Shown here: positions 1 to 64,000 of the stretch, in pieces
Layout: the number at the start of each line of letters is the position of its first letter
How positions within the stretch are numbered: position 1 is the first letter of the stretch
From: Planctomycetota bacterium
GTDB lineage: Bacteria > Planctomycetota > UBA8742 > UBA2392
Length of the DNA stretch: 64,000 bases
NCBI GenBank assembly: GCA_019636195.1
Contig: JAHBYA010000005.1
Location: 188,174-252,173 of the forward strand
Reading direction: 5' to 3'
The notes under the pieces: model-generated
What the model was told of the DNA's origin: nothing
Databases searched by the model: none
Seen by the model: the letters and a program-made list of their open reading frames with translations, nothing else
Position numbers and translations under genes: made by a program

Positions 1-320
1 TCTGCCTTGCGGCGGGCACGACCGTGCCCGTGGGCAGCGCGCTGACACTGCCGTCGATCGACGCGCCTTCGCGCGCCGCATGGGGCGCGGACGGCGCGAT
101 CTTCATGACGCCCAGCACGGCGTTGTTTGCCATGGACAGCAGCGTCGCCGGCGCCGAGCTGCTGGCGACGCCGTTGTACGGCAGCCAGCAGGGCGGCTTG
201 AACATCGACACTTCGCCCAACGGGCCTGCGTTTGCATCGGACGAAGACACCGAGTTCGTGATTGTCAGCAGCACGGGGGCCACGGGCGTGACGTTGCAGC
301 CGCTGACGCTTACACCGTAA
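1..320 (+). CDS. 3' end of an unrecognised gene
   Basis: The reading frame is open from the left edge of the window (first full codon at position 3) to a TAA at 318-320, so the start and most of the protein are missing. About 105 residues are visible. They are rich in Ala, Gly, Ser and Thr with few charges, and end in QPLTLTP. This composition suits a beta-rich exported or surface domain, but I recognise no motif. There is no C-terminal tag of the kind carried by the other exported proteins in this window. A strong hairpin follows directly, so this is the last gene of its transcript. Confidence 0.6.
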   Translation, partial: CLAAGTTVPVGSALTLPSIDAPSRAAWGADGAIFMTPSTALFAMDSSVAGAELLATPLYGSQQGGLNIDTSPNGPAFASDEDTEFVIVSSTGATGVTLQPLTLTP

Positions 321-324
321 CGAA

Positions 325-351
325 AAGGGACGAGCCCCACACTCGTCCCTT
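325..351. terminator. Terminator between convergent genes
   Basis: A 10-bp perfect stem (AAGGGACGAG / CTCGTCCCTT) with a 7-nt loop lies between the stop of the first gene and the stop of the convergent gene at 394. Pyrimidine-rich sequence (TCCCTTT) follows on the plus strand and A-rich sequence precedes it, so it can serve both directions. Confidence 0.75.
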
Positions 352-393
352 CCCTTTCTGCGGGGGCGCGTTTGCGCCTTGCTCCGGCAGCGT

Positions 394-1074
394 TTACTGC
401 GTTTCGTCTTTCATTGCTTCCTCGCAGCGGCGCAGGACATCCGCGTCGGCGTCGCGCAGGGCGCGCCTTCTGATGGGTTCAACGATTCGGGCGGCCTTCT
501 GCATCCGACCTTGGCGGTGCAAAGCCATCGCTCGATTCAGCTTCGCGATCGTTTCCAGTTGCTGGTCCCCTTGGTTGCGGGCGTACGTTACGCAGTACGC
601 GGCCTCTGTTTGCAGGTACTTCCAGGCGCCCGCTTTCTCGGCCCAGAAGAACAGGTTGTTCCAGCAGTGGCGCATGCGGCGATGGTCGGCCAGGCCTTCG
701 GCGGCTGTGCGCATGGCAAAGCTGAAGGCGCGGTCCATGCCGCTGATGTCGCGCAGGTTGCCCAGCACGTTGGCATAGCTGAAAAAGTACTCGTACAGGT
801 TGGCAGTGCTGAACTGGCCAAGGCACGCCTCCAGCACTTTGTCTTCAAGGACTTCGCGGGCCTGCTGCCAGCGCTCAAGGTCCATCAGCACCCAGGCCTT
901 GCGCATCATGCACTGGCCCAGAAAGTCGCCGGTGATGACAGACTTGCCGTCCTGCCTGCCGAGCAGGACTTCCCAAGCTGCCAGTGATTGTTCAAAGCGA
1001 CTCTCGCGGGCGAGTGCTGCGGCCTGATTGAACTGTTGAACGAGATGCGGCGAGATCAGCGTATCGGTACTCAT
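394..1074 (-). CDS. TPR-like helical protein, function unknown
   Basis: The predicted product is 226 residues. I chose the ATG at 1074 because GGAGG lies 5 nt upstream; the open frame runs further back but without a ribosome site. The protein is all-helical by composition, with degenerate tetratricopeptide-like pairs of helices (ARESRFEQSLAAWEVLL, LMDLERWQQAREVLEDKVL, NRAMALHRQGRMQKAARIV), and has no signal peptide or membrane segment. It is therefore probably a cytoplasmic scaffold or partner-binding protein. A sigma-70-like promoter lies at 1117-1145. No partner is evident from the neighbours. Confidence 0.7.
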   Translation of the reverse strand: MSTDTLISPHLVQQFNQAAALARESRFEQSLAAWEVLLGRQDGKSVITGDFLGQCMMRKAWVLMDLERWQQAREVLEDKVLEACLGQFSTANLYEYFFSYANVLGNLRDISGMDRAFSFAMRTAAEGLADHRRMRHCWNNLFFWAEKAGAWKYLQTEAAYCVTYARNQGDQQLETIAKLNRAMALHRQGRMQKAARIVEPIRRRALRDADADVLRRCEEAMKDETQ

Positions 1075-1116
1075 GGGAACCTCCGGGATCGGAGGGGGAC
1101 CCAAGTGTCCTTCAGG

Positions 1117-1145
1117 ACTATACACCGTGAAAGATTACGGGGCAA
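1117..1145 (-). promoter_or_regulatory. Sigma-70-like promoter for the TPR-like gene
   Basis: On the minus strand TTGCCC and TATAGT are separated by 17 nt, 43 nt before the chosen start at 1074. The same TTGCCC box with a TATAAG partner appears upstream of metK, which supports it as this organism's -35 element. Confidence 0.5.
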
Positions 1146-1191
1146 GCCAAAATACTACAATTTGAAATGCGTGGACACCAAATACTATGAA

Positions 1192-1215
1192 AACAGGCGC
1201 CCGCAGGCGCCTGTT
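1192..1215 (-). terminator. Intrinsic terminator of the 1233-1862 gene
   Basis: A 10-bp perfect stem (AACAGGCGCC / GGCGCCTGTT) with a 4-nt loop is followed on the minus strand by TTTTCATAG. It lies 17 bases past the stop of the gene at 1233-1862. Confidence 0.8.
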
Positions 1216-1232
1216 AGGTGGGTTACCAAGGC

Positions 1233-1862
1233 CTAGAACGGCGGTTCATTGTGGCCGAAATCGTAGTGGCCGCGACGGGTGTCGCCCTTGCGGTTGTTGT
1301 CGATGTCGAATTGCAGCAATGCGCGCTCAAGGGCGGCGTCGATGTGGCGCGACAGCTCTTCGTTTTCGCCGGCGCGCAGCAGGGCACTGGCGTGCGGCTG
1401 GTCCACGAAGTCGCGGGCCATCTCAAGCAGGCGCGAGATGTCTTTGGGCTGCCAGGTGTTGGCGCGGCAATGCTCAATGACGCGCAGGTCAAAGCGGTCA
1501 AAAATACGGCGCAGCGAAGCGTCGTCGCGCGGCGGCGCGCCCGGCGGCGGCCCGCCCACGGCCATGGTTTGCGGGGCCTGCGGCTGCTCGGCGTGCTGCA
1601 TACGCGCGCGGCGCACGGCACTCAGGTGGCGCATCTCGCGGCGGTGATTGACCAGGAACATGAACATGAAGAACAGCGAAATCCCGACCGGCACAGCCAC
1701 AATCCCGCGGCTGCCCGCGCCGGAGCTTGCCAGCGCAAACAGCGCAATCACGGCGATGACCACCGCGATCACCCAGACCCACGCGCCGCCCTTGGCCGGG
1801 GGGGCGAACTGCTGGTCGGGTGTCTCCTGCCAGGTGCGCTCACGATCCCATGGGTGCATCAT
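1233..1862 (-). CDS. Membrane protein with two transmembrane segments
   Basis: The predicted product is 209 residues. I chose the ATG at 1862 because GAGGG sits 7 nt upstream. Two closely spaced hydrophobic helices (WVWVIAVVIAVIALFALA and IVAVPVGISLFFMFMFLV, about residues 28-70) are followed by a basic stretch (HRREMRH), a Pro/Gly-rich linker (GGPPPGAPP) and a charged helical C-terminal domain of about 90 residues. The basic residues after the second helix predict a cytoplasmic C-terminal domain. I recognise no family. It lies downstream of the selenocysteine peroxiredoxin on the same strand with a gap of about 108 bases and may be co-transcribed with it. Confidence 0.7.
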   Translation of the reverse strand: MMHPWDRERTWQETPDQQFAPPAKGGAWVWVIAVVIAVIALFALASSGAGSRGIVAVPVGISLFFMFMFLVNHRREMRHLSAVRRARMQHAEQPQAPQTMAVGGPPPGAPPRDDASLRRIFDRFDLRVIEHCRANTWQPKDISRLLEMARDFVDQPHASALLRAGENEELSRHIDAALERALLQFDIDNNRKGDTRRGHYDFGHNEPPF

Positions 1863-1970
1863 GATGAATCCCTCGACATGGCCCGGGTTGGCTGCCCGAA
1901 GGTAAGTATAACATGCAATTGTCAGCCGTGCGTTCCGAATTCCGGCTGCGGCGCGGAATGCCCGACACAC

Positions 1971-2435
1971 CTAGCCCGCCAGCTCAGCCAGTGCTTCAAG
2001 CACCTTCTCGGCGTGGCCATCGACCTTTACCTTGGCAAAGATGCGCGCGATGTTGCCCTTGGGATCAATCAGGTACGTCGAGCGGATGATGCCTGTGACC
2101 TTGCGCCCGTACATCAGCTTTTCGCCGTAGCAGCCGTAGGCTGTGCAGACCGCCTTGTCCTCGTCGGCCAGCAGCGGGATCTTCAGCTTGTGTTTGACCG
2201 CGAACTTCTTTTGCTTCTCGACGCTGTCGGGGCTGATGCCCAGCACCACGGCGTTGGCGTTTTCAAACTTGTTCACCAGACTGGTGAAGGCAATTGCTTC
2301 TTTCGTTCAGCCGGACGTGTCGGCCTTGGGGTAGGCGAACAGCACAACCCACTTGCCCTTGTAGTCGGACAGCCTGTGGGCCTTGCCGTCCTGGTCGCGC
2401 AGGTTGAAGGCCGGCGCCTTGTCGCCTTGCTGCAT
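1971..2435 (-). CDS. bcp: Selenocysteine-containing peroxiredoxin (Bcp/PrxQ family)
   Basis: Peroxiredoxins of the Bcp/PrxQ type reduce hydroperoxides with a peroxidatic cysteine in the cytoplasm. Read from the ATG at 2435 (GGAG 8 nt upstream), the frame gives VVLFAYPKADTSG, a TGA at 2309-2307, then TKEAIAF and VVLGISPDSVEKQKKF without any shift of frame. Bcp proteins have Cys exactly at the TGA (P-K-A-x-T-x-G-C-T). Decoded as selenocysteine, the product is 154 residues with Sec43, the usual length for the family. The nearby resolving Cys of E. coli Bcp (five residues on) is absent, but Cys-x4-Cys (CTAYGC) occurs further on. A hairpin with a G-initial loop follows the TGA at the right distance. 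An ordinary nonsense mutation is the alternative, but the intact downstream frame and exact placement argue against it. Confidence 0.85.
2272..2288 (-). promoter_or_regulatory. Putative bacterial SECIS hairpin in bcp
   Basis: Downstream of the TGA at 2309-2307 on the minus strand, after 18 nt, a perfect 7-bp stem TTCACCA / TGGTGAA encloses the loop GTC. The loop begins 25 nt after the TGA and its first base is G. This fits the general bacterial SECIS pattern: an apical loop roughly 16-37 nt from UGA with G in the first two loop positions. The stem lies inside coding sequence, as in known bacterial selenoprotein genes. Confidence 0.65.
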
Positions 2436-2511
2436 TGCGGTGTCTCCGATTGGGCCTTTTCCGATGCCCCGCGGCACTATAGCTTGCACGCGCGACAGTC
2501 GAGGGCCAACG

Positions 2512-4524
2512 GTGTCCGACATTTCTGCCAAGACCATCCAGCCCAAGGGCTACGCGCGCCTTTCGCCGCAACTGCGCGCGCGCCTGGCCGACGTGGCCGC
2601 GCTGGCTGCGGGCGTGGTCAGCGTGATCGCGCTGTTTGCCGGCAGTCACCTTGAAGGCGTGTGGCTGCGCGTGCCGGTGCTGCTGGCGCTGCTGCTGCTG
2701 TTGCCGGCGGCGTGGTTTCTGTACCGGCGCAAGGGGCACACCGCCAGCCCGTGGGCGCGCGGCGGGGTGCTGGCGGGGCTGGGCGGTTTGTCGCTGCTGG
2801 CGATGGCGCTGCTGCACGCGTCCGGGTGGACGGCGCTGGCGGGGCTGCTTTCGATGGCGGCAGCGCTTGCGTTGCGGGGCAGCGTGGCCAAGGCGCTGGT
2901 GCGCGGGCGCGACCTGAAGGTGGGCGAGCGCAAGCCGCTGTCGGTGCTGTTCGAGAACATTGAAAGCCTTGCGTCGGCGCTGGTGCTGGTGCTGCTGGTG
3001 TGGCACTTCGGGCTTGAGGCGTTTCGCATCCCTTCAGGCAGCATGGCGCCCACGCTGCTGGGCGACCCGGTGATGGGCGACCGCGTACTGGTGGACAAGT
3101 TCACGTACGCGTGGCGCGACCCCGAGCGCTGGGAGCCGGTGGTGTTTCGCTACCCGCTGCGCCGCGGCGAGCCCTACGTCAAGCGCTGCATCGCATTACC
3201 CGGCGAGCAGGTGCTGATTGCGCAGGGCGACATCTACATCAAGCGTCACGAAACCGCGGAGATTGAGCTGCTGGTCAAGACCGACCGCGCGCGCGAAGTG
3301 CTGTGGCTTCCGTACGTGTTCAGGCTCAAGGACAAGACCGACTGGGTCAAGCACTTCCATCGCGGCGGCAGCGCCGACCTGGTGGATGGCGCGATCGTGC
3401 TGGGCAGAGACGGCAGCGCCACCTTCCCGCGCGGCAAAGACGATGCACCCGGCGACGCCGTTGATCACGATGCCAGCTTCGGCGCGACCGAGGGCAGCAA
3501 GGAACAGTTCGGCAATCACATTGTTGGCGACCTGCGGTTGCGCGCCCGTGCCGACCTCTCCGGCGGCAAGGGCCTTGAGGTTCGGCTGGTCCGCGACGCG
3601 GACGAGTACCTGCTGGTGCTGTCCGAGAAAAGCGCCCGGTTGTTCCATACCGAGCAGGGCAGCGACAACGTGCGCGAGATCGCGATTGACGAAGTCAGCG
3701 GTGTGCGCCCCGGTGAAAGCTGCAGCTTCAGTTACTCGCTGGCCGACGGCGAACTGGTGCTGGAAGTGAACGGCGAAGTCGCCGCGCGTCGGCGCGTGGG
3801 CACGGCGCTGCTGGACCAGTTGCGCGCCCGCGACGCCGACTCACGGCTTGCCCTGAACAGCGCGCAGGCGCTGGCCATCGCCAAGGCTGAGCCTCCGGGC
3901 GGCCGGCGCGGCCGCATTGTGCTGAAGGCCGCGGGCGAGGGCGCCAGCGTACAGGTGCTGGGTATCGACCGCGACGTGTACTACATAGGGCGGACGCTGG
4001 AAGAGCCGCGCTCGCGCACCGAGCTGCCGCTGGGCGTGGCGCTTGCGGGCGACCAGTACTTCGTGCTGGGCGACAACTCCCCGGGCAGCGCAGACTGTCG
4101 CTACTGGATTCGCGTCACGCTGTTCCTCAATGACGGCACGCAGGTCACCGGCAGCCTTGATGACCCCACCCAGCCGGAACTCACCAGCCTGCTGAAAAAG
4201 GCTTCCGTCGCCGGCGATCCCTACAACGCCTACGCCAAGTTGTTCCGGGTTGCGCACTTTACGGCCGCTGAACGCGGCGACGACCGTGACCAGCCGGACG
4301 CCCGGACGGTGCAGGAGGCGTTTGAACAATTCAAGGATGCGGCAAAAAGCCACGGCCGCGGCGCCATCGACTTCTGGACAGAAGGCGGCGGCAAAACGCG
4401 CGTAGTTTTGAAGGATGTGGATGCAATCCAGGTTGAGGCGCACCCGTACGTGCAGCGCAAGTTGTTTGTCGGGCGACCCTTTGCGGTGTTTCTGTCCCCC
4501 CGCGGCATGAAGCTGATTGACTGA
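2512..4524 (+). CDS. lepB: Signal peptidase I with large inserted domain
   Basis: This is the membrane protease that removes signal peptides from Sec-exported proteins. The chosen GTG at 2512 has GAGGG 6 nt upstream and gives 670 residues, about twice the usual 200-350. Five hydrophobic segments fill the first 165 residues. The catalytic Ser is S177 in IPSGSMAPTL and the general-base Lys is K224 in YVKRCIALPGE. The conserved GDNxxxSxDxR box appears late, as GDNSPGSADCRYW at residue 520. Between these boxes lies an insertion of about 270 residues containing a beta-rich stretch (LRLRARADLSGGKGLEVRLV to ELVLEVNGEVAARR) that resembles a concanavalin/LamG-type sandwich. This is known only by pattern. 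Long signal peptidases of this kind occur in planctomycetes. The gene is divergent from bcp. Confidence 0.9.
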   Translation: MSDISAKTIQPKGYARLSPQLRARLADVAALAAGVVSVIALFAGSHLEGVWLRVPVLLALLLLLPAAWFLYRRKGHTASPWARGGVLAGLGGLSLLAMALLHASGWTALAGLLSMAAALALRGSVAKALVRGRDLKVGERKPLSVLFENIESLASALVLVLLVWHFGLEAFRIPSGSMAPTLLGDPVMGDRVLVDKFTYAWRDPERWEPVVFRYPLRRGEPYVKRCIALPGEQVLIAQGDIYIKRHETAEIELLVKTDRAREVLWLPYVFRLKDKTDWVKHFHRGGSADLVDGAIVLGRDGSATFPRGKDDAPGDAVDHDASFGATEGSKEQFGNHIVGDLRLRARADLSGGKGLEVRLVRDADEYLLVLSEKSARLFHTEQGSDNVREIAIDEVSGVRPGESCSFSYSLADGELVLEVNGEVAARRRVGTALLDQLRARDADSRLALNSAQALAIAKAEPPGGRRGRIVLKAAGEGASVQVLGIDRDVYYIGRTLEEPRSRTELPLGVALAGDQYFVLGDNSPGSADCRYWIRVTLFLNDGTQVTGSLDDPTQPELTSLLKKASVAGDPYNAYAKLFRVAHFTAAERGDDRDQPDARTVQEAFEQFKDAAKSHGRGAIDFWTEGGGKTRVVLKDVDAIQVEAHPYVQRKLFVGRPFAVFLSPRGMKLID

Positions 4525-4606
4525 AGTCGCGGTGTGCGAGCAGGAATTTTCGTGATTGGCCGGAACCCGCCCCGTACTTCATGGGTCGATTTGTCGGATT
4601 TGGCAG

Positions 4607-5170
4607 ATGGCTGGCACGGGCGAGCCCCGCGATGATTCCGTGGTGGACAACGCCCGTAACGGGTTGCCGGGATCATTTGAAGCACTGGTCCGGCAGTACC
4701 ACGCCGCCATCTACCGCCAGATCCTGCTGGTCGTGAACGGAGACAGGGCCGCGGCCGATGACGTCGCCCAGGAAACGTGGTGGCGCATCGCCAAGGGTGT
4801 CAAACGCTTTGAGGGCCGGTCGGGGTTTTACGCCTGGGCCTGCCGCATCGCCCACAATGAGGGCAAGCGGTGGCTGGGGCGCAACGCCCGCAAACTCCGG
4901 CTGGTGCCCGAACAGGCAACAGAGCAGGCGCCGGAAGAAGCACACCCGGCCGAGCAGTCAGAAGTGAATGAGCAGGTGCGGAAGGTGCTGGCCATGATGC
5001 CGCAGAAGTTTTCCGCGCCGCTGATGCTGGAACTGTGGGAAGACATGCCCTTGCGCGAGATCGCAAAGGCGTTGGGGGTGCCTGAGGGCACGGTAAAATC
5101 AAGGCTGTTCAGGGCCCGTGAAAAGTTTCGCGAACTCTGGCAGCAGGTAACAGGCGAACAGGGTCAGTAG
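4607..5170 (+). CDS. ECF-family RNA polymerase sigma factor
   Basis: The product is 187 residues from the ATG at 4607; the frame is open upstream, and the weak ribosome site makes the start uncertain (GTG at 4641 is an alternative). Region 2 is seen in FEALVRQYHAAIYRQILLVV and DDVAQETWWRIAKGVKRFEG, and region 4 in LREIAKALGVPEGTVKSRLF, which binds the -35 element. No regulatory extension is present, so control should come from an anti-sigma factor. The next gene starts 32 bases later and encodes a single-pass membrane protein, the usual arrangement for an envelope-sensing ECF module. Confidence 0.9.
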   Translation: MAGTGEPRDDSVVDNARNGLPGSFEALVRQYHAAIYRQILLVVNGDRAAADDVAQETWWRIAKGVKRFEGRSGFYAWACRIAHNEGKRWLGRNARKLRLVPEQATEQAPEEAHPAEQSEVNEQVRKVLAMMPQKFSAPLMLELWEDMPLREIAKALGVPEGTVKSRLFRAREKFRELWQQVTGEQGQ

Positions 5171-5202
5171 CCGGACAGCCGCAAAGTGCAACCAAAGCAG
5201 CA

Positions 5203-5985
5203 ATGAACAACAACGTCGAAAACCTTATCCGCAACGCCAGGCCGCAGGCGCCGTCCCCGGACGCCCTGTTGGCAAGGCTGGCGACGCGCGGGATGCCCGC
5301 CGCGGTCGGCGCCGGCTACTGGCTGATGCGGGCGGCGGCGTTGATTGTGCTGGCGGCGGGCGCGGGCGTCGTGGCAGCCATGATCGCACGCCCAACCGTG
5401 GGGAGTCCCGCCGCCGGCACGCCCGCGGTCGCGGCCATCGAAGTACCGGCCGCAGCCGACCCGTTGTGGCAGGCGCTGGAGCAGCAGCGCCAGCGCATCG
5501 AAGCCCTTGAGGCAGACTTTGCGCGTGAGCAGCAGTTGCGCGCGATCACCCGTGACGAAGTGCGCGCCCACCTTGACGAGCGCGAAGCCGCACAGCGTGA
5601 ACGCCACCTTGATCGGCACATTTCGCATGTGCGCCGCCACTACGCCCGCGACATGGAGCGCAAGCTGGAAGAGCTGGAGGGCCGTGACCTGTCCCCCGAG
5701 GCGCTGGCGCGTGCACGCGAAATCCTGCTGCAGCACGGCGAGAGCGCCGAAGAATTGATCCGCGGCAGCTACAACGGCCGGCGCGGCGGCCAGCGCGACA
5801 TGCACCGCATGTTCGCGACGCTGGCCCGTGAAACCGAAGACCGGCTGGCGCGAGTCACCGGCGACAACAACTGGAAAGACGTGCTTGGCGATTCACCCGA
5901 GGATTGGGGCCCGACCAGCGAGTTTGAGGACCCCGCGGACTACGAAAACATGCTGAATTGGATGCGGCGGAGCAGCCGCAGTTGA
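5203..5985 (+). CDS. Single-pass membrane coiled-coil protein, likely anti-sigma partner
   Basis: The product is 260 residues. A short cytoplasmic N-terminus (about 40 residues) is followed by one transmembrane helix (LMRAAALIVLAAGAGVVAAMI). The exported part has a long charged coiled coil (QRQRIEALEADFAREQQLRA onward) and a helical segment (LSPEALARAREILLQHG) that resembles the LTxxQ-type helices of Spy/CpxP periplasmic proteins. Its position directly after an ECF sigma gene and its topology suggest an anti-sigma or envelope-sensing role. I see no ZAS zinc motif, so this rests on context. The next gene starts 30 bases downstream and has a related architecture. Confidence 0.65.
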   Translation: MNNNVENLIRNARPQAPSPDALLARLATRGMPAAVGAGYWLMRAAALIVLAAGAGVVAAMIARPTVGSPAAGTPAVAAIEVPAAADPLWQALEQQRQRIEALEADFAREQQLRAITRDEVRAHLDEREAAQRERHLDRHISHVRRHYARDMERKLEELEGRDLSPEALARAREILLQHGESAEELIRGSYNGRRGGQRDMHRMFATLARETEDRLARVTGDNNWKDVLGDSPEDWGPTSEFEDPADYENMLNWMRRSSRS

Positions 5986-6015
5986 GAAGCACCTGTGCAG
6001 CACCAAGGAGTGTCA

Positions 6016-6864
6016 ATGAAACCCATCTGGATGATTGCGATTGTTGCGGCCTCGCTGGCAGCGGGCGGCGCGGGCGGTTTTGCCGCCATGGAAATGAACA
6101 AGACCCCGGCCCCGGTGGTCGGGCAGGTCAAGACCGACAACGAGCACAGCCCTGACCACAGCGCTGACGCCGCGAGCAAGGACGATATCGGCGCCCTGAG
6201 CCGGCGCCTGAATGACCTGCAGGTCAGGCTTGAGCAGGCCGAAAAGAAGGCCGCCGAGAACACGCGCCTTCAATCAGAGATTGAGGCCAGCAACAAGCGC
6301 ATCGCCGACCTCGAGAAGAACCGCAGCACCGGCACCGTTGACTCGGGCACCAGCAGCGGCGGCGCGGCCACCGGCGATACCGGCGCGGTGCGCGCACAAG
6401 TCCGTGCGGAGCTTGAAGCCATCGAGCAGGAAAAGCAGAAGGCCGAGCAGGAACGCCGTGAAAAGCAGGCCCAGGAGTGGGCCGCGGCCCAGAACAAGGC
6501 GATCGTTGACCGGCTGGTCAAGGACCTGAACCTGACCACCGACCAGCAGTCCAAGGTCGAAGTGATCGTCGCCGACTACCAGACCAAGCAGCGCGAACTG
6601 TGGACGCGCGCCGGGCAGGCCCGCGAAAGCGGCCAGGAGTTCGACTGGCGCGCCGAAGGCCAGAAGGTTGAGACCGCGGCGCAGGAGTCCATCCGCGCCG
6701 AGTTGCTGGGCGGCCAGCTTGAGACCTTCAACAGCTTGGTGTCCGAGCGCGGATTGAACAGCCTGGGCGGTCGCGGCTTCGGCATGGGCATGGGCGGCCA
6801 AGGCGGCGGCGGCCAGGGCGGTCGCCAGGCGGTCGGTCGCGGCGGACGCGGCGGCAACGACTAA
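6016..6864 (+). CDS. Exported coiled-coil protein with LTxxQ-like motif and Gly-rich tail
   Basis: The product is 282 residues. I chose the ATG at 6016 because AGGAG lies 5 nt upstream. An N-terminal signal or anchor (MKPIWMIAIVAASLAAGGAG) precedes two coiled-coil stretches, including a heptad-like run of Glu, Lys and Gln. The segment LNLTTDQQSKVEVIVADYQ resembles the LTxxQ motif of periplasmic Spy/CpxP-type chaperones or sensors. The last 35 residues are Gly, Arg and Gln rich. It is the third gene of the first ECF module and shares its design with the second, so both may act at the envelope as a sensing complex. A strong terminator follows. Confidence 0.7.
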   Translation: MKPIWMIAIVAASLAAGGAGGFAAMEMNKTPAPVVGQVKTDNEHSPDHSADAASKDDIGALSRRLNDLQVRLEQAEKKAAENTRLQSEIEASNKRIADLEKNRSTGTVDSGTSSGGAATGDTGAVRAQVRAELEAIEQEKQKAEQERREKQAQEWAAAQNKAIVDRLVKDLNLTTDQQSKVEVIVADYQTKQRELWTRAGQARESGQEFDWRAEGQKVETAAQESIRAELLGGQLETFNSLVSERGLNSLGGRGFGMGMGGQGGGGQGGRQAVGRGGRGGND

Positions 6865-6890
6865 CAAACTTGCTGGGCACCCGGGAGTTT

Positions 6891-6910
6891 GGGCCCGCTT
6901 CGGCGGGCCC
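6891..6910 (+). terminator. Terminator of the first ECF operon
   Basis: An 8-bp perfect GC stem (GGGCCCGC / GCGGGCCC) with a stable TTCG tetraloop lies 26 bases after the stop and is followed by TTCCCGTTTG. Confidence 0.8.
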
Positions 6911-6964
6911 TTCCCGTTTGTAAGCGCCGCGAGCCGCAGTGTGACCGCGACGCGCATGCGCAAG

Positions 6965-7069
6965 CGTAGCATCGCCGTCCCGGCGATGGCGTACTCACGG
7001 GCCTCCGGCCCGTGGCAGACATCGGCCGGAGGCCGATGGATACGCCATGCGCGGGACGCGCATGCTACG
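6965..7069. repeat. Nested palindrome of four hairpins
   Basis: Two outer arms of 29 bases (6965-6993 and 7041-7069) form an imperfect inverted repeat. Each arm is also a hairpin by itself (CATCGCC-GTCCC-GGCGATG and CATGCGC-GGGAC-GCGCATG). Between them lie two further hairpins, CACGGGCC-TCC-GGCCCGTG and CATCGGCC-GGA-GGCCGATG, whose loops TCC and GGA are complementary. A shortened copy of the first hairpin (CGCCGTCCCGGCG) recurs at 7090-7102. It resembles a REP/BIME-type extragenic palindrome between convergent genes. No copy elsewhere in the window was noticed. Confidence 0.6.
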
Positions 7070-7113
7070 GTGTGCTTTTCCGTTACAACGCCGTCCCGGC
7101 GATGGAGTCGCCG

Positions 7114-8625
7114 CTAACCGGGCAAGCGCGTGAACTCGACCCAGTCAATCTCAATGTGTTCGGGGTCGCCGTCTTCGCCGTGAATCTGGAAGCGCCTGAC
7201 CTGCACGCCCATCGGCATCGGTTGCGTGCGGTCCAGCGTGCGCATGAACTCAGCCAGCGGAATCTCAATCTCTTGCCACTGGCCGCCCCTGACACCCTTG
7301 AGCACGCGGCGGTGGTTTTCGTCGGCGCCAAGCTGGATCACAAGGTCGCTCCCCTGCTTGATCCTGAGCCGGAAGCGCACAACGGTGCCGGCGCTTGCGG
7401 TCACCGGCTGGCGCAGGTGAAACGCGATGCCGCGCTCAGGTTCGCCGGGGCCGGCCAGCACGCCCTCTTTGACTTCGCCGCCCCACAGCGTGCCGGGCGA
7501 GTCTTCAAAGTCTTCGCGGGCCAGCACGCGGCGCGGGGTGTCGTGGACAAAGCGGTACTCGCCGCGCACTTCGTCCCAGCTTGTGCCGCGCGTGCGCTTG
7601 AAGCCGTCTTTGCCAAGCCGCGATCGCACGCCCGCAAACAGCTCGTGCCCGCCGCTGGTGGCCTTGCCCGACAGCAGGTGCAGGTCAAGCTCGCGCAGCC
7701 GCGCCTCAATCACCGCCACGCCGGAAAGTTGCAGCGCAACCTCGCCGGTACTGATCTCCAGTGACTCAGTGTCGGCGTAGCAGGCGCCGCTGTGCAGTTC
7801 AACGCCAAGCGCGCCCTCTGCTTCACGCAGCGTCGCTTCGCCGTCCAGCCGCAGCAGCGCCCCGCCGCTCAGCGTCAACTCAGCCCAGCCGCTTACGGCC
7901 AGGCGGTCGTTGGCGTGAAACTCAAAGCCGGGCTCCGCCTTCAGGCGCTCAAAGGCCCCGGCGCGGGTCACGCGCAGGCCGTCTTTGCGCGAGGCCCGGA
8001 AGTCGCGGGCAACCACGACTGCCTTGCGCGCTTCGGTGGCTGGGCGTTCGGGCGCGGGCTGGGGCGGCTGCTCAACATCGTCGCGGCGCGGCGCCGGGTC
8101 AGGGATCACGGGCGGCGGCTCGGCGGGGTCAGGAAACGACCCCGGCGGGTCCGTGACACCGGGCGGAAACTGCGGCGGCGGGCCTTCCGGCGCCGGCGGC
8201 TGCGGCAGGCCGGTGCTCTCGCGCGGCTGGCGCGGCCCAGGCTGCGGGGCCTCGGGCTTGGGCTGATCCGGCGCAGCGGGCTCGTGGCCGGTGCTGTCGC
8301 CGGCTGTGCGGCCGCCGCGCGGGGCAACGGGCGCAGGATAGGTGTCGGGCTTATCGGGCTTGGCGACGCTCTCGGCGCGGCGGCGGTCAGCCGACTCGGC
8401 GTACCAGACAATCGCCCATGCCGCCAGTCCGGTCATCAGCAGCACGGCGGCGGCAGCGGCCAGCGGGCGCCACAGCGGCATACGGCGAGGCGGGGGCACG
8501 ATTTTGCGGGGCGCGCCGTACACACGCCGCAGCACTGCGTCTGACAGGTCCACGGGTTCACCAAGCTGCTCGCGCAGGCGGGCCTCAAGGTAGCGTTCAG
8601 CCAGTTGTTCGCGCTCGTGGTTCAT
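7114..8625 (-). CDS. FecR-like membrane protein with C-terminal beta domain
   Basis: The product is 503 residues. The ATG at 8625 overlaps the stop of the sigma gene (ATGA), which predicts translational coupling. A cytoplasmic N-terminus of about 55 residues (starting MNHEREQLAERYLEARL) is followed by one transmembrane helix (LAAAAAVLLMTGLAAWAIVW), a Pro-rich linker of about 110 residues and a FecR-like domain (DGLRVTRAGAFERLKAEPG to LHLLSGKATSGGHELF). The last 150 residues look like a jelly-roll carbohydrate-binding module (LAREDFEDSPGTLWGG, EHIEIDWVEF). By context and topology it regulates the coupled ECF sigma factor by sensing an extracytoplasmic ligand. FecR-fold assignment is by pattern only. 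Confidence 0.75.
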   Translation of the reverse strand: MNHEREQLAERYLEARLREQLGEPVDLSDAVLRRVYGAPRKIVPPPRRMPLWRPLAAAAAVLLMTGLAAWAIVWYAESADRRRAESVAKPDKPDTYPAPVAPRGGRTAGDSTGHEPAAPDQPKPEAPQPGPRQPRESTGLPQPPAPEGPPPQFPPGVTDPPGSFPDPAEPPPVIPDPAPRRDDVEQPPQPAPERPATEARKAVVVARDFRASRKDGLRVTRAGAFERLKAEPGFEFHANDRLAVSGWAELTLSGGALLRLDGEATLREAEGALGVELHSGACYADTESLEISTGEVALQLSGVAVIEARLRELDLHLLSGKATSGGHELFAGVRSRLGKDGFKRTRGTSWDEVRGEYRFVHDTPRRVLAREDFEDSPGTLWGGEVKEGVLAGPGEPERGIAFHLRQPVTASAGTVVRFRLRIKQGSDLVIQLGADENHRRVLKGVRGGQWQEIEIPLAEFMRTLDRTQPMPMGVQVRRFQIHGEDGDPEHIEIDWVEFTRLPG

Positions 8626-9140
8626 GCTTCCAGGTGGTCTTGGCCAATCTGCCTTGCAATGCACTCGCGCAGCTTTTCCTTGCTTCGGCGCAGCAGCGTC
8701 TTGGCGCCTTCACTGTCCAGGCCCGTCGCGAAGCTGATCTGTTCGCGGCTGGCGTTGTCGCCGTAGCGCATTTTCAGGGCCAGCCGGGCGCGCTCGGTCA
8801 GTTTGTCCAGGCAGTTCTGCAATGCCTTGATGTAGGTGTCTCCGAAATCGCTGCCTTCGTTGTCGTGCCAAGCGCTTTCCAGGGTGTCATCGCCGGGCAG
8901 TGCTACCTCACGTTTGTGTTTGCGCAGCCACATGAAATAGAAGTTGCGGGCGGTGGTGCGCAGGTACGCGCGGGTGCCGGGCTGGTCGGTATCGGCAAAG
9001 CCCGCATGGATCGCCGCCACAAAGGTCTCCTGGGCCATGTCCTGCGCCAGCGCCTCATCGGCGCCCAGAAAACGCAGATAGCGCAGCAGGCTTTGCTGGT
9101 GGTCCTTGACCAGCGCTTCTATTTCAGCGGCACTGCGCAT
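8622..9140 (-). CDS. ECF-family RNA polymerase sigma factor
   Basis: The product is 172 residues from the ATG at 9140. An ATG at 9197 would add 19 residues, but a palindrome (9163-9179) lies between the two, which favours the shorter form. Region 2 is visible in LLRYLRFLGADEALAQDMAQ followed by ETFVAAIHAGF, and region 4 in LTERARLALKMRYGDNASRE followed by QISFATGLDSEGAKTLLRR. Its end overlaps the FecR-like gene by 4 bases. A second ECF gene at 9365 is divergent, and the two sigmas share the ending pattern LRRSKEKLRECIARQI / LERARAALRECVERRI, so they are paralogues. Confidence 0.9.
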   Translation of the reverse strand: MRSAAEIEALVKDHQQSLLRYLRFLGADEALAQDMAQETFVAAIHAGFADTDQPGTRAYLRTTARNFYFMWLRKHKREVALPGDDTLESAWHDNEGSDFGDTYIKALQNCLDKLTERARLALKMRYGDNASREQISFATGLDSEGAKTLLRRSKEKLRECIARQIGQDHLEA

Positions 9141-9162
9141 CCGCCATACCCAAGATGAGTTG

Positions 9163-9179
9163 GACCCCTGCAAGGGGTC
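9163..9179. repeat. Small palindrome in the sigma-sigma intergenic region
   Basis: A perfect 7-bp stem GACCCCT / AGGGGTC with a 3-nt loop lies just upstream of the sigma start at 9140. The AGGGGTCAGA core resembles the AAGGGTCAGACCC repeat at 41999-42082. It may be a single REP-like unit or an operator in the sigma leader. Confidence 0.4.
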
Positions 9180-9364
9180 AGAAAAGTGTGATTCCATTGT
9201 CGCCGATGGCACAGCCAAGCACAAGCAAACTGCGCGGCTACTTTGCACAAGGGCGGTCAGTCTTTCGGGTTTGCATGCCTTTTGCGTTCTCGGTACATGC
9301 GAAAATCCGCGAAATCTGTGCAATCGCATGCTGACTTTCTGCATCGCCGAGCGCTTATGCTGGT

Positions 9365-9889
9365 ATGGACGTGGCGACGCAGGTACGACCATCCGACGAA
9401 CAGATCATCCAGGCGCACCAGCGCGACGTCTGGCGCTTCCTGGTTGCACTGGGCTGTGAATCCAACGAGGCCGACGACCTGACGCAGGAGACTTTCCTCA
9501 GTGTCCTGCGCGGGCCCTTTGAGTACCGCGGCGACGCCGAGACCGCCGCATGGCTGCGCCGCACAGCCAAAAGCCTGTTTATCAGCACAATCCGCAAGCG
9601 GCGGCGCCAGGCGCTGGCGCCCAACCTTGACGACGCCGACGCGCAGTGGGAGGCGTACCAGTCGCAAGTGAACGAAGACCGCCGCATTGAGATGCTGCGC
9701 ACCTGCCTGCATGAGCTGACCGAGCGCGCCCGCGAAGCATTGCGCATGCGCTACGAGCACGGCTTGTCGCGCGAGCAGATGGCGCAGAAGCTTGCGATGC
9801 AGCCGGTAAGCGTGCGCAGCCTGCTTGAGCGCGCGCGGGCGGCGCTGCGCGAGTGCGTGGAACGGAGGATCGCGAATGTCGAACCATGA
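9365..9889 (+). CDS. ECF-family RNA polymerase sigma factor
   Basis: The product is 174 residues. Region 2 is visible in IIQAHQRDVWRFLVALGCES with DDLTQETFLSVLRGPF, and region 4 in LTERAREALRMRYEHGLSRE with QMAQKLAMQPVSVRSLLERA. No clear ribosome site precedes the ATG at 9365. It overlaps its partner gene by 14 bases. It is divergent from, and paralogous to, the sigma gene at 8622-9140; the 224-base region between them must hold both promoters, but I could not identify consensus boxes in it. Confidence 0.9.
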   Translation: MDVATQVRPSDEQIIQAHQRDVWRFLVALGCESNEADDLTQETFLSVLRGPFEYRGDAETAAWLRRTAKSLFISTIRKRRRQALAPNLDDADAQWEAYQSQVNEDRRIEMLRTCLHELTERAREALRMRYEHGLSREQMAQKLAMQPVSVRSLLERARAALRECVERRIANVEP

Positions 9890-11756
9890 GCGATTCTGGG
9901 AAGCGTCGATCGCCGAGGCGGTCACAGGGCGCAACCCGCCGGACCAGACGGCCGTGATCCTTGCCCGCATGACCGCGCCGCCGAAAGCCGCCCCGCGCCG
10001 AATGCGCTGGCTGCGCTACCCTGCAGAGCTTGCGGCGGCGGCGGCGCTGGTGCTGGCGATTGCGTGGGTGACCGGCGTGTTCACGCCGCCGCCCGAGTCA
10101 CCCGCGCCGGATGCCAAGTGGTGGGCTGCACCGGGCGCGGTGGTGCATGAGCGCGAAGGCGAGTTGGTGCTGGAAAGCGGCATGCTGCTGTGCGCCACGG
10201 GGGCGCCGCGCGTGGTAAGCGGCAGCTCGGTGTTTGAAAAACTGGATGGCCTTGCGCTGTTGAGCGCCGGGTCTGAACCCACGGCGGCGGAACTGGCCGC
10301 GGTGCAGGATTGGGTGTCAGACAAACTGGAGGAAGCCATGCTGAAACAGGCGGGAAAGTGGGCCGCGGGCGCAACGCTGGCGGTGCTGATGCTGCAGGGC
10401 AGCGCCACGCTCGATGGCCGGAAGATCGAGGCACAGGCGCCGGCGAGCGCCGAGTGGCACGTCGTGCGCAGCGTGATGGACATCGACCAGTTGCCCAAAG
10501 GTGCAAAGTACGTCGATGCCAGCGGGCTCGCCGCGGCGCACCTTGAGTTTCTGGTTGAAGTGCCGAGCCTTGAGGCAATCCGCCTGCGTGACGGCAAAGA
10601 CCTGCGCAGCGAGCACCTGTCGTCGCTGAAGGCGCTGAAACGCCTGCAATGGCTGGACATCCGCGACGTGCAATGGGCGCACGAGCCGGACCTCGCGCCG
10701 TTGACCGAGCTGCCGGGCCTGAAGCGGCTGGGCGTGGACCTGATTCCTGCCGTCTATCTTGAGGGCAATCGTGTGCACCGGGCCTTCCATCGCGGCAGCT
10801 CAGGCGAGGGTTACGTGGAATCGCGCAGCCCCAACCAGTCGGGTGCCAACATCCTGCCGTACACAATGCGGGACAGTGTGTTTGAGCCCTTGAAGAAGCT
10901 TTCAGCGGCGGGTGTAACCCTTGAGCTGGGGCGCTGGAACCCGCCCTCAGTCGAAGAATTGCAGAGCGTCGTGGAAGCACTGCCCACGCTGGCCGGCATC
11001 AGCCTGTTCGCGCCCACGACGGCGGAGATGAAGGTGATCTCGGGATGCCCGAAGCTGGAGTCACTCGAGATTGAGTACTACGACGCCGGGCAGATCGGGC
11101 TTGCGTACCTTGCCCGCAATGCCTCGTTAACGGCGCTGTCCATCCAGGCCGGGTATCTGAAAGTGGACGAGTTGTACCAGGTTGCCCGCATGGGCCTGCG
11201 CACGTTGCGCATTGTCGGGCGCTTTGCGGACTCGCCGGTCAACTCGTTTGCGCAGCTGGCCAAGCTGAAAGACCTGCGCGAGCTGGAACTGACAGGGCTG
11301 CAACTGGGCGACAACTGGATGGATGCGCTCAAGCCGATGGCCGCGATCAAGCCGCTGGAACGGCTGGTGATCGGCCACTCGTTCATCGAGGGCGACCAAA
11401 ACAGCGAACGCTACGGCACCGCGCTGCTGCTGGGCTGCTTCATACCGGCCAAGCGGCTGGAACTGCGCCGTGAATACGTCGAGCTGCCGTATGTGGAGTC
11501 GCTGCTGAATGCCGAAGCCCTGCAACAGATGAAGGCGGCAGAGCATGTCGAGGAGATCCGCTTCGCGCTGACCGGCTCAGACGCCTACTTTGAACGCGAC
11601 GATACGCCGCACCAGGACGTCGCGCTCAAGCGCTACCCGAACCTTAAGCGCATCGAAGTCAGGCGCGGCGGATTCAGGGAGCCCGACAAGGAGGACAGGT
11701 TCGTCGCATGGCTGCGCGAGAAGTTCCCCAACGTAACGGTCGAAGTCACCCCGTAG
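9876..11756 (+). CDS. Membrane protein with FecR-like and leucine-rich repeat regions, ECF partner
   Basis: The product is 626 residues. I chose the ATG at 9876 because GGAGG lies 7 nt upstream; this overlaps the sigma gene. A short cytoplasmic N-terminus (MSNHERFWEASIAEA) precedes a transmembrane helix (LAAAAALVLAIAWVTGVF). A FecR-like stretch follows (WAAPGAVVHEREGELVLE to GSATLDGRKIEAQAP). The remaining 430 residues contain irregular leucine-rich repeats (LKALKRLQWLDIRDV, LTELPGLKRLGVDLI, LAKLKDLRELELTGLQLG). Topology and coupling point to an envelope sensor controlling the upstream sigma factor, with the repeats as the ligand-binding part. The repeats differ from the jelly-roll end of the neighbouring paralogous module, so the two modules probably sense different things. 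Confidence 0.75.
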   Translation: MSNHERFWEASIAEAVTGRNPPDQTAVILARMTAPPKAAPRRMRWLRYPAELAAAAALVLAIAWVTGVFTPPPESPAPDAKWWAAPGAVVHEREGELVLESGMLLCATGAPRVVSGSSVFEKLDGLALLSAGSEPTAAELAAVQDWVSDKLEEAMLKQAGKWAAGATLAVLMLQGSATLDGRKIEAQAPASAEWHVVRSVMDIDQLPKGAKYVDASGLAAAHLEFLVEVPSLEAIRLRDGKDLRSEHLSSLKALKRLQWLDIRDVQWAHEPDLAPLTELPGLKRLGVDLIPAVYLEGNRVHRAFHRGSSGEGYVESRSPNQSGANILPYTMRDSVFEPLKKLSAAGVTLELGRWNPPSVEELQSVVEALPTLAGISLFAPTTAEMKVISGCPKLESLEIEYYDAGQIGLAYLARNASLTALSIQAGYLKVDELYQVARMGLRTLRIVGRFADSPVNSFAQLAKLKDLRELELTGLQLGDNWMDALKPMAAIKPLERLVIGHSFIEGDQNSERYGTALLLGCFIPAKRLELRREYVELPYVESLLNAEALQQMKAAEHVEEIRFALTGSDAYFERDDTPHQDVALKRYPNLKRIEVRRGGFREPDKEDRFVAWLREKFPNVTVEVTP

Positions 11757-11811
11757 CTGCAAAGGTGGTCAACACGCGGTACCGGCTCACTGCACGGCCA
11801 GTGCAAAAGGG

Positions 11812-11838
11812 AAGACAGGCGCACGGGGCGCCTGTCTT
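11812..11838. terminator. Bidirectional terminator
   Basis: An 11-bp perfect stem (AAGACAGGCGC / GCGCCTGTCTT) with a 5-nt loop lies between convergent genes ending at 11756 and 11859. Confidence 0.8.
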
Positions 11839-11858
11839 CGTCTGTTGAACCGCTTTCT

Positions 11859-14800
11859 TCAGGCCCGTGACCGGCGGCTGCGAACTGCCAGCAGCCCCGC
11901 CATTGAACCGGCCAATGCGAGCCAGAGCAGGTTGCTGGTGCCATCGGTGGTGCAGCCTTCGCTGCCCTTCTTTTTCTTCTTTTTGCCGCCACCGCCGCCA
12001 GCCGTGTTGATCGTGAGCGTAAACACTGCCGTGTTCTGCACGTTGGCGCTGTCGGTCACGCGGATCGTGAAGGTCTGGACCTCTGCCGCGTTGGGCGTGC
12101 CGTCAAGCAGGCCGCCTGTGCTGAGAGATAAGCCGCCGGGCAGTGTCCCGGCCGCAACGGCAAAGGTGTTTCCGCCGGCGCCGCCTGTGGCAGTGAACTG
12201 GACGCTGTAGGCGGTGCCGACCGTGCCGTTCGGGAGCGGGCTTGCGTTGTCGATGACCGGGATGCCTGCAGCTGGCGCCACAACGTCTATGTCATAGACC
12301 TGCACTCCGGTTACGCCAAGACTGTCAGTCACCGTAAGTGTCACGCTGAAGCTGGCCGGAGTCACCGTTGTAAGCCCGGTGATCGCCCCGTTGGCAGCAA
12401 TGCTGATGCCCGCAGGGAATGCACCCGCCGTCAGTGTGAACGCAAGCGAGCCGGTGCCGCCGCTGGCTGTGACGGTCTGGCTGTACGACACGTTCTGGGT
12501 TACGTCCGGCAACGGGTTGGCGGTGCTGAAGCTGGGGGCGGGATTGACTGTTACAGATACTGTGAAGGTCGAGTCGTTGCCGTTTACGTCCTCGATCTCG
12601 ACTTCGTAAACCTGTATGCCCACGTCGGTGGCGTTCAGTGTGCCGTCAGGGAACACGGTAAATGTTGCACCGGTGCCAAGACTGAAGTCAAAGCCTGCAC
12701 CTGCCGTGCCTGATACCAGTATAGCGCCGGTGATGGTGAAGGTGGTCTGGCTGGTATTGGGGTCGCTGATGGTGGCCAAGGCAACTGTAGCAGTACCGGT
12801 CATTGTTTGCGTGTATGTTGCCAGAAACGGGCTGCCGGGCGTTCCCGTGCCGGTCTGGCCCGTAACCGGCGTAGCGACCGGCGGCAGGTCGTTGATAGTG
12901 ATCGTGACGGTGTAGCCGACCGGAGGGTTGACGCCGTCGTCGAGGGTGATGTCCCACTCGTAGGTTCCCGGTACATCCGCGCCCGAGACGTTACCCGACC
13001 AATTCAAGGCGACTGTGCCGGTCAAGCCGGTACCGCCTGTCGGGGCGGTGATGCCGGAGGGAGGAGTGCCTCCCATCGGACCGGTTGCAAACGTGACTGT
13101 AATGTTCATCGGGTCACCGTCGGGATCTGTGGCCTCAAGGTTTGCGGTACCGATCGATGCACCAGGATCCCTTGCCAGACCAAAGTCGCTTCCAGCCGCA
13201 AATGTGCTGCCGGTGGCCAGTGCCAGAACCGGAGCTGCGTTATGAAGGAACTCGTGCGCACCGATGTCTGAGTCCACGCCGTTGGGGCGAGCAGTACCGA
13301 AGATGTCCTCGCTTGCTGCGGACGCTGTGTCGCCGGTGTCAACCGCGGGCGAAGCGACGGACGACAACCGAAGGTCTTCGGTGCCAACCGTTGTGCTGGC
13401 GAGTTGCGGGTCAACATTGTAGCCGTTGGCGTCATAGGTTCCCTGCCAGGTAGTGAAGTTCGGGAACGATGTAGTATCGGCGTGAAAGGTCGCACCGTTG
13501 TTGAACTCGTAAATGTTGTAGTTGCTGCCGGTCGGGTTGGAGCCGAGATTGGCACCAGCGACGAAGCCCAGAGTCGGGCAGCCAGCGGATGAGTTGTAAA
13601 CGATGTTGTCGTTTAGAGTCGCGATTGCAGACCCCCCGAATCCGTCGAAGTGGCGGATCGCCGGCGCGGCATTAGCGCCGTTATTGTGTACAATGGTATT
13701 GTTGCGAATGACCGTACCAGTGCAGTTGCCGATGAGCAGGTTGCCGTTGAGGTTCACCGCCAGGCCCAGCAACGTCGCGCTGTCACCGTCATTGGCCCAA
13801 AGGAAATTGTTCTCGACCACTGCGTTGGTCAGATTTGGCCCACCCAGACCCACAAGTCCAAGGCCGGGGCCGCCATGTCCATAGATCCTGTTTCGGCGGA
13901 CTGCAATTCGCGGCGCGGTGTCATTCACCAGGCATGCCAGCCCAAAATCCGTGCCACCCTGAATCGTAAGTCCCTCAATCGCAATGCTCACATGGCGGAT
14001 GGACATGGTGCCGGCGCCTGCACCCACAAGCGTCGCGCCCGAGCCTGCCACCACGGGGCTGCTGCCAGGCGCCGCAACCACGATGATGTTGTTTACTGCT
14101 GAGTTGCCATCAACCGGGTCCGGAGTACCGGCATCCGAACCAAGCTCATAGCTCGCGGTGCTGGTGAAGTTGCCACCGGCGTCGGAGACCTCAAGCGTAA
14201 CAGGCCCGGCGACGCCGAAGTCTTCAAGGTCGTCAAAAAAGTCGCCGATGTCGCCGTAATCGAACGCGCCGCCCGGGTTGTTGCTGGCGACGGTGTACAG
14301 GCCTATCAGGCCCACGCGGATCGTGAAGCTCAGCACAGTGTCGACCGTGCCGTCGTTTGCCGTCAACTGCACGGCAATCAGTCCAAAGGTGTTAAAGGTT
14401 CCGGTGGAAGGCGTTGCCACAAGTGGCTGGGTGGGCGGTACACTGGGGCCGGCATTCCACTCGGCCTGAACAAAGCCCGTGATGCCCGCACTCACAACGG
14501 CCGTCAGGGTCAGCGTGTCGCCGGTGTCAGCGTCCGTGACCGAGAACTCAAGGTCCAGTGCAGCCAGTGTCGAGCCTTGGGCAACGGCGATGGTGGTGCC
14601 ATTGGTAATGGCAACGGGCGTGGTGGATGCATCGCGGTTGACCGTTAGTGCCGGCGCAGTGTTGCCACCAACGGATGTAAACGTAATGGACCAGCCGCCT
14701 GCCATCGCACCTGAGTCAGCTCCAGCATCGTCGGCACACCAGAGGCTCCAGGTGCCATTGATGGTACCACTGGCCAACGCCATCAACGTCGTGCCCGTGA

Positions 14801-15248
14801 AGGGCCGCTGCGGCGCTGAGGCCGGCAGGTTGTCGGTTGCCTCCAAGTCCGTCGGACGGTAAGTGCCCGCAACAATTGCGGCTGCGGTCAGTGGATTAGC
14901 AGCATTGTCGTCAAATGTAAGGTTGATGCCCAAAATGTCGGTACCACCGCCGCAGTCCGACATAATCATGACCGTTTGGCCCGAGGGCGACTGAAGAATG
15001 ATGTCTATGTCCGAGGGCCAAGTGTGCGAGAGGTTGGTTAGTGTAACGGTGATGTTGGTGACTGTCCCGGTCACGCCTGACACGGCAACCTGACTAGGAT
15101 ATGGGCTGCCTGCCGCAGGACCGGTACCGGTTCCCGGTATGGCAATACTGCCTGTATTCTGGAAAGTCTGCGCCGAAAGCGAGGCGGAGGCGATCACAGC
15201 AATCGCAGCTACTGCCAATACTCGGCGTACTGTCTTGTACACCTTCAT
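11859..15248 (-). CDS. Large exported beta-helix/Ig-like protein with C-terminal surface tag
   Basis: The product is 1129 residues. The ATG at 15248 has AGGAGAG 7 nt upstream and a clear signal peptide (VLAVAAIAVIASASLSAQ). The first 180 residues resemble the proprotein-convertase P domain (SHTWPSDIDIILQSPSGQTV, GTWSLWCADDAGADSGAMAG). A cadherin-like segment follows, then a right-handed beta-helix-like part with Asn-rich turns (about residues 330-660), then three putative-Ig-type repeats (LPDVTQNVSYSQTVTASGGT; LPNGTVGTAYSVQFTATGGA). It ends with GGGGGKKKKKKG, Cys, a hydrophobic helix and RSRRSRA, a sorting-tag architecture like MYXO-CTERM. It is expected to be displayed at the cell surface. 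Ligand and role are unknown. Confidence 0.8.
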   Translation of the reverse strand: MKVYKTVRRVLAVAAIAVIASASLSAQTFQNTGSIAIPGTGTGPAAGSPYPSQVAVSGVTGTVTNITVTLTNLSHTWPSDIDIILQSPSGQTVMIMSDCGGGTDILGINLTFDDNAANPLTAAAIVAGTYRPTDLEATDNLPASAPQRPFTGTTLMALASGTINGTWSLWCADDAGADSGAMAGGWSITFTSVGGNTAPALTVNRDASTTPVAITNGTTIAVAQGSTLAALDLEFSVTDADTGDTLTLTAVVSAGITGFVQAEWNAGPSVPPTQPLVATPSTGTFNTFGLIAVQLTANDGTVDTVLSFTIRVGLIGLYTVASNNPGGAFDYGDIGDFFDDLEDFGVAGPVTLEVSDAGGNFTSTASYELGSDAGTPDPVDGNSAVNNIIVVAAPGSSPVVAGSGATLVGAGAGTMSIRHVSIAIEGLTIQGGTDFGLACLVNDTAPRIAVRRNRIYGHGGPGLGLVGLGGPNLTNAVVENNFLWANDGDSATLLGLAVNLNGNLLIGNCTGTVIRNNTIVHNNGANAAPAIRHFDGFGGSAIATLNDNIVYNSSAGCPTLGFVAGANLGSNPTGSNYNIYEFNNGATFHADTTSFPNFTTWQGTYDANGYNVDPQLASTTVGTEDLRLSSVASPAVDTGDTASAASEDIFGTARPNGVDSDIGAHEFLHNAAPVLALATGSTFAAGSDFGLARDPGASIGTANLEATDPDGDPMNITVTFATGPMGGTPPSGITAPTGGTGLTGTVALNWSGNVSGADVPGTYEWDITLDDGVNPPVGYTVTITINDLPPVATPVTGQTGTGTPGSPFLATYTQTMTGTATVALATISDPNTSQTTFTITGAILVSGTAGAGFDFSLGTGATFTVFPDGTLNATDVGIQVYEVEIEDVNGNDSTFTVSVTVNPAPSFSTANPLPDVTQNVSYSQTVTASGGTGSLAFTLTAGAFPAGISIAANGAITGLTTVTPASFSVTLTVTDSLGVTGVQVYDIDVVAPAAGIPVIDNASPLPNGTVGTAYSVQFTATGGAGGNTFAVAAGTLPGGLSLSTGGLLDGTPNAAEVQTFTIRVTDSANVQNTAVFTLTINTAGGGGGKKKKKKGSEGCTTDGTSNLLWLALAGSMAGLLAVRSRRSRA

Positions 15249-15639
15249 CGTGAATCTCTCCTAAGCGTCGTGAGGATCAAAAATTCATTTGGAGCGCAGT
15301 CGCCTTAGCTACGCGCCACCAAAACTAGAATTGACGAAAAGCGCACTATACTACCCGGCTGTTCGACTACGAAATGCAAACTTGGATTTGTTGGCCGCAA
15401 TCCTGAGTAACGTGCGTTGTCTGGGAAGCGCGCGACCGGATGAACCGCACCCCGTAGTGAGCTGGGGTGCCTTGAAGCTTTGGTCACAAAGGACTGCGAA
15501 GCTGGGAGTATTGGAGGCGGCCACCCTGCAATCAGCGTTATCACCCCCCTGAAGGGTGAGACCTTTTACAGCGACTCTGAGGCCGACCGAAAGCGCAGGC
15601 AGCAACCGACGGGCAACCGTGAGCGCTGAACCTGTGCGC
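15249..15639. other. 391-base intergenic stretch between secA and the tagged protein gene
   Basis: I see no gene here. On the minus strand a possible promoter for the 11859-15248 gene has TATAGT at 15350-15345 with TTTCGT 18 nt further upstream. A weak hairpin TCACCC / GGGTGA at 15541-15559 could terminate secA. The rest, about 180 bases with moderate GC content, holds nothing I can identify. Confidence 0.4.
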
Positions 15640-18600
15640 CTAGCGCGCGGCGCCGGCCTGGTCTTCGGCCATGTGGCACTTCTTGTACTTCTTGCCGGAG
15701 CCGCAGTGGCAGGGGTCGTTGGGGCCGGGCAGCTTGTGCTTTTCCCGGGCGCGGTAGCCGGTGTTGGCTGTGGCGTTGGGGTTGGCCGCCTGTTCCATCT
15801 GCCGCCGTGTCTGCTGCTGCGCCTCGGTCGGTTGCGGCATGCCGCTGGTCGTGGTCAAGCCGGGTGCAGCCGGCTGGATGGCAATGCCGGTGGGTGCTGA
15901 AGCGGGCCTGGGCGCGTCCTCGAACTGGACTTCGATGCGGAAGAGGGTGGAAATGACTTCCATGTCCACGTTGTCGAGCATGACCTCAAAGATTTCGTGG
16001 CCCTTCTTCTTGTAGGCGTCCTTGGGGTCTTTCTGGGCGTAGCTTTCCCAGTGGATGCTGCCCTTGAGCACCTCAAGGTTTTTCAGGTGCTGCTTCCAGT
16101 GCTCGTCGATGCTTTGCAGCAGCAGGTAGCGCTCAAGCTGTCGCATGCGGCCGTGGTCAGGGCGGCCGGCGGGCGTCTTGAGCAGCTTGCCGTCCTGGCC
16201 TGAGCAGACCTTCGTCTCGCGTTCTTCATAGAGCTTCATGGCGCGATCAAGCAGGTACTCCTTGAGCGTCTTGACGTGCTCAATGCCGCCTTCGCCCTTG
16301 GGCATGTCGTCGGGGTTGACGCTGTCGTCGAATGCCTTCTGGTAGTCGGCGGCGACGGCGCCAAGGTCCCACAACTCGGGGCGGTCGATGTTCTTGGCCA
16401 CGTTGCGCTCGATGGTCGCCTGGATGACGTTGTCGATGCGGTCGGTGACGGCTTCGCGCAATTTCTCGCCGTGGATGCGCCCGCGAATCGTGTGCGCGAT
16501 GCGGAAGACTGCCTCTTCGCACGGTATGTCGCGCAGGGCGTCTTCATGGATTTCGGCCTCGTGCTTCCGGTCGGCCCACTGCGAAAGCTCCTTGGCGACT
16601 TTGGCCGAAAAGCGCGTCTTGTCGGTCACCTTGTCCACGTTGTCGATGCGTTTGATCTCGGCGCGGACGTGCTTGCGGACTTCGCCTTCCAGCGCGAAGT
16701 AGTCGCCGCGCGACAGCCCGCCCAGAAAGACCTGGCGCATGCGGTACACGGCCTTGCGCTGGCCGTTGTTCACGTCGTCGTACTCGATCAGGTTTTTGCG
16801 GATATCGAAGTTGCGCTGCTCGACTTTCTTCTGCGCGCGCTCGACCGAGCCGCTGACCATCTTGCTCTGGATCGGCTGGCCGTCTTTCAGGCCCAGCGTC
16901 TGCATCACGCCCTTGATGCGCTGGCCTGCAAACAGGCGCATCAGGTCGTCTTCAAGGCTGAGAAAGAACTGGCTGCTGCCGGGATCGCCCTGGCGACCGC
17001 AGCGCCCGCGCAACTGGTTGTCGATGCGCCGGCTCTCGTGGCGCTCGGTGCCGATCACGCACAAGCCGCCCAGCTTGACAATCACGTCGTGTTCCGCGTC
17101 GCATTCAGGCTGGTACTTCTTGGCGCGCTCGCTCAGCAGCTCGTCGTACTGGACTTCGGCGCGCAGGCGCACCTCGCGCGGCACGGTCCATGACGGCGCC
17201 TGCTTGAACTCGTCGGGCAGCAGCGAGTCAACACTGATGCCTTCCTTCTTGAGTTCCTGGGTCGCCATGTACTTGGGGTTGCCGCCCAGCAGGATGTCGG
17301 TGCCGCGGCCTGCCATGTTGGTGGCGACGGTGATGTTTCCCTTGCGGCCGGCCTGCGCCACGATGTCGGCTTCGCGCTCGTGGTACTTGGCATTCAGCGT
17401 GTTGTGCTCCAGCCCGCGGGTCTTCAGCAGCCGCGAAAGGTGCTCGGACTTCTCGACGCTGGTGGTGCCGACCAGGATCGGGCGGCCTTCCTTGTGCATC
17501 TTTTCAATCTCGGCGGCGATCGCTTCCCACTTTTCGTTGGCTGTGCCGTAAATCAGGTCTTCATTGTCCTGGCGTACCAGCCGGCGGTTGGTCGGAATCG
17601 CCACGACGTCCAGCTTGTAGATTTTCGCGAACTCGTTGGCCTCGGTCATGGCTGTGCCGGTCATGCCGGCCAGCTTGTTGTACAGCTTGAAGTAGTTCTG
17701 GAGCGTGATGGTGGCCAGCGTGTAGCTTTCGGCCTTGGGCACAAGGTCGTGCTTGGCTTCCACGGCCTGGTGCAGGCCGTCAGACCAGCGGCGGCCGTGC
17801 TGCATGCGGCCGGTGAATTCGTCAACGATGACGATCTCGGGGCCGCTTTCGCCGTCGTAAATGACGTAATCTTTGTCGAGCAGATAAATGTTGTTTGCGC
17901 GCAGCGCCTGCTCAAGCAGGTGGGGCCACTCCATGTGGGCGCCGTCGTACAGGTTTTTGATGCCCAGCGCCTTTTCGACTTTCTTGACGCCGGTTTCGGT
18001 CAGAAGGCACTGCTGCTCTTTTTCCTTCTTCTCGAAGTCGTAGTCGTTCAGCGCGTCCTGGTACAGCTTGCGGTCTTGCAGCAGCGCCGCCTTGCCGTGC
18101 TTGTCTTCGAGCTTTTCCTTCAGCTCCTGCGCATCGACGCCCTTGAGCGTCTTGGCAATCTTGTCCGCCTGCGCGTACTTGTCGGCGGTGCCCTCGGGGC
18201 TGCCGGAAATGATCAGCGGCGTGCGCGCCTCGTCGATCAGGATGCTGTCCACTTCGTCGATGATCGCGTAGTGCAGGTCGCGCTGGCACTGCTGGCGCGG
18301 GTTGACCTTCATGTTGTCGCGCAGGTAGTCAAACCCGAACTCGTTGTTCGTGCCGTAGGTGACGTCACAGCCGTACATGGCGCGGCGCTCTTCGTTGTCC
18401 ATGTCGCTTTGAATGTAGCCGCAGGTCATGCCCAGCATGCCCAGCACGCGGCCCTGTTCTTCGGCGTCGCGGCGTGCGAGGTAGTCGTTGACGGTCACGA
18501 CGTGCACGCCGCGCGCTTCAAGGGCGTTCAGGTAAGCCGCCAGCGTGGCGACGAAGGTTTTGCCTTCGCCGGTGACCATTTCGGCGATCGTGCCCTTGTG

Positions 18601-18936
18601 CAGCACAATTCCGCCCAGCAACTGGACCGGAAAGTGCGCCTTGTACGGGATCTCTTCGCCGCTGTTGGTGTCTTTCACCCAGCGCTTGCCGCCCAGCATG
18701 CGCCAGCTTGCTTCACGCACGCAGGCGAATGCCTCTACCAGCAAGTCGTCGAGCGTTTCGCCTTCGCGCAGGCGGTTGCGAAACTCCTCGGTTTTGGCGC
18801 GAAGCTGCTCGTCGCTCAGGGCGTTGGTTTCAGGGAACAGTTCAAGGATTTCATCGACCAGAGGTTGGTACGAGCGCACCAGGCGCTCGTTGCGCGTGCC
18901 GATGAAGAAACGCAGTACGGTGTCAACTACACCCAT
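15640..18936 (-). CDS. secA: Preprotein translocase ATPase SecA
   Basis: SecA is the ATPase motor that drives preproteins through SecYEG. The product is 1098 residues, longer than the usual 850-900. Walker A is TGEGKT (residues 122-127) and Walker B/DEAD box is IIDEVDSILIDEARTPLI. The NBD2 motifs include MAGRGTDILLGG and QLRGRCGRQGDPGSSQFFLS. The extra length comes from a charged insertion after the DEAD box (from KADKIAKTLKG through EKKEKEQQCLL) and a Pro/Ala-rich C-terminal linker. The protein ends with the zinc-binding SEC-C motif CHCGSGKKYKKCH, which contacts SecB or ribosomes. No good ribosome site precedes ATG 18936. It is divergent from the exported-protein gene at 19130. Confidence 0.97.
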   Translation of the reverse strand: MGVVDTVLRFFIGTRNERLVRSYQPLVDEILELFPETNALSDEQLRAKTEEFRNRLREGETLDDLLVEAFACVREASWRMLGGKRWVKDTNSGEEIPYKAHFPVQLLGGIVLHKGTIAEMVTGEGKTFVATLAAYLNALEARGVHVVTVNDYLARRDAEEQGRVLGMLGMTCGYIQSDMDNEERRAMYGCDVTYGTNNEFGFDYLRDNMKVNPRQQCQRDLHYAIIDEVDSILIDEARTPLIISGSPEGTADKYAQADKIAKTLKGVDAQELKEKLEDKHGKAALLQDRKLYQDALNDYDFEKKEKEQQCLLTETGVKKVEKALGIKNLYDGAHMEWPHLLEQALRANNIYLLDKDYVIYDGESGPEIVIVDEFTGRMQHGRRWSDGLHQAVEAKHDLVPKAESYTLATITLQNYFKLYNKLAGMTGTAMTEANEFAKIYKLDVVAIPTNRRLVRQDNEDLIYGTANEKWEAIAAEIEKMHKEGRPILVGTTSVEKSEHLSRLLKTRGLEHNTLNAKYHEREADIVAQAGRKGNITVATNMAGRGTDILLGGNPKYMATQELKKEGISVDSLLPDEFKQAPSWTVPREVRLRAEVQYDELLSERAKKYQPECDAEHDVIVKLGGLCVIGTERHESRRIDNQLRGRCGRQGDPGSSQFFLSLEDDLMRLFAGQRIKGVMQTLGLKDGQPIQSKMVSGSVERAQKKVEQRNFDIRKNLIEYDDVNNGQRKAVYRMRQVFLGGLSRGDYFALEGEVRKHVRAEIKRIDNVDKVTDKTRFSAKVAKELSQWADRKHEAEIHEDALRDIPCEEAVFRIAHTIRGRIHGEKLREAVTDRIDNVIQATIERNVAKNIDRPELWDLGAVAADYQKAFDDSVNPDDMPKGEGGIEHVKTLKEYLLDRAMKLYEERETKVCSGQDGKLLKTPAGRPDHGRMRQLERYLLLQSIDEHWKQHLKNLEVLKGSIHWESYAQKDPKDAYKKKGHEIFEVMLDNVDMEVISTLFRIEVQFEDAPRPASAPTGIAIQPAAPGLTTTSGMPQPTEAQQQTRRQMEQAANPNATANTGYRAREKHKLPGPNDPCHCGSGKKYKKCHMAEDQAGAAR

Positions 18937-19129
18937 AAACGATCCATGTTGCCGGGCAAGGGGTTAGTGGATAGGGGCTGCGCGGGCGTCGCGCAAGTAC
19001 AAATATCCGGCGCCGCCCTGGTGCAACCCATGCTGATGCTTCCTTGCCCGTGGCTGGTTATACTCAACGGGTGCCGGAAAGGGACCGGCAGGCCGTTACT
19101 TCTAACGGCGCCGGGTTGCAGGAGCCTCC

Positions 19130-20632
19130 ATGCGCCGCATTTCCATACTTGCGCTTTGCCTGCTGGCGCTTTCGGCGGGGCGGCCGGGGCAAGGCCAGGA
19201 CGCGCCGCCGCGTGAAGTCACGGTGCTGGTGGCCGGCGCATCCCGCGCCTATTGCCGCCCGCTGCTGGCGACGCTTGAGCGCATCCGCAAGCTGCCCGGC
19301 ATTGAAAGTGCTTCCGGCATTGAAGCCGAGGCCGACGGCCTTTCCGTGCGCATTACCACCAAACTTGACGACGCGGGCATTGCCCGCGTGTTCGGCGGCA
19401 AGCTGGCGGCCTCAGGCCGCGACCGCGTGCAACTGACCGTAGGCGATGAAGCCCGCGCCATGCGCAGCGAGGCACGCAGGGTCGTCACGCGCATCGCCGC
19501 GGCCATCCAGGCACAGCCGAAGCCGAACTGGCGCGGCCGCGACGGTGAGGCGCTGTTCGGGCAGTCCACCGACATCAAGGAGCAGTTGCGCAAGCTGGGC
19601 CTCGATGCCGCGCTGCTTGAGGGCATGCACTACAAGCCCGCGGACTACCACATTGAAGAAAACTGGTACGGCAGCGGCGGCAACTATCGCATCTGGGCGG
19701 GCCGCGAGTGGCAGGGTGTGCCGGTGTTCAGCGAAGACTACTGGTGGGGCGGCAACGACGAAGAGGGCGGCGAAGTCATGGAGTTTGACCCCGCGTCAAA
19801 GTTCGTCGGCGCCATGGTCTTTCGCAACCCCTGGAGCTCCGGCCTGTACTGGGCCGACTATGAGGGCGCCGTGCTGAACAGTCACCTGGGCGAGCGCGCC
19901 CGTAAAGGCTGGGACGGCACGCCGCTGATCCACGTGGGCCGCAACTGGATCCTTGACCTGATGGGTGCGCTGGCGGCCGCACTGGCGCGCGACCCCAAGC
20001 GCGCCAGGAACGACCTGCCGCAGGGTCGCGGCTGGTCGATCATGTCGCTGCTGGAGGACGCGGGCGGCATGCGGCGCTGGGGCGAGCCGGGCTTCAACTT
20101 TCAGGCGCTGCTGCTTGAGTGGCGCCAGGAGGACGGCGGCGACCTGGTTGCGCGCATCCGGACATACCACCCCGGCCACGCCATGTACCTTGACGCTGAG
20201 CTGGACGTAAGCGCCACAGCCCGCGCATACCGCGACGGGCCCGACGGCAAGAACGTCACGGACAAAGAACCGCGCACGATTGACGTGAAAGACAGCATCC
20301 GCTGGCTGTTCGCGCCCGAGGAGACTCTGGACGTGTTCACCGAGCGCCGCAAAGAAGCCGTCGCGCGCATGGACGAAATCCGCGGCAAGCTGAGCAAGGC
20401 GCTGGCCGAGCACGACATCGGGCTGCTGACCGGCCGGCTTGACGACGCCGAGCTGCGCAAGCGCCTGGGGCTTGAGTTTGCGGGCACCGAGCTGCTGGGC
20501 CCGGCACAGTACCTGATACGCGGCCAGTTGTTCGGCGACGTTGAGATTGCCTGCGGCGAGCCCAAGGTGGGCGGCACACGCTGGGTGCTGTGTGAGCCGA
20601 AAAGCGGCAACGTGATCCGGAGCTATCAATGA
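19130..20632 (+). CDS. Exported protein of unknown function
   Basis: The product is 500 residues with a Sec signal peptide (MRRISILALCLLALSAG) and CAGGAG 5 nt before the ATG. I recognise no family. Visible features are a small alpha/beta segment near the N-terminus (VTVLVAGASRAYCRPLLATL), a Trp/Gly/Tyr-rich middle (NWYGSGGNYRIWAGREWQG, VPVFSEDYWWGGNDEEGGE) and a charged helical segment near residue 410. The gene overlaps the following lipoprotein gene by 4 bases (ATGA), so the two are co-translated and probably act together at the envelope. Confidence 0.7.
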   Translation: MRRISILALCLLALSAGRPGQGQDAPPREVTVLVAGASRAYCRPLLATLERIRKLPGIESASGIEAEADGLSVRITTKLDDAGIARVFGGKLAASGRDRVQLTVGDEARAMRSEARRVVTRIAAAIQAQPKPNWRGRDGEALFGQSTDIKEQLRKLGLDAALLEGMHYKPADYHIEENWYGSGGNYRIWAGREWQGVPVFSEDYWWGGNDEEGGEVMEFDPASKFVGAMVFRNPWSSGLYWADYEGAVLNSHLGERARKGWDGTPLIHVGRNWILDLMGALAAALARDPKRARNDLPQGRGWSIMSLLEDAGGMRRWGEPGFNFQALLLEWRQEDGGDLVARIRTYHPGHAMYLDAELDVSATARAYRDGPDGKNVTDKEPRTIDVKDSIRWLFAPEETLDVFTERRKEAVARMDEIRGKLSKALAEHDIGLLTGRLDDAELRKRLGLEFAGTELLGPAQYLIRGQLFGDVEIACGEPKVGGTRWVLCEPKSGNVIRSYQ

Positions 20633-21039
20633 AGCTTGCGATGCTGATTCTGATGCCGCTGATGGTTGCCGCCTGTGGCGGCGGCGCCGGCAACGCGGAC
20701 AACCGCCGCGCCGTTGAACGCTGCGGCGCCCACGACCCGTACATGCGCAACGTGGATGAGTCGCGCCGCACCGAGGCGCAGGCGGCGGCGGGCGTGATTC
20801 ACCGCCAGGTGCGCTACGCCGCGGTGAAGGCGGGCAATCCGCGCGGCCTGTACGACTCGCTGCAGGGGCACCTCGACGCCGGCAAGCTGGCCAAGATCGG
20901 CATGACCGAAGGCGACCTGAAGGGCTCAAACTACGAGGCGGGCGACTACAAGCTCAGCTTTTACGGCAAAAAGCTCACGATCGAGGCCGTCAAGCCCGGC
21001 CAGGCCGGCTACACAGCCGGCGAGTACGACGTGCCGTAA
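20629..21039 (+). CDS. Small lipoprotein of unknown function
   Basis: The product is 136 residues. The signal peptide ends in the lipobox LMVAAC, so the mature protein should start at Cys16 and be lipid-anchored. The mature part is hydrophilic with no recognised domain (KIGMTEGDLKGSNYEAGDYK). The start codon overlaps the stop of the previous gene, indicating coupling. A strong terminator follows. Confidence 0.75.
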   Translation: MKLAMLILMPLMVAACGGGAGNADNRRAVERCGAHDPYMRNVDESRRTEAQAAAGVIHRQVRYAAVKAGNPRGLYDSLQGHLDAGKLAKIGMTEGDLKGSNYEAGDYKLSFYGKKLTIEAVKPGQAGYTAGEYDVP

Positions 21040-21055
21040 CCGGGCGACACAAATG

Positions 21056-21085
21056 AAACAACCCCCGCTGCGGCGGGGGTTGTTT
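21056..21085. terminator. Bidirectional terminator
   Basis: A 13-bp perfect stem (AAACAACCCCCGC / GCGGGGGTTGTTT) with the loop TGCG has A and T tracts on either side. It serves the lipoprotein gene and the convergent tagged-protein gene ending at 21096. Confidence 0.9.
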
Positions 21086-21095
21086 GTTAAGCACG

Positions 21096-22508
21096 CTACT
21101 CGCGGCGCAGCAGGGTGCGTGTGCCTGCTAATGCCAGCAGCGCCAGCAGCAGCGCCAATGCACTGGTGCCGCCAAGGTCACAGCCGCCGCCACCGCCGCC
21201 GCTCTTTTTCTTGCCGCCGCCACCGCCCGGCAACCCGCCATCGTTGTCCAGGATGCTCAGGGAAGCGCTGGCGGGCGTGCCGACTGTGTAGCCGGTGCCG
21301 GTGGTGATCGTCAGGATCACAGTTTCCGTTGCTTCGCCAACGGAGTCATCGATCGGGGTGATCGTCACGGTTGCGGTGCCGCTGGTATCGATGGTGACCA
21401 CGCCTGCGGTAGCGCCCGTGACCGTGTAGTCCGTGCCCGAAGTAGCCGTGCCGGTGAAGTTGACGTTGACGCTGATCGGGCTGCTCGGCGCCGGCGTTGC
21501 GGTCAGCGTGAACGTGCCGTTTGTCGGCCCGGATTCACTCGGGGTGCCGCCGGCGGCGACCGTGACTACAGGGGTTCCGCCGCCGCCGCCCTGCCAAGTA
21601 ACGCTGTTGTCAGTGCTGGTGGAAGCCTGGTTGGTGAGCCCGCTGGTCACGCCGGTAGCACCGCCCCCCGGAATGCTTGCCACAACCGTGCCGTTCGTGG
21701 TCATCCCTGTGACACTGACGGTGTAGTTTGCACCTGTACCGGTCACGCTGGCCAGGAGCGTGCCGCCCGCCGTGCTGCCGGCAAAGCTCACGTCCGTGCC
21801 GTCAAAGCCCGTGACGCTTTCACTGAACACCACATCGAAAACAATCGGTGAGGTTGACGTCGGGTCGGACTGCGTCGAACCCTGGTTGATGGTGACTGCC
21901 GGGCCGCTGCCACCCCCGCCTGAAGTTGTGATCGTCAGCGTGGCGGCTGTCACGGAGCCTGTGTCGGCGGTCCAGCCATCGCGAAACCTCAGTGTCCAGG
22001 TCCCGTTGGCGATCGCGGAAGACATCCCGCCGAACGTCGTGTTCAGGCTGGTCAAAACTTCCGTGGTAGTTGTCGCGCCCGACTGGACTGCACGGTAGCT
22101 GCCTGTCGGGATCGCTCCACCGCCTGCTGCCAACGCAGCGGACCAGAAGCCCTGCGACGCCGCGTCATTGAAGGTGTATGTGCCCCCCAACTGGGAGTCG
22201 CTTCCTCCGGCACCCAGGTTTGATTCAAGGTACTCGAAAAGCAGGTGCTGGGTAGCGTTCGGCGCGAACAAGATGCACTCAAGGTCGCCAATCCAGGTGT
22301 GCGAGCCCGTAAATGCCACCTGCACATTGGTCACGTTGCCGGTAAGGCCGGTCACGTTGAACGAGATCGTCAGCGGCGTCCCGTAGTTCATCGGGCCGGC
22401 GGCGGGAGAGTCAGGAATGGCGCCGGTTCCTGTGCCGGTAAATGACGATTGTGCAAGCAGCGAATTGCTTGCGAGGAGACAGAGAACTACAGCCGCAAGA
22501 CGTGGCAT
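21096..22508 (-). CDS. Exported P-domain/Calx-beta protein with C-terminal surface tag
   Basis: The product is 470 residues. AGGAGG precedes the ATG and a signal peptide is present (LAAVVLCLLASNSLLAQ). An N-terminal proprotein-convertase P-like domain (TGSHTWIGDLECILFAPNAT, GTWTLRFRDGWTADTGSV) is followed by an Ig-like domain (SPIVFDVVFSESVTGFDGTD) and a Calx-beta domain (SGTDYTVTGATAGVVTIDTS, ITPIDDSVGEATETVILTI). It ends with GGGGGKKKSGGGGGGC, a hydrophobic helix and TLLRRE. It is a likely surface protein in which Calx-beta and P domains mediate calcium-dependent adhesion or support. The 3' end is almost identical to that of the next gene. Confidence 0.8.
   Translation of the reverse strand: MPRLAAVVLCLLASNSLLAQSSFTGTGTGAIPDSPAAGPMNYGTPLTISFNVTGLTGNVTNVQVAFTGSHTWIGDLECILFAPNATQHLLFEYLESNLGAGGSDSQLGGTYTFNDAASQGFWSAALAAGGGAIPTGSYRAVQSGATTTTEVLTSLNTTFGGMSSAIANGTWTLRFRDGWTADTGSVTAATLTITTSGGGGSGPAVTINQGSTQSDPTSTSPIVFDVVFSESVTGFDGTDVSFAGSTAGGTLLASVTGTGANYTVSVTGMTTNGTVVASIPGGGATGVTSGLTNQASTSTDNSVTWQGGGGGTPVVTVAAGGTPSESGPTNGTFTLTATPAPSSPISVNVNFTGTATSGTDYTVTGATAGVVTIDTSGTATVTITPIDDSVGEATETVILTITTGTGYTVGTPASASLSILDNDGGLPGGGGGKKKSGGGGGGCDLGGTSALALLLALLALAGTRTLLRRE
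21130..21206 (-). repeat. 77-base direct repeat, copy 1 (tag-coding region)
   Basis: This stretch is identical to 22760-22836. It encodes the Gly-Cys-hydrophobic part of the C-terminal tag (SGGGGGGCDLGGTSALALLL and on) in two neighbouring genes. Perfect identity including silent sites indicates a recent duplication or gene conversion. Confidence 0.85.
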
Positions 22509-22680
22509 GGGGCCTCCTTGGCTAGTGGTCGATTTGGACAGACCAGTTTACGCGATAGCTTGGTCGTCTTGAATCATGAATTTCGTGCCTTAACCGACTT
22601 TCCGGCCGCCGCCGCGCAGTCCCTGGCTCAAAACTCCAGACCGCCGCCAATCGACTGCCGGCAAAGTGCCATCACGAACC

Positions 22681-22712
22681 AGAAAACGGGCGCCTAGCGG
22701 TGCCCGTTTTCT
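22681..22712 (-). terminator. Intrinsic terminator of the 22726-23715 gene
   Basis: A 14-bp stem (one G-T pair) with a TAGC loop: AGAAAACGGGCGCC pairs with GGTGCCCGTTTTCT. It lies 13 bases past the stop, with A/T-rich arms ends that provide a U tract. Confidence 0.8.
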
Positions 22713-22725
22713 GTCGGGGTGAAGG

Positions 22726-23715
22726 TTACTCACGGCGCAGCAGGGGGCGTGTGCATGCCAATGCCAGCAGCGCCAGCAGCAGCGCCAATGCACTGGTGCC
22801 GCCAAGGTCACAGCCGCCGCCACCGCCGCCGCTCTTGCGGGCGGCTGGGCTGCCGCCGGGCGCGCCGCCGTCGTTATCGAGGATGCTCAGCGTCGCGCTG
22901 GCGGGCGTGCCAGCGTTGTAGCCAGTGCCGGCTGTGATTGTGACCAGCACGCTTTCAGTGGCTTCGCCGATGCTGTCATCGATCGGGGTGATGGTGACAA
23001 TCGCCGTGCCGCTGGTGTCAATCGTGACAACGCCGGCGGTCACGCCGCTGACGGTGTAGTCGGTGCCGAAAGTGGCGCCGCCCGTGAAGTTGACATTCAC
23101 GCTGATCGGCGCCGCGGGCGCGGGGTTGGCAGTGAAGGTAAAGGTGCCGGTGGCGCCGGCTTCGCTGGGGTTGCCGGCCGCCGCGACCGTGACCACCGGG
23201 GGCGCGCTGCCGCCGCCGCCGGTGCCGAGGTTGCCGGTGACACTTACGGTGTAATTGCCGTACTTGGGGTAGCCGGCGCTGGCGCTGTAGGTGTCGATCA
23301 CAAGGTAGTAGATGCCGGGCGTGAGGTTGCTGACTGAGATTTCTTCGGCAAACGCGTCATCCACATAGTCCATGCTGGTGTCGATCACCGAGTTGCTGGC
23401 GGTCTGCGCATCCAGCAGGAACAGCGCAAAGTCGGTGCTGCCCGACACGCCCGTAACCGTGAACGTCACGCTGTTGCCGGCGCCAAGGTTGACCTGGTAG
23501 ATGTGGTCGTTGCCGCCGTAGTCACTGCCGATCAAGCCGATCGTGCCGCTGGGCGATGCGGTGTAGTTGTTCAGGGTGTTGTTGTTGCCCGCGGTTATCG
23601 TGCCCGTGTCATTGAAGGGAACGGACGGGATGTTGGTGCCGGGAAAGTTGTCTGAACCCGCCGCCGTCAGCACGCCCGCAAAGAGGGCGAGTACCGCAAA
23701 CACTGTCGCTCGCAT
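22726..23715 (-). CDS. Exported pre-peptidase/Calx-beta protein with C-terminal surface tag
   Basis: The product is 329 residues. I chose the ATG at 23715 because AGGAG lies 5 nt upstream and a signal peptide follows (ATVFAVLALFAGVLTAAG). The N-terminal 150 residues look like a bacterial pre-peptidase C-terminal-type beta domain (GGNDHIYQVNLGAGNSVTFT, GIYYLVIDTYSASAGYPKYG). A Calx-beta domain follows, closely similar to that of the 21096-22508 product (SGVTAGVVTIDTSGTAIVTI, ITPIDDSIGEATESVLVTI). The tail SPAARKSGGGGGGC plus a hydrophobic helix and PLLRRE is the same sorting tag. The two genes arose by duplication with exchange of the N-terminal domain. Confidence 0.8.
   Translation of the reverse strand: MRATVFAVLALFAGVLTAAGSDNFPGTNIPSVPFNDTGTITAGNNNTLNNYTASPSGTIGLIGSDYGGNDHIYQVNLGAGNSVTFTVTGVSGSTDFALFLLDAQTASNSVIDTSMDYVDDAFAEEISVSNLTPGIYYLVIDTYSASAGYPKYGNYTVSVTGNLGTGGGGSAPPVVTVAAAGNPSEAGATGTFTFTANPAPAAPISVNVNFTGGATFGTDYTVSGVTAGVVTIDTSGTAIVTITPIDDSIGEATESVLVTITAGTGYNAGTPASATLSILDNDGGAPGGSPAARKSGGGGGGCDLGGTSALALLLALLALACTRPLLRRE
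22760..22836 (-). repeat. 77-base direct repeat, copy 2 (tag-coding region)
   Basis: Identical to 21130-21206. The similarity continues upstream through the Calx-beta domain at lower identity. Confidence 0.85.
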
Positions 23716-23857
23716 GTCATCTCCTGTCGAATGAAGCCCGCGCGGGGCGCGTTGCGTCCCGCAGTCACAGTCCAAAGCCCGGAAAGGGGCGGGAGCCTAA
23801 TGTGGCTTCCGTCCCTTTCCAGTTAAAAATCCGTGACAATCGCAAAAACCGCTGCGC

Positions 23858-25558
23858 TTAGCCGTTTGCAGGCGGCGCCCCGCGCGAAAATTCTTCCTCG
23901 CGCTCGGCTTCAGGCTTGGCGGCGGGCTTTTCGGCGGGGTTGCGGGGTTTGCCGTCGGGGCCGGTGGCGCCCTTGACCGGGCCGATGTAGTCGGGAATGG
24001 CGGGCTCAAGGCTGAGGCGCCAGGCAATCTCGTAAAGGCACTTCACCGCGGGCACCATGTCGCGGTAGTTGATGGTCTCGGGGTCGTCGAGCGTCGTGTG
24101 CATCTCGGCGTTGGTGCCCCCGAACGGGAACACCACGGGCATGCCCGCCGCGCTGTAAAAGGGCCAGTGGTCGGAAGCCGCCATCGGCGGGCGATCGCTG
24201 AACGTGAACTCAATGTCAGGAAACAGCGGCGCGGCTTCACGGCATACCTTGTCGAGCAGGCTGCTGCTGGCTGTGCCCTGCAATTGCAGGCGCTTGTTGG
24301 GGATGCGCCCGATCATGTCGATGTTAATCATGGCAATGGCCTTGTGGTGCGGCACCAGCGGGTTCTCGCAGTACCAGCGGCTGCCCAGCAGGCCCTTTTC
24401 TTCGCCGGTAAAGGTCAGAAACAGGAAGCCGCGCCGCGGCTTGACGCCGCTTTGCGCCAGCGCCTCAGCGATCTCGAGCACCGTGGCCACGCCGCTGGCG
24501 TTGTCGTCGGCGCCGTTGTGGATTTCGCCCATCTTGTCCGGGCTGCGCGAGCCGAAGTAACCGTTGCCCAGGTGGTCGTGGTGCGCGCCGAAGATGATCC
24601 ACTCGTCCAGTTCGCCCTCAACCTTGCCGGCCACGTTGCGGCATTCGCGCACCACTTCACGCGAGCGCGCGTCAATGCTCACGCGCAGTTTGGAAAGGTC
24701 GGGCCGCGCCTTAAACTCGCCCTGGTCAAATGCCTTCTGGGCCTCCAGCAGCTTGCCGTCGCCGCCCAGCAGCGCGTCGGCGGCCTCCAGCGACACGTGA
24801 AAGAAAGGCAGCGCGCTGCTGCTGCGGCCTGTGCCGGCCAGGTACAGCGGCGGCGACATCTCGGCGGCCTTGGGCGAAGGCAGGCTCATGCGGTTGTCGG
24901 TGGCGCCCAGGCTTTCGGGGCCGGTCACCATCAGGATGGCCGCCGCGCCCGCTTCACGCAGCAGGGCTTCCTTGGTGTTGAGGTTGGCGCTGCGCGAAAA
25001 GGGGTTGCGCCGGCCGCCTACCCGCCACGGTGTAGGCTCATAGCGCATGATCAGCGCGACCTTGCCGCGCAGGTCAATGCCCTCGATGTCGTTGTACGCG
25101 CGCTGGGTGTCATTCACCGCGTAGCCCGCAAAGGCGACCTCGGCGTCCTTGAGCTGCGCGTTGACGCTGGCGCCTTCGGTGGCCACGAAGTCCTGCTCAT
25201 AGGCAAGCTTCACGGTGCTGCCGGCGCGGGTGTATGAAATGGAGGGCTTTTCTTCCCACTCGCGGTGCGCCAGCTTCACGGTCTGGTACCACGTGCCGTT
25301 TTCGCCGGCGGGCTTGACGCCCGCGCGCTCCATGCGTGTGCGCACATACGCCGCCGTGATCAGCGCCTCCGGCTGGCAGGTTTCACGGCCGCGCATTTCG
25401 TCGCCGGCCAGAAAGTACACGTCGCCCTTGAGGTCGTGCAGCGTGATGCTGTCAATGTTCGGTGCCAGCGGCCGCGGACTGTCGTTGGCGACCGCATACG
25501 TGAAAAACACCGGGGCCAGTGCCAGCGCCCCCAAAGCGCGCATGTACCATGCTTTCAT
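23858..25558 (-). CDS. Exported M28-family zinc aminopeptidase
   Basis: The product is 566 residues. I chose the ATG at 25558 because AGGAAGG lies 6 nt upstream and a signal peptide follows (RALGALALAPVFFTYAVA). It is predicted to trim N-terminal residues from peptides in the periplasm or outside. A protease-associated insert (about residues 110-260) precedes the catalytic domain. The di-zinc ligands are visible: His and Asp in FGAHHDHLGNG, Asp in NGADDNASGV, the catalytic Glu-Glu pair in FTGEEKGLLGSR, Asp in NIDMIGR and the last His in GTNAEMHTTLDDPE. The C-terminus is Pro/Lys/Glu-rich and probably disordered. No sorting tag is present. Confidence 0.9.
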   Translation of the reverse strand: MKAWYMRALGALALAPVFFTYAVANDSPRPLAPNIDSITLHDLKGDVYFLAGDEMRGRETCQPEALITAAYVRTRMERAGVKPAGENGTWYQTVKLAHREWEEKPSISYTRAGSTVKLAYEQDFVATEGASVNAQLKDAEVAFAGYAVNDTQRAYNDIEGIDLRGKVALIMRYEPTPWRVGGRRNPFSRSANLNTKEALLREAGAAAILMVTGPESLGATDNRMSLPSPKAAEMSPPLYLAGTGRSSSALPFFHVSLEAADALLGGDGKLLEAQKAFDQGEFKARPDLSKLRVSIDARSREVVRECRNVAGKVEGELDEWIIFGAHHDHLGNGYFGSRSPDKMGEIHNGADDNASGVATVLEIAEALAQSGVKPRRGFLFLTFTGEEKGLLGSRWYCENPLVPHHKAIAMINIDMIGRIPNKRLQLQGTASSSLLDKVCREAAPLFPDIEFTFSDRPPMAASDHWPFYSAAGMPVVFPFGGTNAEMHTTLDDPETINYRDMVPAVKCLYEIAWRLSLEPAIPDYIGPVKGATGPDGKPRNPAEKPAAKPEAEREEEFSRGAPPANG

Positions 25559-25641
25559 CGCAGGCCTTCCTGATACTTTCATTGTGGAGCTGTTTGCGTC
25601 ATTATTACGCAGCCGGCCCCGCAATTCCCCTCAAAAGTGTG

Positions 25642-27030
25642 ATGCCGAGACTAGCGCTCATCCTTTGTCTGGCTGCGGGCACTTTGCTCACGGCTTGCCA
25701 GTCCACCCAGCCGCGGGGGGGTGTTGCCATCCGCCCGGTAAAGCTGCCGCAATGGGCGCTGACCGGCGAGCACCCGGATTATCCCAGCCACCGGTTTGTC
25801 GTGGCGTTCGGGCTGGCGCGCACGCCGGCGCTGGCGATGCAGCAAGCCGAGGAAAACCTTGAACTTGCGATCATTCGCGAGGTCATGGCGGCGCACGGCA
25901 GCACGCTGGCCAACACGCAGTTTGACGAGATTGTGAAGGGCAGCGGGGCATGGATCAGCGCCGCCGAATTCGGCGAAAGTGTGCAGCGCGACCAGGCGGG
26001 CACGGGATTTGACAACGTGGCGCTGTGCGCAATCTCGCGCCAGACGCTGCTGCTGTGGGCGCGCACGCTGCTGCCGGGCGCGCGCAAGCAGCTTGACGAA
26101 ACGCCTGAGCCGCCGCGCGCCGGCAACGTCGTGCGGCGCATGGAAGCATGGGGCCAGTACTTTCTGGCGGCGGCGCGGGTGATGGCGATGGCCTTCATGG
26201 TTGAGGGCGCGCTGGACCGCAACGCCTTTGCGGTGGCTGAGACCGCGGCCCTGCAACTGTGGGAACTGCCGAACCTGATGCGCGTGTCGCAGACCGGCGG
26301 CGGGGGCGTCGCGCGCATCGGCGGCGGGGTGGATGGCGAGTTTTCGCTGTACGCGCGCTTCCGTGACGAGGCGGCAACCGGCGTGCCGGTGGTGTGGGGG
26401 CTGGCGTCGAACCTGCGCGGCTCGGTCAGCGGCGACGACACCACCGACAAGCAGGGCTTTGCGCGCTGCAAGGTGTTGCAGATCACGCCCGACGGCACCG
26501 AAGGCGGGCAATTGCTGGCGACGCTGGACCTTGACCGGGCGCTGGGCCGGCGCACGGGCATCCTGCTGCCGCTATGGTACTGGTCAATCGTGCTGCCCTG
26601 CGCCCTGAACGCCGAGCTTGACCTTGAGATCACCGAGGCCATCACCGGCGCCGCCAGCGAATCCGAGCCGCTGCTGGCCCCCGAGTTCAAAAAGTGGGCA
26701 AAGATGCGCGCGCTGGCTGTGCGCGAAGACCCGAAGGCAGAAAGCACGCGCCCGTACCATGTAAGGCTCAAGGGCAACCTTGAGGTCAACAGCTTCGTCA
26801 AGGGCGGCGAGACGGTGGCCTGGGCCACCGGTCTGTTCGAGCTGACCGACGTGCGCAGCGGCGAGGTGCTGTACAGCTACAGCCCGGCCATCCAGAAGCG
26901 CGGCGAGCCCGGCCAGAGTGAAGCGGGGTTGGCGCTGTCTGTGCGGCAGGAGGCCGCCGCCGAGGTGATGCTTGAATTCATGGGCCGCCTGACGACGCTG
27001 CTGCCGAGCACGTCTGACCTGCCGCGCTGA
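25642..27030 (+). CDS. LPP20-like lipoprotein
   Basis: The product is 462 residues from the ATG at 25642, chosen because the signal peptide with lipobox LLTAC begins there (RLALILCLAAGTLLTAC). The first 130 residues of the mature protein resemble the LPP20 lipoprotein domain (LPQWALTGEHPDYPSHRFVV, ALAMQQAEENLELAIIREVM). The middle contains a beta-sandwich-like segment (FSLYARFRDEAATGVPVVWG). LPP20-type proteins are envelope lipoproteins whose biochemical role is not settled. The gene is divergent from the M28 peptidase and lies ahead of moaC by 87 bases. Confidence 0.7.
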   Translation: MPRLALILCLAAGTLLTACQSTQPRGGVAIRPVKLPQWALTGEHPDYPSHRFVVAFGLARTPALAMQQAEENLELAIIREVMAAHGSTLANTQFDEIVKGSGAWISAAEFGESVQRDQAGTGFDNVALCAISRQTLLLWARTLLPGARKQLDETPEPPRAGNVVRRMEAWGQYFLAAARVMAMAFMVEGALDRNAFAVAETAALQLWELPNLMRVSQTGGGGVARIGGGVDGEFSLYARFRDEAATGVPVVWGLASNLRGSVSGDDTTDKQGFARCKVLQITPDGTEGGQLLATLDLDRALGRRTGILLPLWYWSIVLPCALNAELDLEITEAITGAASESEPLLAPEFKKWAKMRALAVREDPKAESTRPYHVRLKGNLEVNSFVKGGETVAWATGLFELTDVRSGEVLYSYSPAIQKRGEPGQSEAGLALSVRQEAAAEVMLEFMGRLTTLLPSTSDLPR

Positions 27031-27117
27031 ACAATTCTTCCACGGGGTTTCCGCCCGGTGTTTCGCGGGCTGGTTTCGGTTATGGTTAATCACGGTATGC
27101 AGTAGCGGAAGGTTCAC

Positions 27118-27675
27118 TTGGCAAAAACACGCAGCGGCAAGCCCGGTGGCGATGAGCCACCCCCCGCAACCAGCGGTCGCCTTACCCACCTGAACGAGCG
27201 GGGCGAGGCGCGCATGGTCGATGTCTCGGGAAAACTGCCTTCTGTCCGGACTGCGCTGGCGCGCGCCGTGCTGCGCATGCAGCCCGCCACCCACCAAGCC
27301 GCCGTTGCCGGCACCGGCCCCAAGGGCGAAGTGCTGGCCACCGCGCGCATTGCGGGCGTGCAGGCCGCCAAGCGCACACCTGAAGCAATCCCGATGTGCC
27401 ACCCGATTGCGCTAAGCAGCGTCGAGATCACGTTTGACACCGGCCTGCCGCCTGACGCGCAGGGGCGCAAGGGCATTGCCGTGCTGGCCGCCGTGAAGTG
27501 CACCGGCGCGACCGGCGTTGAAATGGAGGCCCTGCACGCCGCGACGGTCGCGGCGCTTACGGTCTATGACATGGTCAAGGCCCTCGAAAAGGGCATCGAG
27601 ATCGAGTCGATCATGCTGCTGGAAAAAACCGGCGGCAAGGGCGGCGACTACCATGCGGATGTACAGCGTGCCTGA
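27118..27675 (+). CDS. moaC: Cyclic pyranopterin monophosphate synthase MoaC
   Basis: MoaC acts with MoaA to make cyclic pyranopterin monophosphate, the first step of molybdenum cofactor synthesis. The product is 185 residues from a TTG start at 27118 with GGAAGG 5 nt upstream. Family motifs are LTHLNERGEARMVDVSGK, the active-site IPMCHPIALSSVEITF and TGATGVEMEALHAATVAALT. A 20-residue N-terminal extension is basic. It overlaps the following rnd start by 23 bases. Other Mo-cofactor genes are not in the window. Confidence 0.95.
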   Translation: MAKTRSGKPGGDEPPPATSGRLTHLNERGEARMVDVSGKLPSVRTALARAVLRMQPATHQAAVAGTGPKGEVLATARIAGVQAAKRTPEAIPMCHPIALSSVEITFDTGLPPDAQGRKGIAVLAAVKCTGATGVEMEALHAATVAALTVYDMVKALEKGIEIESIMLLEKTGGKGGDYHADVQRA

Positions 27676-28819
27676 CACCACCGAGATCATCACTGAGGCG
27701 TCGCGCCTGACACAGGTCATTGACGAGCTGATGACCGCGCCGCGCGTTTCGCTCGATATTGAAAGCGATGGCTTTTACAACTACGCCGAGCGCGTATGCA
27801 TCGTCACCCTGTCCAGCGAAGGCCGCGACTATGTGGTCGATACGCTCGCGGTCGGCAAGGCAAGCGTTGAACTGGGCCGCATTACCTCGCGCCCGGGCAC
27901 GCCGCTGCTGATGCACTCAGGCCAGAACGACGTGCTGGCGCTCAAGCGCGACTACAGCCTGAACTTCGGCAGCGTGCAGGATACCAGCGTGGCCGCCATG
28001 CTGCTGGACTTGCCGCACACCGGGCTTGCCGCGCTGGTTGAGGCGTACCTCGGCATGCAGCTTGAGAAAGAGCTGCAGCGCCACGACTGGTCGCGCCGCC
28101 CCATTGAACGCCACCACGTCCAGTACCTCGTGAATGACACGCGCCACCTGTTTCGGCTGCACGACCTGATGCACGAAGAGTTGCGCAAGCTGGACCTGCT
28201 GGACGAGTACGAAATCGAGTGCCGCGCGGTCGCCGCCAGCGAGCCACGCGGCCGCGAATTTGACCCCGACCGTTTCCGACGCATCAAGGGCCACGGCGAG
28301 CTATCCGAGCAGCAACGCGGCGTGCTGAAGGCCCTGTACGCGTGGCGCAACGGCCTGGCCCGTGAGCTTGACCGCGCGCCCTTCCGGATCATCAGCGACC
28401 AGACGCTGCTGGATATCGCCCGGCAGTTGCCGCACACCCCCGAGCAGTTGGCGGCCATGCGCGGCGTCGGCGAGTGGCTGGTCAATGAACAGGCAGCGGC
28501 CATGCTTGAGGCGGTCAGCGGCGGCATGGCCAGCCCAGCCAACATGCGCCCGCCGCGGCGCAACGAGCCGCCCGCGCCGCGCATGGACCCGCGGCAACGC
28601 GACACGCTGGGCAAGCTCAAGCGCTGGCGCGAGCGCGAGAAAGAGGCGCGCCGGGTGGGTTTGCAGGCGATTCTGCCGACGGCCGTGCTGAAAGACCTGG
28701 TGCTGGCGCCGCCTCACAGCATTGAAGAACTGGCTGAAAACCCGCGTATCGGCCAGGCGCGCGCCAAACGCTACGGACCCGAGCTGCTGAAGCTGCTGAA
28801 CGGCCGCAAGGAGCGTTGA
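27653..28819 (+). CDS. rnd: Ribonuclease D-like 3'-5' exonuclease
   Basis: The product is 388 residues from the ATG at 27653 (27659 is possible). The N-terminal DEDDy exonuclease domain shows Exo I in SLDIESDGFYNY, Exo II in MHSGQNDVLALKRDY and Exo III in QYLVNDTRHLFRLHD (Tyr and Asp spaced by three). Substrates are expected to be structured RNAs such as tRNA precursors. An HRDC domain follows (LSEQQRGVLKALYAWRNGLA), then a second helical region with a Pro/Arg-rich linker. It overlaps moaC and precedes ispE by 3 bases, so the genes form an operon. Confidence 0.9.
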   Translation: MRMYSVPDTTEIITEASRLTQVIDELMTAPRVSLDIESDGFYNYAERVCIVTLSSEGRDYVVDTLAVGKASVELGRITSRPGTPLLMHSGQNDVLALKRDYSLNFGSVQDTSVAAMLLDLPHTGLAALVEAYLGMQLEKELQRHDWSRRPIERHHVQYLVNDTRHLFRLHDLMHEELRKLDLLDEYEIECRAVAASEPRGREFDPDRFRRIKGHGELSEQQRGVLKALYAWRNGLARELDRAPFRIISDQTLLDIARQLPHTPEQLAAMRGVGEWLVNEQAAAMLEAVSGGMASPANMRPPRRNEPPAPRMDPRQRDTLGKLKRWREREKEARRVGLQAILPTAVLKDLVLAPPHSIEELAENPRIGQARAKRYGPELLKLLNGRKER

Positions 28820-28822
28820 GGG

Positions 28823-29698
28823 ATGGGCCCGGCCCTCAAAATCCTCGCGCCCGCCAAGGTCAACTGGTTCCTTGAGGTGCTGCACAAGCGCCCGGACGGC
28901 TTTCACGCCATCGAAACGGTGATGCAGGCGATCAGCCTGTTTGACGAGATCACGGTGCAGAACGCACCTGAACTGACCTTGGCGTGCAGCATCGACCTTG
29001 GGCCGGTCGAAAGCAACCTTGCGTTTCGCGCCGCGGAGCTGCTCAGGCAGCGTCACGCTCCTGGCCGCGGCGCCAGGATCACACTCACCAAGCGCATCCC
29101 TCACGGGGCGGGCCTTGGCGGCGGCAGCAGCGATGCCGCGGCGACAATGGTGGCGCTGAACCGGCTGTGGGGTATCGGGCTGTCGAGTACCCGGATGCAG
29201 GAGCTGGTGGCTGAGATCGGTAGCGACTGTGCTTTCTTTATTGAAGGCGGCACTTCACTTTGTACAGGCCGTGGCGAGATAGTTGAACCACTGCCCGATG
29301 TGCCGGCGGTCGATTTGGTGATTTTGTACCCCAGCACTGTGTGTCCGACGGGTCCCGTGTACGCTGATGCCAGCAGTCACTTGACTGGCAACCCCAAAAA
29401 GTGTTACTTATTTCATGTTTTGAAGAGGGATACGAATCGCACTGAACTGGCCCCGGCGATTTTCAATCGTTTGCAGGAGTCAGCGTTGCGGGTCTCATCC
29501 GGACTTAGGCAGGCTTGGTCGCAGACAGACCGCTTACCTGGCGTGCTGGCGCGATTTGTCAGCGGTTCCGGGTCTTCCATCGCGTTCCTGATGGCCGACC
29601 CGGAGTCGGCTTCAAGTCTGGCGACGTCCCTCAAAGAGATGGGCCTGGGGCAGGCCTTTGCAGTCGCCAGTTTGCCCCGGGGCGCAGTATGGGGATGA
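28823..29698 (+). CDS. ispE: 4-diphosphocytidyl-2-C-methyl-D-erythritol kinase IspE
   Basis: IspE phosphorylates CDP-ME in the MEP pathway for isoprenoids. The product is 291 residues with AAGGAG upstream. The GHMP-kinase features are present: catalytic Lys in APAKVNWFLEVLHKRPDGFH, the ATP-binding Gly-rich loop PHGAGLGGGSSDAAATMVAL, the catalytic Asp in IGSDCAFFIEGG, and motif 3 in VSGSGSSIAFLM. Its direct neighbour downstream is spoVG, and ispE and spoVG also lie close together in Bacillus, so the linkage may be old. Confidence 0.96.
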   Translation: MGPALKILAPAKVNWFLEVLHKRPDGFHAIETVMQAISLFDEITVQNAPELTLACSIDLGPVESNLAFRAAELLRQRHAPGRGARITLTKRIPHGAGLGGGSSDAAATMVALNRLWGIGLSSTRMQELVAEIGSDCAFFIEGGTSLCTGRGEIVEPLPDVPAVDLVILYPSTVCPTGPVYADASSHLTGNPKKCYLFHVLKRDTNRTELAPAIFNRLQESALRVSSGLRQAWSQTDRLPGVLARFVSGSGSSIAFLMADPESASSLATSLKEMGLGQAFAVASLPRGAVWG

Positions 29699-29702
29699 GG
29701 GG

Positions 29703-30122
29703 ATGCAAGACATCGAAGTCACGGAAGTCCGCGTCAAGCTGGCGTCGGAAGACGACGAAAAGTTGCTCGGGTATTGCAGCGTCACCCTGAACAACGCGTT
29801 CGTGATCAAGGACCTGAAAATCATCCAGGGCGACGGTTCCCCGTTCATCGCCATGCCGTCGCGCAAGATCACCGACAAGTGCAGCCGTTGCGGCTACAAG
29901 AACCACCTGCGCGCCAAGTTCTGCAACGAGTGCGGCAACAAGCTGCCCGTGAACCGCGCCGACACTGACGCCCGCGGCCGCGCCAAGCTGCACTTTGACC
30001 TGGTACACCCGATCCGCGGCGAAGTGCGCGAGTACGTGCATCGCAAGATTGTCGAAGCCTACGAAGCCGAAGTCGCCCGCGTGCGCGCCGGCGGCAAACC
30101 CACTGAAATGGACGAAGGTTAG
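29703..30122 (+). CDS. spoVG: SpoVG-family protein with embedded zinc ribbon
   Basis: SpoVG is a small nucleic-acid-binding regulator. The product is 139 residues from the ATG at 29703, four bases after the ispE stop, longer than the usual 85-100. The SpoVG core is visible in two parts: IEVTEVRVKLASEDDEKLLG with GSPFIAMPSRKITDK, and FDLVHPIRGEVREYVHRKIV. Between them, where SpoVG has a short loop, sits a Cys4 zinc ribbon (CSRCGYKNHLRAKFCNECG; C-x2-C-x11-C-x2-C). The ribbon could add nucleic-acid or protein binding. The TAG stop overlaps the stop of the convergent nuclease gene (TTAG). Confidence 0.88.
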   Translation: MQDIEVTEVRVKLASEDDEKLLGYCSVTLNNAFVIKDLKIIQGDGSPFIAMPSRKITDKCSRCGYKNHLRAKFCNECGNKLPVNRADTDARGRAKLHFDLVHPIRGEVREYVHRKIVEAYEAEVARVRAGGKPTEMDEG

Positions 30123-30742
30123 GCCGCGCCCCAGATGCCGCGCGCGCGGCGTTTGGCTTCGTCGCGCAGGGCCGCGAACTTCGCGGCATACTTCGTGTTG
30201 GGCTCAATCGTCATGGTGTCGGCCCAGCCCTGTTCAAGCATCAGCTCGTTCAGCATGCGGCCGTCGGGCAGATACACGTACGCCAGCGTGCGTTCATACT
30301 TGTCCTTGCGCTCTTTGTCGTACTCGAGCCGCACCTGCGGGTCGGCCTCCAGCAGCGTAAACAGGTACATGGTGGCCTTGAAGGCATGGCTGTCGGGCTC
30401 GACCTTGTCTTTGCCGAGCTCGGGGCAGTCGATCCCGATCAGGCGGACGCGCGCGCCGTCGGCCATTTCAAGCGTGTCGCCATCGATCACGCGCTTGACG
30501 CCCGTGTGGTTGCGCAGCTTCTTGTCCGGCGCCGGCAGGTACAGCTTGGGCCGCGCGATCGCGGTTGAGCTTTCGCCGCACGGCTGTGACTTCTCGCCAC
30601 TGCCGTAAATGCCGTCGCTGCGCAGGTGAAACGGCATGATGCCGCTTTGCCACAGCACCACGCCCACCAGCGCAACAATGACCAGCAGCACCAGCGCCGT
30701 TGCACCGGGGTTGAGCTTTCCACGTTGATTCGCGCGAGCCAT
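30119..30742 (-). CDS. Membrane-anchored thermonuclease (SNase) family protein
   Basis: The product is 207 residues from the ATG at 30742, chosen because a TATACT box lies 6 nt upstream (a GTG two codons further back is within that spacer). An N-terminal signal anchor (ATALVLLVIVALVGVVLW) puts the nuclease domain outside the cytoplasm. Staphylococcal-nuclease residues are present: Asp in VIDGDTLEMADG, Arg and Asp in VRLIGIDCPEL with the catalytic Glu, and the second Arg in YERTLAYVYLPDG. It should cleave DNA or RNA with calcium. It overlaps the spoVG stop and is divergent from the PAP2 gene across only 19 bases. Confidence 0.9.
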   Translation of the reverse strand: MARANQRGKLNPGATALVLLVIVALVGVVLWQSGIMPFHLRSDGIYGSGEKSQPCGESSTAIARPKLYLPAPDKKLRNHTGVKRVIDGDTLEMADGARVRLIGIDCPELGKDKVEPDSHAFKATMYLFTLLEADPQVRLEYDKERKDKYERTLAYVYLPDGRMLNELMLEQGWADTMTIEPNTKYAAKFAALRDEAKRRARGIWGAA

Positions 30743-30761
30743 CGCCACAGTATAGCGGCGA
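30743..30761. promoter_or_regulatory. 19-bp divergent promoter region with overlapping -10 boxes
   Basis: The two divergent ATG codons are separated by 19 bases. On the minus strand TATACT ends 6 nt before the nuclease ATG; on the plus strand TATAGC ends 5 nt before the PAP2 ATG. The two boxes share four bases. Neither gene has a Shine-Dalgarno sequence, so transcripts starting at or near the A of ATG are expected, with -35 elements inside the opposite coding region. Confidence 0.55.
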
Positions 30762-31283
30762 ATGCGACAATTGGACCAACGACTCAGCAGTTCCGTGCAC
30801 GGTTGGCGCCTTGGCGCGCTGGACTACGCGCTGGCTGTGCCCGGCATGCTGTTCGGCAGCTACGTCATGCCGCTGCTGATCGTTGCCCTGGGCGTGTGGC
30901 TGGGCTGGCGCTTCGGCGCTGTCGCCACCATGAGCGCGCTGACCACGCTGGCCATCACCAACCCGCTGAAACACTTGATCGGTCGCGCAAGGCCGGAGCC
31001 GCTGGAGGCGCCGCGGGCGCTGAAGCTGCGCAAGCTCGTGAACAACCCCGCCTTTCCCAGCGGCGACAGCGCGCAGGCCGGCACTGTTGTCGTGCTGCTG
31101 ATGCTGCTGGGCCCACTGGATTGGCCTGCCAGCGCGACGTTTCTGCCGTTGATCCCCCTGACGATGTTCAGCCGCGTCTATTTCGGCGCCCACTGGTGGG
31201 GCGACACAGCCGCCGGGGCGCTGATCGGCGCGGCGGTGGCATTTGCGTACGGCCACTGGTTTGCGGTGTTTGCGGCTGGGTAG
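30762..31283 (+). CDS. PAP2-family membrane phosphatase
   Basis: The product is 173 residues with four to five hydrophobic segments. Enzymes of this family hydrolyse lipid phosphates such as undecaprenyl pyrophosphate or phosphatidic acid at the membrane. Motif 1 (K-x6-R-P) is KHLIGRARP and motif 3 (S-R-x5-H-x3-D) is SRVYFGAHWWGD, with the nucleophile His. Motif 2, normally PSGH, reads PSGDSAQAG, so the proton-donor His is Asp. This may change activity or substrate. It is divergent from the nuclease gene. Confidence 0.88.
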   Translation: MRQLDQRLSSSVHGWRLGALDYALAVPGMLFGSYVMPLLIVALGVWLGWRFGAVATMSALTTLAITNPLKHLIGRARPEPLEAPRALKLRKLVNNPAFPSGDSAQAGTVVVLLMLLGPLDWPASATFLPLIPLTMFSRVYFGAHWWGDTAAGALIGAAVAFAYGHWFAVFAAG

Positions 31284-31372
31284 AGTTCAGAGTTCAAGGG
31301 TTCACTTCATCCTGCCGCAAGTCAAAGCATTGGTCATTGCCTTTGACGCGGAATGCGAAACCCCCTCCCCCG

Positions 31373-31400
31373 TTGCCCTTGCCTGTCCATCCTCTATAAG
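31373..31400 (+). promoter_or_regulatory. Sigma-70-like promoter of metK
   Basis: TTGCCC (31373-31378) and TATAAG (31395-31400) are separated by 16 nt. The predicted start site is about 20 nt before the ATG at 31427, leaving room for the GGGAG ribosome site but not for a SAM riboswitch. Confidence 0.6.
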
Positions 31401-31426
31401 CTGCGGGTTCGACTCCGGGAGTTACT

Positions 31427-32590
31427 ATGACTGAGCGCAAGCTGTTTACGTCTGAATCCGTCGGCGAAGGCCACCCTGACAAGGTGTGCGACCAGGTGTC
31501 CGATGCCGTACTGGACGCGATCCTTGAAAAGGACCCGCGCGCGCGCGTGGCCTGCGAAACCGCCACCACCACCGGCCTGATTGCCGTGCTGGGCGAAATC
31601 ACCACCACCGCCACCGAGGTGCTGGCGCGCATCGGCGATATCGCCCGCAAAGCCGCCTGCGACATCGGCTATACCAACGGTGACTACGGGCTCGATGGCA
31701 ACACCTGCGGCGTGATTGTCGCGGTGCACGGCCAGTCGCCCGACATCGCCATGGGCGTGGACGAAAAGTCCGACCGTGAACAGGGCGCCGGCGACCAGGG
31801 CATGATGTTCGGGTACGCCACCAACGAGACGCCGGAGCTGATGCCCGCGCCGATTGCGTGGTCGCACAAGCTCACGGCCCGGCAGGCCGAGCTGCGCCAC
31901 GCCCGCAAGCTGCCGTGGCTGCGGCCTGACTGCAAAAGCCAGGTCACGGTTGAGTATGAGGGGCACGAGATCAGGCGCATCCACACGGTGGTCTTGAGCA
32001 CGCAGCACGCGCCGGAGATCAGCTTGAACGAGATCCGCGAGCAGGTGATTGAACAGATCATCAAGCCGGTGCTGCCGGCCAAGTTCATCGACAAAGACAC
32101 GATCTACCACGTGAACCCGACCGGGCGCTTTGTGGTGGGCGGCCCCCACGGCGACAGTGGGCTGACGGGGCGCAAGATCATTGTCGATACCTATGGCGGC
32201 ATGGGTCGCCACGGCGGCGGGGCTTTCAGCGGCAAGGACCCGACCAAGGTGGACCGCAGCGCGACGTACATGGCGCGCTACGTTGCCAAGAATGTCGTAA
32301 AGGCGGGTCTGGCCCAGCGTTGCGAGATTCAGCTGGCGTATGCCATCGGCGTGGCTGAGCCGGTGAGCATCAATATCGACACCTTCGGGACCAACGAGAT
32401 CGCGGAACACCGGATAATTGAGCTGCTGCGCGCCACGCTGAGTTTCAAGCCAAAGGCGATCATCGAGCACCTGAAGTTGCAGCGGCCGATCTACCTGAAA
32501 ACCGCGAAAAATGGGCACTTTGGCCACGAGGGCTTCCCGTGGGAAGCAACGGACCTTGCGGACAAGCTCAAGAAGGCGGCGGGGGTTTAG
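31427..32590 (+). CDS. metK: S-adenosylmethionine synthetase
   Basis: The enzyme makes SAM from methionine and ATP in the cytoplasm. The product is 387 residues with GGGAG 5 nt before the ATG, full length for the family. Signature motifs are [40 protein letters not shown], the P-loop-like [20 protein letters not shown] and [20 protein letters not shown]. It is transcribed alone from the TTGCCC/TATAAG promoter. Its product is the cofactor for the methyltransferase at 35261. Confidence 0.98.
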
Positions 32591-32716
32591 GGGCAAATTG
32601 TTGCATTAAAAGCCCTTGCGCGATTTGGCAAGTTTGGCTAAACAGTGCGCGCGCTCACTTAGTTCAAGTTTGCCGCGGGGGGCAAATTCCGCAGTAGGGA
32701 CTTTTCAGGCGTCGGT

Positions 32717-32735
32717 GGCGGCATATAGTGCCGCC
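32717..32735 (+). terminator. Possible hairpin terminator or operator after metK
   Basis: A 7-bp perfect stem (GGCGGCA / TGCCGCC) with loop TATAG lies in the 206-base gap between metK and the next gene. No U tract follows. The loop with its closing T reads TATAGT, so it could instead be a -10 region inside a palindrome for the downstream gene. The rest of the gap shows nothing clear. Confidence 0.3.
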
Positions 32736-32796
32736 CTCGGACAGGACTTGTGTCAAAAATTCGGAAACCAAACAAGGAAACCAAGGGGACAAACCC

Positions 32797-33135
32797 ATGA
32801 CTGACAATGCACCGGCTGAAGGTGGAGAAGGCGCGGATATCATGAGCCTGGGCGCTACGCCCGAGCTGCAGGCGCACGCCAAGACCATGTGGATGGTCAA
32901 CATTTTCAACTTTGGTCTGCTGTACCTGATGTTCGTTGAAAAGCCCGGCCAGTGGCAGAACCCCTGGTTCGTCGGCCAGGTTCGCGCGCTGATCCGCGCC
33001 AGCCTGTTCAACATGGTTTGCTGGCCCATCGGCGCGTTCTTCGCGTTCAAGGGCTTCAGCGCTGTGGGTGCGGGCAAGGACCCGGTCATCCCGTTCGCTT
33101 GCGCCGGCGGCGCCACCGCCGACAGCAAGAAGTAA
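32797..33135 (+). CDS. Small membrane protein of unknown function
   Basis: The product is 112 residues from the ATG at 32797, with AAGGGG upstream. The acidic N-terminus (MTDNAPAEGGEGADIM) is followed by two hydrophobic segments (TMWMVNIFNFGLLYLMFV and FNMVCWPIGAFFAFKGFS) and a short tail ending in SKK. No signal peptide or family is recognised. A strong terminator follows, so it is a separate transcript, and the good ribosome site supports a real and well-expressed gene. Confidence 0.75.
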   Translation: MTDNAPAEGGEGADIMSLGATPELQAHAKTMWMVNIFNFGLLYLMFVEKPGQWQNPWFVGQVRALIRASLFNMVCWPIGAFFAFKGFSAVGAGKDPVIPFACAGGATADSKK

Positions 33136-33157
33136 GCGCGGAAAGGTCTTACTTCGG

Positions 33158-33181
33158 CCGGGGACGGGCAACCGTCCCCGG
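33158..33181 (+). terminator. Intrinsic terminator
   Basis: A 10-bp perfect stem (CCGGGGACGG / CCGTCCCCGG) with a GCAA tetraloop lies 22 bases past the stop, followed by TTGGCGTTT. Confidence 0.85.
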
Positions 33182-33202
33182 TTGGCGTTTGAATGGCGGG
33201 TT

Positions 33203-33290
33203 CCAGGTTACGGGTTTCGGGGGCCGGGAACCTGGCGGTGTGCGCACACCATGCCGTTGATACCTGAAACCTTGAACCTGAACCCTGCCT
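33203..33290. repeat. Degenerate GGTTTCAGGTT-type intergenic repeat
   Basis: The sequence contains GGTTCCAGGTTACGGGTTTC near its start and the opposite orientation (TACCTGAAACCTTGAACCTG) near its end, forming a loose inverted repeat. Related words occur at 31284-31306 and 54308-54339. Confidence 0.4.
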
Positions 33291-33294
33291 TCTC

Positions 33295-33834
33295 GTGCCC
33301 CGACTCAACGTCGATCTTTCGGTCAACGACTACGACCGCGAACTTTTCGCGGAGCGCAAGATCGTGCTGGAGCTGCGCGAGGGCGAGGCCTTCGTCCACA
33401 TCGTCCTGAAGATCATCGCCATGGCGATGTTTCATCACCCCAAGCTGCAGATTGAGCCGACCATGGACGACGAAGACCGCTACAAGCCTGACCTGCTGGT
33501 GCGCGCCGAAGACTACCGCCCTGAACTCTGGATTGAGTGCGGGCAGGTGCGCGTGCAGAAGCTCGACAAGGTCACATTCCGGCACTACGACGCGCGGGTC
33601 GTCGTCATCAAGCGCTACGAGCGCGAAGCCCGTGAGCTGCTTGAGCGCTGCCGCGGCGAAGTGCGGCGCCTTGAGGCCATCGAATTCATCGGCTTTGACA
33701 GCGGGTTTGTGGACCGCGTGGCCGACACCCTGACCGGCAAGAATGACGTGGTGGCCATCCTCTCCGGCGCCAGCCTGCAACTGGTGGTCGGCGGCACCAC
33801 CTTCGAGACCCGCATCCACCGCTTCCGGGCCTGA
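33295..33834 (+). CDS. YaeQ-family protein
   Basis: The product is 179 residues from a GTG at 33295; no ribosome site is visible, but no later start preserves the fold. The pattern ADY-RPELWIECGQVRVQKLDK followed by DARVVVIKRYEREA matches the YaeQ family, whose structure is related to PD-(D/E)XK nucleases. Candidate catalytic residues are Asp in YKPDLLVRAED and Glu and Gln in WIECGQ. The cellular role of the family is not established. The gene stands alone between a terminator and an exported-protein gene. Confidence 0.8.
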   Translation: MPRLNVDLSVNDYDRELFAERKIVLELREGEAFVHIVLKIIAMAMFHHPKLQIEPTMDDEDRYKPDLLVRAEDYRPELWIECGQVRVQKLDKVTFRHYDARVVVIKRYEREARELLERCRGEVRRLEAIEFIGFDSGFVDRVADTLTGKNDVVAILSGASLQLVVGGTTFETRIHRFRA

Positions 33835-33878
33835 ACGTCAACCACGGCAAAGACTGGGCAATCGGCGCCCCCTGCCGC

Positions 33879-33884
33879 TACACT
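33879..33884 (+). promoter_or_regulatory. -10 box 6 nt before ATG (possible leaderless start)
   Basis: TACACT is followed by six bases and the ATG at 33891. No Shine-Dalgarno sequence is present. The spacing equals that upstream of the nuclease gene, the membrane-protein gene at 43248 and the lipoprotein gene at 63727. Confidence 0.45.
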
Positions 33885-33890
33885 GTTGCC

Positions 33891-35264
33891 ATGAAGCGAC
33901 TCGCGCCATTGCTGCTGCTTTGCCTGGCCACGCTGGCGTTGGCGGAAGACCCGCGGCCTGCATTCCCCAAAGTCCCAGCCGGTATGGATGACGGCCGGGT
34001 AACACTGGCAAAGGAATCCGCCGAAGGGCTGGTGCCCGCCGAGGCGCTGCCGGGCCGGCTGTTCGATGAGGCGGGACTTGCCGAGTTGGCGCACTTCTTT
34101 CACCTGCACCTGACGCCCGATGAAAAGGCGCTGGTCGCGCAGCGCCTTGAGCTGGGCGACGAGCTTGTGCGCGCGCGCGATGCCGCGTCGTTGCTGGGGG
34201 CGATGGAAAAGAAGGGCCTGCGCCCCAAGCAGGCCGCCGAGGCGCTGGGCCGCCTGTTCGCGCAGCGCAAATACACGCTGACTGAGGCGCTGGCATGGCT
34301 GAACGCCCGCGGTTTCAATTACCGCGTGCTGCAATCGGCCTTGAACGGCGAGCGCATTGACAGCTTTCTGCTGTCGCGCGAGTTGCGTGAGCTGGCCGTT
34401 GCGGGCAAACCCGCACACCAGGCTTTTGAGCGCGGCATCTGGGAATTCAACCTGAAAGACGGCCGCCAGGAAAACGGCGGCCACTACGACGGCGTGCAGC
34501 TGGTTGACGCGCTGCTGGCGCTGGGCTGGGGCGAGGCCGAGTTCGCGGCGGCGCGCGGCCTGAAACAAGCCGGTGAGCTGTCGCAAACGCAACGCGACCT
34601 GATTGCGTGGGGCGACCCCGCGTTGATCTGGCCGGCCCTTGAGCGCGGCATGCCGGAAAGCGACCTGTACAAGTTCGCGCTTGAGCGCAGCCGTAACCTC
34701 AGCCGCAGCGACGAAGTGCTGGCGATCGGCGGGCGGCGGGCGCTGACCGTACGTCGCTTCCTGCGCACCGGCGGCGCAGGCGTTGTCGGCGTGTATGCCG
34801 GGCCGTGGCCCGACAACCAGGGCAGCCCCAGGCCGCCGGCGGCCAACGTCCGTGAGCTTGCCGACGGCGACACAGCCGAGGTCGCCGCCCAGCTTGGCGC
34901 CCCGATCCGGGCGCACTTTGCACACAGCGGCGACACGATTGTGCTGGTGATCTATGCCGACGGCAGCGGCCGGGCATTGCTGCGCAAGGCCGGGCGCGCG
35001 CCCGTCAACCACGGGCCGGCCAGCCCCGCGGGCAACACCTCCAGCGCCGACCAGTTGTACGAAGGCCGCGTCAGCCTCAAGGGCCGGGGCGCGCTGCTGT
35101 ACGCGGTGCACGCGGGCGCGGGCACGGTAGCGCCCACCGAGTTTGAACTTGTGAACCTTGACCTGAAGGCCTCGGGCGCGCTGCTGGCCGCCGACATTGA
35201 CGACGGCACGCGCCTGACGCCGATTCTGCTGCGCCGTGCCTCGCGCCTCATGGAAGCACCGTGA
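33891..35264 (+). CDS. Exported protein of unknown function
   Basis: The product is 457 residues with a signal peptide (RLAPLLLLCLATLALAED). The first 260 residues of the mature protein are helical with recurring short units (LFDEAGLAELAHFFHLHLTP, LGAMEKKGLRPKQAAEALGR, LARGFNYR-like turns). The last 170 residues look like a beta domain of the pre-peptidase type (TAEVAAQLGAPIRAHFAHSG, DTIVLVIYADGSGRALLRKA). I recognise no family. It overlaps the following methyltransferase by 4 bases (GTGA), so the two are translated together. Confidence 0.7.
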   Translation: MKRLAPLLLLCLATLALAEDPRPAFPKVPAGMDDGRVTLAKESAEGLVPAEALPGRLFDEAGLAELAHFFHLHLTPDEKALVAQRLELGDELVRARDAASLLGAMEKKGLRPKQAAEALGRLFAQRKYTLTEALAWLNARGFNYRVLQSALNGERIDSFLLSRELRELAVAGKPAHQAFERGIWEFNLKDGRQENGGHYDGVQLVDALLALGWGEAEFAAARGLKQAGELSQTQRDLIAWGDPALIWPALERGMPESDLYKFALERSRNLSRSDEVLAIGGRRALTVRRFLRTGGAGVVGVYAGPWPDNQGSPRPPAANVRELADGDTAEVAAQLGAPIRAHFAHSGDTIVLVIYADGSGRALLRKAGRAPVNHGPASPAGNTSSADQLYEGRVSLKGRGALLYAVHAGAGTVAPTEFELVNLDLKASGALLAADIDDGTRLTPILLRRASRLMEAP

Positions 35265-36007
35265 GCTACGGCGAACTCTGCACGCGCTTCTACGACCTGG
35301 ACAAGCCGCACGCGCCGGAGCTTGCACTGGAGTGGTTCAGCGCCCGCCTGCCGCAGGGTCGCATCCTTGAGCCGATGTGCGGCAGCGGGCGCTTTCTGCT
35401 GCCGCTGTTGCAGCAGGGCCGAAGCGTGGACGGCCTTGACGCCAGCGAGGCCATGCTGCGCGCGTGCTCGGCCCGGCTCGCCGCGGCCGGCATTGCGCAC
35501 GCATCACCGTGGCGCGCCGAAGACTATGCTCGCTGTCGTTTGTGGCTGCAAGGTTTGGACTCGCTTGCGCTGCCCGTGACAGACTACGCCGCCGCGTTCA
35601 TCCCGTCGTCGTCGTTCTGTCTGCTTGCCGACCCGGCGCCGGCGTTGCGGCGGCTGGCGGCGCACCTGGCGCCCGGCGGACTGCTGCTGCTTGAGTTTGA
35701 ACCGCCGCACGAGGCGCCCGCGCCGCCCGCTGAAACCACGCGCACGGTGCACAAGGGGGCAGAGCAGATCCGGCTGGTCATGCGGCACGAGTATGACGCG
35801 CAGGCGCGCGTCGAGCACTACTTCAACCAGTATGAGCTCAAGCGCTCGGGCCGGGTCGTGCAGACCGAGACAGAAACCCTGCGCCTGCAGTGCTACTCGC
35901 CGCAAGAGTTGCGCGCGCTGCTTGAGGCCAACGGGTTTGCCGACGCGGGCATTGAGCACGCGGGCTTCGGCTGGTGCGCGTCAGCAACGCGCTACATGTT
36001 GGTGTAA
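35261..36007 (+). CDS. SAM-dependent methyltransferase (class I)
   Basis: The product is 248 residues from a GTG that overlaps the previous stop. Motif I is ILEPMCGSGRFLLPLL, the acidic residue of motif II is in SVDGLDASEAMLRAC, and the region LRRLAAHLAPGGLLLLEFEP matches the later core strands of the fold. The substrate is unknown; general similarity is to small-molecule methyltransferases. It converges on the ETF-QO gene and the coding ends overlap by 16 bases. Confidence 0.88.
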   Translation: MSYGELCTRFYDLDKPHAPELALEWFSARLPQGRILEPMCGSGRFLLPLLQQGRSVDGLDASEAMLRACSARLAAAGIAHASPWRAEDYARCRLWLQGLDSLALPVTDYAAAFIPSSSFCLLADPAPALRRLAAHLAPGGLLLLEFEPPHEAPAPPAETTRTVHKGAEQIRLVMRHEYDAQARVEHYFNQYELKRSGRVVQTETETLRLQCYSPQELRALLEANGFADAGIEHAGFGWCASATRYMLV

Positions 36008-37725
36008 ATCGGGCCGCCGCCGCCTTCGGGCACGACCCAGTTGATGACCTGATAAGGGTCTTTGATGTCGCAGGTCTTGCAGTGCACGCAGTTGCTGGCG
36101 TTGATCTTGAGCACCAGCCCCTGCGCGTTGGCCTGGCCCTGCCCGTCACGGTCCAGTTGCGGGCTCATGCCCTTGCCCTCGTCCTTGGGCACCATTTCAT
36201 AGACTTTGGCTGGGCAGAAGTGCTGGCACGGGTTGCCGTATTCCTGCGTGCACTTGGTGACACACACGTCGGGCTGGATCACTTGCAGGTGACACGGCTG
36301 GTTTTCTTCGTGCGTGCTGCCGGAGTAATAAACGTCCTTGAGCTTGTCGAAGGTCAGTTTGTCGTCGTACTGGCTGGCGGGTTGCGCGGGCGTGGTGCCG
36401 GGCTTGGGCACGCGGTTGTATTCTTTGTAGTCGGCGTGTACCGAAAGGCGCGAACTCAGGCCGCGGCCGCCGGTGATCAAGCCGACAGCGGTGTTCAAAA
36501 ACCCGTACGTCTCGCCGCGCTGGTATGCCTGGCGGAAGTTGCGCACGCCCCACATTTCGGCTTTGGCCCAGCTGCTTTCCCAGCGGTTCTGGTACTTGTG
36601 CAGGGCATTGGCGGAGAAATCTCCCGACTTCAGGCACTCAAAGATCGTTTCTGCCGCGAGTATCCCCGACTTGATGGCAAGGTGAATGCCCTTGAGCCGC
36701 ATGCTGTTCATGAAGCCTGCGGTGTCGCCCACCAGCAGCACGCCGTCGGCGCTGAGTTTAGGCACCGAAAAGTAGCCGCCGTCAGGAATGGTCTTGGCGC
36801 CGTAGTGCAGAATCTCGCCGCCGTCCAGCATCGCCTTGACCCACGGGTGCTGTTTGTACTTCTGGAACAACTGGTGCGGGTCCAGCGTCGGGTCCTTGTA
36901 GTCCAGCCCCACCACAAACCCGATGCTCGCCATGCCGTCGGCCATGCCGTACACCCAGCCGCCGCCGAACACTCCCTTGGGCATCGGGTGCTTCATGGTG
37001 TGGTACACGTCGCCGGGTTTAAGCAGCTTCTGGCCGGCTTCACTGAGCTTCCAGACTTCCTTTACGCCGATCTGGTAGATCTGCGGGTTGCGACCCTTGT
37101 CCAGCCCGAGCTTCGGTATCAGGTGCTTGGCAAGGCTGCCGCGCGTGCCTTCACCGAGCACGGTGACCTTGGCAACGAGGTCACCGCCGGGCATGAACTC
37201 GCCGTCTTTGGGTTCGCCCCACTTGTCCACGCCCATGTCGCGCACGCGCACGCCCTTGACGCGGTTGTCTTCGTACAGCACGTCAGCGCCCGGAAAGCCC
37301 GGAAAAATGTTCACGCCTGCGGCTTCGGCCTTGGTCGCCAGCCACTTGACGATCTTGTTCAGGCTGACGACAAACTTGCCGGTGTTGTGCAGGCTGGGCG
37401 GGACGATTTTGAGTTTGCGCGCCTTGGTGGCGCTGAGCTTCATCATCGCGTCGCGGGCGACGGGAGCTTCAATCGGGCAGCCCTGCTCGCGCCAGTCGGG
37501 GAAAAGCTCTGCCATGCCGCGCGGGTCCATCACCGCGCCGGAGAGCTGGTGGTGGCCGATTTCGGGGGCCTTCTCGATGATGCTGACCTGCGGCTCAAGC
37601 TTGGTCTCGGCGCTTTCGTTGTGCTTGGCCACCAGCTGCATCAGCTTGATCGCGCACGACAGGTTGGCAGCGCCGGCGCCGACCAGCAGCACGTCTTGCT
37701 CCATGACTTCGCGTTCGACTTCCAT
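35992..37725 (-). CDS. Electron transfer flavoprotein-ubiquinone oxidoreductase
   Basis: The enzyme passes electrons from reduced ETF (fatty-acid or amino-acid oxidation) to quinone at the membrane. The product is 577 residues, normal for the family. The FAD-binding fold begins with DVLLVGAGAANLSCAIKL, the middle contains GVLLVGDTAGFMNSMRLKG, and the C-terminal 4Fe-4S cluster ligands lie in INASNCVHCKTCDIKDP with a further upstream Cys group (CVTKCTQEYGNPCQHFCP). There is no ribosome site; TAAGTT lies 6 nt before ATG. The ETF subunits are not in the window. Confidence 0.95.
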   Translation of the reverse strand: MEVEREVMEQDVLLVGAGAANLSCAIKLMQLVAKHNESAETKLEPQVSIIEKAPEIGHHQLSGAVMDPRGMAELFPDWREQGCPIEAPVARDAMMKLSATKARKLKIVPPSLHNTGKFVVSLNKIVKWLATKAEAAGVNIFPGFPGADVLYEDNRVKGVRVRDMGVDKWGEPKDGEFMPGGDLVAKVTVLGEGTRGSLAKHLIPKLGLDKGRNPQIYQIGVKEVWKLSEAGQKLLKPGDVYHTMKHPMPKGVFGGGWVYGMADGMASIGFVVGLDYKDPTLDPHQLFQKYKQHPWVKAMLDGGEILHYGAKTIPDGGYFSVPKLSADGVLLVGDTAGFMNSMRLKGIHLAIKSGILAAETIFECLKSGDFSANALHKYQNRWESSWAKAEMWGVRNFRQAYQRGETYGFLNTAVGLITGGRGLSSRLSVHADYKEYNRVPKPGTTPAQPASQYDDKLTFDKLKDVYYSGSTHEENQPCHLQVIQPDVCVTKCTQEYGNPCQHFCPAKVYEMVPKDEGKGMSPQLDRDGQGQANAQGLVLKINASNCVHCKTCDIKDPYQVINWVVPEGGGGPIYTNM

Positions 37726-37731
37726 GGCGGC

Positions 37732-37737
37732 AACTTA
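37732..37737 (-). promoter_or_regulatory. TANNNT box 6 nt before the ETF-QO start
   Basis: On the minus strand TAAGTT is followed by GCCGCC and ATG. It matches the spacing of the other putative leaderless promoters, but the box is weaker. Confidence 0.3.
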
Positions 37738-37813
37738 GCAGGGCCAAACACAGGTTCCAGAGCATGCCAACGCCGGGCAGCCCGGCCCGCAAGTGCCGGG
37801 TCTGTCCGGGGAT

Positions 37814-38011
37814 CTATTCGCCAAACCACAAAAACCAAAGGCCAAAGATCACACACAGCAGGCCCATAAGCACTTGCAGACCTACCTGTATGACCATCAG
37901 CGCCCGTGCGGGCCGCCGCGTTGAGCCGCGCCAGTTGCGCACACTGCGGTAGGCGCCCATGAACGCCACCACAGCCATGCCGAAGATCGCTCCAACCAGC
38001 AGCCCGTGCAT
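37814..38011 (-). CDS. Small membrane protein with two transmembrane segments
   Basis: The product is 65 residues from the ATG at 38011 (an in-frame GTG at 38032 would add seven). Two hydrophobic helices (GLLVGAIFGMAVVAFMGAYR and LQVLMGLLCVIFGLWFLWFG) flank a short basic loop (RNWRGSTRRPAR). There is no ribosome site; CACAAT lies 7 nt before ATG. It lies between the terminator of the 38087 gene and the ETF-QO gene, on the same strand as both, so it may be the first gene of the ETF-QO transcript. Confidence 0.55.
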   Translation of the reverse strand: MHGLLVGAIFGMAVVAFMGAYRSVRNWRGSTRRPARALMVIQVGLQVLMGLLCVIFGLWFLWFGE

Positions 38012-38044
38012 GGGCGCGATTGTGGCACACACGCGCCAAACAAA

Positions 38045-38070
38045 CAGGGCGCGCGATACCGCGCGCCCTG
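38045..38070 (-). terminator. Intrinsic terminator of the 38087-40807 gene
   Basis: An 11-bp perfect stem (CAGGGCGCGCG / CGCGCGCCCTG) with a 4-nt loop is followed on the minus strand by TTTGTTTGG. Confidence 0.85.
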
Positions 38071-38086
38071 TGATTGGTGCCTCTGC

Positions 38087-40807
38087 TTACTGCCGGGCCC
38101 GGCGCATGCGTGTGGCAAGCACGAGTCCGGAAAGCGCCAGCATCAGCAGCAGCCAGTTGCCGTTGCTGCCGTCGGTGCTGCAGCCGCCGTCACCGCCGCC
38201 GCCGCCGCCCTTCTTCTTCTTGCCGCCGGACGATGTCAGCGCAACGCCCGCGGTCATGTTCGGAAGCGCCGGGAAGCCGGTGTAAACCGCGCTGGTGCCG
38301 CCCGTGATGCCGTTGAAACGGATCTGTGCACGGCCATTGAACTCGCAGGCATCGGAGCGCACACGTGCAAAAATCAGGAAGTTGCGCGTCACGTTCACGT
38401 ATGCGAACTCGTTCCGGTGCAGCGGGATCTCGTGGAAGGTAGCAAGGGCTCCGTTGCTTGCCCGAATCGGGTAGTCGCTCGCGTCAAGCTGGCCAATCGG
38501 GCCGGCACCTTCAATGTACGCAAACACTTCCAGCGTTGCCCGGCCGGCGCCGCCCCAGGCGTTGAGCAGTTCAAACTCGATGTGCGCGGGGAAGCCGCCG
38601 CCGTTGCGCGGTTCCTGCTGGACGCGGGCAATCAACTGCCAGCCGTTCATGCTGATCGTGCCGGACGGCGACACCAATTGCACGGTCACGTCAACACCGG
38701 TTGAGCCGGAGTTGTACACACTCAAGTACCCCTCTACGTCGTTTCCGGCGCTGACCGACATGACAGAACCGCTGACACCCGCCGTACCAAGCGAGTAGGC
38801 GTGGGTGCCCAGCGAAGCCGCGGCCTGCAAGTCCACGACTACCATGTAGCGGCTGCCCGCGGCGGTGATGGACTCGGACAACGCCGTGAAGGTGATGTTT
38901 GTGGCGGAAAGCGTCGTGGCGGTTGCCACCAGCGTGTCGCCGGCGTCAAGCCGGCCGGGCGACGTGCCGTGGTCAAGGTACAGCCGCGCCGCCGTCAAGA
39001 TCGAACCGACGCCGTCAAAGTTGAGGCCGGTGACGGTCTGCGTGCCGGCCGAAGCCTGCATCACAAAGTGCAGCAGCGGCACGTTGGTTGCGCCCTGGAA
39101 AACCGGCAGGTTTTTCTTGTGGCAGGTGGCTTCATTCAGCTTCAGGCCGATCACCGCGGTTGTGGGCATTACCATCAAGTCAACCGAGTTGGCGCTATCG
39201 CACTCCTCCCAGAACGCGTTGGAGGGCGTAAACGAAGTGTTGCCGCTGTCGATGATGATGCCGATTGTGCCGACCGACGAAGACGTATAGCTGGTGCCGA
39301 TCATGATCGTGATCAGGTAATCCTGGCCTGTGCTGGTGATCGCCTCAGACAGTGCGCTGAACACCAGCGTGGGCGACATCGGGTTGTTGATCGCGCCAAT
39401 CTGCACGTCGGCGCCGTCCAGCACGCCCGGCGTGCCGTTGTCGCGGTAAAGGCGCACCGCGGTCACGTCGCCTAGGACCACGTCCACAAGGTTGATCAGG
39501 TCAGCTTCAAACGAGTTCAGGGTAACCGGCTGGCCGTTGCCGTGCTTGAGGCGGACTTCAAAGCTTGCCAGTTCGCGCTCGGCGCCGCCTGCGAACACGG
39601 GGATCTTCTGGGTGACGGCGCGTGAGACTTCAAACTCGACCTTCGGGCCTTCCAGGAACACGTGGTCAAAGTTCTCGGGTTCCGTGTTGCCCGTGAAGTA
39701 GCCGCCCCAGATGGAGGCGCCGGTGGTGCCGACGTCGCCATAGTCGGCGAGATTCATGAAGAAGTAGCTCTCAAAGTCTTCGTCAATTGAAGTCACGTCA
39801 ACGGCCAACAGGTAGTGGCGCGTTGGCGTGGTGCCATCAAGTACTTCTGTCAGGCCTGTGAACGAAGTGGGCGAGCTTGCCAATGCCATGCTGCCGAGCT
39901 GCACGTCGCCGCCATCCAGCACTCCCAGTGTGCCGGTGTCGCGGTACAGGCGCAGTGTCAGGGTGTGGCCGGAGGGAGACTGGTGGTTGACGTCGATGCG
40001 ATTGACGGTGCCGCCGGTGCCGTTGGCGTCCAAACGGAACGAACCGACCACCACGCCGGTCTCGCCCTCGAACGCAACCTTGGGGGCGTAGTTGAAGCCG
40101 TGGCGCGGCGAAAGCACGATGCCGCTGGACTGCATGTAGCCGCTGGGCACGAGCGACACCAACGTGCCGTTGGCGGGCAGGGCGCTGGTCAGGTTCAGTG
40201 TGTTCACGAGGCCCGCGAATGTCTGGGTGCCGTCCGCGTTGACGATGCCCGAGACAAAGTTTTCCGGGTCGTTGATGATGGCCGTGGCCGGGCCCATGTG
40301 CATGCGGATTTCGCCGCTGGGGAACAGGTGGCACTGAAAGCTCATCCAGCTCAACTGTTCATTGGCGTCATAGAACGTCACACGCGTCCACTGAAAGACC
40401 ACGCGGCCGGACTCGTAGAACACTTTGAACTGCTGCGGGCGCAGGGCGTTAAGGGAGCCCGTCACGTCAGACGCAATCACGGCAATGGCTTCCAGCAGGT
40501 CATTCTCGGTGACGGTCGGGTTGATGTCGGTGATGTCGTAGTCTTCAACTGCAAAGTCGCTGAAGTGGATGCGGCCATTTGTGTTCATCCAGCAGCCGCG
40601 GTAGGTGCGGTCAAAAAACGGAAACGCAAACGGCAGCGGCACAAACAGGCAGCCGTCGTCGTAGTCGCTGTCAGTCGCGATCAGCGACGCGCCGGCGCCC
40701 GTGCGCTCGGTGTACGAACCTGTTGATTGAGTGCGCGTGTAAGTCTGCGCGGAAGCGGCGGCCGCAAATACGCAAAGCGGCAGCACCAGAAGTGCCAGAG
40801 CTTTCAT
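38087..40807 (-). CDS. Large exported beta-sandwich protein with C-terminal surface tag
   Basis: The product is 906 residues with a signal peptide (LALLVLPLCVFAAAASAQ). The first 200 residues resemble a nidogen-like extracellular domain (FFDRTYRGCWMNTNGRIHFS, FYESGRVVFQWTRVTFYDAN). The rest holds about four repeats of a beta domain with a shared unit of the type LYRDTGTLGVLDGGDVQLGS, LYRDNGTPGVLDGADVQIGA and LYLDHGTSPGRLDAGDTLVA. The end is GGKKKKGGGGGGDGGC, a hydrophobic helix and MRRARQ, the same tag as three other large proteins here. It is a likely surface protein. No ligand is predicted. Confidence 0.78.
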   Translation of the reverse strand: MKALALLVLPLCVFAAAASAQTYTRTQSTGSYTERTGAGASLIATDSDYDDGCLFVPLPFAFPFFDRTYRGCWMNTNGRIHFSDFAVEDYDITDINPTVTENDLLEAIAVIASDVTGSLNALRPQQFKVFYESGRVVFQWTRVTFYDANEQLSWMSFQCHLFPSGEIRMHMGPATAIINDPENFVSGIVNADGTQTFAGLVNTLNLTSALPANGTLVSLVPSGYMQSSGIVLSPRHGFNYAPKVAFEGETGVVVGSFRLDANGTGGTVNRIDVNHQSPSGHTLTLRLYRDTGTLGVLDGGDVQLGSMALASSPTSFTGLTEVLDGTTPTRHYLLAVDVTSIDEDFESYFFMNLADYGDVGTTGASIWGGYFTGNTEPENFDHVFLEGPKVEFEVSRAVTQKIPVFAGGAERELASFEVRLKHGNGQPVTLNSFEADLINLVDVVLGDVTAVRLYRDNGTPGVLDGADVQIGAINNPMSPTLVFSALSEAITSTGQDYLITIMIGTSYTSSSVGTIGIIIDSGNTSFTPSNAFWEECDSANSVDLMVMPTTAVIGLKLNEATCHKKNLPVFQGATNVPLLHFVMQASAGTQTVTGLNFDGVGSILTAARLYLDHGTSPGRLDAGDTLVATATTLSATNITFTALSESITAAGSRYMVVVDLQAAASLGTHAYSLGTAGVSGSVMSVSAGNDVEGYLSVYNSGSTGVDVTVQLVSPSGTISMNGWQLIARVQQEPRNGGGFPAHIEFELLNAWGGAGRATLEVFAYIEGAGPIGQLDASDYPIRASNGALATFHEIPLHRNEFAYVNVTRNFLIFARVRSDACEFNGRAQIRFNGITGGTSAVYTGFPALPNMTAGVALTSSGGKKKKGGGGGGDGGCSTDGSNGNWLLLMLALSGLVLATRMRRARQ

Positions 40808-40883
40808 AGAGATTATCCTCGGAAATCAATCTGTAGAGTAAGCAATCCATCGCATTGTGCCCATTTCGGGCGCGGAGTGCAAT

Positions 40884-41990
40884 TCAGGCGTTTGAGAGCA
40901 AACTCACGATCGCGGCTGCGTGCTGCCGCAACGACTCCACGGTCTCGGTCAGGCGGTCCTGCAGTCTTCCGCCGTGCGGACTGATCGTGAACACAGCCGT
41001 CACGCCTTCAATCTGTACCGGCCGGGTAGTGCCGGCCAGCACCACGAGCTTCTTGCCGGCTTGCCTGCATTGCGCGGCCAGCGCGGCGATCAGCTTGCCC
41101 TCGGCGGTCTGTTCGTCGTAGCTGCCCTCGCCGCTCAGCACCAGATCATAGTTCTTGACCATCTGCGTAAACCCGATCAATTCAAGCACTTGCTGCGCGC
41201 CCGCGATCAGGCTGCCACCCAGCAGCAGCGTGCCGAAGCCCAGCCCGCCCGCGGCGCCGCTGCCCGGCTCAAGGCCGTTGAACTTTGCGCCCGCGTTGGC
41301 TGCGCACTGCGCGTAGATGGACAGGCCTTCTTCCAGTTTGTGCATCGCGCGGGTGGTGCCGCCCTTCTGCGCCACGTACTTGCGGCTCGCACCCTGCGGG
41401 CCCAGCAGCGGGGAAAGCACGTCGCACAGCGCCGTCAGCTTCACGGACTTCAGGCGCGGGTCCAGGCCGCTGAAGTCGGCCTTGCGCAGGTCTTTCAACC
41501 GGCCGCCGGTAGGCAGCACGACTTCGCCGCTGTCGTCATAGAACCTCGCGCCAAGTTCATGGCACATTCCGCCGCCGCCATCGCTGGTGGCGCTGCCGCC
41601 CAGCCCCAGCAGGATCTCGGTCACGCCGAAGTCCAGCGCGGCCTTGATCATCAGGCCCACGCCGCGGGTGTCGGTTTCAAGGGGGTTGCGCTCGGACTCC
41701 TCCAGCCGCCACAGGCCGCAGGCCTGCGCGCTTTCAACCAGCGCGCGCTTGCCGTCCGGGGAAAGCGCGATGATGGTCGGCACGTCGCGGCCCAGCGCGT
41801 CGGTGGCGGGCACCGGCTTGCGGGCTGGAAAGGCGGCCTTCAATACCTCGAGTGTGCCCTCGCCGCCGTCAGCCAGCGGCAGCGCGTCGGCCTGCGCACC
41901 GGCTTCACGCGCGCCCGCAGCCATGGCCTGCGCGGCCTGCGCGGCTGTGCAGGCCTGCTTGAACTTGTCGGGCGCGCAGAGGATTCGCAT
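40884..41990 (-). CDS. Glycerate kinase (GarK/GlxK family)
   Basis: The enzyme phosphorylates D-glycerate with ATP. The product is 368 residues, full length. Family motifs are the N-terminal APDKFKQACTAAQAAQAM, ADGGEGTLEVL, the Gly-rich LLGLGGSATSDGGGGMCHEL, SGAAGGLGFGTLLLGG, and DLVLSGEGSYDEQTAEGK. Whether it makes 2- or 3-phosphoglycerate cannot be told from sequence alone. It stands alone; the tagged-protein gene downstream starts 76 bases away. Confidence 0.95.
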   Translation of the reverse strand: MRILCAPDKFKQACTAAQAAQAMAAGAREAGAQADALPLADGGEGTLEVLKAAFPARKPVPATDALGRDVPTIIALSPDGKRALVESAQACGLWRLEESERNPLETDTRGVGLMIKAALDFGVTEILLGLGGSATSDGGGGMCHELGARFYDDSGEVVLPTGGRLKDLRKADFSGLDPRLKSVKLTALCDVLSPLLGPQGASRKYVAQKGGTTRAMHKLEEGLSIYAQCAANAGAKFNGLEPGSGAAGGLGFGTLLLGGSLIAGAQQVLELIGFTQMVKNYDLVLSGEGSYDEQTAEGKLIAALAAQCRQAGKKLVVLAGTTRPVQIEGVTAVFTISPHGGRLQDRLTETVESLRQHAAAIVSLLSNA

Positions 41991-41998
41991 GGGAACAC

Positions 41999-42082
41999 AA
42001 AAGGGTCAGACCCTGTTTTCGTGCGCCGACTGGCACAGACCCGGCGGCTTGCATGCATCACGATAACAGGGCCTGACCCCCT
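41999..42082. repeat. REP-like inverted repeat (GGGTCAGRCCCTGTT)
   Basis: The two arms, 41999-42020 (AAGGGTCAGACCCTGTTTTC) and 42062-42082 (the reverse complement of GGGGTCAGGCCCTGTTATC), are inverted over a 41-base spacer. Each arm contains its own short palindrome (GGGTC-AGA-CCC and GGGTC-AGG-CCC). Sequences of this type are common extragenic palindromes in many bacteria, often linked to RAYT/TnpA-REP enzymes. No such enzyme is in the window. Confidence 0.6.
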
Positions 42083-42101
42083 CGCGTGATGCGACCTGCA
42101 A

Positions 42102-42314
42102 TCAGCCCTGCTTCATCAGGTAGAACACGCGGCGCTGCTGGTCGTGGCTTACGGGCTCTGTGATGACGCTGACCAGCGCGTAGCCCTGCTGGCCGTAGTT
42201 GCGCAGCATCATGGTCTCGCTGTCAACGCCGGCAAAGCCGGGGTTGCGCGAATCCGGGTCGTGGCGCTCGTGCTGGTTGACGATACGTTCGACGGCGATG
42301 AACTCGATCGGCAT
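42102..42314 (-). CDS. Small conserved-looking protein of unknown function
   Basis: The product is 70 residues with CAGGAG 6 nt before the ATG. The pattern of a short protein with YGQQGYALVSVITEPVSHDQ and RRVFYLMKQ resembles the DUF4177-type fold, in which a compact alpha/beta unit ends in a strand F/Y-Y-x-K. This is by impression only. It lies 18 bases after the regulator gene and is likely the last gene of that operon. Confidence 0.65.
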   Translation of the reverse strand: MPIEFIAVERIVNQHERHDPDSRNPGFAGVDSETMMLRNYGQQGYALVSVITEPVSHDQQRRVFYLMKQG

Positions 42315-42332
42315 GGCTGTCTCCTGTGCGGA

Positions 42333-42653
42333 TCAACGGCCCCGCACCTCGCCCATAATCTTTTCCAGCTGTTCAAGATAGGCCAGCAGCGCAACACGGC
42401 CGGCCTGCGTAATCTCATAGCTTGTGCGCTTGCGCCGCCCCAGCAGCCCCTTGGCGCCGCGGATAAAGCCCGCGTCCTCAAGCTTTGTGCAATGCGTGCC
42501 CAGGTTACCGTCGGTTGTGTCGGTCAACGCCTTCAACTCATTGAAGCTCAGTTGGCCGTGGCTGCCCAGCGCCGACAAAATCGCCAACCGCACGCGCTCA
42601 TGCACCACGCCGTCAAGCTCAATCGCTGGGCTCAGTCTTGTCTTACCAGCCAT
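42333..42653 (-). CDS. Winged-helix transcriptional regulator
   Basis: The product is 106 residues with GGAG 6 nt before the ATG. The winged helix is clear: HERVRLAILSALGSHGQLSF, NELKALTDTTDGNLGTHCTK (recognition helix), LEDAGFIRGAKGLLGRRKRT (wing), then SYEITQAGRVALLAYLEQLE. It matches the HTH_34/MarR-like group often encoded with a membrane protein. It overlaps the upstream membrane-protein gene by 11 bases and probably regulates that operon. Confidence 0.9.
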   Translation of the reverse strand: MAGKTRLSPAIELDGVVHERVRLAILSALGSHGQLSFNELKALTDTTDGNLGTHCTKLEDAGFIRGAKGLLGRRKRTSYEITQAGRVALLAYLEQLEKIMGEVRGR

Positions 42654-43248
42654 AACGCACTCCTACCCAAACCCCCAGCAGAAAGTGCCCCGCGCCGAAT
42701 GTGGCGACAAACACCAGAAAGTCCAGGTCCAGTCCCAGCACGCCCAGCACACCGCCCATCAGGGTAAACATGCCCAGCATGCGCACGCTGGTCAGGCTGT
42801 GGGCGCTGGCCGCGATCAGTGCCGCACCGTAGCACAACATCCAGACCGCGAAGATGTAGCCCAGTGAGCCCTGCAACGCCAACGCCAGCGTAAGCGCCCC
42901 GCCCACCGCAAGCGCGGGCAGCATCGCAAACAGCACGCGGCGGCCCAGGCGCGCCGCAAGCGGCTGGCCGTCAAGGCGCGCGCGCCGCAGCATGCCCAGC
43001 AGGTTCAGCGCGATTGAAGCCAGGAGCGTGGCCGACCACACCAGCACCATCTGGCGCAGCACCGGCCCGCCAAGGCCGCTGCGCGCCGCGGATTCGGCCA
43101 GGCCGGACTGTGAGGTCAAACCGGCGGACAGAAAGCAAAGCAGCCCCGACACCAGCAGCGCCGCGCCCGAAAGCGAGGTCAAACGCGAGTTCGCCTCAAG
43201 GGCCTCACGGATGGTCTGGATGTCCACGCTGCTCGTGCGCTGCTGCAT
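42643..43248 (-). CDS. Polytopic membrane protein paired with regulator
   Basis: The product is 201 residues from the ATG at 43248, with TACACT 6 nt upstream and no Shine-Dalgarno sequence. A cytoplasmic helical N-terminus of 30 residues (VDIQTIREALEANSRLTS) precedes six hydrophobic segments, for example LSGAALLVSGLLCFLSAG, MVLVWSATLLASIALNLLGM and LFAMLPALAVGGALTLALAL. I recognise no transporter family. Overlap with the winged-helix gene suggests a sensor or target relation. Confidence 0.75.
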   Translation of the reverse strand: MQQRTSSVDIQTIREALEANSRLTSLSGAALLVSGLLCFLSAGLTSQSGLAESAARSGLGGPVLRQMVLVWSATLLASIALNLLGMLRRARLDGQPLAARLGRRVLFAMLPALAVGGALTLALALQGSLGYIFAVWMLCYGAALIAASAHSLTSVRMLGMFTLMGGVLGVLGLDLDFLVFVATFGAGHFLLGVWVGVRYGW

Positions 43249-43254
43249 GGCCGC

Positions 43255-43260
43255 AGTGTA
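43255..43260 (-). promoter_or_regulatory. -10 box 6 nt before ATG (possible leaderless start)
   Basis: On the minus strand TACACT is followed by GCGGCC and the ATG at 43248; no ribosome site lies in between. Confidence 0.45.
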
Positions 43261-43382
43261 ATCCCGCCGGACGGATTGCGCCACAACTCACGGTCGCCGC
43301 AAATAGGGCGGGCCCGGAACGCCGCCAAACGCCCCGGGCCCTTAAGCACGTGCAACATGGCGTCACACGTACCGCGAAGAAA

Positions 43383-44657
43383 CTACTCGTCAGCCAGAAA
43401 CACCGCCTGGTGCCGCACGTCGTCGAACTGCAACCGCGCGCGCAGCCCCTCAAGAAAATCCATCCCGTAAAAGTCCAGGTAATGCAGCAGGCTCATCACC
43501 TCCTGCTGCGGTTTGCCGTCCGGCAGCAGGTACCGGAACAGCTTGGCGAGTTGCCGGCTGTTGACGTCGGTCTCGCGCGCAAACTCCGTGGTGGCGCGCT
43601 GGCGCAGCTTGTCAAAGCCGATGTCAGTGTTGGTCAGCAGGCGCTTGATGTCGTTGTCGGGTGAAAAGCCCAGGTCGTTCAGGCCCATCTCAAAGCGCAG
43701 CAGCTCAGACAGCACGCGCTCTTTGGCGCCGCCGAACAGCGACGGGATGTCCTGCGGCAGGTGCCGCTTCACTGCATCCTGCGCGTTCACCTCGCCGGCC
43801 AGCACTTCTTCAGGTTGCAACCCGAACTTGGTCAGCCAGGCCTCAACCTTGCCCTCGATCATCGTCGCGCTGCCGCCGGGGTAGGGCACAGGCTCGCCGG
43901 GCGGGGTGCCCGCTACCGGGCTGCCGCTGCCGACGGCGGCCACCAGGCGCACGTTACCGAACAGGTGGCGCAGGTTCAGCTCATAGCCGGTGTTGCCCGC
44001 CGGCTTCAGCGCCGTCAGGCCTTCGTCGTCGAACCAGCGCAGCATCAGCCGAATCTTGAACACATCCGGGTCGCTGTCGGCGGCGCGCGATAGCTGGTCC
44101 AGCAGCAGGTTCGAAAACCCGGTGCCAGGCAGCACGTTGCGCAGACCCTCAAGGTAGCGTTCAACGTCGCCGCCGCGGAAGCCGATGTCTTCAAGCTCGC
44201 CGCCGCGCTGCATGATGGCGCTGATACCGCTTTCGCCCCACTCGCCGACTTCAATCGCCGGCCACAGCACGGTGATCACACGGCCCACGCGCTGGCTGCG
44301 AAGACTGCGTGCCAGCTCAAGGCCGGCGAACAGCCGCAGCACTTCATCCATGCGCGGGATCGCGACGCCTTTGACCAGGGGCACGACTACGCCCAGCGCC
44401 TCGCCGCGTGCAAGCTGGCGCAGCGGGTCAAGGTGGCGCTTGGTGCCGCCCGCCTTTCGCAGCCAACTGATCCAGGCGTCTTCGCGCTGCGTGTCGTGCA
44501 CGAACTCGCGGCGCGCAAGGCGACGCGCCAGCGACTGGTACGCCGCATAACTTGAGCGAGGAAGCTTGCCGCGTTTGCGCGTGATGCGCACTAGGGTGCG
44601 TCCGCGCGTGGTGCTGATGCGCGCTGTGGTGAGCGGGAGTTTGATGACGCGGTAAGC
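43383..44657 (-). CDS. BshC-like protein, divergent
   Basis: The product is 424 residues from the ATG at 44657; a TTG five codons upstream is also possible. The segment ARGEALGVVVPLVKGVAIPR followed by LRLFAGLELARSLRSQRVGR and VITVLWPAIEVGEWGE matches the order of motifs in BshC (bacillithiol cysteine-adding enzyme), where a Gln-Gln-x-G-L-x-x-G-P loop, a long helix and a V-F-W-x-A-x-E-D strand follow each other. The GQQ loop and the acidic HDF triad of true BshC are missing, so it is either a very divergent or a non-catalytic homologue. A basic N-terminus (RTLVRITRKRGKLPR) is unusual. Assignment is tentative. Confidence 0.5.
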   Translation of the reverse strand, partial: AYRVIKLPLTTARISTTRGRTLVRITRKRGKLPRSSYAAYQSLARRLARREFVHDTQREDAWISWLRKAGGTKRHLDPLRQLARGEALGVVVPLVKGVAIPRMDEVLRLFAGLELARSLRSQRVGRVITVLWPAIEVGEWGESGISAIMQRGGELEDIGFRGGDVERYLEGLRNVLPGTGFSNLLLDQLSRAADSDPDVFKIRLMLRWFDDEGLTALKPAGNTGYELNLRHLFGNVRLVAAVGSGSPVAGTPPGEPVPYPGGSATMIEGKVEAWLTKFGLQPEEVLAGEVNAQDAVKRHLPQDIPSLFGGAKERVLSELLRFEMGLNDLGFSPDNDIKRLLTNTDIGFDKLRQRATTEFARETDVNSRQLAKLFRYLLPDGKPQQEVMSLLHYLDFYGMDFLEGLRARLQFDDVRHQAVFLADE

Positions 44658-45255
44658 CATGAGAATCCACAACCTTCAAACAGGACGCCGGAAAGGGGCC
44701 CGGCGCACGAATTGTAGCAGCAGAAAATACGGGCACGACTAGCGGGGAAAGGCGCAAAATAGCGGGTTCGGGGCAAGTGCAACCGTGGTTTGAAGTTACG
44801 GGGTTGGCAAAATTTCATACAGGGCAATCTTGGCGCTTTGTGGGACATTTGTGTCAAAATGCGAGGTAGGTGTCAGTAACGTCCGAAACGCAATCAGCCG
44901 TTGCCTTTACGACCAATCGCCCCGCCCGGTTCTAACCATCCGGTATTTGTTTGACACAGCCGTCCGGGATGTTCCATGCGGCGGCATTCGTTGGATAAGC
45001 ACCGGCGCCAGTGAAGCGCGGCTGTTGGCTGGCGGAAGGGAAGCTGGGTTGCATCGCGACACCGGACAACGCGCATGGATCACCCGGCTGGCGAAAAGAA
45101 ATTCCGTGTTCCGACTCGCACCGCAACCGATTTCCGATTAGATAGGGAGTGTGCTGGGCAGTAGTGGGCAATCGCCACGCTTCCGGCTTGCGCCCGGGTG
45201 ACCGGGCAGGACTTGATGCACCCCAGAACTGACAACGGCGGGCACAGGAGAGACA
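44658..45255. other. About 600-base intergenic region with hairpins, no gene seen
   Basis: The region lies between two divergent genes. A hairpin CGCCGG / CCGGCG at about 44687-44706 sits before the 44657 start. A 6-bp stem GCCCGG / CCGGGC with a GTGA (GNRA) tetraloop lies at 45192-45207, in front of the gene at 45256. An open frame at 44830-45141 has no coding character or ribosome site. The lower GC content and lack of a gene leave room for a small RNA or long leader, but I recognise no family. Confidence 0.35.
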
Positions 45256-45615
45256 GTGAGCAACAAGACCAACATCTACATCGACGGCGAGCACGCCGCG
45301 ACGATTGAGAACCTTCAGCATGACGCGCCGTGGTACTACGGCACGCTGATCCCCGGTGACGCGTTTGAAGAACTCAAGGCGTCGCTCGAGAAGGCGCCAT
45401 ACAGTGTGGCCACCCCCGACAGCATTGAGCTGATCGCGACGCAGGACACCGTTGACCGCGTTAGTTGGGGCAGCGACGTGGACTCAAGCGAGATCATCAC
45501 CCAGCTCACGCTTGCCCAGTTTGAACCCGACGGCGCCTGGGAACTCGAGTTCACGTGCGAAACCGACGGCGAAGAAGCCGAAGCCAACGGCGAAGCCGCT
45601 GAATCCGCGGTTTGA
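45256..45615 (+). CDS. Small acidic protein of unknown function
   Basis: The product is 119 residues from a GTG with AGGAGAG upstream. It is soluble and strongly acidic, with an alpha/beta pattern (TNIYIDGEHAATIENLQHDA, PDSIELIATQDTVDRVSWGS) and a low-complexity Glu/Ala tail (GEEAEANGEAAESAV). I recognise no family. A hairpin terminator follows, so it is probably a single-gene transcript with a leader that could reach into the structured region upstream. Confidence 0.7.
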   Translation: MSNKTNIYIDGEHAATIENLQHDAPWYYGTLIPGDAFEELKASLEKAPYSVATPDSIELIATQDTVDRVSWGSDVDSSEIITQLTLAQFEPDGAWELEFTCETDGEEAEANGEAAESAV

Positions 45616-45637
45616 GCCAAACCCTGAGTACGCATCG

Positions 45638-45668
45638 CGCGGCAACCGGAGCACGTTCGGTTGCCGCG
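45638..45668 (+). terminator. Hairpin terminator
   Basis: An 11-bp perfect stem (CGCGGCAACCG / CGGTTGCCGCG) with a 9-nt loop lies 22 bases past the stop; no U tract follows. Confidence 0.6.
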
Positions 45669-45832
45669 GTGCGTTGCGGACTGCCCGTCCGCCGACCTTT
45701 GCGAAAGCGCGACAAAGTGGCGGACCGCAGCATCATCCGCAATGGCGAGTTCGCAAAATGCTTGGGCTTTCTCCTCTGGTGCCTTACCTTAACCGCGCAG
45801 CCCCGAACCAGTCCCCTAGCCGGAGCCTGACG

Positions 45833-48367
45833 TTGCGCCACCTCGCCTTCATCTCCTTCTCCGCGATTGCATTGCTTGCGGCTTGCCTGAATGTTCAAGC
45901 CGATGACAAGGCCAAAGCCCCCGAGATTGACCCCGCCGAGCTTGATGCCGCCAAAGCCACCGCAGACGCGCTGACCCACGAAGAGCGTTCGCTGGTCAAC
46001 GCCCTGCGCTACCTGGTGCGGCCTTCCTTTGAGGAAGAGTTGTTTGCCGGCCGCCGCTATCGCCCCAGCCCGTTGCCGGCATTCGAAAACGCCAGCGGCG
46101 AAAAGTTCGGCGACCTTGACGCGCTGCGCATGTGGGCGGTGCTTGAGTCCGGCATGCCGCTTTCCGGCGCAGCCGACGCGCACCTGCGCCGCATGCTGGA
46201 CACCCAGGTGCCGCAGTCCAACAACAACCTGGGGCCTGCGGCTTTGCAGATGCTGGTGTGCCGCGCCGCCATCGCACGCGGCGACGCGCGCAACCTTGAA
46301 CTGCTGAAGGAGCGCGCCGAAAAAATCTGGCGCTGGAGCCTGGAGCAGAAGGCGGCGTGCAGCACCGGCTCGCCGCTGGTGCAGCGCAACTACATCAACC
46401 CGCAGTGGTTTGCCAACCAGTATTGGCGCACCCAGCTGATGCTGTGCGCCCTCGAAATCGGCATCAAGGCTGACAGCGGCCTGTGGGAAAATGACCTCAA
46501 GGCGCTGTGCAAGTCCTTTGACCGCAAGGGCGGATTCTCAAGCACCACCGGCGTGGACGACATGGCGGCCAACCTTGAGACCAACCTGCTGGGCATGGCG
46601 ACGTTGTCGCTGGCGCTGACCGCCCCTGAAAAGGCGCTGTCCAAGGCGACGTACTCAGCCGTTGAAAAGCAGCTCAAGGCCGCGCGCAGCAAGACCGCCG
46701 AGTGGGGCGACGAATGGCACCGCCTGCACGCGCGCGGCGCGCAACTGCTGCTGGCCTTGAACCTGCACGACGAACTTTCACCCCAGCGCGTAAGCATGGA
46801 CCTGTGGCGCCGCGACGTGCTGTCTCGGGCGCTTTCCACGCCGGACGCGCGCGGCACGATTTCGGGCCGCGGCACGCTGCTGCAGGCCATGGGCATCGCC
46901 GGCGGACTGACCGGCCGCGACGCAATCGACACCGCGGAAACCGCTTTGGCTGCCGTGGCGCTGTGTGGCGGCAAGGACCCGCGGCCGCTGGCGCACCACA
47001 CCGCGGCTTCGCTGGGCCGCATCATGCACGCGCTGGCGGTGCTGCACGCGGGCAACGAGCGTGCGACCGGCGGCAACTTTCAGGACCGCGTGAACTTCGC
47101 GATTGAAGACGGCTGCCGTTTCATCGCATCGCGCATTGTGCAGGATGGTACCTTTGACGGCATCCACCAGCGCCAGCCCGGCAACACCGGCGTGTGCCTG
47201 CTGGCCCTGCTGCACGGCGGGTACGCACGCGACCATGACGTGATCAAGCGCGGCTTTGACCGCCTGACCAAACAGTGCGAAGAGCTCAAGGGCACCGGCG
47301 TCGGCACCTACAACGCCGGCCTGATCCTGATGGCGTACCAGAAGTTCTATGAGCCCCAGATGCGCGAAGCCGGACTGTTCAGCGCCAATACCGCCAAAGA
47401 GTACGACGCCGCCCGGCTGCAAATGCGCAAACTTGTGGCGCGTGATCACATGGCGGTGATTGACGCGATCATCGACCAGCTCGACAAGTCCAGCGGCACG
47501 CAGGGCGGCTGGGGCTACTACCCCGCGGCGGCGCGCGGCAACCATGCCGACAACTCGTGCACGCAGTTTGCGGTGCTGGCGTACCAGGCCGGCAGCACGC
47601 TCGGCGCCAAGGTCGGCGCGCAGGTCTTCAAGTCCGAGGCCCAGCGCCTGATCGACAGTTATGCCCCCGCAGCCGGCCTGAATGCCGTGGACTTTGAGTA
47701 CACCGCGACATCGCTGGGCCGCACCGCGGTCATCCACAAGGGCAAGGTGGTGCCCGGCGGCTGGAGCTACAGCATCGGCAAGGCCGGCGACAGCATGCAG
47801 TTCACGGCGGCGGGCATCGGCAGCCTGGCCATCTGCCTGGACGAGCTTAAGTCGCGCGACGCGCTGGACAGCAAGTTCGAGTTTGAAATCGCCCGCCACA
47901 TCCACGGCGCGCAACTGCGCCTTTCCGGCACCTACTACACCGAAGAGCAGCTCAGCCGCGCCGGCTACGCGATCATGAACCAGGGCTACGACGGCCACGG
48001 CACGTACTACAACCTGTACTCGGTTGAGCGCGGCTGTGAACTGGCCGACCTGCGGCGCATCGGCAACATCGACTGGTATGTCGTCGGCGCCGAGGCGCTG
48101 ATTGAGTCGCAGGCCAGCGACGGCAGCTGGGGCGGCGGGCGCCTGCTGGGCGGGCGTGCGGACCTGGCCAAGCCGGCGCTGATCAACTGCGCGTGGGCGG
48201 TGCTGTTTCTGAAGCGCGCGTCGCCGCCGGTGTTCACCGACCACAAGCGCCGCGACCGCGAAAAGGAAGCCGAGCCCAAGGAAGAGCCCAAGCCGAAAAG
48301 CCCGATCACGCCGGGCCCGGACGACAAGAAGAAGAAAGAGCCTGAACGCAAGGTCGAGGGCGAATAG
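45833..48367 (+). CDS. Lipoprotein with squalene-cyclase/prenyltransferase-type toroid repeats
   Basis: The product is 844 residues from a TTG at 45833, chosen because GGAG lies 7 nt upstream and a signal peptide with lipobox LLAAC starts there (HLAFISFSAIALLAAC). The frame is open about 380 bases further upstream but with no coding character. Many helical repeats of the alpha/alpha-toroid type are present, with QW-like units (SGTQGGWGYYP, SQASDGSWGGG). Exported proteins of this fold are frequent in planctomycetes, and no catalytic DxDD motif of true cyclases is seen, so it is probably binding or structural. The C-terminus is a Lys/Glu/Pro-rich tail. A terminator follows. Confidence 0.8.
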   Translation: MRHLAFISFSAIALLAACLNVQADDKAKAPEIDPAELDAAKATADALTHEERSLVNALRYLVRPSFEEELFAGRRYRPSPLPAFENASGEKFGDLDALRMWAVLESGMPLSGAADAHLRRMLDTQVPQSNNNLGPAALQMLVCRAAIARGDARNLELLKERAEKIWRWSLEQKAACSTGSPLVQRNYINPQWFANQYWRTQLMLCALEIGIKADSGLWENDLKALCKSFDRKGGFSSTTGVDDMAANLETNLLGMATLSLALTAPEKALSKATYSAVEKQLKAARSKTAEWGDEWHRLHARGAQLLLALNLHDELSPQRVSMDLWRRDVLSRALSTPDARGTISGRGTLLQAMGIAGGLTGRDAIDTAETALAAVALCGGKDPRPLAHHTAASLGRIMHALAVLHAGNERATGGNFQDRVNFAIEDGCRFIASRIVQDGTFDGIHQRQPGNTGVCLLALLHGGYARDHDVIKRGFDRLTKQCEELKGTGVGTYNAGLILMAYQKFYEPQMREAGLFSANTAKEYDAARLQMRKLVARDHMAVIDAIIDQLDKSSGTQGGWGYYPAAARGNHADNSCTQFAVLAYQAGSTLGAKVGAQVFKSEAQRLIDSYAPAAGLNAVDFEYTATSLGRTAVIHKGKVVPGGWSYSIGKAGDSMQFTAAGIGSLAICLDELKSRDALDSKFEFEIARHIHGAQLRLSGTYYTEEQLSRAGYAIMNQGYDGHGTYYNLYSVERGCELADLRRIGNIDWYVVGAEALIESQASDGSWGGGRLLGGRADLAKPALINCAWAVLFLKRASPPVFTDHKRRDREKEAEPKEEPKPKSPITPGPDDKKKKEPERKVEGE

Positions 48368-48383
48368 GCGGCAAACCGCATAC

Positions 48384-48410
48384 ACGGGGCAGGCACCGCG
48401 CCTGTCCCGT
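48384..48410 (+). terminator. Intrinsic terminator
   Basis: An 11-bp stem with one G-T pair (ACGGGGCAGGC / GCCTGTCCCGT) and a 5-nt loop lies 16 bases past the stop. Confidence 0.75.
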
Positions 48411-48486
48411 TCGCGTTTCCGGTCTTTTCGTGAACGCCGCTTTGCGCCAATCCGTAGTATGATTAACTCCGGGCGTGGAGGTCGTG

Positions 48487-51400
48487 ATGCGTTATGTGCT
48501 TTGGCTGATGCTGCTTGCGGGACTGCCCTTGATCGCCGCCGAGTCGTATGTGCGCGGCGGCGTGCAACTGTTGCAGGACGATGACGACGACACCGAAGCC
48601 GAAGGGCCGGACTCATGGCTCGTCAGCGCAAACCTTGCGCTGGACAACGGCCGCTACCCAGCCGCCAAGCTTGACTACCGCAAGGTGCTGAAAGAGCAGC
48701 CCGCCAACCAGTCCGCCGCGCGCGGCCTGGCTGAGGCGTACCTCCAGACCGGCGACTACCGGCTTGCCCAGCGCACGCTTGAGCAGGTGATGGAGGCAGC
48801 CAAGGACAGCGTTGAGCCGCGCACGCGCATTGTACTGGCGCGGCTGCTGCTGCTGCGCGGCGAGTACAGCGAAGTCGAGAAGATTGCAAACCTGCTGCTG
48901 GATGAAGCGATCGACGGCAAGGGCGACGCCGTGCTGGCGGGCATCGATGGCGCGCTGCTCAAGGGCAACGTGTTTCGCGCGGTCGGCGAATATGAGGTCG
49001 CGAACAAGATGTATGAGGCTGTCCGCGTCGTGATTTTGTCCGAGCGCGGCAACCTGCTGCGCATTGACACCGGCAAGGGCCGCCAGCCCGATCTGGCCGA
49101 CTGGTGGTGCAGCGCAGGCGAGGCCTACTTCTGGCAGAACCGCCTGCACGAGGCCAACGACTGCTGGGGCAACGCGCTGATGGCCGACGAGTTTCACCTG
49201 CGCAGCGCGGCCTGGATGGCGCGGCTGTACCTTGAACAGAACCACGACAGCAGCAGCCGCGTGAACTACAGCGAACCCACGCTGCGCAAGAACCCGAATG
49301 TAGCCGACTTGAAGCTGTGGCTTGCCAACGCGCACTTCTTTCGCTGGCGCAGCGGCGAGGGCATGAAGCACTTGAACGAGGCGCTGAAGATCAACCCCGA
49401 GCACCCGGCTTCGCTGGTCACCCGCGCGTTGCGCTACCTGTACACCGACCAGTACGACGATGCCAAAAAGGATTACGACCGCGCGCTCAAGGTCAACCCG
49501 CGCGACCCCGAGGCGCTGGCGGCAAAGGCGCTGCACGCGGTCACGCTGGGCATGAGGGACGTGTACAACAAGACGGAAGCCGAGATGCTGGCGATCAACC
49601 CCAAGCCCGCGCGCTTCTACGAGATCATTGCCGACGGGTTGTCCGACCGCTTCCGGTACGTCGAGGCGCTGCCGCTGTACGAAAAGGCCATCGCGTGCAA
49701 CGAAAAGCACTGGACCGCCTACAAGGGCCGTGGAATGGCCGCCATGAACTTCGGCGATGACGTGCTTGGCCGAAAGATGCTTGAGGCCGCGCACAAGAAC
49801 GACCCGCTGCGCAACAACCTTCAGACTGTCAACCTGCTGACGCTTCTGGACAGCTACAAGAACTTTGAACGCTACGAGTCACCCGACGGCCGCTGGCGCC
49901 TGCTGGTGCACAAGTCCGAAGCCGCCGTGATGCGCGACCTGTACATCGCCCACCTTGACGCGTGCTGGGAGGCGATGACCAAGAAGTACGACTTCAAGCC
50001 GCGCACACCCATCGTCGTTGAAGCGTTCCACCGCCACGAAGACTTTGAAGTGCGCACCGTCGGTATCACCGGCTTGCCGGCGCTGGGCGCGTGCTTTGGC
50101 CAGTTGATCACGCTCGATTCACCCAGTGCACGGCCCGCCGGCAGCTACAACTGGGCCAGCACCCTGCGCCACGAGATGGACCACGTGTTCCAGCTCCAGA
50201 TCAGCAACGGGCAGATCCCGCGCTGGCTGGCCGAAGGCAGCAGCGTGTACGAGGAAAAGCTGGCAAGACCGGAATGGGAGCGCCACAGCGAAGACCAGTT
50301 GTTCATGCACTACCACATGGACGACATCCCGCCGGTCAAGAAGTTCAACGAGTGGTTCCGCGACGGCAGCAAAATCCTGTTCGCGTACTACCTCGGCAAC
50401 GTCATGCTTGAGTACATCGACAAGAAGCTCGGCGGCCTTTCCAGTGTGCGCCGGATGATCGAGATGTTCGGGGAAAAGAAAACACCCGAAGAAGTCTTCC
50501 GCGCCTGCCTGAAGCTTGAGCCCGAGCAGTTCGACAAGGGCTTCCGCGAATATGTGCGCGATGAACGCATTGCGCACCTGCGCATGGTGCCGCGCATCTC
50601 GCCCAGCCGCGTCGAGGAGCTGTACTTCAAGTATGAGGACGGCAAGGCGACCACCGCCGACCTTGTGGACCTTGGCCTTGGCTACGCACAACAGGGCAGC
50701 CGCGTCGATGCCGAGACCTTCATCGGCCTTGCCGGCCGCAAGGGCGTCGCGGAAGAGCTGAGCCCGGTCGGCGCGCGCTTTCATTACACGCGCATGCTGC
50801 TGGCGCGCGGCAATGAGCGCATCAGCGGCGCAGAGCGTCAGCAGCAGGCCCGCCAGCACCTTGAAACCGCGATCGCGCGCGGGCTGGAGGACTTCCAGAG
50901 CTTCCTGATCATGGCCCAGTTCGCGCAGGGCGAGGGCAACCGGCAGATGATGCTGCACTGGCTGCGGGAAGCGCACCGCGCCTTCCCGGAAAGCCCGCAA
51001 CCGCTGGCTGCGATGTACCAGTATTGGATGCAGGCCGGCAACCGCGAGCTGGCGATTGAAGCCGCCGAGAAGTGGATGCGCGTGGACGAAAACAACCTGC
51101 AACTGCGCATCTGGCTGATTGAGCAGGTGTATGATCCCGGTCGCCAGTGGGTCCGCATGGCGGACATGGCCGAGCAGGCGATCAATATCGCGCCGCTGAT
51201 GGCGGGCACGCACCGCTTCCGGGCGTTTGCGCTGCGCAAGCTGCAGCGCTACGAAGAGGCGGTCACGCACTACGAGTATGTGCGGCGGCTGGCCACCGGC
51301 AACACGCCCGAGGAGTCCGTGGCCGCGGAAGTGAACGCGCTGCTGGACATCGCGGCGACCTGGATGCAGGCCGAGAAGATCGACAAGTGCAAAGAAGCGC

Positions 51401-51498
51401 TGGAGCGCGCCCGCAAGCTCGACCCGAACAACGCGCGCATCAAGACAATCGAGGAAGAACTCGAGGGCCGCGGCAAAGAGAAAGAAGAAGACTTCTAG
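48487..51498 (+). CDS. Exported TPR protein with MA-type metallopeptidase domain
   Basis: The product is 1003 residues from the ATG at 48487 (GGAGG 5 nt upstream) with a signal peptide (YVLWLMLLAGLPLIAAE). TPR repeats fill roughly residues 40-430 (AKLDYRKVLKEQPANQSAAR, GMKHLNEALKINPEHPASLV, AKKDYDRALKVNPRDPEALA). A zinc peptidase domain follows, with H562-E-M-D-H566 (HExxH) in LRHEMDHVFQLQ and a probable third ligand E583 in WLAEGSSVYEE. More TPR-like repeats occupy the last 300 residues. It should act in the periplasm or outside; its substrates are unknown. It is convergent with the serpin gene. Confidence 0.85.
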   Translation: MRYVLWLMLLAGLPLIAAESYVRGGVQLLQDDDDDTEAEGPDSWLVSANLALDNGRYPAAKLDYRKVLKEQPANQSAARGLAEAYLQTGDYRLAQRTLEQVMEAAKDSVEPRTRIVLARLLLLRGEYSEVEKIANLLLDEAIDGKGDAVLAGIDGALLKGNVFRAVGEYEVANKMYEAVRVVILSERGNLLRIDTGKGRQPDLADWWCSAGEAYFWQNRLHEANDCWGNALMADEFHLRSAAWMARLYLEQNHDSSSRVNYSEPTLRKNPNVADLKLWLANAHFFRWRSGEGMKHLNEALKINPEHPASLVTRALRYLYTDQYDDAKKDYDRALKVNPRDPEALAAKALHAVTLGMRDVYNKTEAEMLAINPKPARFYEIIADGLSDRFRYVEALPLYEKAIACNEKHWTAYKGRGMAAMNFGDDVLGRKMLEAAHKNDPLRNNLQTVNLLTLLDSYKNFERYESPDGRWRLLVHKSEAAVMRDLYIAHLDACWEAMTKKYDFKPRTPIVVEAFHRHEDFEVRTVGITGLPALGACFGQLITLDSPSARPAGSYNWASTLRHEMDHVFQLQISNGQIPRWLAEGSSVYEEKLARPEWERHSEDQLFMHYHMDDIPPVKKFNEWFRDGSKILFAYYLGNVMLEYIDKKLGGLSSVRRMIEMFGEKKTPEEVFRACLKLEPEQFDKGFREYVRDERIAHLRMVPRISPSRVEELYFKYEDGKATTADLVDLGLGYAQQGSRVDAETFIGLAGRKGVAEELSPVGARFHYTRMLLARGNERISGAERQQQARQHLETAIARGLEDFQSFLIMAQFAQGEGNRQMMLHWLREAHRAFPESPQPLAAMYQYWMQAGNRELAIEAAEKWMRVDENNLQLRIWLIEQVYDPGRQWVRMADMAEQAINIAPLMAGTHRFRAFALRKLQRYEEAVTHYEYVRRLATGNTPEESVAAEVNALLDIAATWMQAEKIDKCKEALERARKLDPNNARIKTIEEELEGRGKEKEEDF

Positions 51499-51521
51499 CC
51501 ATGCGCCAGCATGGAAACGAA

Positions 51522-51547
51522 CCGGCGGGCGCTGATGCGCCCGCCGG
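51522..51547. terminator. Bidirectional terminator
   Basis: An 11-bp perfect stem (CCGGCGGGCGC / GCGCCCGCCGG) with loop TGAT lies between the peptidase and serpin stops. Confidence 0.8.
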
Positions 51548-51564
51548 ACGCTTGCCCAAAGCTG

Positions 51565-52815
51565 TTACTTGGCGTCGGGCTTATAGACCGTGCCGATGAA
51601 CATGATTGAGCCGGTGCGGTCGTCCGTGATTGCCAACAGGAACGGCTTGTCGCAGCGCACCGTGAAGGGGCGTGGAGGGGCGCCGCGCGACATCATCACT
51701 GCCGTGGCCGCTGCTGCCTCGGTGCCTTCTTCATCAACTTCAATCACGGCTTCGTGAATCACCTGGTCAATAAACAGCTTGCCGCGCGCGCCGCCGACCT
51801 CAAAGCCCGAGAAGTCCGCTTCACGGCTGTTGAACGCCTTGGCCATGCCCAGCGCCTTCAGGTCGTTGCGGAGCTCTTTCTTGAACTTGATCTTGAAGCG
51901 CGGCAGGTGAATCGTGCCCGGCTGCTCGTACGCACTCTGCTGCCAGGCAGCCAGCTTGTCGCCGGTCAGGCCGTTCACCACGCTGTCGAGACTCTTGCCC
52001 TCTTTGGGCACGATCAGCCACATGTGGACCTTGGGGCCCGTGCCGGGCTTTTCCGGGTCGCCGGCGGGGCCGTAGGGCAGCGCCACCACCTGCACGTCTT
52101 CGTCGTCGGTGTACTTCCACTCGACTTTGGCGGGCGACTGCATCATCTCAATCCGCTGCTTCTTGCCGTCTGCGCCGTTGAAGTCGGCCTTGACCGTCTT
52201 GTCCTTGTCGAACTTGCTGGTCCAGTTGCCCTTGAAGTAGATCGCGTTGACCAGGATGCACACCGCGCCCTCGGGCGCTTCTTGCAGCAACTCAGGGATC
52301 TTCTTCTCCGTACGGTCGCTGACCCAGCCGTTGATCTCATCCTTGGCCTTTGGGTCGCTGAAGCTGATGCCCTTGATTTCGGCCTTGAACTCGTCGCTGA
52401 CCTTGGCCGAGAAATCCTTGTCCAGTGTGATGCGCGCGGGGTCAGCCCAGATGGCGTTGGCGATGTTCAGCTTCACGTCGTCACGGCCCGAAAGCGCCGC
52501 CATCAGCTTGCGGTTGGCCTCGCCGACCTCAAGCTCGCCGACGTGCATGGTCTTGTTCATTTCCGCCAGTGTGTCGCCCTTGGCGCCGCGGCTGGTCATT
52601 TGCAGGGCCATGCCGATGCTGGTAGGCGACAGAAGGGTGTTCTCGCCGGGCTTGTGCAGCTTGCGCAGCATTTCAACGCCGAAGCGGTTGTTGGCGGCGG
52701 ACAAGTCTTTGGCCTCTTTGGGTACAGGTGTTTCGGCCCGCGCGGGACCAAAGGTGAAGGCGGCAAAAAGGGCCGCGGATGCAGCGGCGGTCAGACCGAA
52801 GTTCAGCAATCGCAT
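51565..52815 (-). CDS. Exported serpin, inhibitory type
   Basis: Serpins trap serine or cysteine proteases by cleavage of a reactive loop. The product is 416 residues from the ATG at 52815 (GGAGG 5 nt upstream), with a signal peptide (AAASAALFAAFTFGPARAE). Core motifs are NTLLSPTSIGMALQMTSRGA, ILVNAIYFKGNWTSKFD and the C-terminal CDKPFLLAITDDRTGSIMFI. The hinge VDEEGTEAAAATAV has the small residues needed for loop insertion, so it should be inhibitory. Counting from the hinge, the scissile bond falls near S-R-G-A, which suggests Arg as P1 and a trypsin-like target; the loop is about two residues longer than in antitrypsin. The metallopeptidase next door is not an expected target. Confidence 0.92.
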   Translation of the reverse strand: MRLLNFGLTAAASAALFAAFTFGPARAETPVPKEAKDLSAANNRFGVEMLRKLHKPGENTLLSPTSIGMALQMTSRGAKGDTLAEMNKTMHVGELEVGEANRKLMAALSGRDDVKLNIANAIWADPARITLDKDFSAKVSDEFKAEIKGISFSDPKAKDEINGWVSDRTEKKIPELLQEAPEGAVCILVNAIYFKGNWTSKFDKDKTVKADFNGADGKKQRIEMMQSPAKVEWKYTDDEDVQVVALPYGPAGDPEKPGTGPKVHMWLIVPKEGKSLDSVVNGLTGDKLAAWQQSAYEQPGTIHLPRFKIKFKKELRNDLKALGMAKAFNSREADFSGFEVGGARGKLFIDQVIHEAVIEVDEEGTEAAAATAVMMSRGAPPRPFTVRCDKPFLLAITDDRTGSIMFIGTVYKPDAK

Positions 52816-52935
52816 AAAGTCCTCCAATCACGGCCGTGGGCGTGTGCAGTAAGACGCCGGCAAGCGCGGTGAGGTTCCGAAGACTCACAAGTTAAGGTGG
52901 CGAAGCGACTTGCGGCGGGTTGCAAATGTCAGCCG

Positions 52936-54300
52936 CTACAGCTCCAGCATTTCGGCGTCCTGCCCGGGGTTGGAGTCTTTCATGCGGGCCTCGAGCTGCT
53001 GGCGTTCGCGCTTGGCGGTGTCATCGACCTCGCCGTCTGCGGCCTGCCCGATGCGTCGTGCGTCCTCGGTGCTGATGAACACGACACGCCCGTCGGTCAA
53101 TGCCAGCTCGACGCCGGCGGGGCGGGTGCGGACTTCTTCGATGGTCAGCGGCTCAACCTTGCTGGCGCCGGGCTTGATACTGGTGCCGCGCGCGAGCTTC
53201 TTGCGGCGTTCTTCGGCGCCCTTGCTGCCGCCTTCAATGTACGGGGCAAAGCGATCCATGAAGCCGTCGAACTCGCCCACCACTTCGTCGTACTGGCGGT
53301 CGTCCATGTTCGGGCCGTGCTCGCCGATGTAATCGCCGAACACGTTGCTCATGGTGTTGATCGCGCGCCCGATGCGCTTGTCCAGCGGGTTGTTCTTCTG
53401 GCCCACCCACGGCGCGGCGCCTGTCGCCTCGGCCTGAGTCTTGAGCCCGTAGGTCGTGATCACCGCGCGTTCAAAGTTGTCGGTGAAGCCGCGCAGCGTC
53501 TGGCTGCCCAGGCTGGTGCTTTCAATCAGGCGCACCGAATTCAGCGTCAAGCCGACCAGCAGGTTGCTGCACCGGATGCCGGTGATGCGCTTGTCTTCTT
53601 TGCCGGCGATGCCGGCCAGCACGCGCTCGACCAGGTCGGCGGCAAGCTCGGCGGCGCGTACGCCGCACAGCACCGGCCGCGACGAAAACTGGCCCACGAC
53701 AATCGCGACGTACAGGGCGTGGCCGATGTCCACGAGGTATTCCTGCACGATTTCGCCGCTCATGCGTTGCAGGCTTTCGGGCACCATCGCCTGCACGCGC
53801 GGCATGAACTTCTCGTCAAACTGCGCAATCGTCAGCCCGTCGTCCTTTTTCACCGCGTGCCTTACCAGCACCGGGATCAGCTCCTCGATGGTGGCAGGCT
53901 CTTTCTTGGGCTTGGGCGGCTCAGGCGCCGCCTGCGGCTGTGAGGTCTTGCGGGGCGAAGACACCACATCCACGGGGCCGCTGGGCTTGCGCGGCGTTTG
54001 CACAGGTGCGCTGCTGCGCTTGCTGGGCACCGCCGAGTTAGGGGCCTGCCGCGGGCGCTGCTTTGTGGGCGGCGCGGGCTGTACAGGCGGCTTCACCCGG
54101 CCGCCGAGTCCCGGCATGCCTTGGGTGGGCGCCTGCGCGGGCTGGGCCGGCGGTTTGACGCGCCCGCCAAGGCCGGGCATGCCCTCGCCTTGCCCGGGCA
54201 TGCGCGGTTTGGGCATGGGCGCGCGGGCTTGCGGCGCGGGCGCCTGTCCGGGCCGGCGCACAGCGGGTCGCTGCACGGGTTTGTTGGGCTGGTCAGCCAT
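52936..54300 (-). CDS. Proline-rich protein with unknown C-terminal domain
   Basis: The product is 454 residues. The first 135 are Pro, Gln, Ala and Arg rich and include two copies of GMPGLGGRVKPP, so they are probably disordered and bind partners. The remaining 320 residues are folded-looking and mainly helical (LIPVLVRHAVKKDDGLTIAQ, NLLVGLTLNSVRLIESTSLG), ending with a strand-rich piece (VELALTDGRVVFISTEDARR). There is no signal peptide or transmembrane helix. I recognise no family. It shares direction with the cyclase gene upstream (69-base gap) and may be co-transcribed, with repeats in the gap. Confidence 0.65.
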   Translation of the reverse strand: MADQPNKPVQRPAVRRPGQAPAPQARAPMPKPRMPGQGEGMPGLGGRVKPPAQPAQAPTQGMPGLGGRVKPPVQPAPPTKQRPRQAPNSAVPSKRSSAPVQTPRKPSGPVDVVSSPRKTSQPQAAPEPPKPKKEPATIEELIPVLVRHAVKKDDGLTIAQFDEKFMPRVQAMVPESLQRMSGEIVQEYLVDIGHALYVAIVVGQFSSRPVLCGVRAAELAADLVERVLAGIAGKEDKRITGIRCSNLLVGLTLNSVRLIESTSLGSQTLRGFTDNFERAVITTYGLKTQAEATGAAPWVGQKNNPLDKRIGRAINTMSNVFGDYIGEHGPNMDDRQYDEVVGEFDGFMDRFAPYIEGGSKGAEERRKKLARGTSIKPGASKVEPLTIEEVRTRPAGVELALTDGRVVFISTEDARRIGQAADGEVDDTAKRERQQLEARMKDSNPGQDAEMLEL

Positions 54301-54307
54301 GGCAAAG

Positions 54308-54339
54308 CAGGTTACAGGTTTCAGGTTTCAGGTTACAGG
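54308..54339. repeat. Short tandem CAGGTTWCAGGTT repeat
   Basis: Units CAGGTTACAGGTTTCAGGTT and CAGGTTACAGG follow each other in the gap between the cyclase and the proline-rich protein genes. Related words are seen at 31284-31306 and 33203-33290. Confidence 0.5.
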
Positions 54340-54368
54340 CTGCGGTACAGATTCCCTGCGGCCTGACT

Positions 54369-55580
54369 TCAAGCCTGATCATACGCCAGCGTTGCGACGG
54401 TCACGGGCTCGGCGATGCCCTTGACCTCAATCTGTGCCTTGGTGCGGAACTTGATGGGAATCGCGATGCGCGCCGGGTTTTCGCTGGCGTACTTCTTGAT
54501 CTCCTGCACGGTTGAGAGCGACGCCAGCACCTCGTTGCCCGCGGCAAAACTGCACAACCTTGCCGCAAGGTTCACGTGGTGCCCGAGTACAGTGTACTGA
54601 TTTGCCTTCTGGCTGCCGAACAATCCCAGCAACATTTCGCCGGTGTTGATGCCCACGCCCAGCGTCAGGATGTCGGGCTGTGCCTCCAGCAGGGCGTTGG
54701 GGATGAATCCCTGCTGGATCCAGCGCTGGCGCGTGCGCTGCATCGCCTGTTGCAGGTCCACCGCGACCTTGACCGCGTTGTACGCGTGGCCGGGGTTGGG
54801 CAGCGGCGCCCCGAACAGCGCCATCACCTGGTCGCCCACGAACTTGTCCAGCGTGGCGTCGTTGGCTTCAAGGGCGTGCATGCAGATTTCAAAGAACTCG
54901 TTGAACACCGTTTGCACTACGCCCGCGCCCACCGCTTCGCAGAACGGCGTGAAGCTGCGCAGGTCGGCAAACAGCACCGACAGCGTGCGCTTGTGGCTCA
55001 AAAACGGGTCGTCGCTGGTGTCCAGCAGCCGCTCAACGATGCGCGGGCTTACCAGCCGCTCAAAGAACTGCCGCGTCTGGCGCAGCCGGGTGATGTCTTC
55101 AACGGTGACGGTGCCCTGCTGCTCGGTCCAGACCGCCTTGAACTGGAAGAACTCGCTGCGGCCGTTGACCGGGTTGGGTCGTTCCGCCTCAAAGGTTTCT
55201 TCGCCGCCTGAATCCAGCGCATCCTGCAGCAGCGTTTGAAACACGCCGGGCGCCCACTCAAGGTGATCGTGGCTTTCCAGGTTGGGCTTGCTGTTGGCGA
55301 TGTCCTTGTTGCAGCCCAGAAAGTCCGCCATGCGGGTGTTAAGCCGCACGATGCGCCACTTGTTGTCCACGATCAGGTATGCGACAGAAAGTCCGGCAAT
55401 GGTGGCCTGCGCCTGCGGCACGCGGGTCTGCCCGAAGCTGGTCAGGTTGCCCAGGGTAAGGCTGCCGCCCTGCCCGCCGCCGGTCAGCAGCATGAGCTTG
55501 CGGCGCAGTTGCTCGTTTTCGGCGTTGAGCGTGTCGAGCTTTTCCTGCAGCGCCTTGTTTTCTGAGGATTTGCCCAGCAT
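54369..55580 (-). CDS. Class III adenylate cyclase with PAS-like sensor
   Basis: The product is 403 residues from the ATG at 55580; the open frame continues upstream but overlaps another gene. An N-terminal coiled coil (ENKALQEKLDTLNAENEQLR) is followed by a PAS-like domain (GLSVAYLIVDNKWRIVRLNT) and the cyclase domain. Metal-binding Asp residues lie in SVLFADLRSFTPF and KFVGDQVMALFGAP. The purine-specifying Lys (TLDKFVGD) and Thr (QYTVLGHHVNLAARL) match adenylate cyclases, and the catalytic Asn and Arg of VNLAARL are present. It should make cAMP in the cytoplasm as a homodimer in response to a signal sensed by PAS. No membrane anchor is present. Confidence 0.88.
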   Translation of the reverse strand: MLGKSSENKALQEKLDTLNAENEQLRRKLMLLTGGGQGGSLTLGNLTSFGQTRVPQAQATIAGLSVAYLIVDNKWRIVRLNTRMADFLGCNKDIANSKPNLESHDHLEWAPGVFQTLLQDALDSGGEETFEAERPNPVNGRSEFFQFKAVWTEQQGTVTVEDITRLRQTRQFFERLVSPRIVERLLDTSDDPFLSHKRTLSVLFADLRSFTPFCEAVGAGVVQTVFNEFFEICMHALEANDATLDKFVGDQVMALFGAPLPNPGHAYNAVKVAVDLQQAMQRTRQRWIQQGFIPNALLEAQPDILTLGVGINTGEMLLGLFGSQKANQYTVLGHHVNLAARLCSFAAGNEVLASLSTVQEIKKYASENPARIAIPIKFRTKAQIEVKGIAEPVTVATLAYDQA

Positions 55581-55656
55581 GCCCGCCCCGGCGGAATTCG
55601 GCCCATACAGCCTGTGTATGCTGCCTGAAAAGCCTGCCACAAGCAACGGCGGTGCT

Positions 55657-55875
55657 TCAATCCAGCGGGGTGCCGTTGTCGGGAGGTGTCGGCTGGTTGG
55701 CGGGGTGCCTGCGGTCGATCGGCGGCAGCGTCGGGCGATTCTGGGGCGGCGGCGGGGTGTAAATGCCGTTGCTGCCCGGGGACATATCCTCGATCGGTTC
55801 CACCCGCAGGAAAAACGCCGGCACAAAGATCAGCGCCACCAGCACGACCAGCATGATAATCGAGGACGGTTTCAT
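55657..55875 (-). CDS. Small membrane-anchored proline-rich protein
   Basis: The product is 72 residues from the ATG at 55875, with GAAGGA immediately upstream. One hydrophobic helix near the N-terminus (SIIMLVVLVALIFVPAFFL) is followed by an exported Pro-rich tail (YTPPPPQNRPTLPPIDRRHP). It sits between the terminase-like gene (24-base gap) and the cyclase gene, same strand, so it may link the two into one transcript. No family is recognised. Confidence 0.55.
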   Translation of the reverse strand: MKPSSIIMLVVLVALIFVPAFFLRVEPIEDMSPGSNGIYTPPPPQNRPTLPPIDRRHPANQPTPPDNGTPLD

Positions 55876-55899
55876 GTCCTTCAGCATCGCCCCACACTA

Positions 55900-57147
55900 T
55901 CAGACCGGGGCAACCTTTTGCCAGACCACGTTGCGATACAACGTGAACGCCAGGTATCGCAGGGCATCCAGCGCGTGGTCGTCTTGCTTGACGGGCACGC
56001 GCTCGCCGTGCCGTGATGAGTCCTGCCAGCGGTAGCCCTCAATTTCGCGCAACAGGTTCACGCAGCGCGGGTCAATCACCAGCCGGGGCTCGCCGTCCCC
56101 CGCCAGCAGCATGCGCACGCACTCAATGCCCGGGTGCAGGTCATTCCGGGCCTGGCTGGTCCGAATGTTGTGCTTGGCCAGTTCAGCGCCCAGCGTTACG
56201 CCGCTTGGGTCAATCCATGCGGGCCCGATCACAAGGCCCTGCGCTTCAAGCTCGGCGTCAATGGCATGAATTGCCGCCGCGTGCAGGTCGGCGGTCGCCA
56301 AACACAGGTAGTGCTCGCGCAGCACCAGCAGGCGGTCGTCGGCATCGCGGCAGGCCCACAGGCAGCAGGTCGCGTTGGTGTAGCCGGCGTCAATGGCGCG
56401 ATACACGACCGCGCCTTGGGGCGCGGTGATGGGCGCGACGTGCCGGGTGCGCGAAAACTCGCGGTACACAAGGCCGTGCACGGTCGTGAACGCCCCGCCG
56501 TACTGCTCGTCAAAAGTCTCCGCGGGCAGCACGCGTCGGGCGGATTCAATCTCGGCGGCGGGTACCAGCGGGTTGTCCCAGGTCGCGAACCGAAAGCTGT
56601 GCCACTCGGGGTCGCCCTCCGTCGCGCGGTTGTACAGGTCATGCACCCAGTTCAAGCCGCGCGGCGTGGTCGGCACGACCATTCGCCCGGTCGTTGAACT
56701 CAGGCGCGCGCGCAGGTAGCGCTCAAAGACCTCGCCATCGATGTGGGCCGCTTCCGCCATCACCAGCCAGTCCACCGATTGGCCCAGCAGGCCTTGCGGG
56801 CGCAGCGCGGAGAGGCACCAGACCTCAGCGCCCCACGGGGTCACAAGGTGCGAAGGCCCGCTGCGCCCGCCGTCGGTCACCGCCTGCAGCGGCACATGCA
56901 GGCGCGCGCGCAGGTCGTTCAGGATGGCTTCAAACTCCGGCCGGGCCATGGCGTAGGTCGGGGCGACGACCCAGCCGCGCGTCGGGGCAGCCACCAGGTC
57001 AGCCAGCACGTCTTTGGCCGCCGCGAGCGACTTGCCGAAACGCGCCCCCGCGATCAGGACCTTGAAGCGTCCGCCCGACGCATGAAACTGCCGCTGGCCC
57101 TCGTGGGGCGCATAGCGGGTTTGCGCAAACACATCCGGTTGCATCAT
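55900..57147 (-). CDS. Terminase large-subunit-like ATPase/nuclease, outside a prophage
   Basis: Phage terminase large subunits pack DNA into capsids using an ATPase and a RNase H-like nuclease. The product is 415 residues from the ATG at 57147. The ATPase part shows a Walker A-like loop G34-ARFGKS in LIAGARFGKSLAAAK, a Walker B-like VDWLVMAEAAHI and the coupling motif VVPTTPRGLNWVHDLY. The nuclease part shows the first Asp in YRAIDAGYTNATCCLWAC, the middle acidic residue in AWIDPSGVTLG, and the final KQDDHALDALRYLAF typical of terminase nucleases. No portal, capsid, protease or tail genes lie near it. Its start codon overlaps the stop of the upstream gene (TGATG). Function outside packaging is unknown. 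Confidence 0.85.
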   Translation of the reverse strand: MMQPDVFAQTRYAPHEGQRQFHASGGRFKVLIAGARFGKSLAAAKDVLADLVAAPTRGWVVAPTYAMARPEFEAILNDLRARLHVPLQAVTDGGRSGPSHLVTPWGAEVWCLSALRPQGLLGQSVDWLVMAEAAHIDGEVFERYLRARLSSTTGRMVVPTTPRGLNWVHDLYNRATEGDPEWHSFRFATWDNPLVPAAEIESARRVLPAETFDEQYGGAFTTVHGLVYREFSRTRHVAPITAPQGAVVYRAIDAGYTNATCCLWACRDADDRLLVLREHYLCLATADLHAAAIHAIDAELEAQGLVIGPAWIDPSGVTLGAELAKHNIRTSQARNDLHPGIECVRMLLAGDGEPRLVIDPRCVNLLREIEGYRWQDSSRHGERVPVKQDDHALDALRYLAFTLYRNVVWQKVAPV

Positions 57148-58418
57148 CAGGGGGCCATCGCCTGCCACAGAAAGTAGGCGGGGCGGGCGTGCAGGCGCGC
57201 CAGCGCAGACTCAAGCACTGCTTGCGGCGGCTCATGCCCGCGGCTTGCGCCGTGGCCGGTGTTCGCGCGGGATTGCGCCACGGCGCGCAGGTGCCGTGCA
57301 AGCGCCGCGCAGTCAGCGGCCGGCAGTCGCTGTCGCAGGTACTCGCGGTACGCGGGCTGGATCAGCCGCGTGCTGTCGATCTCGCGGCGTTCACAAAAGC
57401 GCAACAGGCTTGCAATGGCGCGAGGCAGCTCAAGCTCGCAGACGCGTGCGAAGCCAGCCGCGGTCAGGAATCCGGTGAAGGCGCCCATCCGGGCGACACA
57501 TTCAATGTACGGCACGCCCAGCGCGCGGCAGCCGTGTTCAAGCAGCCGCCGCGCAATGCCAACCCCGCGCAGGCGCGGGTCAACCACTACGCGCTGCAAC
57601 AGGCGCAGGTCGCGATTCAGCGCGGCTGTGTCGGGTTGCGGCGGGTGCAGGAGCACCGGCAGCGCATGGCGACGCGCAGAAAGCAGGCGATGCGGGTAAC
57701 CGTAGATCGCGATGCCGGCGCGCCGACCGCGCAGCGCGGCAACGTACACCGCGCACACCGGACCAGGGTTGCCGGCGCCAAGGTAGTGCCAGTGCCGGAA
57801 ATGCCGCCAGTCGGCAAGGCGACCGGGCGTGATGACCACTTCGTCGCCAAGGTCTTCGCGCGCGGGCGGCGCGAGTGCCCGCACGTCGCCGTCGATCTGC
57901 AGCAGCCGGTCCGGGGCCATGTGCGGCAGGGTGGCGGGGTTGTGCGTGCTGACCGCCATGCGCAGGCCGCCGTCGGCAAGCCGCCGCAAAACCTGCGCCA
58001 GCGCGCACGCGGTAAGCGGGTCAAGGTGCGCGTCAAACTCGTCCGCGACCAGCAGCTCGCCCGGGGCCAGATTGCACAGCGCCAGGGCAAGGCGCAGGCG
58101 CTGCTGCTCACCGGCGGAAAGTTGCGGCGTGCCCAGGCGCCACAGCCGTCCGTCGGCAAGGCCGGTGCGCGCCAGCGTGCGCAGCACAAACTCGCTGGCA
58201 AGCCCGGGCGCGAACAGGTCCAGCACCGGCGCGTCCGAAAGCGCGGGCAGCTCGCGGCCGCCCAGCGCCTTCAGCGCCAGCGTCTTGCCGGCGCCGCTGG
58301 GGCCGGTGACGCACACGATTTCACCGGGGCCGGGTGCGGGCAGCGCGTGCACCGGCGGCGGCGCGGGTGCCGTCCAGGCTGACCCGAACGCGGCTTGCGC
58401 GTAAGCGGCGTGGGGCAT
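57147..58418 (-). CDS. ABC-type ATPase fused to an acetyltransferase (COG2401-like)
   Basis: The product is 423 residues. The ABC ATPase domain (about 20-195) has Walker A GPSGAGKT (39-46), signature LSAGEQ (100-105), Walker B LLVADE (122-127) and the switch His159 in MAVSTHNP. It has no transmembrane partner. A GNAT-like domain follows (about 195-330) with HWHYLGAGNPGP, the acetyl-CoA loop RVVVDPRLRGVGIARRLLEH and IECVARMGAFTGFLTAAGFA. The last 90 residues are helical and basic. This domain order matches COG2401. By analogy with SMC/MutS-like soluble ABC ATPases it may act on DNA, and its coupling with a terminase-like protein supports a nucleic-acid task. The substrate of the acetyltransferase is unknown. 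Confidence 0.85.
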   Translation of the reverse strand: MPHAAYAQAAFGSAWTAPAPPPVHALPAPGPGEIVCVTGPSGAGKTLALKALGGRELPALSDAPVLDLFAPGLASEFVLRTLARTGLADGRLWRLGTPQLSAGEQQRLRLALALCNLAPGELLVADEFDAHLDPLTACALAQVLRRLADGGLRMAVSTHNPATLPHMAPDRLLQIDGDVRALAPPAREDLGDEVVITPGRLADWRHFRHWHYLGAGNPGPVCAVYVAALRGRRAGIAIYGYPHRLLSARRHALPVLLHPPQPDTAALNRDLRLLQRVVVDPRLRGVGIARRLLEHGCRALGVPYIECVARMGAFTGFLTAAGFARVCELELPRAIASLLRFCERREIDSTRLIQPAYREYLRQRLPAADCAALARHLRAVAQSRANTGHGASRGHEPPQAVLESALARLHARPAYFLWQAMAP

Positions 58419-58420
58419 GG

Positions 58421-58630
58421 TCAGTTCCGGGCGAAGATGCTGTCTTCAAAGTCGTCGCCGTACTTTTCTTCGAGCTCATTCATCATGCCGCGCATGGCTT
58501 CGTCGCGCGAAAGGCCGATGCCCATGACCAGATGGTCGATCAGGCACAGGCACAGATAGACGCGCTCGTTGGAAAAGCCGAAGTCAAGTTCGCGAGAAAC
58601 CAGCAGGTACGGCACCGCGGTAAGGTCCAT
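58421..58630 (-). CDS. Small protein, first gene of the ATPase/terminase trio
   Basis: The product is 69 residues from the ATG at 58630 (AGGGA 7 nt upstream). It is compact and helical (NERVYLCLCLIDHLVMGIGL) with an acidic C-terminal helix (DEAMRGMMNELEEKYGDDFE). It has no signal peptide and no recognised domain. The next gene starts two bases after its stop, so the three genes 58630-55900 form one coupled unit. Its size and acidity suit an adaptor or regulatory subunit. Confidence 0.65.
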   Translation of the reverse strand: MDLTAVPYLLVSRELDFGFSNERVYLCLCLIDHLVMGIGLSRDEAMRGMMNELEEKYGDDFEDSIFARN

Positions 58631-58788
58631 GTGTTTTTCCCTGGCTTGCCCCTCAACCACAGGAAGCAGCGGGCACAGCCTGGGCCGAAGTTGCCTGCCC
58701 ACGACCGGGCGTTGCGCCGCAATCGCCCGCCGCCCCGGTACTTGCGCCGACGAAATATTTCGCGATTAATCATCTTCAGGAATCCCAA

Positions 58789-59823
58789 ATGCCCAGCCGC
58801 AGGCTGACCCGCGCAGAAGAAAACTTCGAAGTCCACATCCTCGGCGTGCCCATGGACCACGGCGCCGGCCGGCGCGGCGTGGGCATGGGCCCCAGCGCGA
58901 TCCGGATTGCCGGCCTGGCTGAGCGCTTGCGCGCGATCGGGCATGAGGTGACCGACCACGGCGACACGATCATCCGCGACATTGAGCGCGCCAGCCCTTC
59001 CCGCAAACCGGACGGCACACTGGCAGAGCCGCAGGCCGTCGTGCCGCCGCCGCCCACCATCAAGGGCAAGGCGAACAACCTGGCGGTGGTCGCGCGCGCC
59101 TGCGACGCAGTGCATGAGCACGTCAAGCGCATCGTGAAGAAGGGCGCGTTCCCGCTGGTAATCGGCGGCGACCATAGCATGAGCATCGGCACCGTGGCGG
59201 GTCTGGTGGCGGGCATGAAAGAGCTTGAGGCAGAGCGCCGGGCGGCGGGCGAAGACCACGAGTACACGATGGGCATGATCTGGATTGACGCCCACGGCGA
59301 CTTGAACACGCCCGAGACCACGCCCAGCGGCAACATTCACGGCATGCCGGTTGCGGTGGCGCTGGGCCACGGGCCCAAAGAGCTCACGCACATCGGCGGC
59401 ATGAGTCCCAAACTGTACGCCAACGACGTGGTGCTGCTGGGCCTGCGCGACCTCGACCGCGCCGAGAAGCAGGCGATTCTTGACTCAGGCGTGCACGCCT
59501 TCACGATGAAAGATATCGACGAGCGCGGCCTGGCCGCCGTGATGCGCGAAGCAATCAACCTTGCCACGCGCAACACCGACTTCCTGCACGTCAGCTTCGA
59601 TATCGACAGCGTTGACCCGCGCATCGCGCCCGGCACCGGCACCACCGTGCTGGGCGGCCTGACGTACCGCGAAGCGCACCTGGCGCTGGAGATGATCGCC
59701 GAAACCGGCCTGCTGAGCAGTTTTGAACTGGCGGAAGTCAACCCGATCCTCGACATGTACAACCAGACCGGCCAGCTTGCGGTAGGCCTGATCGCCAGCG
59801 CGCTCGGCAAGACCATCCTGTAG
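58789..59823 (+). CDS. Arginase
   Basis: Arginase hydrolyses arginine to ornithine and urea. The product is 344 residues with CAGGAA upstream; 300-350 is usual. The di-manganese ligands are visible: His in VIGGDHSMSIG, the DAHGD group in WIDAHGDLNTPETTPSGN, and the two Asp residues in VSFDIDSVDPRIAPGTG. The stretch NTPETTPSGNIHGMP is typical of true arginases rather than agmatinases. No other arginine genes are nearby. It is convergent with the selenoprotein gene downstream. Confidence 0.94.
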   Translation: MPSRRLTRAEENFEVHILGVPMDHGAGRRGVGMGPSAIRIAGLAERLRAIGHEVTDHGDTIIRDIERASPSRKPDGTLAEPQAVVPPPPTIKGKANNLAVVARACDAVHEHVKRIVKKGAFPLVIGGDHSMSIGTVAGLVAGMKELEAERRAAGEDHEYTMGMIWIDAHGDLNTPETTPSGNIHGMPVAVALGHGPKELTHIGGMSPKLYANDVVLLGLRDLDRAEKQAILDSGVHAFTMKDIDERGLAAVMREAINLATRNTDFLHVSFDIDSVDPRIAPGTGTTVLGGLTYREAHLALEMIAETGLLSSFELAEVNPILDMYNQTGQLAVGLIASALGKTIL

Positions 59824-59833
59824 GCCGCGTCGT

Positions 59834-60472
59834 TTACCGGGTGCGGTGTTGTGCTTCAAAACGGGGGCCCCGTCTGGCGGCGGCCCCTGCGGCAATCGTC
59901 GCGAGCGCAGCCAGCAGCGCCCACAGGCCGTCACCGCCGCTTCGCATGCCTGTGCTGCACTGCTCTTCCTTGGACGAGTTGCCCTTGCCCGGCGCCGGGT
60001 TCAGCCATCCCTCGACCATTTCGTTGGTGACGCTCGTGCTGGGCCCGATCCAGAGAATCTTGCCGTCGCGGCCGATTACATACACGGTTGAATAGGTCGG
60101 AATCGGGTAGTCGTTGTTGTCCGCTACCATCGCGACGCCGTAGGCCACGCCAAAGTTTGTAACGAAGTCCGCGATCTCCACGTCGGTGTCCGCAAAGTTC
60201 GCGCCCACCACCGCCAGCCCTTGCGCACCGTACAGCGTTTGCAACTCATTCAGCCGCGGCACGGCGGCCTGGCAGTGCCCTCACGTCGCGCCGAACCAGT
60301 CCAGGATCAGCACGTGGTCCGGTTGGTAGTCACTGACTTCGTCATGGCCGGCGGGGATGTTCCATGTCTGCAGGAAGGTCTTGTTTGCTGCCGGGTCGCC
60401 GACGGCCTGTGCCGCCAGTGTGCCGACACACAGGCATAAAAGGACAACGCCAAGAATGCGGGCCAGCGCCAT
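59834..60472 (-). CDS. Selenocysteine-containing TlpA/thioredoxin-fold protein with surface tag
   Basis: The reading frame begins at the ATG at 60472 with a signal peptide (LARILGVVLLCLCVGTLAAQ) and gives LILDWFGAT, a TGA at 60283-60281, then GHCQAAVPRLNELQTLYGAQ and GLAVVGANFADTD in the same frame. TlpA/thioredoxin proteins have W-C-x-x-C here; with UGA as selenocysteine the active site is U64-G-H-C67. The product is then 212 residues. Without readthrough the upstream piece ends before the active site and the downstream piece lacks the first strand. The C-terminus (SSKEEQC, Gly-rich linker, WALLAALATIAAGAAARR) resembles the surface tag of the large exported proteins. It is a predicted extracytoplasmic thiol/selenol oxidoreductase. 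A hairpin lies 17 nt after the TGA. Confidence 0.85.
60252..60269 (-). promoter_or_regulatory. Putative bacterial SECIS hairpin in the TlpA-like gene
   Basis: On the minus strand, after the TGA at 60283-60281, nt 12-17 (GGCCGC) pair with nt 24-29 (GCGGCT; one G-T pair), enclosing the loop CGTGCC. The loop starts 17 nt after the TGA and has G as its second base followed by U. This meets the general distance and loop rule for bacterial SECIS elements. Confidence 0.6.
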
Positions 60473-60638
60473 GATTGTCTCGATGGAACAGCCGGGAATT
60501 GTAACTCGGGCCACAGACGCTGCCAGCCGATCGCACCCGGCGCGCGCGCCATCGCCGGAATTGCTCTTGACATGGCAAGAGTTGTGCCTCATGCTGGTGT
60601 TTACGCGTCAATAGTGACGCAGCCAGCCAGGAGATGCC

Positions 60639-60878
60639 GTGTCCAAGCCAACGCCCGCCGCCGATGCGACCACCGTCGCCAACAACTTTATCAAGCAGTA
60701 CGGGAAAGCCCGCTTCAAGCGCTTCCTGAAACTGCTCAAAGACGGCGCATCCGGCGAAGCGATTGCCGACGAGTACGGCGTTTCGCGCGAGCGCGTGCGG
60801 CAATGGAAAAACACGTTCGGCAACGTCGTCCAGACCTACGACATCAGCCCCGACATCCAGAAGCTCGCCGGCCGCTAG
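60639..60878 (+). CDS. Small helix-turn-helix protein
   Basis: The product is 79 residues from a GTG with AGGAG 5 nt upstream. The sequence FLKLLKDGASGEAIADEYGV followed by SRERVRQWKNTFGN is a clear HTH, similar to sigma-70 region 4 (the S-R-E-R-V-R-Q recognition helix). It lacks other sigma regions, so it is probably a small DNA-binding regulator. Its TAG stop overlaps the stop of the convergent ridA (CTAG). Confidence 0.8.
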   Translation: MSKPTPAADATTVANNFIKQYGKARFKRFLKLLKDGASGEAIADEYGVSRERVRQWKNTFGNVVQTYDISPDIQKLAGR

Positions 60879-61264
60879 GGCACGCGCGCAACGCAGTCAA
60901 TCTCAACCAGCGCGTCTTTGGGCAACCGCGCCGCCTGCACCGTGGCGCGGGCCGGGCGGTGCTCGCCCAGCGCAGCGGCGTAGGCCTCATTCACCGCCCC
61001 AAAATCGTTCATGTCTTTCAGGTAAATCGTGGTCTTGACCACGTCGGCAAACGTGCAACCGGCGGCGCCCAGCACAGCCAGCAGGTTGCTCATCACACGC
61101 ACGCACTGCTGCGCGGCTGTGTCGCCGACCAGGGCACCGGTTTTGGGTTCCAGCGCGATCTGGCCGGAACAGAAGACAAAACCGCCCGCGACCACGGCTT
61201 GGCTGTACGGGCCGATCGCGGCGGGGGCGTCGGGGGTTGTGACCTGCTGGAAGTCTTTGGACAT
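60875..61264 (-). CDS. ridA: RidA family enamine/imine deaminase
   Basis: RidA hydrolyses reactive enamine/imine intermediates made by PLP enzymes. The product is 129 residues from the ATG at 61264; the open frame is longer but only this start fits the family length. Signature parts are AIGPYSQAVVAGGFVFCSGQ, FGAVNEAYAAALGEHRPARA (with the catalytic Arg in ARATVQ) and LPKDALVEIDCVA. The function does not require neighbours. Confidence 0.93.
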   Translation of the reverse strand: MSKDFQQVTTPDAPAAIGPYSQAVVAGGFVFCSGQIALEPKTGALVGDTAAQQCVRVMSNLLAVLGAAGCTFADVVKTTIYLKDMNDFGAVNEAYAAALGEHRPARATVQAARLPKDALVEIDCVARVP

Positions 61265-61308
61265 GGGTTGAGTTCCGTGTTGGTGAGTGACTGGGGCGGT
61301 TGCACGCA

Positions 61309-61328
61309 CCCGGCCCTGACGGGCCGGG
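61309..61328 (-). terminator. Hairpin terminator after the dGTPase-like gene
   Basis: An 8-bp perfect stem (CCCGGCCC / GGGCCGGG) with a TGAC loop touches the stop codon of the dGTPase-like gene. Confidence 0.6.
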
Positions 61329-62489
61329 CTACCACGTATCCGGATCAAACAGCTTCTTGTATTGCTCCAGCGCGTAGCGGTCGGTCATGCCCGCGATGTA
61401 GTCGCACACGACCCGGTGCGTGCGCTCGCGGGCTTCAATGCGTTTGACAAAGCCGCCGGGCATCAGGTACGGCTCGCTCACGTAGCGCTCGAACATCGCC
61501 TTCATGAAGCGCGTGCTCTTTTCCATGCCGCGGCGCACGGTGCGGTGCATGTACAGCTTGTGGAACAGCATCAGCTTCAGCGACTTTACTTTGGCTTTGA
61601 ACGCCGGGCTGAAATCGACCACCGGCTCTTTGCCCGCATAGGCCAGCACGTCCTGCACACTTGTGAAGCCTTCCCGCGCCAGCCGTTGCGAAGTGTGCTG
61701 CAGCAGGTCCGTCACCTGCAAGTCTTTCAGTCGCCGCACAATCTGGTAGCGCAGCAGGTCTTCTTCGCCGGCGGGCACGTTGGCGCGGGCGTGGTCTTCG
61801 GCTTCACGAAACAGCTCGCTTTCGCGGGCGGCCTCGGGCTTCAGCAGGCCCGAGTACAGGCCGTCATCGACATCGTGCGAGTTGTAACTGATCTCGTCGG
61901 CGTAATTGGCAACCTGCGCCTCAAGGCTTGGGCCTTCGCGGGTGGTCAGGCCCTTGAACAGCGGCTTGTCGTAGTCGGTCACGTGTTTCATCAAGCCGTG
62001 GCGGACTTCGTGGGTCAGGTTCAAGCCGGCAAAACGCGGCAGGTAGTGGCGCTCAAGGGTATCGACAATGCGCAGGCTTTGGCCGTTGTGTTCATAGCCG
62101 CCGTGGTCGCGCATCAGGTCGCGCATCGCGTGCTCGCCGGCGTGGCCGAACGGCGTGTGGCCAAGGTCGTGGGCCAGGCTGATCGCTTCGCACAAGTCTT
62201 CATTCAGGGCCAGAGCGCGGGCGATGGTGCGGGCGGCCTGCGCGACTTCAATGGTGTGGGTCAGGCGCGTGCGAAAGTGGTCGCCCTGCCAGTTGAGAAA
62301 GACCTGCGTCTTGTACTCAAGCCGCCGAAAGGCCGCGCAGTGAATGATGCGGTCACGGTCGCGCTGGAAGCATGTGCGGTACGGGTGCTCGTCTTCCGGA
62401 AACGCGCGCCCGACAGACTTGCCGGCGTGCATGGCGTAGGGCGCCAGCGCCGAGTCTTCAAGGGCTTCCAGTTGCGCGCGCGGGATCAT
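61329..62489 (-). CDS. Deoxyguanosinetriphosphate triphosphohydrolase-like protein
   Basis: This HD-domain enzyme family hydrolyses dNTPs to nucleosides and triphosphate. The product is 386 residues. The HD motif is seen in RLTHTIEVAQAARTIARALA (first His), then ISLAHDLGHTPFGHAGEHAM (HD pair), with a further Asp in YADEISYNSHDVDDGL. The N-terminal FRTRLTHT and QRDRDRIIHCAAFRRLEYKT match the family. Whether it prefers dGTP is not known from sequence. It precedes ridA on the same strand, but a terminator lies between them. Confidence 0.93.
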   Translation of the reverse strand: MIPRAQLEALEDSALAPYAMHAGKSVGRAFPEDEHPYRTCFQRDRDRIIHCAAFRRLEYKTQVFLNWQGDHFRTRLTHTIEVAQAARTIARALALNEDLCEAISLAHDLGHTPFGHAGEHAMRDLMRDHGGYEHNGQSLRIVDTLERHYLPRFAGLNLTHEVRHGLMKHVTDYDKPLFKGLTTREGPSLEAQVANYADEISYNSHDVDDGLYSGLLKPEAARESELFREAEDHARANVPAGEEDLLRYQIVRRLKDLQVTDLLQHTSQRLAREGFTSVQDVLAYAGKEPVVDFSPAFKAKVKSLKLMLFHKLYMHRTVRRGMEKSTRFMKAMFERYVSEPYLMPGGFVKRIEARERTHRVVCDYIAGMTDRYALEQYKKLFDPDTW

Positions 62490-62503
62490 GGCGTTGGTCC
62501 ACC

Positions 62504-62577
62504 GATGGGCACAGATTTACACAGATACGGCGGGCAAAGCAAAGGTGGCCGTTGATCTGTGTTTATCTGCATCCATC
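62504..62577. repeat. Widespread CACAGAT-type inverted repeat
   Basis: Two 23-base arms, 62504-62526 (GATGGGCACAGATTTACACA plus GAT) and 62555-62577 (ATCTGTGTTTATCTGCATCC plus ATC), are inverted with five mismatches. Sequences with CACAGATTTACACAGAT / ATCTGTGTTTATCTGTG words are known as extragenic repeats in many unrelated bacteria. It sits in the divergent promoter region of the dGTPase-like and hydroxy-acid oxidase genes. Confidence 0.7.
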
Positions 62578-62594
62578 TGTGGCAAATTGCCGCC

Positions 62595-63659
62595 ATGGAT
62601 GACCTGCACACCGTTGCCGATTTCCGCAAGGCCGCGCGGCGCAAACTTGACCCCGTGGCATGGGACTACTTTGCCAGCGGCAGCGACAATCAGCGCGCCA
62701 AACGCCGCAACCGCGCGGCATGGGACGAAATCGAGCTGCAACCCCGGGTGCTGATTGATGTTGCCACCGTTGACACGTCAACAACGGTACTCGGGCTCGC
62801 GTTGCCGTGGCCGGCACTGGTGGCGCCCTTGGCGTACCAGATGCTGGCGCACCCGCAAGGCGAGCTTGCCACCGCCCGCGCATGCGCCGACGCGGGCATA
62901 CCCATGATCGTCAGCACCATGGCCAACGTGGACCTTGAGACCGTTGCGCAAGCAACGGCCGCGCCCAAGTGGTTTCAGTTGTACTGCCACCGCGACCGGG
63001 GCATCACGCAGGATCTGGTGCAGCGCGCGCAGGCCGCGGGCTATCAGGCCCTCATCATCACTGTGGACGCGCCGGTGCTGGGCCGGCGCATCGCCGACGA
63101 GCGCAACCGTTTTGAACTTCCGCCGGGCCTTACGCGCGCGAATCTGGCGCGCTACGAAAAGCCCGGCGCCAACGCCGCCGGGGGCAGCCACCTGTCCGAC
63201 CTGTTTCGCACCCGGCAGGACGCGTCGCTGACCTGGCGCGACATCGACTGGCTTCGCGGCTTGACCAGCTTGCCGATCCTGCTGAAAGGCGTGCTGCGGG
63301 CCGACGACGCCGCCCGGGCCGTGGACGCCGGCTGCGCGGGCGTGATTGTCAGCAACCACGGCGGGCGGCAGCTTGACGCGGCAATCGCCACCGCGCGGGC
63401 GCTGCCGGGCGTCGCAAAGGCCGTGCAGGGCCGCGCGGCGGTGCTGGTGGACGGCGGTATTGAATGGGGCGCCGACATGCTGCGTGCGCTGGCGCTGGGG
63501 GCAAATGCCGTGCTGATCGGGCGGCCCGTGCTGTGGGGCCTGGCAGTCGGTGGCCAAGCCGGTGTCTCACGTGTGCTGGGCATGTACGCCGAAGATTTCA
63601 GTCGCGCGATGCAGCTTGCCGGCTGTACAAACCTCGCCGATACCCGCGGATTGGCTTAG
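62595..63659 (+). CDS. FMN-dependent alpha-hydroxy-acid oxidizing enzyme
   Basis: The family oxidises 2-hydroxy acids such as lactate or glycolate. The product is 354 residues from the ATG at 62595. The TIM-barrel signatures are present: FYFASGSDNQ-like AWDYFASGSDNQRAKRRNRA, substrate-Tyr in WFQLYCHRDRG, IITVDAPVLGRRIADERN, the catalytic His and FMN contacts in VIVSNHGGRQLDAAIAT and AVLVDGGIEWGADMLRALAL. The electron acceptor (oxygen, quinone or cytochrome) cannot be told. With glycerate kinase and arginase it adds to small-molecule catabolism in the window. Confidence 0.93.
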   Translation: MDDLHTVADFRKAARRKLDPVAWDYFASGSDNQRAKRRNRAAWDEIELQPRVLIDVATVDTSTTVLGLALPWPALVAPLAYQMLAHPQGELATARACADAGIPMIVSTMANVDLETVAQATAAPKWFQLYCHRDRGITQDLVQRAQAAGYQALIITVDAPVLGRRIADERNRFELPPGLTRANLARYEKPGANAAGGSHLSDLFRTRQDASLTWRDIDWLRGLTSLPILLKGVLRADDAARAVDAGCAGVIVSNHGGRQLDAAIATARALPGVAKAVQGRAAVLVDGGIEWGADMLRALALGANAVLIGRPVLWGLAVGGQAGVSRVLGMYAEDFSRAMQLAGCTNLADTRGLA

Positions 63660-63714
63660 GCAGCGGGTACTGAACGCGGGCTCAGGGGCCTCTGCTTTGC
63701 GCGCTGTTGCACGC

Positions 63715-63720
63715 TATACT
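63715..63720 (+). promoter_or_regulatory. -10 box 6 nt before ATG (possible leaderless start)
   Basis: TATACT is followed by CTTGGC and the ATG at 63727; no Shine-Dalgarno sequence intervenes. Confidence 0.5.
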
Positions 63721-63726
63721 CTTGGC

Positions 63727-64000
63727 ATGCGATTGGGTTCAATCCTGATGTTGGTCATGCTTGTCGCTTGTTCGTCTGCGCCGGTGAACAATGCCCCGGC
63801 GAACGTGCCAGCCAACAATACCCCGCAACCCGAGCCCGAGCCCGAACCCGAGCCCGAACCCGAGCCCACGCCCGAGCCCGAGCCCACGCCCGGCGATTTG
63901 GGCTTCGTGATCACGACCGGCGTGCACGGCAATGAGCCATCCGGTTGGCTGGTGCAGGACGAGCTGATTGCCAAGGGCTTTCGTGTGTTCGGCCCGTGCA
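63727..64000 (+). CDS. Lipoprotein with M14/AstE-like domain, 5' part only
   Basis: The gene runs off the right edge; 91 residues are visible. A signal peptide with lipobox LVAC (GSILMLVMLVAC) is followed by an Asn/Pro-rich linker and a tract of alternating Pro-Glu (EPEPEPEPTPEPEPTP), which would hold the enzyme domain away from the membrane. The domain then starts with GFVITTGVHGNEPSG, the typical zinc-binding H-G-x-E opening of succinylglutamate desuccinylase/aspartoacylase-type M14 proteins. It is probably an envelope zinc hydrolase. The full length and substrate are unknown. Confidence 0.8.
   Translation, partial: MRLGSILMLVMLVACSSAPVNNAPANVPANNTPQPEPEPEPEPEPEPTPEPEPTPGDLGFVITTGVHGNEPSGWLVQDELIAKGFRVFGPC

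Follow-up and report, generated by a model that had tools for sequence, protein, structure and literature searches.

A putative PafBC-like DNA-damage promoter in the 19-bp gap between divergent nuclease and PAP2 genes of a Planctomycetota bacterium

The 19 nucleotides that separate the start codons of a nuclease gene and a divergently oriented PAP2-family phosphatase gene probably harbor a PafBC-type DNA-damage promoter, which would drive a leaderless nuclease mRNA and compete with a weak promoter for the PAP2 gene. Promoter elements at the locus and their conservation, a promoter class, a regulator gene pair and a lack of matches to the LexA domain were all read directly from the window (the 64,000-nucleotide stretch of DNA analyzed here) and from related genomes. 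The element TGTCGC, which had been missed in an earlier prediction made from the window alone (hereafter, the original prediction), supplies a candidate activator site for one of the two directions.

The nuclease/PAP2 locus and its arrangement in the family

Contig C22 of a 3.9-Mb genome (G000) contains the window, and 16 genomes of the Planctomycetota family to which it belongs were searched. On the minus strand, positions 30119–30742 encode an SNase-like nuclease of 207 aa with a hydrophobic N-terminal stretch (PF00565, E = 1.2e-19), and on the plus strand, positions 30762–31283 encode a PAP2-family phosphatase of 173 aa (PF01569, E = 4.1e-19). As the NCBIfam matches that would identify the latter as LpxE or as an undecaprenyl-diphosphatase are far below cut-off, we claim no specific activity for this protein. 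A SpoVG-domain protein with a double zinc ribbon is encoded convergently with the nuclease gene (29658–30122, plus strand), and no Rfam families were detected in the window at gathering thresholds.

Direct reading of the letters confirmed the geometry given in the original prediction: a gap of 19 nt (30743–30761) lies between the nuclease ATG (30742–30740, minus strand) and the PAP2 ATG (30762–30764, plus strand); TATACT (30754–30749, minus strand) and TATAGC (30751–30756, plus strand), proposed as the -10 boxes of the two genes, end 6 and 5 nt before their respective ATGs and share the four bases TATA (30751–30754); and the 20 nt preceding either ATG contain no GGAGG-like Shine-Dalgarno site. 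In family alignments, conservation of the nuclease N-terminus begins at its ATG, and the PAP2 start methionine is aligned with ATG or GTG in nearly all members; in the window genome, a GTG is located two codons upstream of the nuclease ATG (30748).

PAP2 orthologs were found in all 16 family genomes, and nuclease orthologs of high similarity, with a conserved N-terminus, in 14 of them, G000 included (G003 yielded only a weak match and G012 none). The two genes are divergent neighbors less than 1 kb apart in 10 genomes, at a spacing of 19 nt in G000, G001 and G002, which represent one genus, and in G005, which represents another; of about 60–100 nt in G004, G007, G010 and G014; and of about 630–710 nt in G013 and G015. 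In G006, G008, G009 and G011, they are on different contigs or far apart.

Within a 0.8-Mb sample of G000, in which 567 genes were called with a simple codon model, only the nuclease/PAP2 pair among 94 adjacent divergent pairs combines a leaderless -10 with two candidate starts separated by about 19 nt, a count that is approximate and may miss cases because the codon-use start caller is poor and misplaces PAP2. The 19-nt divergent architecture is local and not a genome-wide design.

A leaderless nuclease promoter

TANNNT is present 6 or 7 nt before the nuclease start in 13 of the 14 family genomes that have the ortholog, as TATACT in 11 of them, TACACT in G007 and TACATT in G010; none was found in G011. 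Since this box is kept even in genomes without an adjacent PAP2 gene, it appears to be the nuclease's own promoter.

TANNNT is strongly enriched in the G000 sample with its first base at -12 (37 candidate ATGs) and at -13 (19), versus 2–9 at most nearby offsets, whereas the -11 register, to which the PAP2 box of the original prediction belongs, is not enriched (TANNNT, 4; TATA, 1 at -11 versus 9 at -12). The nuclease box is therefore far above chance, whereas the PAP2 box, in the position proposed for it, does not exceed chance. As a clear GGAGG signal is also present in this sample, leaderless and Shine-Dalgarno genes coexist in G000; 66 of the 567 called genes were assigned to the leaderless class, some of them by chance. 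With a -10 about 6 nt before its start codon and no Shine-Dalgarno site, the nuclease gene has the makeup of a leaderless gene, and that part of the proposal that both mRNAs are leaderless is supported for the predicted nuclease transcript. A scan with the sigma-70 consensus detected no promoter-like site around the locus, so that a plain -35/-10 model yielded no promoter for the nuclease or for PAP2.

A TGTCGC element upstream of the nuclease -10

Upstream of TATACT, at a distance of 9 bp, the nuclease promoter contains TGTCGC (30764–30769, minus strand), a -26-like element that on the plus strand corresponds to the G of the PAP2 ATG followed by CGA CA of codons 2 and 3. Of 14 family genomes, 9 have the exact combination TGTCGC-N9-TANNNT-N6/7-start before the nuclease, as compared with 3 of the 567 genes called in the G000 sample. 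The element deviates in G005 (CGTCGC, five of six letters) and in G006 (TGTCGT, at 10 bp), and it is absent before the nuclease in G009, G011 and G013.

We rejected the CGA in PAP2 codon 2 as a sign of promoter constraint: although CGA accounts for 4.3% of Arg codons overall, it accounts for 19 of 98 at codons 2–3 of called genes in the G000 sample, and a codon this common near G000 starts is no evidence of constraint. TGTCGC was likewise rejected as a -35 hexamer, the spacer of 10 from TTGTCG being too short.

A family-wide class of predicted promoters

In each of the 13 family genomes tested, TGTCGC-N9-TANNNT is more frequent than the same pattern reversed (45 versus 12 sites in G000, and 76 versus 8 in G014). 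The enrichment is specific to the spacing: in G000, 17 sites were counted at N9 and no more than 7 at any other spacing from 0 to 29, and N9 likewise ranks first among the spacings in the samples from G014 (9 sites) and G009 (5 sites). Fifteen of the 17 sites in the G000 sample are intergenic, the intergenic share of that sample being 16%. In an unbiased ranking of the 5-mers that precede 729 -10-like hexamers, TGTCG at -15 came first (14 occurrences versus 1.0 expected, uncorrected p = 7e-12). A search for the stricter form TTGTCGC-N9-TATNNT found 43 sites versus 4 in the six family genomes that it included, and 159 versus 136 controls, which is background, in 113 planctomycetes outside the family. 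On this sequence evidence, TGTCGC-N9-TANNNT is a predicted promoter class that spans the family.

The motif of PafBC-dependent (RecA-NDp) promoters in Mycobacterium tuberculosis has been given as TGTCGG-10xN-TA-3xN-T (PMC8151990), and earlier as tTGTCRgtg-8nt-TAnnnT (PMC5656591). The nuclease promoter has the TGTC-type -26 element and the TANNNT -10 of such promoters but not their 10-bp spacing. The mycobacterial 10-bp form, TTGTC-N12-TATNNT, shows no enrichment in G000 (4 sites versus 7 in the control), and in 11 other planctomycetes its excess over the control is small or absent (largest in G018, 24 versus 14, and G016, 13 versus 6). Because of the 9-bp spacer and this lack of enrichment of the 10-bp form, we call the class a PafBC-like variant and not a canonical member.

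Genes downstream of the promoter class

In G009, 33 of 48 sites were read, 29 of which have an ORF within 130 nt, and 20 of these 29 ORFs were scanned with Pfam. The scan identified RecA, UvrB, SSB, DNA polymerase III alpha and ThyX (genes recA, uvrB, ssb, dnaE and thyX), a helix-hairpin-helix protein, a radical-SAM enzyme, an SNF2 helicase, DNA methyltransferases including one of the MmeI type, and an IS605-type transposase; seven ORFs have no family. Among the G000 targets are DnaB, PriA, a WYL regulator, a radical-SAM enzyme similar to that of G009, several helicases, a resolvase, an aminotransferase, an ORF with a Cse1 domain that starts 127 nt downstream of its site, and further ORFs that have no family. 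Some targets we take, from their translations alone and without a family match, to be DciA-like, SprT-like, ClpX and DinB-like proteins. The element also precedes one recA copy in G000, G001, G003, G007, G009 and G010. Most family genomes have two full-length recA genes (C20:113912-114694 and C26:124464-125249 in G000), and the other G000 copy lacks the element.

As judged by inspection of this list, the class is rich in repair and replication genes, as a PafBC regulon is. Non-repair targets are also present (transposases, the aminotransferase and small proteins without a family), and among the 45 sites in G000, 11 + 3 of those read have no convincing ORF nearby, so the target list contains false sites too.

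Several sets of similar small proteins, which are without a Pfam family or were outside the Pfam scan, are encoded behind alike TGTCGC promoters in G009 (L213/L228, L215/L241/L242, L229/L238 and L230/L233); they are a candidate expanded family, without assigned function, within the putative damage regulon. Candidate phage-defense genes (encoding the Cse1 domain, PLD-helicases, and MmeI-type and other DNA methyltransferases) were also noted behind or near TGTCGC-N9-TANNNT, at C1:339161-339181, C1:304977 and C1:310270 in G000 and at L212 and L226 in G009.

A PafB/PafC-like regulator pair and no LexA-domain match

Two tandem WYL genes, on one strand and about 1 kb apart, are encoded in 15 of the 16 family genomes. 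The exception is G005, an 84% complete genome that keeps the 19-nt arrangement but has only CGTCGC at the nuclease. For the first WYL gene of G000, which retains the WYL core and an Arg-rich stretch, the best PDB matches are the PafB chains of 6sj9, 9fnd and 7p5x (about 1e-22), and for the second, the best match is PafC of 7p5x (1.9e-22); NCBIfam returned no match for the pair. A PafB/PafC-like pair is encoded, then, in the window genome itself. Furthermore, the promoter class lies directly upstream of the pafB-like gene in all seven genomes read, four of which were chosen with the site known and three (G001, G008 and G014) without.

The LexA DNA-binding domain (PF01726) was matched in none of 11 family genomes, versus six of six planctomycetes of other families. 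As judged by this domain, the usual SOS regulator appears to have been lost from the family, and the repressor that a LexA/SOS promoter presupposes was not found in this organism.

TGTCGC might instead be recognized by some other activator or by an alternative sigma factor, a reading to which we assign a low probability. The role of the PafB/PafC-like pair is one that we infer, and the spacer is 1 bp off the mycobacterial one; against these points stand the abundance of replication and repair genes among the targets and the position of the class before the pafB-like gene in every genome read. One identity considered for such a site, an OmpR/PhoB-type half-site (Pho box) at a similar place, was dropped since 31 aligned sites show no direct repeat 11 bp upstream.

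The PAP2 direction

TATAGC, the proposed PAP2 -10, lacks a T at position 6, is off the register of G000 leaderless genes and is, on the plus strand, the nuclease core GCTATACT in reverse reading. Nuclease promoters of other family genomes, read in the same way, contain TATAGC in G009, G013 and G015, where PAP2 is distant, TATAAC in G008 and TATACC in G006. The PAP2 box thus appears to be mostly the nuclease box read backwards.

These results bear on the original prediction as a whole, taken here as an unregulated symmetric promoter that has TATACT and TATAGC as its -10s and yields two mutually excluding leaderless mRNAs. Both boxes and the short gap do exist, and the 19-nt spacing is kept in four genomes of two genera; yet TATAGC is a poor -10 in an unused register that recurs backwards at nucleases without a close PAP2 gene, TGTCGC is left out of account, and the basal activity of bidirectional promoters in Escherichia coli is described as too low for polymerases to compete (PMC12825309), which leaves mutual exclusion, as stated, unsupported. 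We regard this reading as very improbable, the least probable of those considered here.

A different plus-strand box fits PAP2 better. Pseudo-symmetric bidirectional promoters are reported to have RNA starts separated by about 18, 10 or 23 bp (Warman, Grainger and colleagues; PMC12825309), 18 bp being the commonest distance between RNA starts in E. coli bidirectional promoters (PMC12825309). From this 18-bp class we derived cAGTAT (30748–30753, plus strand) as a candidate PAP2 -10; it is the exact mirror of the key A and T of TATACT, and from it the RNA would start about 2 nt before the ATG, with a 2-nt leader. The predicted distance between RNA starts is 18 bp for cAGTAT/TATACT and about 20–21 bp for TATAGC/TATACT; TATACT overlaps both plus-strand boxes, so that a -10 is shared by the two strands, as in pseudo-symmetric promoters, with either.

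A candidate -35, TTGATT (30725–30730, plus strand), is located 17 bp from cAGTAT. At this distance, TTGATT is also present in G001, G002 and G013, TTGACC in G005 and TTGACT in G014. A total of 1.6 Mb from three genomes contains 63 reversed TATACT sites, and at only two of these, the G000 locus and its G014 ortholog, are at least four of the six -35 positions matched at 17 bp. Since the hexamer lies within conserved nuclease codons (Asn-Gln in G000), protein constraint is an alternative cause. The PAP2 promoter, unproven as it is, is thus better represented by the candidate pair cAGTAT and TTGATT than by TATAGC, and while TATAGC gives little reason to consider the PAP2 mRNA leaderless, the RNA start predicted from cAGTAT may still make it "near-leaderless".

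If, instead, the nuclease promoter is the only one in the gap, PAP2 transcription would start within the nuclease gene, at a more distant upstream site, and TATA symmetry would have produced the reverse boxes as by-products. The occurrence of reverse TATAGC without PAP2 nearby is consistent with this, as is the location of PAP2 farther downstream of the same core in G004 and G014. The consensus scan, however, found no other promoter-like site upstream of PAP2; TTGAyy 17 bp from xAGTAT, which nuclease codons could explain, occurs at none of the 61 reversed TATACT sites other than the G000 locus and its G014 ortholog; and where PAP2 stands alone (G006 and G009), TATCCT or TATGCT is found 6 nt before its GTG start, which looks leaderless. 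We consider a nuclease promoter alone in the gap unlikely, though a serious alternative to overlapping promoters.

Discussion

In the model that we favor, a PafBC-type promoter that responds to DNA damage and is aimed at the nuclease would have its core in the gap, with TGTCGC as its -26 element and TATACT as its -10, and nuclease RNA would begin at the A of the ATG, making the mRNA leaderless. The lack of a good -35 would make this promoter weak in undamaged cells. Single-stranded DNA made by damage would cause the PafB/PafC-like pair to let the housekeeping polymerase use it, by sigma adaptation as in mycobacteria, where PafB is described as binding the -26 motif, PafC as holding domain 4 of sigma-A, and single-stranded DNA as activating the pair (PMC11804915). 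PAP2 would be transcribed in the opposite direction, probably from the weak overlapping TTGATT-N17-cAGTAT, with a leader of 0–2 nt. As the nuclease promoter overlies the PAP2 start and polymerase can occupy only one direction at a time, less PAP2 would be transcribed once polymerase is activated by damage, which amounts to a damage-biased switch and not to strict mutual exclusion; E. coli bidirectional promoters, in which the partner is reported to be repressed once one direction is activated, offer an analog for this decrease (PMC12825309). Inducibility, regulator binding, RNA start sites and competition are thus all predictions from sequence.

More tentatively, and with less than even confidence in the whole, we suggest that a PafBC-type activator, with a 9-bp spacer and control of its own operon, replaced the lost LexA in the damage response of this family, and that here, with the -26 element placed in the first codons of PAP2, damage raises nuclease and lowers PAP2 expression through polymerase competition on the 19-bp gap. 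If true, this would be another damage response that works by activation instead of LexA repression, with recA, uvrB, ssb and dnaE behind TGTCGC-N9-TANNNT. The change from a 10-bp to a 9-bp spacer would test the geometry of sigma adaptation, and the gap would be a compact system for asking whether activating one of two overlapping directions silences the other.

The nuclease gene resembles bacterial leaderless genes in having a -10 about 6 nt before its ATG and no Shine-Dalgarno site, and Planctomycetes have been named among the phyla with few Shine-Dalgarno genes (PMC5397173). Unlike the reference cases for leaderless genes, the starts at this locus are predicted ones, and G000 also has a clear Shine-Dalgarno class. 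With the pseudo-symmetric promoters of E. coli, the gap shares overlapping -10s on both strands and a predicted start distance of 18 bp, that of the commonest class. It differs from them in that the coding regions begin at, or about 2 nt from, the predicted starts, in that the nuclease direction has a damage-type -26 element, and in that divergent transcription is here predicted from sequence.

PafBC promoters have been described in Actinobacteria in the literature cited here. The main text of a 2019 survey of WYL proteins, which places PafBC-like architecture mainly in Actinobacteria, Firmicutes and Bacteroidetes, does not contain the word "Planctomycetes" (PMC6789036), and a literature search, mostly at title level, found no paper that joins PafB/PafC with Planctomycetes. 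The nuclease promoter and its class are like mycobacterial PafBC promoters in that a TGTC-type element closely precedes a TANNNT -10 and a good -35 is lacking, and unlike them in the spacer, which is 9 bp at the locus and family-wide versus 10 bp in mycobacteria. The system as a whole is similar in its repair targets, including recA, and in its tandem pafB/pafC-like genes, for which PafBC is the best match of solved structure; it differs in its phylum, Planctomycetota, and in the lack of a LexA-domain match. In mycobacteria, PafBC levels are reported to be unchanged under stress (PMC6789036), and unlike in mycobacteria, the pafB-like gene of this family itself carries the element.

Follow-up and report, generated by a model that had tools for sequence, protein, structure and literature searches.

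The single in-frame UGA of a gene in the 64-kb window, by which we mean the whole stretch of DNA analysed, is best explained as a codon for selenocysteine (Sec). With a probability of about 0.93, the gene is functional and UGA64 specifies the Sec of an exported ResA/TlpA-type redoxin with a U-G-H-C active site, probably held in the cell envelope by its C-terminal tail. The selenoprotein would be one member of an extensive group of exported redoxins with Sec, all from a single uncultured Planctomycetota family. The gene and the parts that would carry its activity are:

59834..60472, minus strand: selenoprotein gene, redoxin/ResA-TlpA-like, 212 codons plus TAA with one in-frame TGA
60281..60283, minus strand: the TGA, predicted Sec64, at the nucleophile position of U-G-H-C; TGA in the same column in 6/6 orthologues and in 50 homologous genes
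60272..60274, minus strand: predicted resolving Cys67 of U-x-x-C, invariant in a 43-row alignment
59993..60409, minus strand: thioredoxin/redoxin domain, residues 22-160, from Pfam, the AlphaFold model and PDB matches

The frame in complement(59834..60472) runs from ATG to TAA, and the TGA at codon 64 is its sole interruption, in the context FGAT-TGA-GHCQAAVP (in longer form ...LILDWFGAT-U-GHCQAAVPRLNE...). A sequence-only reading had placed a TGA exactly at the first active-site cysteine of an otherwise open frame, and this is what the 212-codon frame contains. The interval it gave, 59834-60472, does hold the frame, but on the minus strand, which it had left unstated; when read on the plus strand the same interval holds nothing. 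It had also expected standard gene callers to split the gene, and ordinary ORF calling indeed yields two minus-strand pieces, complement(60281..60592) and complement(59834..60262). The tail-to-tail neighbour of the selenoprotein gene is an arginase-like gene (named by eye; plus strand, 58789-59823). Neither the arginase nor RidA, dGTPase or the other flanking genes were found near the orthologues in relatives, and the neighbourhood therefore gives no operon clue and no hint of function. Two other parts of the window stood out by eye: at 55900-58418 (minus) a phage terminase-like ATPase lies beside an ABC-ATPase/acetyltransferase-like fusion, outside any obvious prophage, and the gene at 51565-52827 (minus) encodes a serpin-like protease inhibitor that starts with a signal peptide.

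The TlpA-like fold proposed from the letters is supported by both profile and structure searches. The protein scores above the cut-off for the Pfam families Redoxin (PF08534, 31.9 bits; cut-off 26.6) and AhpC-TSA (PF00578, 27.4 bits; cut-off 26), and its AlphaFold model has a pLDDT mostly of 93-98 over residues 21-160. ResA is the best match in a profile search (E 1.4e-29), and the best PDB matches of the model are to ResA (4nmu, 1st9; target TM 0.71-0.80), and also to DsbE-like proteins. Because the subfamily cut-offs are missed both for ResA proper (NCBIfam NF002854, 48.6 bits; cut-off 170) and for DsbE/CcmG (TIGR00385, 22.8 bits; NCBIfam cut-off 123), we call the protein ResA/TlpA-like. The likeness to ResA of Bacillus, an extracytoplasmic CxxC redoxin, thus lies in the best profile and fold match at about 17-24% identity, with Sec at the equivalent of Cys74; the selenoprotein differs in being tagged at its C-terminus, whereas ResA is anchored at the N-terminus, and no cytochrome c genes were seen adjoining its gene.

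From this high-confidence prediction, the product should adopt a thioredoxin fold of the ResA/TlpA type, with U-G-H-C as its active site, and we infer that it acts as an exported selenol-disulfide reductase, or as a peroxide or oxyanion reductase. The selenolate of Sec64 would most likely attack a disulfide or another oxidised substrate, after which Cys67 would resolve the mixed selenenylsulfide. One DsbD_TM protein was found in the source genome, and electrons from the cytoplasm would probably be resupplied through this single DsbD-type transmembrane reductase.

Where the protein acts depends on its two ends:

60410..60472, minus strand: signal-peptide-like N-terminus, residues 1-21 (MALARILGVVLLCLCVGTLAA), from sequence, with helix 3-17 in the model
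59837..59986, minus strand: MYXO-CTERM-like C-terminal tag, residues 163-212, with a linker, Cys172, a hydrophobic helix and an Arg-rich end

The N-terminal signal peptide would take the precursor across the inner membrane. The C-terminus, EEQCSTG...WALLAALATIAAGAAARR, is built of a cysteine, a hydrophobic stretch and arginines; the helix at 183-196 is modelled by AlphaFold with low confidence, and Cys172 (59957-59959) is invariant in 6/6 orthologues. The tag is common to these six orthologues (G000, the source genome, and G001, G002, G008, G012 and G013). A signal peptide, judged by sequence, and a tag like that of the large window proteins had both been claimed, and both are there: tags of the same build end three large exported proteins of the window (15248..11859, 22508..21096 and 40807..38087). 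The tail has the same three parts, namely an invariant Cys, a hydrophobic helix and clustered Arg residues, as the tails of the MYXO-CTERM/MrtX system (TIGR03901, NF040593; PMC11980579), for which processing has been demonstrated in Myxococcus (PMC11980579). However, that system is described for Myxococcota, and here both a match of the protein's own tail and an MrtX-type protease over the cut-off are absent. Specifically, none of the C-terminal sorting models, including MYXO-CTERM TIGR03901 (cut-off 20 bits), matches the tail of the selenoprotein itself. Two orthologue tails do pass TIGR03901, at 29.4 and 24.3 bits, as does one window protein, and in the source genome 16 tags exceed the cut-off, whereas the 14 control genomes have none. 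All five CPBP proteases of the source genome score below the myxosortase cut-offs; the best of them (L078, C6:25386-25646) resembles the archaeomyxosortase MrtA (83 bits, cut-off 200; E 3e-23) and is a candidate for the enzyme that would process the tag.

The build of the tag, the orthologue matches to TIGR03901, the 16 tags in the genome and the CPBP proteases make envelope anchoring of the selenoprotein likely, whereas its display on the surface is no more than plausible. The Cys, hydrophobic helix and Arg tail would hold the protein at the envelope, and the tail would probably be processed in the manner of MYXO-CTERM by an intramembrane CPBP protease. For the surface anchoring originally proposed, then, the resemblance of the tag to MYXO-CTERM stands, but the protein's own copy fails the model. 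The alternative that differs from the preferred reading in location only, a true selenoprotein that is periplasmic or anchored in the inner membrane by an uncleaved C-terminal helix, falls not far short of an even chance. The relatives ResA and TlpA act in the periplasmic space, the selenoprotein's own tag fits no sorting model, and the genome has no CPBP protease at the myxosortase cut-off. Set against this location are the orthologue tails that pass MYXO-CTERM, the tag cysteine kept in six of six, the excess of tags over the control genomes, and the one MrtA-like protease. Across the source genome as a whole, a MYXO-CTERM-like tag ends dozens of large proteins (51 places listed, 16 of them over the curated cut-off), and it may be worth building a separate model for the planctomycetal form of the tag.

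The preferred reading of UGA64 as Sec requires a route for decoding it, and the source genome (3.9 Mb in 26 contigs, 94.9% complete) holds every Sec gene that the sequence-only reading had suggested looking for. We find selB (339.7 bits; cut-off 242), a tRNA-Sec whose anticodon is UCA (69.2 bits), selA about 1 kb from it (532.5 bits) and selD (395.7 bits). The selD gene has an in-frame TGA of its own in the context GAGUGCK, by which motif it is a Sec-type SelD. The ribosome would decode UGA64 as Sec with the genome's own tRNA-Sec(UCA), SelA, SelB and SelD, as the very strong comparative evidence indicates. TGA also terminates several other genes of the 64-kb window, so there is no global reassignment of UGA, and a genome-wide change of code is ruled out.

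Decoding would further be aided by a stem-loop just 3' of the UGA, within the coding sequence:

60252..60269, minus strand: candidate bacterial SECIS upper stem-loop, GGCCGC / CGTGCC loop / GCGGCT, with a 6-bp stem and the loop 17 nt after the UGA

A hairpin with a CGTGCC loop had been placed 17 nt after the TGA; the loop sequence is right, but 17 nt is the distance to the loop, while the stem GGCCGC starts 11 nt 3' of the TGA, and G is the second loop base. We compared 40 of the genes with codon-shuffled controls. Their excess of folding falls only within the 48 nt that follow the UGA (z of about -0.8 to -0.9), against +0.15 to -0.45 elsewhere. The score that we used follows the rules of a bacterial SECIS for loop distance and G position: the loop lies 16-37 nt after the UGA and a G falls within the first two loop positions. 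The mean score of the 40 genes is 7.05, compared with 5.17 in 100 codon shuffles (sd 0.23, maximum 5.75), though these genes are related and the comparison therefore does not amount to 40 independent tests. A G in the small apical loop of the bacterial SECIS is also supported by earlier work (PMC1088965). The full register of the stem is matched in nine of the 40 genes and the others have shifted or shorter stems; loop position and register differ among paralogue groups, and a single fixed helix register imposed on all homologues does not exceed the best register in codon shuffles. An Rfam search of the region returned neither a SECIS nor any other credible family. For the selenoprotein gene alone, 8% of codon shuffles equal its SECIS score. 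The claim of a SECIS is therefore convincing in its family-wide score but not for the single gene: judged by folding and score, the hairpin is real at the level of the family and only suggestive for this gene taken alone.

A different decoding, in which a reassigned or suppressor tRNA reads UGA64 as Cys or Trp and no selenium is used, is very improbable. Cysteine would work too, since four homologues (L025, L026, L043 and L032) have Cys instead of Sec at the active-site position, but the genome has a tRNA-Sec(UCA) together with selA, selB and selD, other genes of the window continue to end at UGA, and the stem-loop excess sits right after the UGA, as a SECIS predicts. A tRNA-Sec charged with Cys at low selenium could possibly give a minor product.

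The homologues give very strong support for Sec. We searched 60 related genomes and found matches in 50; those relatives that have names are metagenome-assembled genomes (MAGs) of Planctomycetota. Among the matches listed, 72 of 90 have exactly one TGA (16 genomes of the same family; rows counted by hand), and 50 homologous genes, spread over 23 Planctomycetota genomes, have the TGA as the opening residue of U-x-x-C, a recurrence that goes far beyond chance. Its surroundings vary (FGATUGHC, FWATWUGPC, WAPGUSIC, WKIHUEPC). All six tagged orthologues, each in its own genome, have the TGA at codon 64, and their identity reaches down to about 36-41%. The check on homologues proposed with the sequence-only reading accordingly came out in its favour, with the TGA at one and the same position and frame damage absent in the 50 genes of the 23 genomes. 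In the closest pair, L016 and L017, dN/dS is about 0.14 before the TGA and about 0.10 after it; by this comparison purifying selection is equally strong on both sides, and since it persists past the TGA, the downstream part would be translated. The idea of a pseudogene or a sequencing error, that is, a Cys codon TGC or TGT turned to TGA in a gene that is dead or misread, needs only one base change from TGC in a draft assembly, but it is refuted by the same TGA kept in independent assemblies across the six diverged orthologues and the 50 homologous genes, by selection on the protein 3' of the TGA and by the sel genes of the genome, and is almost certainly wrong.

The presence of the TGA also follows that of the sel genes. 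SelA is encoded in 16/16 genomes of the same family, and among the listed homologues none has an active-site TGA in a genome that lacks both selA and a strong tRNA-Sec. Genome G040 has an active-site TGA and no selA match, but it does have a tRNA-Sec (74.3 bits) and is 80% complete. An apparent exception, G023, was rejected because the TGA lies at the end of the match, outside the active site (L064). In a plasmid collection there was one distant match, from Thermomicrobium, annotated as TlpA disulfide reductase family.

Sec-containing UxxC redoxin and TlpA-like families are known. A redoxin family selenoprotein (PF08534, UxxC) and a thiol-disulfide isomerase-like selenoprotein (cd02966, UxxC) are listed in Table 1 of a 2026 review (PMC13188914), and UxxC thiol-disulfide isomerase-like proteins were already present in the Sargasso Sea survey (PMC1088965). 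As listed, they have the same U-x-x-C with Sec first, and PF08534 is over its cut-off here; our protein carries a signal peptide and a sorting-type tag. A UGC-containing selenoprotein of the TlpA disulfide reductase family (cd02966, PMC13188914) is likewise a Sec protein of TlpA type, with the motif UGC as opposed to U-G-H-C (UxxC) here. The main text of that review does not use the terms periplasm, secreted, signal peptide, surface or Planctomycet-, and the phylum is also unmentioned in the main text of the deep-Sep paper (PMC12013277). Sec machinery and selenoproteins have been reported in Planctomycetes, in the Porphyra-associated P1 and P2 (PMC4807772), where the selenoproteins discussed in the main text are FdhA and FmdB. 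The combination of Sec, TlpA fold and sorting tag had been called unusual; this holds for the tag, but Sec with a TlpA fold was already listed (PMC13188914). In the selenoprotein literature compared we found no description of a selenoprotein with a MYXO-CTERM-type sorting tag, nor of the scale on which the exported TlpA-like proteins of this family use Sec. What appears to be new is thus the sorting tag on a Sec redoxin and the extent of Sec use.

With 72 of the 90 listed homologues in 16 genomes, Sec-containing exported redoxins appear to be the rule in this planctomycetal family, which suggests heavy extracytoplasmic selenium chemistry in an environmental lineage. Standard gene callers do not see these proteins because they split them at the UGA: the family has several such genes, each of which would normally be cut in two. 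The homologues also offer many naturally occurring pairs of Sec and Cys forms with which to ask why Sec is chosen. More speculatively, and we think it rather unlikely as a whole, Sec may have replaced Cys in most of the exported TlpA/ResA-type proteins of the family. Some of these would be lipid-anchored or joined to long surface proteins that resemble adhesins, and they would form an outward selenol redox layer, with extracellular disulfides, peroxides or metal oxyanions as the substrates to be reduced.

Some of the paralogues have unusual architectures. In one group (L021, L023, L038 and L050) a Sec-redoxin domain (WGINUGICQ or WAPGUSICQ) is followed by a glycine-rich linker and PKD-like repeats; these are long exported selenoproteins, one of them in the source genome (C22:44043-44594). 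Five genomes of the family have a tandem pair of Sec-redoxin genes (L046, L049, L051, L053 and L055), with WATWUGPC or WATNUSPC in one gene and WKIHUEPC in the other. Finally, the tagged orthologue of G008 (L018 1501-2097, minus) shares one open frame of 949 aa with the exported protein that follows it, and no stop lies from the tag to the next signal peptide.
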